From: Thermodesulfobacteriota bacterium
Lineage (GTDB): Bacteria > Desulfobacterota > BSN033 > UBA1163
Assembly: GCA_030024065.1 (NCBI GenBank)
Contig: JASEIE010000123.1
Coordinates: 1 to 10,518 of the forward strand
DNA length: 10,518 nt
Direction: 5' to 3'
Under the pieces are notes generated by a model. That model made no database searches and was not told where the DNA came from. It saw only the letters and a program-made list of their open reading frames with translations. Within the stretch, counting starts at the first letter, position 1. Each line of letters starts with the position of its first letter. Of this stretch, positions 1-10,518 are shown in pieces. The position numbers were made by a program, and so were the translations under genes.

Positions 1-82
1 ACATCAAGAGGTCGAAGTAGTAAAGTTGTTCAAGTTATTTTGCAACGGCTCCTTAGCCTGAAAAGTGCGAAAGTCCAGTTTT

Positions 83-119
83 ATATAAGTCAATGTAATA
101 AATTTTATGGTTTTGATAA
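83..119 (+). promoter_or_regulatory. Putative LysR operator upstream of the first regulator gene
   Basis: An AT-rich 37-bp stretch starts with ATATAAGTCAA, continues with TAATA, TT, ATG and TTTT blocks at fixed spacing and ends with ATAA. It matches 7700-7736, upstream of the paralogous regulator, at 29 of 37 positions without gaps. It ends 15 nt before the TTG start of the downstream LysR gene, where an autoregulatory LysR site would be expected. The rest of 1-134 shows no convincing gene. The similarity is directly visible; the role as an operator is inferred. Confidence 0.55.
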
Positions 120-134
120 TTAAAGGTTATAGAA

Positions 135-1067
135 TTGAACCTTAACCAATTAAAAACCTTCTACTTTGCCGTGAAATACGGAAGCTATAGCGCAGCCGCC
201 GAGGCCCTCTATATCACCCAGCCAGCCGTGACAAAACAGATCCAACAACTTCAGGCAACCTATGGGGTGAAGCTCTTAAACCGATTTGGGAAAAAGATGG
301 TGCCCACCGACGCCGGCGAAGTCCTCTACGATTTTGCAGATAAAATCTTTCAATTCGAAAATCAGGCTGAAGAGAGTCTCCGCGATTTTCAACAGCGTAA
401 AAGCGGTCGTCTCCGGATTCACGCGAGTGAGAGTTTTGGGGCTTACTACCTCCCCTTCATCATCAACCTTTTCAGGAAGAAATATCCGAAGATTCATATC
501 TCCGTCAATATCTTTCCCAATCGGGAGATTATTGAAAACACGGTCAAACTCGAAAATGACATGGGGTTTATCTCCTACCCTATTGAGCATAAAAAATTAA
601 TGGTCCGGGAAATATTAGAGGATAGACTGGTTCTCATCGTACCCTCCTCCCATCCCTTTGCCAAACAAAAGCTCCTTGAACCTCGAAAACTGGATGGACA
701 ACCAGTGGTGATGCATGAAAAGGGATCTGCCTCCCGTGAGATTGTCGACGAATTTATCAGGAGGAATAATCTTTCTGTTTCGATATCCCTGGAGCTTTCC
801 AATAATGAAGCCATTAAAAGAGCTGTTGAAGAAGGGATCGGTCTCTCCCTCATCTCAGAACATGTGGTCAGCGAGGAGGTGAAGAGAAAAAAGTTAAAAT
901 CGATCCCCCTCGTTGACCCAACCTTGATACGAAAATTTTACTTGATTTACCACAAGGAGAAATATCTCTCTCAGCCCTTCCAAATGTTCATCAGCATGGT
1001 CAATCAATGGTCCTCGGAATATCATAAGGCATACGCCGAGAGATCACCTCTTCCAAGCCTCTCCTGA
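135..1067 (+). CDS. LysR-type transcriptional regulator (first of two paralogs)
   Basis: A 310-residue LysR-type DNA-binding regulator of the CysB/CbbR kind, expected to act in the cytoplasm as a tetramer that senses a small metabolite. The N-terminal winged helix-turn-helix covers about residues 1-60 (MNLNQL, then SAAAEAL..TQPAVTKQI), followed by a linker helix and a periplasmic-binding-protein-like effector domain from about residue 90 to 295. The start is TTG at 135: AAAGG at 122-126 sits 8 nt before it, and the protein then begins MNLNQL exactly like the second regulator at 7776. In an ungapped comparison 36 of the first 73 residues are identical to that paralog. The gene converges on the aldehyde dehydrogenase gene, only 6 bp separating the two stop codons. 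Family assignment is secure; target genes and inducer are inferred to be those of the adjacent CoA-thioester cluster. Confidence 0.93.
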   Translation: MNLNQLKTFYFAVKYGSYSAAAEALYITQPAVTKQIQQLQATYGVKLLNRFGKKMVPTDAGEVLYDFADKIFQFENQAEESLRDFQQRKSGRLRIHASESFGAYYLPFIINLFRKKYPKIHISVNIFPNREIIENTVKLENDMGFISYPIEHKKLMVREILEDRLVLIVPSSHPFAKQKLLEPRKLDGQPVVMHEKGSASREIVDEFIRRNNLSVSISLELSNNEAIKRAVEEGIGLSLISEHVVSEEVKRKKLKSIPLVDPTLIRKFYLIYHKEKYLSQPFQMFISMVNQWSSEYHKAYAERSPLPSLS

Positions 1068-1073
1068 AGGAAA

Positions 1074-2474
1074 TTAATCTTTTCCCCACTTCTTGAAATA
1101 GTCTCCGAAGAGTTCCTCATCCGGGGGGATGTATTCTTCCACAGGAACCGAAAGCCAGGTATAGTTGAGGAAATTTCTGTAGTTAATATTCTCACTGGTC
1201 ATGTTACCAGCCCAGGTTCCGCAACCCAGGCTTTCCGTCCAGATTTGACCGTTGTACCAGCTTCCCGTGTTGACCAGACAGTGGGGCATATTGCATTCCA
1301 CTCTCCCAACTTTCGCCCTAATGGCAAGTTTCTCCATACGATCCACTCGATTGCTGTGGAGGGATACAGAATGCCCTATTCCCGAGAATTCAAGGATTTT
1401 ATCCAATCGGTCAAGCATCTCTTCGAAGTCATTCCATTTCCAAACGGTCAAAACAAGACTGATCTTCTCACCGGAGAACCTGTCCTCAGGACCGATCTTT
1501 TCTCCCATGACCATCAGAAACTTTGTTCCTTCTGGGGCTTTAAACCCAGCTGCTTCTGTAATGATGGGGACGGATCTACCGAAGATATCCCGATTCAGTG
1601 TCTTCCCGTCTGGCCAGAGCGCTTCTCTCAGTTTTTCTCGCTCTTCAGTATTGCACAGATATCCGCCCTCCTTCTTTAACAGACCCATAAATTGATCATA
1701 AATAGGCTCGTAAATCGCCACCGCATTTTCTGAAGAACATGACGTTGAATTGTTGGCAGTCTTGGAACGCATGATCTTGTTGGCGGCAGCAGGCATATCG
1801 GCTGTTTCATCCACAATCGACACCACATTTCCGGCTCCCACGGTGTGGCAGGGTTTACCAGCCTTATAAACCACTTTGATCAGGGCGGCTCCACCCGTCG
1901 CCATCGCGAAGTCACAACTTGCCATCAGTTCGGATGTCGTTTCATTCGTGGGGTTTGCAATACATTGAAACAGATCCTCGGGCGCGCCAATTTTCTTGAG
2001 AGCCCTCCTCCCAATCTCAACCGTAAGATAGGAGCATTGCTTTGTCCTTGGATGTGGGGAACAGATCATTGAGTTTCGGGTCTTTAAGAGACCGAGGCCA
2101 ATGGTACAGACCGTCCCTTCAGGATTCGTCATGGGAACCACATTGGCAACTACCCCTATGGGTTTGGCATAGATTTTCAAACCTCTTTTTTTATCTTCTC
2201 TTACCAGCCCACAGGTCTTCACGCCTTTGAATTCGTTGATGGTTCCTCGCACCTTGCTCCGGATCTTGTTAATCTTATCTTCATAGACACCGATGAGGCC
2301 TTCATCGACAGCGGACTTGGCCATAGCTTTGACATTTTCGTCTTTCTGCCATTCCCAACCCACCGCAGCGCACATCTCATCAATCTTCTCCTGGGGCCAG
2401 TACTCAACGATTTCAAAGGCCTTTCTTGCCCTCCGATACATCTCCTGGATATTGTCGTTATGGTCCTGCGGCAT
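1074..2474 (-). CDS. CoA-acylating aldehyde dehydrogenase (sulfoacetaldehyde / succinate-semialdehyde dehydrogenase-like)
   Basis: A 466-residue member of the acylating aldehyde dehydrogenase family, which interconverts an aldehyde plus CoA and NAD(P)+ with an acyl-CoA and NAD(P)H. The nucleotide-binding part is in the N-terminal half (YAKPIGVVANVVPMTNP near residues 102-118). The catalytic cysteine is Cys246 in NNSTSCSSENAVAI. The C-terminal LGCGTWAGNMTSENI (about 416-430) is typical of the AdhE/SucD/SauS branch and absent from hydrolytic aldehyde dehydrogenases. Length fits stand-alone acylating enzymes such as SauS or clostridial CoA-dependent succinate-semialdehyde dehydrogenase. No alcohol dehydrogenase domain follows, so it is not AdhE. 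ATG at 2474 is preceded by AAAGGAGGT. It lies 73 bp downstream of the citrate-synthase-like gene and is probably co-transcribed with it. The substrate (sulfoacetaldehyde, succinate semialdehyde or another short aldehyde) is undetermined. Confidence 0.85.
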   Translation of the reverse strand: MPQDHNDNIQEMYRRARKAFEIVEYWPQEKIDEMCAAVGWEWQKDENVKAMAKSAVDEGLIGVYEDKINKIRSKVRGTINEFKGVKTCGLVREDKKRGLKIYAKPIGVVANVVPMTNPEGTVCTIGLGLLKTRNSMICSPHPRTKQCSYLTVEIGRRALKKIGAPEDLFQCIANPTNETTSELMASCDFAMATGGAALIKVVYKAGKPCHTVGAGNVVSIVDETADMPAAANKIMRSKTANNSTSCSSENAVAIYEPIYDQFMGLLKKEGGYLCNTEEREKLREALWPDGKTLNRDIFGRSVPIITEAAGFKAPEGTKFLMVMGEKIGPEDRFSGEKISLVLTVWKWNDFEEMLDRLDKILEFSGIGHSVSLHSNRVDRMEKLAIRAKVGRVECNMPHCLVNTGSWYNGQIWTESLGCGTWAGNMTSENINYRNFLNYTWLSVPVEEYIPPDEELFGDYFKKWGKD

Positions 2475-2547
2475 TTTTATCTAACCTCCTTTTCTTAAAT
2501 TAAATTTAATGTCTTGAAAACCTTCCAACCGTTTCACACTGGAGAAC

Positions 2548-3417
2548 TTATTCTTTGCGATCTTCAGGCTTTGGAACCGGCCGGTCCGGGTGACCATCAT
2601 AATACTTGGGCCCCTGAATAGAGAGGTCGAGAAGGTTGATCATTTTCGTCGTACGGGAGGCCCTCCAGGCTTTTTCCCGGGTCATCTCCTCAATGGCATG
2701 GGCTCCACAACTGAATCCGCGGCAGAGGACTCCAATCGCCCAGGCCGCAAGGGGGCTGAATCCCAGGTCCATAAAGACAGAGTTGCCACCGCCAATGACG
2801 TTCGTCCAGATCTTCTTCCCGTTGATACGCTCAAACGCTTTTTCAATCTCGATCTGCAAGTCGTGAAATTTCCCTGCTACTCCCAGCTCCCTCGCCATCC
2901 TCATGATCCGGATGGCCCTTGGGTCACCATGGATGTGCTGGGGTTGTCCCAAGCCCATAATCATCTTCCCTTTATGATCCTTGACCAATTGCTCAGCAGC
3001 CTGAGCGAGGGTCCACCCATTTTTCTCAGCCATATCCATGTATTTATGAACCATGATTCCATGCAGGTGGCCCGGACCATGGGCCTCACCAAAGGTCATG
3101 ATTCCTGCTGCGATGGCGGCGTTGAGCGCCGGTCTCCCCGAAGCACAACACCTCGCGGTCAGAGTCGATGGAGACATGGCATGTTCCGTGAACTCGACCA
3201 TAAAGATATTTAACATTTTTTCTTCATTTTTCTTGGGAAGCCTGCCCTGGTAGAGTAGAAAAATAACAGCGGCAAAACTCCACCCCGCCTCTGCCAGCTC
3301 TGTCGTTTCATACCCCCTCAGGACAATCCTATCCGCGGTCTTGTAAGAAATCCCACTTTGCCAATGAAACGGTTCTCTTCCAGTCTGATCATATTGATCT
3401 CCCCATTCTTCTGCCAT
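2548..3417 (-). CDS. Citrate synthase / citryl-CoA lyase fold protein with altered active site
   Basis: A 289-residue protein with the small single-domain form of the citrate synthase fold, closest in layout to citryl-CoA lyases and the C-terminal part of ATP-citrate lyase. Landmarks are GEAHGPGHLHG (110-120), MGLGQPQHIHGDPRA (154-168) and NVIGGGNSVFMDLGFSP (206-222), then a helical C-terminus. Histidines 113, 117 and 119 can supply the first catalytic His. In the GFGH..DPR motif the second His is Gln158, and in the NVD motif the catalytic Asp is Ile208; DPR and DLGF around them are intact, so the alignment is firm. Members of this family normally make or break citrate or a related acyl-CoA aldol product; with these changes ordinary citrate synthase chemistry is unlikely. 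AAAGGAG lies 9 nt before the ATG. The gene leads a two-gene unit with the acylating aldehyde dehydrogenase. Fold is confident; function is unknown. Confidence 0.8.
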   Translation of the reverse strand: MAEEWGDQYDQTGREPFHWQSGISYKTADRIVLRGYETTELAEAGWSFAAVIFLLYQGRLPKKNEEKMLNIFMVEFTEHAMSPSTLTARCCASGRPALNAAIAAGIMTFGEAHGPGHLHGIMVHKYMDMAEKNGWTLAQAAEQLVKDHKGKMIMGLGQPQHIHGDPRAIRIMRMARELGVAGKFHDLQIEIEKAFERINGKKIWTNVIGGGNSVFMDLGFSPLAAWAIGVLCRGFSCGAHAIEEMTREKAWRASRTTKMINLLDLSIQGPKYYDGHPDRPVPKPEDRKE

Positions 3418-3460
3418 CTCATCTTTCTCCTTTCTAATGAGTTTTTTATTAAATTTTTTG

Positions 3461-3509
3461 CACCCTCACCCCCTCTCTCTCCTCGCCGGGGAAGAGGGGA
3501 AGGGTAAGC
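3461..3509. repeat. Imperfect palindromic intergenic repeat (CACCCTCACCCC type)
   Basis: A GC-rich imperfect inverted repeat: ACCCT plus CCCCTCT on the left pairs with AGAGGGG plus AGGGT on the right around a GCCGGGG centre. It resembles a kind of CACCCTCACCC...GGGTGAG repeat that I recall as widespread between genes in many environmental bacterial genomes; that comparison is from memory. It sits upstream of the citrate-synthase-like gene, separated from the start by an AT-rich stretch (3424-3460) that could hold the promoter. No U-tract follows it in the leftward direction, so it is not an evident terminator. Confidence 0.55.
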
Positions 3510-3517
3510 TAAGATAC

Positions 3518-3589
3518 GTAGTGTAGCCCTTTATGCCTGCCTGCCGCAGGCAGGGGCGTAAAAAAGGCGGGCACAAGGCCCTCCACTAC
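3518..3589. repeat. Miniature palindromic element with about 24-bp imperfect terminal inverted repeats
   Basis: The ends 3518-3541 and 3566-3589 are inverted repeats matching at 18 of 24 positions, starting GTAGTG and ending CACTAC. Nested inside is a perfect 8-bp stem, CCTGCCTG (3536-3543) and CAGGCAGG (3547-3554), with a CCG loop. The structure fits a REP-like or small MITE-like element. On the minus strand it also gives GGGC-CTTGT-GCCC followed shortly by six T residues, about 30 nt after the stop codon of the CoA-transferase subunit B gene, so it may end that transcript. Repeat nature is visible; mobility and termination are inferred. Confidence 0.6.
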
Positions 3590-3609
3590 AACTTATTTAT
3601 TCACCTGGA

Positions 3610-4425
3610 TCAGTCCGCTTTCCCTCCTCCTTTCTTGAGACTATCCTTGAGGTAGACCCCCTCTTTATCGACTTCCTCTCGTAAAATCCTCAATTCTTCA
3701 TCCGTTGGAGGTTCCACCTCCTCGACTTTCGAAGCCACCTCTGGAACAAATCCCGTATTCTCTATCACCCTCTCAACCGACACCCCGGGCATGAGCTTTG
3801 TGATCGCCAATCTCCCTTTTGACTTGTCCAGCTCCATCACGGCGAGATCTGTGATCAGGATGATATCAGGCTTGTTCACCTTCATGAAATTTTTAGTCCG
3901 TCCCTCAGAGCCATCGATGTAGCCGGGGCTTGTAATGAAATCGACTTGGGGAGGAAATCTCCTCTTCTCATGTCTTGTGATGATGAGGATATTGGGAACA
4001 TTCGATGCGATATCATTGGCTCCACCACTTCCAGGAAATCTGGTCTTGGGATTTTCTGGAGAGCCAATGTAGGTGGAGTTAATGTTTCCATATTGATCGA
4101 TCTGGGCTCCACCTAAAAATCCAATGTCGACCAATCCCCTCTGCACCAGGCAGCCCAAAACCTCCCTCTTCGCTCCCAGCTTGACGGCCTTTCTCATGAT
4201 ATTCGGATCGGTCACAGAGATGGGGACCGTGTCAAAAATCGGATCTACCGGGCCGCTTTCGATGACGAAATTGACATTGGGAGCATGAGTCTTTTGCGCA
4301 AACATGGAAGCTGCCATAGGAAGACCGGTGCCCACCACTACGGTATCCGTATCTTTGATATACCGGCTCCCCTCAATGATCATCAGTTCGTCGCTGGAGT
4401 ATTCTTTTGCATAGACCTTTGCCAT
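3610..4425 (-). CDS. Family I CoA-transferase, subunit B (glutaconate CoA-transferase-like)
   Basis: The beta subunit of a heteromeric family I CoA-transferase, which moves CoA between carboxylates through a glutamyl-CoA thioester. The motif VIESGPVDP carries the catalytic glutamate; counted from the start chosen here it is Glu56, close to Glu54 of the Acidaminococcus enzyme as I recall it. Further family features are GFLGGAQID, the glycine-rich FPGSGGANDIA loop, and PGYIDG. Length is 271 residues, as usual for GctB-type subunits. I chose ATG at 4425 because a perfect AAGGAGG ends 5 nt upstream; an ATG at 4440 in frame lies before that site and would add five residues (MKEDM). The gene begins 17 bp after the stop of subunit A, so the two are translated together. 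Retention of the ESG glutamate argues for real transferase activity, as opposed to the hydrolase role of IpdAB-like relatives. The acid partners are unknown. Confidence 0.88.
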   Translation of the reverse strand: MAKVYAKEYSSDELMIIEGSRYIKDTDTVVVGTGLPMAASMFAQKTHAPNVNFVIESGPVDPIFDTVPISVTDPNIMRKAVKLGAKREVLGCLVQRGLVDIGFLGGAQIDQYGNINSTYIGSPENPKTRFPGSGGANDIASNVPNILIITRHEKRRFPPQVDFITSPGYIDGSEGRTKNFMKVNKPDIILITDLAVMELDKSKGRLAITKLMPGVSVERVIENTGFVPEVASKVEEVEPPTDEELRILREEVDKEGVYLKDSLKKGGGKAD

Positions 4426-4442
4426 CATATCCTCCTTCATCT

Positions 4443-5369
4443 CTACATCATGCGGAGCATCATCTTTCTCAGCTCCAGCATCTGTTTGATCCCTCCTACC
4501 CTGTCCAGGTAGTCCTCAAAGGTGTTGCAGCTGTGGACATAGTCATCGAGGTATTTCTTGATCCCATCTTTTCCCTTTCTGGCACACTCCTGATAAAAAC
4601 GGATGTGTTCCGTATCGTAAGTATAATATCGGTAGGTCATGGTTGGGTGAGCACCAAAAGGAACTTCGACCACGGCATCAATGAAGTGGTAAGGGAGCGT
4701 TGTCCGATCCGGATTATTTCGTGTCTCTTCAGAACTAATCAGCTCCTCACAGGTGATGATACAGGCCTTCGATGCCCGGATCAATTCAGGCTCGTGGTTG
4801 GAAATTCCTTCAATGATAATATTCCCGATCTCGTCTGCCTTCTGGACATGAACGATTGCAACATCAGGAACCATTGCTGGAAGGAGAAGCACCTTCTCTC
4901 CCGGGTTCCATGGGTTATCGATGATCTCATATTTCTTTTGAGTCGAAGGAGCCTTGGCCCTAAGGATGTCAGATCCAAGTAAGCTCCGGCAGGGAATGAA
5001 GGGAAGGCCCATCTCTCCCGCTAAAAATCGTGAGACCATACTGCCGTGGCTAAAATCTTCGATCTCCATCCGCTTCTCTTCGATGGCCCTTTTAAAGGAG
5101 AACGTGGCTCCAAACCGCTCCAGATTTCCGGATCCGCATTCGCATTTCTTGACCAACCCAGCAGCCACCAGCATATCCATCTGGATGGAGAGGTTGCATC
5201 CTGTTAAAGTGAGGTTCTTCTTTCCCTGGCGGATGATCTCATGGACCGTGGCCACCTGGCATCGGGAGATATTCTGCCCCCCCAGACCCACAATGGCCCC
5301 ATCGAAGACGAACTTCTCCACTGCTTCCTTAAGTGTCATCACTTTGTTCTTCTTGGATGCTTTCGACAT
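4443..5369 (-). CDS. Family I CoA-transferase, subunit A (glutaconate CoA-transferase-like)
   Basis: The alpha subunit partner of the gene immediately downstream. The 308-residue protein starts with a short lysine-rich stretch, then MTLKEAVEKFVFDGAIVGLGG with the glycine-rich turn typical of CoA-transferase alpha subunits. ISRCQVATVHEIIRQGKKNLTL follows, and later AMVPDVAIVHVQKADEIGNI, the usual mid-domain motif, where the pattern D..G|N.. is recognisable. GctA-type subunits are about 320 residues. The catalytic glutamate is contributed by the B subunit in this family. ATG at 5369 has GGAGTG 7 nt upstream. The gene starts 132 bp after the end of sucD, and that gap contains AT-rich inverted repeats, so the pair may have its own promoter. 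Family is secure; glutaconate as substrate is not implied by the sequence. Confidence 0.87.
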   Translation of the reverse strand: MSKASKKNKVMTLKEAVEKFVFDGAIVGLGGQNISRCQVATVHEIIRQGKKNLTLTGCNLSIQMDMLVAAGLVKKCECGSGNLERFGATFSFKRAIEEKRMEIEDFSHGSMVSRFLAGEMGLPFIPCRSLLGSDILRAKAPSTQKKYEIIDNPWNPGEKVLLLPAMVPDVAIVHVQKADEIGNIIIEGISNHEPELIRASKACIITCEELISSEETRNNPDRTTLPYHFIDAVVEVPFGAHPTMTYRYYTYDTEHIRFYQECARKGKDGIKKYLDDYVHSCNTFEDYLDRVGGIKQMLELRKMMLRMM

Positions 5370-5458
5370 AATTGATCACTCCATGATGTTTTTTACTTAA
5401 AATAGACAGCCTTGTTCTATCCAACATCCTTTTCTAAAATTCTAAATTTTTTCTTTTT

Positions 5459-5492
5459 ATCATTACAAATGAATAATTTTAATGATTCATAT
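5459..5492 (-). promoter_or_regulatory. Overlapping inverted repeats upstream of the CoA-transferase genes
   Basis: Two perfect dyads interleave here: ATCATTA (5459-5465) with TAATGAT (5480-5486), and ATGAAT (5469-5474) with ATTCAT (5485-5490). Read on the minus strand the site begins ATATGAATCA, which differs from the ATATAAGTCA that opens the motifs at 83 and 7700 only by two A/G changes. It lies about 90-120 bp before subunit A and directly after the sucD stop. A LysR-type binding site is a plausible reading, though AT-rich sequence makes short dyads common. The rest of the 5370-5501 gap is AT-rich with no gene. Confidence 0.35.
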
Positions 5493-5501
5493 AAATTTAA
5501 T

Positions 5502-6377
5502 TTATACTTTTCTAAGGGAGGCAATCAGCTCTTCCCCCACCGAGGCAGGATTTCTGACGACCCGGACGCCCGCTTTTTCGAGGGCCTCCATCTTTTCCCT
5601 GGCTGTGCCCTTTCCACCTGCGATGATCGCTCCTGCATGGCCCATCCGTCGCCCAGGGGGGGCTGTAAGACCCGCGATAAAGGCCACGACCGGTTTCTTG
5701 ACGTTCTTCTCAATATATTCAGCTGCCTCCTCTTCCGCCGTCCCGCCGATCTCACCGATCATGATGATGGCCTCCGTGCCCGGATCTTTCTCAAACATCC
5801 CCAGGAGATCGACGAAGTTGAGGCCGATGATCTGATCCCCTCCTATTCCCACACATGTCGACTGTCCCACCCCTTTTTTGCTCAGTTGATCCACCACCTC
5901 ATAGGTGAGCGTCCCGCTCCGCGACATGATCCCGATCGTCCCGGGATTATGGATACACCCCGCCATCACCCCGATCTTGCATTTCCCAGGGGAGATGACC
6001 CCGGGGGTGTTGGGCCCAACCAGCTTTAGCCCTTTCTCCTTCAGGGCCTTTTTGGCCACGACCATCTCGATCGTCGGGATCCCCTCTGTGAGACAAACGA
6101 TGGTGGGCACCCCTGCGTCTGCAGCCTCCAGGATCGCATCGGCGGCAAAGGCCGGAGGAACGAAGATGGCTGAGACATTGGCACCCGTCTCTTTGACGGC
6201 CTGCAAGACAGTGTTAAAGACCGGTATGCCATCGACCTTCTGCCCCCCCTTTCCCGGGGTCACTCCAGCCGCGACCGCGGTCCCATACTCCACCATCTGC
6301 CGGGTGTGAAACATCCCTTCATTCCCCGTAATCCCCTGAACAACGACCCTTGTCTTTTCATCTACCAAAATGCTCAT
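5502..6377 (-). CDS. sucD: Succinyl-CoA synthetase type acid:CoA ligase, alpha subunit
   Basis: The alpha subunit of an ADP- or GDP-forming succinate:CoA ligase, which joins succinate (or a similar acid) to CoA at the cost of a nucleoside triphosphate through a phosphohistidine. The 291-residue protein has the N-terminal CoA-binding Rossmann domain ([22 protein letters not shown], about 11-32, and VTPGKGG at 39-45), the [16 protein letters not shown] segment (121-136), SRSGTLTYE (152-160), GIGGD (177-181), and the phosphorylated His247 in [16 protein letters not shown]. All match the E. coli SucD pattern. GGAGG lies 5 nt before ATG. The spacer from sucC is 101 bp, long for a sucCD pair, and carries an inverted repeat. 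A malate-CoA ligase or other acid specificity cannot be excluded from sequence alone. Confidence 0.93.
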
Positions 6378-6395
6378 AAATCCTCCAAAATAATG

Positions 6396-6482
6396 ATTAG
6401 GTTGAGGTTTAGGCTAAGGTTTAGCCTTTTTTCTTCATGGCACTCTTCATGAATTTAATCTCAACATTAACCTCAGCCTTAA
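6396..6482. repeat. Inverted repeat with nested hairpin in the sucC-sucD spacer
   Basis: The outer arms 6396-6409 and 6469-6482 are inverted copies matching at about 11 of 14 positions; the right arm overlaps the sucC stop codon. Inside is a perfect 7-bp stem, AGGCTAA (6411-6417) and TTAGCCT (6421-6427), followed on the plus strand by a run of T. In that orientation it looks like an intrinsic terminator, but no plus-strand gene ends here; on the sucCD transcript the hairpin is preceded by an A run and should not terminate. It may adjust the sucC:sucD ratio or protect the message. Confidence 0.5.
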
Positions 6483-7648
6483 CCTTGTGTTCTTAGTGCT
6501 TCGGCGACTTTCTCGGCCGCATCCCTCATCCCTAATCCCACCAAAAAATCGAACCCCGACTCCCTCAAAATCCTCCGCCCTTCCTCCACATTCGTCCCCT
6601 CTAATCGGATCACCACAGGAACCCTCACCTCTACCTCCCGCACCGCCTCCGTCACCCCTTTGGCCAACGTATCACACCTCAAAATCCCTCCAAAAATGTT
6701 GATAAAAACCACCTTCACGTTGGGGTCGGACATCAAAATCTTAAACCCATTCTTCACCATCTCCGCTGTCGCCCCTCCTCCTACATCCAAAAAATTCGCA
6801 GGCTCGGCTCCGACGACCTTGATGATGTCCATGGTCGCCATGGCCAGTCCAGCTCCGTTCACCATACAACCCACATTTCCGTCAAGCTTGATGTAATTCA
6901 AATTATACCTCGATGCCTCAATCTCCAAAGGATCCTCCTCGTTTAAGTCCCTCAAAGCCTGGATCTCTTTATGCCGATATAAAGCATTGTCATCAAAGTT
7001 CATCTTCGCATCCAGGGCAATAAGATCCCCTCCTCGTGTTAAAACCAAAGGGTTGATCTCCGCCAAAAGGCAATCCTTCTCCCAGAAGGCCTTATAGAGC
7101 CCTGAAAGCACGGACCTCAGCTTGCCTATCTGTCCAGGTTCCAGTCCCAGTCCATACCCAATCTTGTTGCTATGAAAAGACCTAAATCCCGTTAAGGGAT
7201 CAATCCATTCCTTTACGATTTTCTCCGGAGCCTCCTCAGCCACCTTCTCAATCTCCACCCCTCCCTCTCGGCTTGCCATTACTACAGGAGACGCTCTGGA
7301 TCGATCAATCACCACACCAAGATAGAGTTCCTCTTCGATCCTCACTCCTTCCTCTACCAAAATTTTCCGCACGATCCGTCCCGATGGTCCTGTTTGGTGG
7401 GTGATCAGGGTCATCCCCAACATCTCCCTTGCCACCTTCTCAGCTTCCTCATGGGAATTGACCACCCTCACACCCCCACCTTTCCCTCGTCCTCCGGCAT
7501 GGATCTGGGCCTTCGCCACAATGGCCTCTCCCCCAATCTCCTCCGCAATCCTTCGGGCCTCCTCAGGCGACCCGGCCACTCCTCCTTTGGGAACTGGAAC
7601 TCCATACCCCCTCAGAACCTCCTTGGCCTGATACTCGTGGATCTTCAT
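6479..7648 (-). CDS. sucC: Succinyl-CoA synthetase type acid:CoA ligase, beta subunit
   Basis: The beta subunit of the same ligase, providing the nucleotide-binding ATP-grasp domain and part of the carboxylate site. MKIHEYQAKEVLRGYGVPVP opens the protein as in nearly all SucC. KAQIHAGGRGKGGGV (46-60) is the ATP-grasp nucleotide loop. Mg-binding residues appear as Glu197, Asn199 and Asp213, the same numbers as in E. coli SucC. The C-terminal ligase domain shows GNVGCMVNGAGLAMATMD (257-274), FLDVGGGA (286-293) and VFINIFGGILRCDTLAKG (314-331). Length is 389 residues, standard for the family. AAGGAGGAGAGG lies just upstream of the ATG. It is the first gene of the leftward series, divergent from the second LysR gene across a 127-bp control region, so it is the most likely direct target of that regulator. 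ATP versus GTP preference cannot be judged. Confidence 0.94.
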   Translation of the reverse strand: MKIHEYQAKEVLRGYGVPVPKGGVAGSPEEARRIAEEIGGEAIVAKAQIHAGGRGKGGGVRVVNSHEEAEKVAREMLGMTLITHQTGPSGRIVRKILVEEGVRIEEELYLGVVIDRSRASPVVMASREGGVEIEKVAEEAPEKIVKEWIDPLTGFRSFHSNKIGYGLGLEPGQIGKLRSVLSGLYKAFWEKDCLLAEINPLVLTRGGDLIALDAKMNFDDNALYRHKEIQALRDLNEEDPLEIEASRYNLNYIKLDGNVGCMVNGAGLAMATMDIIKVVGAEPANFLDVGGGATAEMVKNGFKILMSDPNVKVVFINIFGGILRCDTLAKGVTEAVREVEVRVPVVIRLEGTNVEEGRRILRESGFDFLVGLGMRDAAEKVAEALRTQG

Positions 7649-7665
7649 CCAACCTCTCCTCCTTG

Positions 7666-7681
7666 AGTTGATTTTTCAACT
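7666..7681 (-). other. Hairpin in the sucC leader
   Basis: A perfect 6-bp inverted repeat, AGTTGA and TCAACT, with a four-base loop lies right after the predicted -10 box and a few bases before the sucC ribosome binding site. It would place a small stem-loop at the 5' end of the mRNA. It could stabilise the message; it is too short to be called a riboswitch. Confidence 0.4.
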
Positions 7682-7710
7682 TAAATAGATTAAAAACACA
7701 TATAAGTCAA
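7682..7710 (-). promoter_or_regulatory. Predicted sigma-70 type promoter of sucC
   Basis: On the minus strand TTGACT (7705-7710) and TATTTA (7682-7687) are separated by 17 bp, a good -35/-10 pair, upstream of the sucC leader. The -35 box is part of the conserved ATATAAGTCAA block on the plus strand, so a protein bound to that block would touch the -35 region. Prediction from sequence only. Confidence 0.5.
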
Positions 7711-7736
7711 ATTAATATTTTAGATGATTTTAATAA
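7700..7736 (+). promoter_or_regulatory. Putative LysR operator between sucC and the second regulator
   Basis: The second copy of the 37-bp motif seen at 83-119, with 29 of 37 identical positions and no gaps. The strongest part is ATATAAGTCAA at the left end. It lies in the divergent intergenic region, 51 nt from the sucC start and 39 nt from the regulator start, the classical place for a LysR regulator controlling itself and a divergent operon. It overlaps the predicted sucC -35 box. Identity is observed; binding by one or both of the LysR paralogs is inferred. Confidence 0.6.
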
Positions 7737-7775
7737 GAAAAAACTATAGCAATTTTCACAGCGAAGAGGGGCATG

Positions 7776-8672
7776 ATGAACCTAAATCAACTCTGGATAT
7801 TTTATAATGTAGCTAAGCTTAAGGGCTTCTCCTTGGCAGCAGAGGCATTATTCTTGACCCAGCCATCCATCAGCACCCAAGTCAAACTTCTGGAAAATTC
7901 GTATAACATCAAACTCTTTGAGAGGTTTGGGAAAAAGATAGAGCTAACCAACCATGGGCAAGTGCTTTTCTCGTATGCTGAGAAGATATTTAATCTCACC
8001 CAGGAGGCAGATAGTGTCATTGAAGATCTGAAGGGGATGAAGGGTGGAAATCTAAAGATCGATACGAGTCTCACCTTGGGAGCTTACTATCTCTCAGATA
8101 TACTCACTGCTTTCAATTTAAAGTTCCCCAATATTAAGATCCAGATGCGGGTGGGAAATACCCAAAAAGTGGTCGAAAATGTGCTAACCTTCAAGACCGA
8201 TCTCGGGTTTATCGGACAGATAGAGTCCCATGAGAAACTCGTCGTTCTCCCATTTATCGAAGAGGAATTGGTGATTATCGTTCCTCCTTCTCATGAATTC
8301 GCAGGGCAGAAAACCATCAAGCTCTCCAGATTGAATGGGCAACCCTTTATCATGAGGGGAAAAGGGTCCATGACACGAGAGGAAGTTGAGAAGATATTTA
8401 AAAAGGAACGCCTCTCTGTCAATGTGAGAATGGAACTGGAGAGTAACGAAGCGATCAAAAGGGCGGTCGAAGATGGTCTTGGCATCTCCATCATATCAGC
8501 GAATGTGGTGAAGCGAGAAGTCGAGGCAGGGCTCTTAAAGATTGTCCGGCTCTCCGGAGAAAAGGTCACTCGAAATTTCTCGATCATTTATCATAAGGAT
8601 AAATACCTTTCGAATATCATCCAATCCTTTCTTAAGATTGCCACGGAGTATTCACACCGCTATTACCATTAG
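7776..8672 (+). CDS. LysR-type transcriptional regulator (second of two paralogs)
   Basis: A 298-residue LysR-type regulator paralogous to the one at 135-1067. The N-terminal helix-turn-helix reads MNLNQL then SLAAEALFLTQPSISTQV; the effector domain begins near residue 88 with LKIDTSLTLGAYYLSD and keeps SNEAIKRAVEDGLGISIIS, almost the same as NNEAIKRAVEEGIGLSLIS in the first paralog, which suggests related inducers. Two ATG codons are in tandem at 7773 and 7776; the second is preferred because GAAGAGGGG ends 4 nt before it and it gives the same MNLNQL start as the paralog. The gene is divergent from sucC and shares its control region, so it probably regulates sucC and itself. The stop codon is immediately followed by a palindromic element that may end transcription. 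Confidence 0.94.
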   Translation: MNLNQLWIFYNVAKLKGFSLAAEALFLTQPSISTQVKLLENSYNIKLFERFGKKIELTNHGQVLFSYAEKIFNLTQEADSVIEDLKGMKGGNLKIDTSLTLGAYYLSDILTAFNLKFPNIKIQMRVGNTQKVVENVLTFKTDLGFIGQIESHEKLVVLPFIEEELVIIVPPSHEFAGQKTIKLSRLNGQPFIMRGKGSMTREEVEKIFKKERLSVNVRMELESNEAIKRAVEDGLGISIISANVVKREVEAGLLKIVRLSGEKVTRNFSIIYHKDKYLSNIIQSFLKIATEYSHRYYH

Positions 8673-8827
8673 CAGGGTGCTGGAAAAGTCCCTATTTGTC
8701 ACCCTGAACTTGGTTCAGGGTCTATGAACGCATTGATTTTATTGAGATGCTGAAACGATACTGAATCAAGTTCAGCACAAGGTTCAGCATGACGTGTTGG
8801 GACATTATCGAGTTTTTCAGCATCCTG
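8673..8827. repeat. Composite inverted-repeat element (MITE-like) between convergent genes
   Basis: The ends are inverted repeats of 17 bp: CAGGGTGCTGGAAAAGT (8673-8689) and its counterpart at 8811-8827, matching at 14 of 17. Inside are a perfect 9-bp stem ACCCTGAAC / GTTCAGGGT with a TTG loop (8701-8721) and a second nested dyad, ATGCTGAA (8747-8754) with TTCAGCAT (8783-8790), containing CTGAA / TTCAG. The CCCTGAACTTGGTTCAGGG and GATGCTGAA...TTCAGCATGAC modules resemble a repeat family I recall from many environmental genomes. No transposase is encoded. It fills the gap between the regulator and the phosphatase-family gene, where its hairpins could stop transcription from both sides. Confidence 0.65.
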
Positions 8828-8874
8828 TTAGAAGTCTTCCTTTGTGAACTTCCTTCGGGTCAGATATGGAGGGT

Positions 8875-10266
8875 TTATCCATTGAGAAGAGAAATAAGTG
8901 GATTTCCGTCCCGGTGGATTGAGCTTGGTCCCAATAAATGCTCGATGGTGGGAGTGATATCGACTTGTTGTGGGAGGCGATTGATTTGACTCTCTGAAAT
9001 GAGTTCCGGGGCATTGAGATTTAAAGGCTCACCAATCTGACCCATTCGCTCTACGTCAGGTCCGGCAAAGATCATCATAATGTTCGCATCCGAAAAATAA
9101 GGAGCGCCATGGTAACCCTGGAGTCTCACATCGTATTCTCCCAGAAATGTGTATCCATATTCTGCCACGGCAATGATCGAAGGGGCATGATCACAGGCGA
9201 CACGCTGAACAAACCAAGGCGCCTCTGGATCATCCTTTCTCCAGGCACCAGCCACATGATCCATGGATCTCACGGCTTCAAGGATGGTATTCAAGATGTG
9301 AGGAGTTTGGGATCGTAAGTAAATTCCCGGGGTACTTCCCAGGAGGATATGAGCCACTTCCTTCCGTAACTTTTCTGGGAGTTCAGATCGCAAAAGGGAT
9401 GGGAAGTCGACCACACCTTTCAGTGGCGTCATCCCGTGGTCAGATGTGACCACGATCAGGGTTTCATCGAGGGTTCCCATCCGATCCAATTGGTCAAGGA
9501 TTCGGCCAATTTGTCGATCGATCATTCGAATGGAATCTTCCATTTCGTTTGAATGGATGGGAAAATAGTGGCCGACAATATTTGGAGACACAAGCCCCAC
9601 ACAGAGGACCTCTGGTCTTTCCATGGCCAGAATCTCCAGGGCCGCATCCATGATGAACTGATCCATGAGGGGAGTCTGGGCCGTGTCCATATGAGGATAG
9701 GAAAATCCATTGCCGGACCAGTTCGTATAACGGGGAAGTTGATATCCTCGAAGGTAGGAAGGAAGGGACCTCCCTTTTCTCTCTGCAAAGGTGTAATGGT
9801 CTTCGAGAACTCCTGCCCCCTGAAAGGTAAAGGAGTCTGGAAACTCCCTGTAAGAATGGATGATCAGATCTGCATGATGGCCAGCGAGGAGGATGGCATT
9901 TCGATCCTTGCTCGAAACAGATGCGATTTTTGTTTTGGGATTTCTGGCCTTGATGAGATCTCCAAAGGTGGGAGCCAAGAGGTTGACCGCATGGCCATAT
10001 TCGTCCACGCTGTAGACCACTCGATTCTCCTCTGGGCTGTACCATTCGTGACTGGCCACAACCCCATGAGTTTTGATGTAGGAACCTGTCGAGATGGTTG
10101 CTATCCCAGAAGCCGTCTCGATAAAGGCCTGACAGGCCATTGCATTTTGAAAGCGGACCCCTCGATCAATGAGCTCATGGAGATTCGGAGTCTCAAAGAC
10201 ATCGATGAGATCTCCCCTTCCTCCATCCACCACAATCATCACGATAAGATTTATTTTCTTTGACAT
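8875..10266 (-). CDS. Alkaline phosphatase superfamily hydrolase (type I phosphodiesterase / PafA-like)
   Basis: A 463-residue alkaline-phosphatase-superfamily enzyme, expected to hydrolyse a phosphate ester or related bond with two divalent metals and a threonine nucleophile. Visible elements are metal ligand Asp14 in IVVDGG, the probable nucleophile Thr51 in ETASGIATISTGSY followed by THGVV, Lys120 and Arg122 in SSKDRNAILLAGH (the pair that marks PafA-type monoesterases), VGH with His233, TSDHG with Asp276 and His277, and GYHG with His386. The Asp usually found four residues before the His of VGH is Asn229. The position that is usually Asn in the HGI..N.WY segment appears to be His73. There is no signal peptide or membrane segment, unlike secreted PafA enzymes, so it is probably cytoplasmic. 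The ribosome site is weak. It faces the LysR gene and may be unrelated to the CoA cluster. A phosphonoacetate-hydrolase-like role is possible but unproven. Confidence 0.8.
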   Translation of the reverse strand: MSKKINLIVMIVVDGGRGDLIDVFETPNLHELIDRGVRFQNAMACQAFIETASGIATISTGSYIKTHGVVASHEWYSPEENRVVYSVDEYGHAVNLLAPTFGDLIKARNPKTKIASVSSKDRNAILLAGHHADLIIHSYREFPDSFTFQGAGVLEDHYTFAERKGRSLPSYLRGYQLPRYTNWSGNGFSYPHMDTAQTPLMDQFIMDAALEILAMERPEVLCVGLVSPNIVGHYFPIHSNEMEDSIRMIDRQIGRILDQLDRMGTLDETLIVVTSDHGMTPLKGVVDFPSLLRSELPEKLRKEVAHILLGSTPGIYLRSQTPHILNTILEAVRSMDHVAGAWRKDDPEAPWFVQRVACDHAPSIIAVAEYGYTFLGEYDVRLQGYHGAPYFSDANIMMIFAGPDVERMGQIGEPLNLNAPELISESQINRLPQQVDITPTIEHLLGPSSIHRDGNPLISLLNG

Positions 10267-10407
10267 ATTGGCTAAGACCTAACAGAATCCATCCTCTAAG
10301 TCAAATCCTTAAGATTTCGATTCGCTCGTCTTATAAGGCTTAGCTTTTAAATGAACCCCGCTCATCCAACATAAAAAATATTTATAGTTCTTATAAAAAA
10401 AATTGTG
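10267..10407. other. AT-rich upstream region of the phosphatase-family gene
   Basis: No gene is seen. It holds TAAGTCAAAT at 10297-10306, the same ten bases as in the motif at 7703-7712, although the rest of the 37-bp motif is not conserved. On the minus strand this gives TTGACT, a possible -35 box for the phosphatase gene, with only a weak TAGGTC at -10 spacing. An imperfect dyad (10307-10314 with 10329-10338) lies next to it. Confidence 0.3.
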
Positions 10408-10435
10408 TTGACAAAAATATTGGTCAGTATATCAT
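10408..10435 (+). promoter_or_regulatory. Strong sigma-70 type promoter reading out of the window
   Basis: TTGACA (10408-10413) and TATCAT (10430-10435) are 16 bp apart, a near-consensus promoter on the plus strand. The spacer contains TATTGGTCAGTAT, and TGAC / GTCA form a short dyad around the -35 end, reminiscent of operators bound by TetR-family repressors. No start codon with a ribosome site is seen by 10518, so the controlled gene begins beyond the window, divergent from the phosphatase-family gene. Confidence 0.55.
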
Positions 10436-10518
10436 TGTGTCCTCTGTTCAAATTAAAAGAAAGGTAATAGTTCACCTCCCCCCTCAGCAGATTAGAGAAG
10501 GGACAGGATTACCACAAC

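Follow-up and report, generated by a model that had tools for sequence, protein, structure and literature searches.

The question raised by this locus is whether a protein with the fold of citrate synthase, in which two of the three catalytic residues have been replaced, is still an enzyme and, if so, for which reaction. The protein, here called CSL, is encoded in the window (the whole 10,518-nucleotide stretch of DNA analysed) next to a CoA-acylating aldehyde dehydrogenase (ALDH) and a pair of CoA-transferase-like subunits (Table 1).

Table 1. Features of the window, by position on the stretch
Feature	Coordinates	Strand	Remark
LysR-type regulator	135..1067	+	convergent with the ALDH gene
CoA-acylating aldehyde dehydrogenase (ALDH)	1074..2474	-	NCBIfam and solved-structure matches
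CSL (alpha-clade citryl-CoA-lyase-like protein, 289 aa)	2548..3417	-	single open frame
Gap 5' of CSL	3418-3609		192 nt
Glutaconate-CoA-transferase-like subunit B (CoAT_B)	3610..4440	-	62% identical partner in G282
Glutaconate-CoA-transferase-like subunit A (CoAT_A)	4443..5369	-	64% identical partner in G282
Succinate-CoA ligase alpha subunit (sucD)	5502..6377	-	above curated cut-off
Succinate-CoA ligase beta subunit (sucC)	6479..7648	-	above curated cut-off
Second LysR gene	7773-8672	+	
Type I phosphodiesterase/alkaline-phosphatase superfamily	8875-10266	-	

CSL has the citrate-synthase/citryl-CoA-lyase fold, as the sequence-only reading had recognized, and in family searches it matches best to the short citryl-CoA lyases of NCBIfam and to Pfam Citrate_synt; the nearest solved and curated family can be refined to the short citryl-CoA lyases, as opposed to citrate synthase. 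Of the NCBIfam citryl-CoA lyase models, six match it (PRK06224.1-6), all below their cut-offs and the best at 159.3 bits against 212, such that the profile search suggested by that reading upholds the relationship and not membership. Alignment to Ccl of Hydrogenobacter thermophilus (PDB 6hxp) places Gln158 (codon 2944..2946, minus strand) in the position of the GFGH His, Pro159 in that of the Arg following it and Ile208 (codon 2794..2796, minus strand) in that of the NVD Asp, with the first catalytic His (His113), the DPR motif, Arg233 and His240 retained; two of the three catalytic residues are replaced, just as had been read from the motifs. CSL further differs from Ccl in an extra C-terminal WRAS...YYDG segment, and its other residues of note are His79, Gln160, His161 and Arg167. 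Because the GFGH His and the Asp are both gone, a mechanism of the citrate-synthase type would be short of two groups. Structures of the human ACLY mutant D1026A, deposited under titles with substrates and with products, fit this Asp being needed. The basic residue after GFGH, which we take to help bind CoA, is not conserved in the CSL clade.

We then compared the active site across 117 proteins (P0001-P0104 and 13 from the loci) and in a larger alignment of 200 sequences, 68 rows of which were chosen by His113/Gln158, so that only other positions count as evidence in them. His113, Gln158, His161 and a hydrophobic residue at 208 occur together in 61 of the 63 closest proteins (P0001-P0063), the exceptions being P0011, which ends before 208, and P0041, which looks disrupted. 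Taken singly, Gln158 is found in 62 of the 63, the remaining protein being disrupted there, and position 208 is I, L, V or M in all 61 that cover it; the alpha rows of L001, L002, L003 and G282 agree with this signature, and Gln158/hydrophobic208 is a fixed trait of the alpha clade. A compensating Asp at the NVD position was considered and rejected, as none occurs in the clade. Across the 68 His113/Gln158 rows H79, R95, P159, Q160, H161, R167, N206, R233, H240 and W251 are invariant where present, and to judge from these alignments the invariant polar positions look like a pocket in use. Position 163 is variable in the clade (H, Q, E, D, K, N, G, R, Y), which refutes the earlier suggestion that His163 serves as a new catalytic group; the parallel suggestion for His161 stands as to conservation and fails as to novelty, since 45 of 46 relatives outside alpha and beta also have it. 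Those 46 relatives keep the GFGH His without exception, have lost the first His in 41 cases and the Asp in 40, and carry all three catalytic residues in only five. Loss of the Asp is common among proteins named citryl-CoA lyase and by itself is nothing special, but Gln158 combined with a retained His113 was seen in the 117-protein alignment only in the alpha clade. The relatives found bearing this signature include none with known activity. One alpha-clade protein, P0106, has a C-terminal zinc-ribbon-like segment (PF13248).

The frame of 289 codons runs without interruption, and CSL is under purifying selection (dN/dS about 0.04 for the window against L001 and about 0.03 against L003; L002 gave no dS), in keeping with the earlier claim of an intact, selected gene free of frameshifts.

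In a midpoint-rooted tree of 65 rows chosen from the 200, for which the program warns of long branches meeting, alpha and beta (47 rows) separate from the other relatives with 100/100 support, and beta (11 tree rows) forms a single branch, again at 100/100, nested inside alpha; this nesting may be affected by long branches. In 85 of 85 beta rows (P0064-P0066, P0107-P0187 and G282b) position 113 is Tyr or Phe, position 158 is Val, Ala or Ile and position 208 is Leu or Phe, and His79, His161 and Arg167 are lost in nearly all of them as well (98-99% other residue). The family nevertheless keeps the common motifs despite the loss of all three catalytic residues, and its members are 313-361 aa long except for the disrupted P0121; forms devoid of catalytic residues are maintained in the alpha/beta branch. 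In G282 the beta gene directly follows alpha (L019:5393-6331), and P0121, in which an alpha-like half and then a beta-like part, both disrupted, occur in one database protein, is a second case of such adjacency. The best 120 of 1404 matches of a profile search, whose profile already contained three beta rows, gave 83 new proteins, 81 of them beta and two alpha; named beta records come from a Deltaproteobacteria MAG, Desulfococcaceae HSG9 and a Planctomycetota MAG. No beta gene lies beside alpha in the window-type loci, and G001 and G002, searched with beta P0123 at E 1e-30, returned only their own alpha gene (5 of 7 and 5 of 5 candidates scored).

Of 395 genomes drawn from the phylum to which G002 belongs, 3 (G001, G002 and G282) matched an alpha/beta profile at 1e-50 or better and 9 at 1e-25; in the class, 4 of 23 genomes matched. 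Draws from the order, from the class and, repeated, from the phylum added no genome with alpha or beta to G001-G003 and G282. Among plasmids, tblastn with CSL recovered 134 records, all below 60% identity and the top 20 listed at 27-34%, and the 46 records recovered with beta all cover less than 80% of the query; viral contigs gave nothing for either. Of seven plasmid regions examined, six entered the alignments, L027 being omitted as it has no annotation.

The position of CSL beside an acylating aldehyde dehydrogenase, claimed earlier, is confirmed in the window. The top NCBIfam match of ALDH is SauS, below its cut-off (466.9 bits against 600 needed), its best solved relative is the acetylating succinate-semialdehyde dehydrogenase 8cei, and the Cys of its CSSE motif is kept, as the alignment shows. 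The CoAT pair matches solved glutaconate CoA-transferase (1poi_A, 169 bits; 1poi_B, 167 bits), and the Glu of the CoAT_B ESG motif (residue 61) aligns with that of 1poi_B; these are class I CoA-transferase subunits with the catalytic Glu, with glutaconate as a putative substrate. The SucCD pair is found near CSL only in the window among five loci, the L001 and G282 contigs ending close by, and its functional link to CSL is weak. The gap preceding CSL, which has a long hairpin and the inverted repeat GCCTGCC/GGCAGGC, folds better than shuffled sequences (z -2.35), and because of it CSL and ALDH may form a transcript separate from the CoA transferase; Rfam gave no match for the gap, and a pattern scan of its minus strand found no terminator-like site and promoter-like sites at chance level. 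Elsewhere in the window, the phosphodiesterase-superfamily protein bears a weak likeness to PafA and phosphonoacetate hydrolase, and the second LysR protein scores above the NCBIfam cut-off for selenium-metabolism-associated LysR (260.4 bits against 250), while family scans named no selenium enzymes among the nine window proteins scanned.

Contextual information comes from five loci, the window, L001, L002, L003 and G282, of which the first four are so closely related that they amount to little more than one, with G282 offering the one view of the context of the 50%-identical groups. In L001-L003 CSL is 92%, ALDH 89-90% and LysR 80-89% identical to the window copies, LysR having the same position and orientation. 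The order there is CSL, ALDH and LysR, followed divergently by a PhnX-like hydrolase, a class III aminotransferase and a HemL-like aminotransferase; at this end the window aligns with these loci in the LysR start and the stretch upstream of it. At L001:3830-11137 and L003:13567-20353 the PhnX-like hydrolase and two class III aminotransferases are accompanied by a 2-aminoethylphosphonate-type (PhnS2/U2/T2-like) ABC transporter; the HemL-like gene is cut short in L002, and transporter genes are within reach only in L001 and L003. The family scores were made on the L001 copies, L002 and L003 being matched by gene order and first residues. The PhnX-like and PhnS2/U2/T2 scores of L001 all lie below cut-off (168/219, 169/393, 308/593 and 347/458, the last gene being cut by the end of the stretch), and at curated cut-offs L001 does not qualify as a 2-aminoethylphosphonate catabolic cluster; one aminotransferase alone passes a model, named 'hypothetical protein'. 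These divergent genes possibly represent an undescribed amino-phosphonate or amino-sulfonate route. A CitE-like CoA-ester lyase, below the citE and RipC cut-offs, lies between ALDH and LysR in L002 only (L002:12418-13323).

The order in G282 is an aldehyde:ferredoxin-oxidoreductase (AOR)-like gene, a HAD hydrolase, alpha, beta, CoAT_A and CoAT_B, the AOR-like gene standing two genes upstream of alpha (242 bits, 868 needed); the draft genome has no ALDH match, and its 8.5-kb contig shows none of the phosphonate-type transport and transaminase genes. An aldehyde oxidizer consequently occurs in all five loci, as acylating ALDH in the four near-identical ones and as the AOR-like protein in G282. 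To the question posed by the sequence-only reading, whether Gln/Ile define a clade that always neighbors an acylating aldehyde dehydrogenase, the answer is yes as to a group of relatives, more exactly marked by Gln/hydrophobic, and no as to 'always'. The CoA transferase pair adjoins CSL in two of the five loci, the window and G282, whose CSLs are 51-52% identical. It is absent from the L002 and L003 clusters, the L001 contig ending before that place; its best matches in the genomes of L002 and L003 are 39-42% identical and lie elsewhere in the genome, and G001 has none.

Based on the fixed signature, the invariant polar positions, purifying selection and the fold, CSL would be a working enzyme. 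We tentatively favor, short of thinking it probable, a C-C lyase of CoA thioesters whose product is an aldehyde instead of oxaloacetate, a reaction type, direction and substrate that we infer from three features: the adjoining CoA transferase, the adjoining aldehyde oxidizer, and an electrophile site that lacks the oxaloacetate His and Arg while keeping the enolate-side His. With the GFGH His and the following Arg (now Pro159) lost, contacts through which citryl-CoA lyases bind oxaloacetate are gone, which suits a smaller, less charged carbonyl product. In such a scheme, with residue roles presumed to carry over from citrate synthase and ATP-citrate lyase, the glutaconate-CoA-transferase-like enzyme would load a hydroxy acid onto CoA, for which the SucCD pair might supply succinyl-CoA as the donor; His113 would hold the thioester carbonyl and the enolate, and His79, Gln158, Gln160, His161 and Arg167/Arg233 the rest of the substrate. 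CSL would then cleave in the retro-aldol direction to acetyl-CoA, or another acyl-CoA, and an aldehyde to be oxidized by the neighboring ALDH in the window or AOR-like protein in G282, and without the Asp the proton of the acetyl carbon may be handled by another group, such as His161 or water. Citrate and citramalate lyases likewise pair a transferase with a lyase, and the CitE-like protein beside ALDH in L002 supports this reading. It is weakened by the absence of the CoA transferase from the L002 and L003 clusters, by the possibly separate CSL-ALDH transcript, by the non-conserved CoA-binding basic residue, by the want of a relative of the same signature with known activity, and by the association of CSL and ALDH in L001-L003 with genes for phosphonate-type transport and for transaminases, a set that requires no lyase. 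The database label 'citryl-CoA lyase' is probably wrong for the alpha clade, whose members likely act on CoA-bound compounds in some other way.

The strongest rival is that CSL is a non-catalytic or regulatory partner, which would bind a CoA ester or keep the CoA transferase and ALDH together in a complex. We consider this unlikely while giving it serious weight, given that two of three catalytic residues are missing, that beta, nested in alpha subject to the long-branch warning, is maintained without any of them, and that the two are adjacent in G282 and run together in P0121. However, alpha retains His79, His113, Arg167, Arg233 and His240 and adds the invariant Gln158, Gln160 and His161, and the more plausible scaffold is beta, which accompanies alpha neither in the window-type loci nor in the searches of G001 and G002. 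Between the enzyme and partner roles left open by the earlier reading, the conserved polar site favors the enzyme, with beta showing that non-catalytic copies are kept in the branch. A more improbable proposal is a base-free cleavage of X-CH2-CO-SCoA (X being carboxylate, sulfonate or phosphonate) to acetyl-CoA, with ALDH making the thioester from X-CH2-CHO and His113 stabilizing the enolate once X departs, whence no Asp would be needed. We know of no citrate-synthase-fold enzyme with such an activity. The top curated match of ALDH to the sulfoacetaldehyde enzyme SauS would suit it, as would the PhnX-like protein, the two class III aminotransferases and the PhnS2/U2/T2-like transporter of L001, the set expected for an aminoalkyl phosphonate or sulfonate, which L002 and L003 share within their stretches. 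Bilophila SauCD, an ADP-forming ligase, and SauS handle sulfoacetyl-CoA, according to the portion of PMC12890257 consulted. Against this stand the below-cut-off scores of the SauS and phosphonate families, the passing of SucC and SucD as succinate-CoA ligase, the lack of phosphonate-type genes on the G282 contig, and the consideration that a PhnX-type hydrolase would strip the phosphonate before the thioester stage.

The remaining probability falls to reactions not listed here and to two minor rivals. That CSL is an ordinary citryl-CoA lyase or citrate synthase tolerating the substitutions is very improbable: the fold, the anchors and the names of most named relatives ('citryl-CoA lyase' or 'citrate synthase') speak for it, but all six citryl-CoA lyase models fall short, every clade protein in which these positions are intact has other residues in place of the GFGH His, the next Arg and the Asp, the ACLY deposits fit a needed Asp, and G001-G003 each have a separate open frame of about 400 aa, 28-31% identical to CSL and presumably citrate synthase. 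The reverse-TCA arrangement of a SucCD-like citryl-CoA synthetase with a lyase was likewise set aside, as the G170 locus combines SucC-like and SucD-like proteins with a lyase having all three catalytic residues, which CSL does not resemble. A decaying or frameshifted gene, for which the loss of two catalytic residues is the sole argument, is ruled out for practical purposes by the intact frame, the low dN/dS and the identical substitutions across the clade.

Among known systems, the proteins P0069-P0104 and the plasmid copies of Rhodococcus, Marinovum and Martelella resemble CSL in the short citrate-synthase fold, the lost Asp, the kept His161 and mostly the Pro after GFGH, and the plasmid copies sit in CoA-catabolic clusters; yet this group keeps the GFGH His and loses the first His, the reverse of the alpha clade, and lies on a separate tree branch. 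The first His and the Asp are missing in 39 of 39 rows of P0069-P0104 with L028, L029 and L031, and because of this the annotation 'citryl-CoA lyase' or 'citrate synthase', carried by those of them that have a name, is doubtful well beyond the alpha clade. The citrate lyase, citramalate lyase and itaconate-degradation modules share with our proposal the logic in which a transferase makes the CoA ester that a lyase splits; their lyase is CitE, a TIM barrel, whereas the proposed lyase here has the citrate-synthase fold. The Bilophila sulfoacetate module combines an ADP-forming CoA ligase (SauCD) with an acylating aldehyde dehydrogenase (SauS), and the consulted portion of PMC12890257 mentions no citrate-synthase-fold protein in it; in the window, by comparison, ALDH is below the SauS cut-off, whereas SucCD score above that of succinate-CoA ligase.

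Neither the fold nor the superfamily is new, and altered residues already occur elsewhere in the citrate-synthase superfamily; the site signature and the alpha/beta pairing appear undescribed, as we found no paper on the Gln/hydrophobic clade or the alpha/beta pair among the open-licence papers searched. The 'citryl-CoA lyase' label is taken as a sign of carbon fixation by the reverse TCA cycle or of citrate metabolism. Should the clade prove catalytic, an active site for C-C bond formation that ranks among the best studied can work without its general base and its oxaloacetate-binding His. It is conceivable, though on balance doubtful, that the site has been rebuilt on His113, Gln158, Gln160 and His161, without an Asp base, for a CoA-thioester reaction new to the fold, and that a sub-branch forms a heteromer with the de-catalysed beta. 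Were this true, the rebuilt alpha and de-catalysed beta would document in nature, step by step, how an enzyme loses and replaces its catalytic residues, and the alpha/beta pair offers a direct route to studying how enzymes turn into non-catalytic partners.
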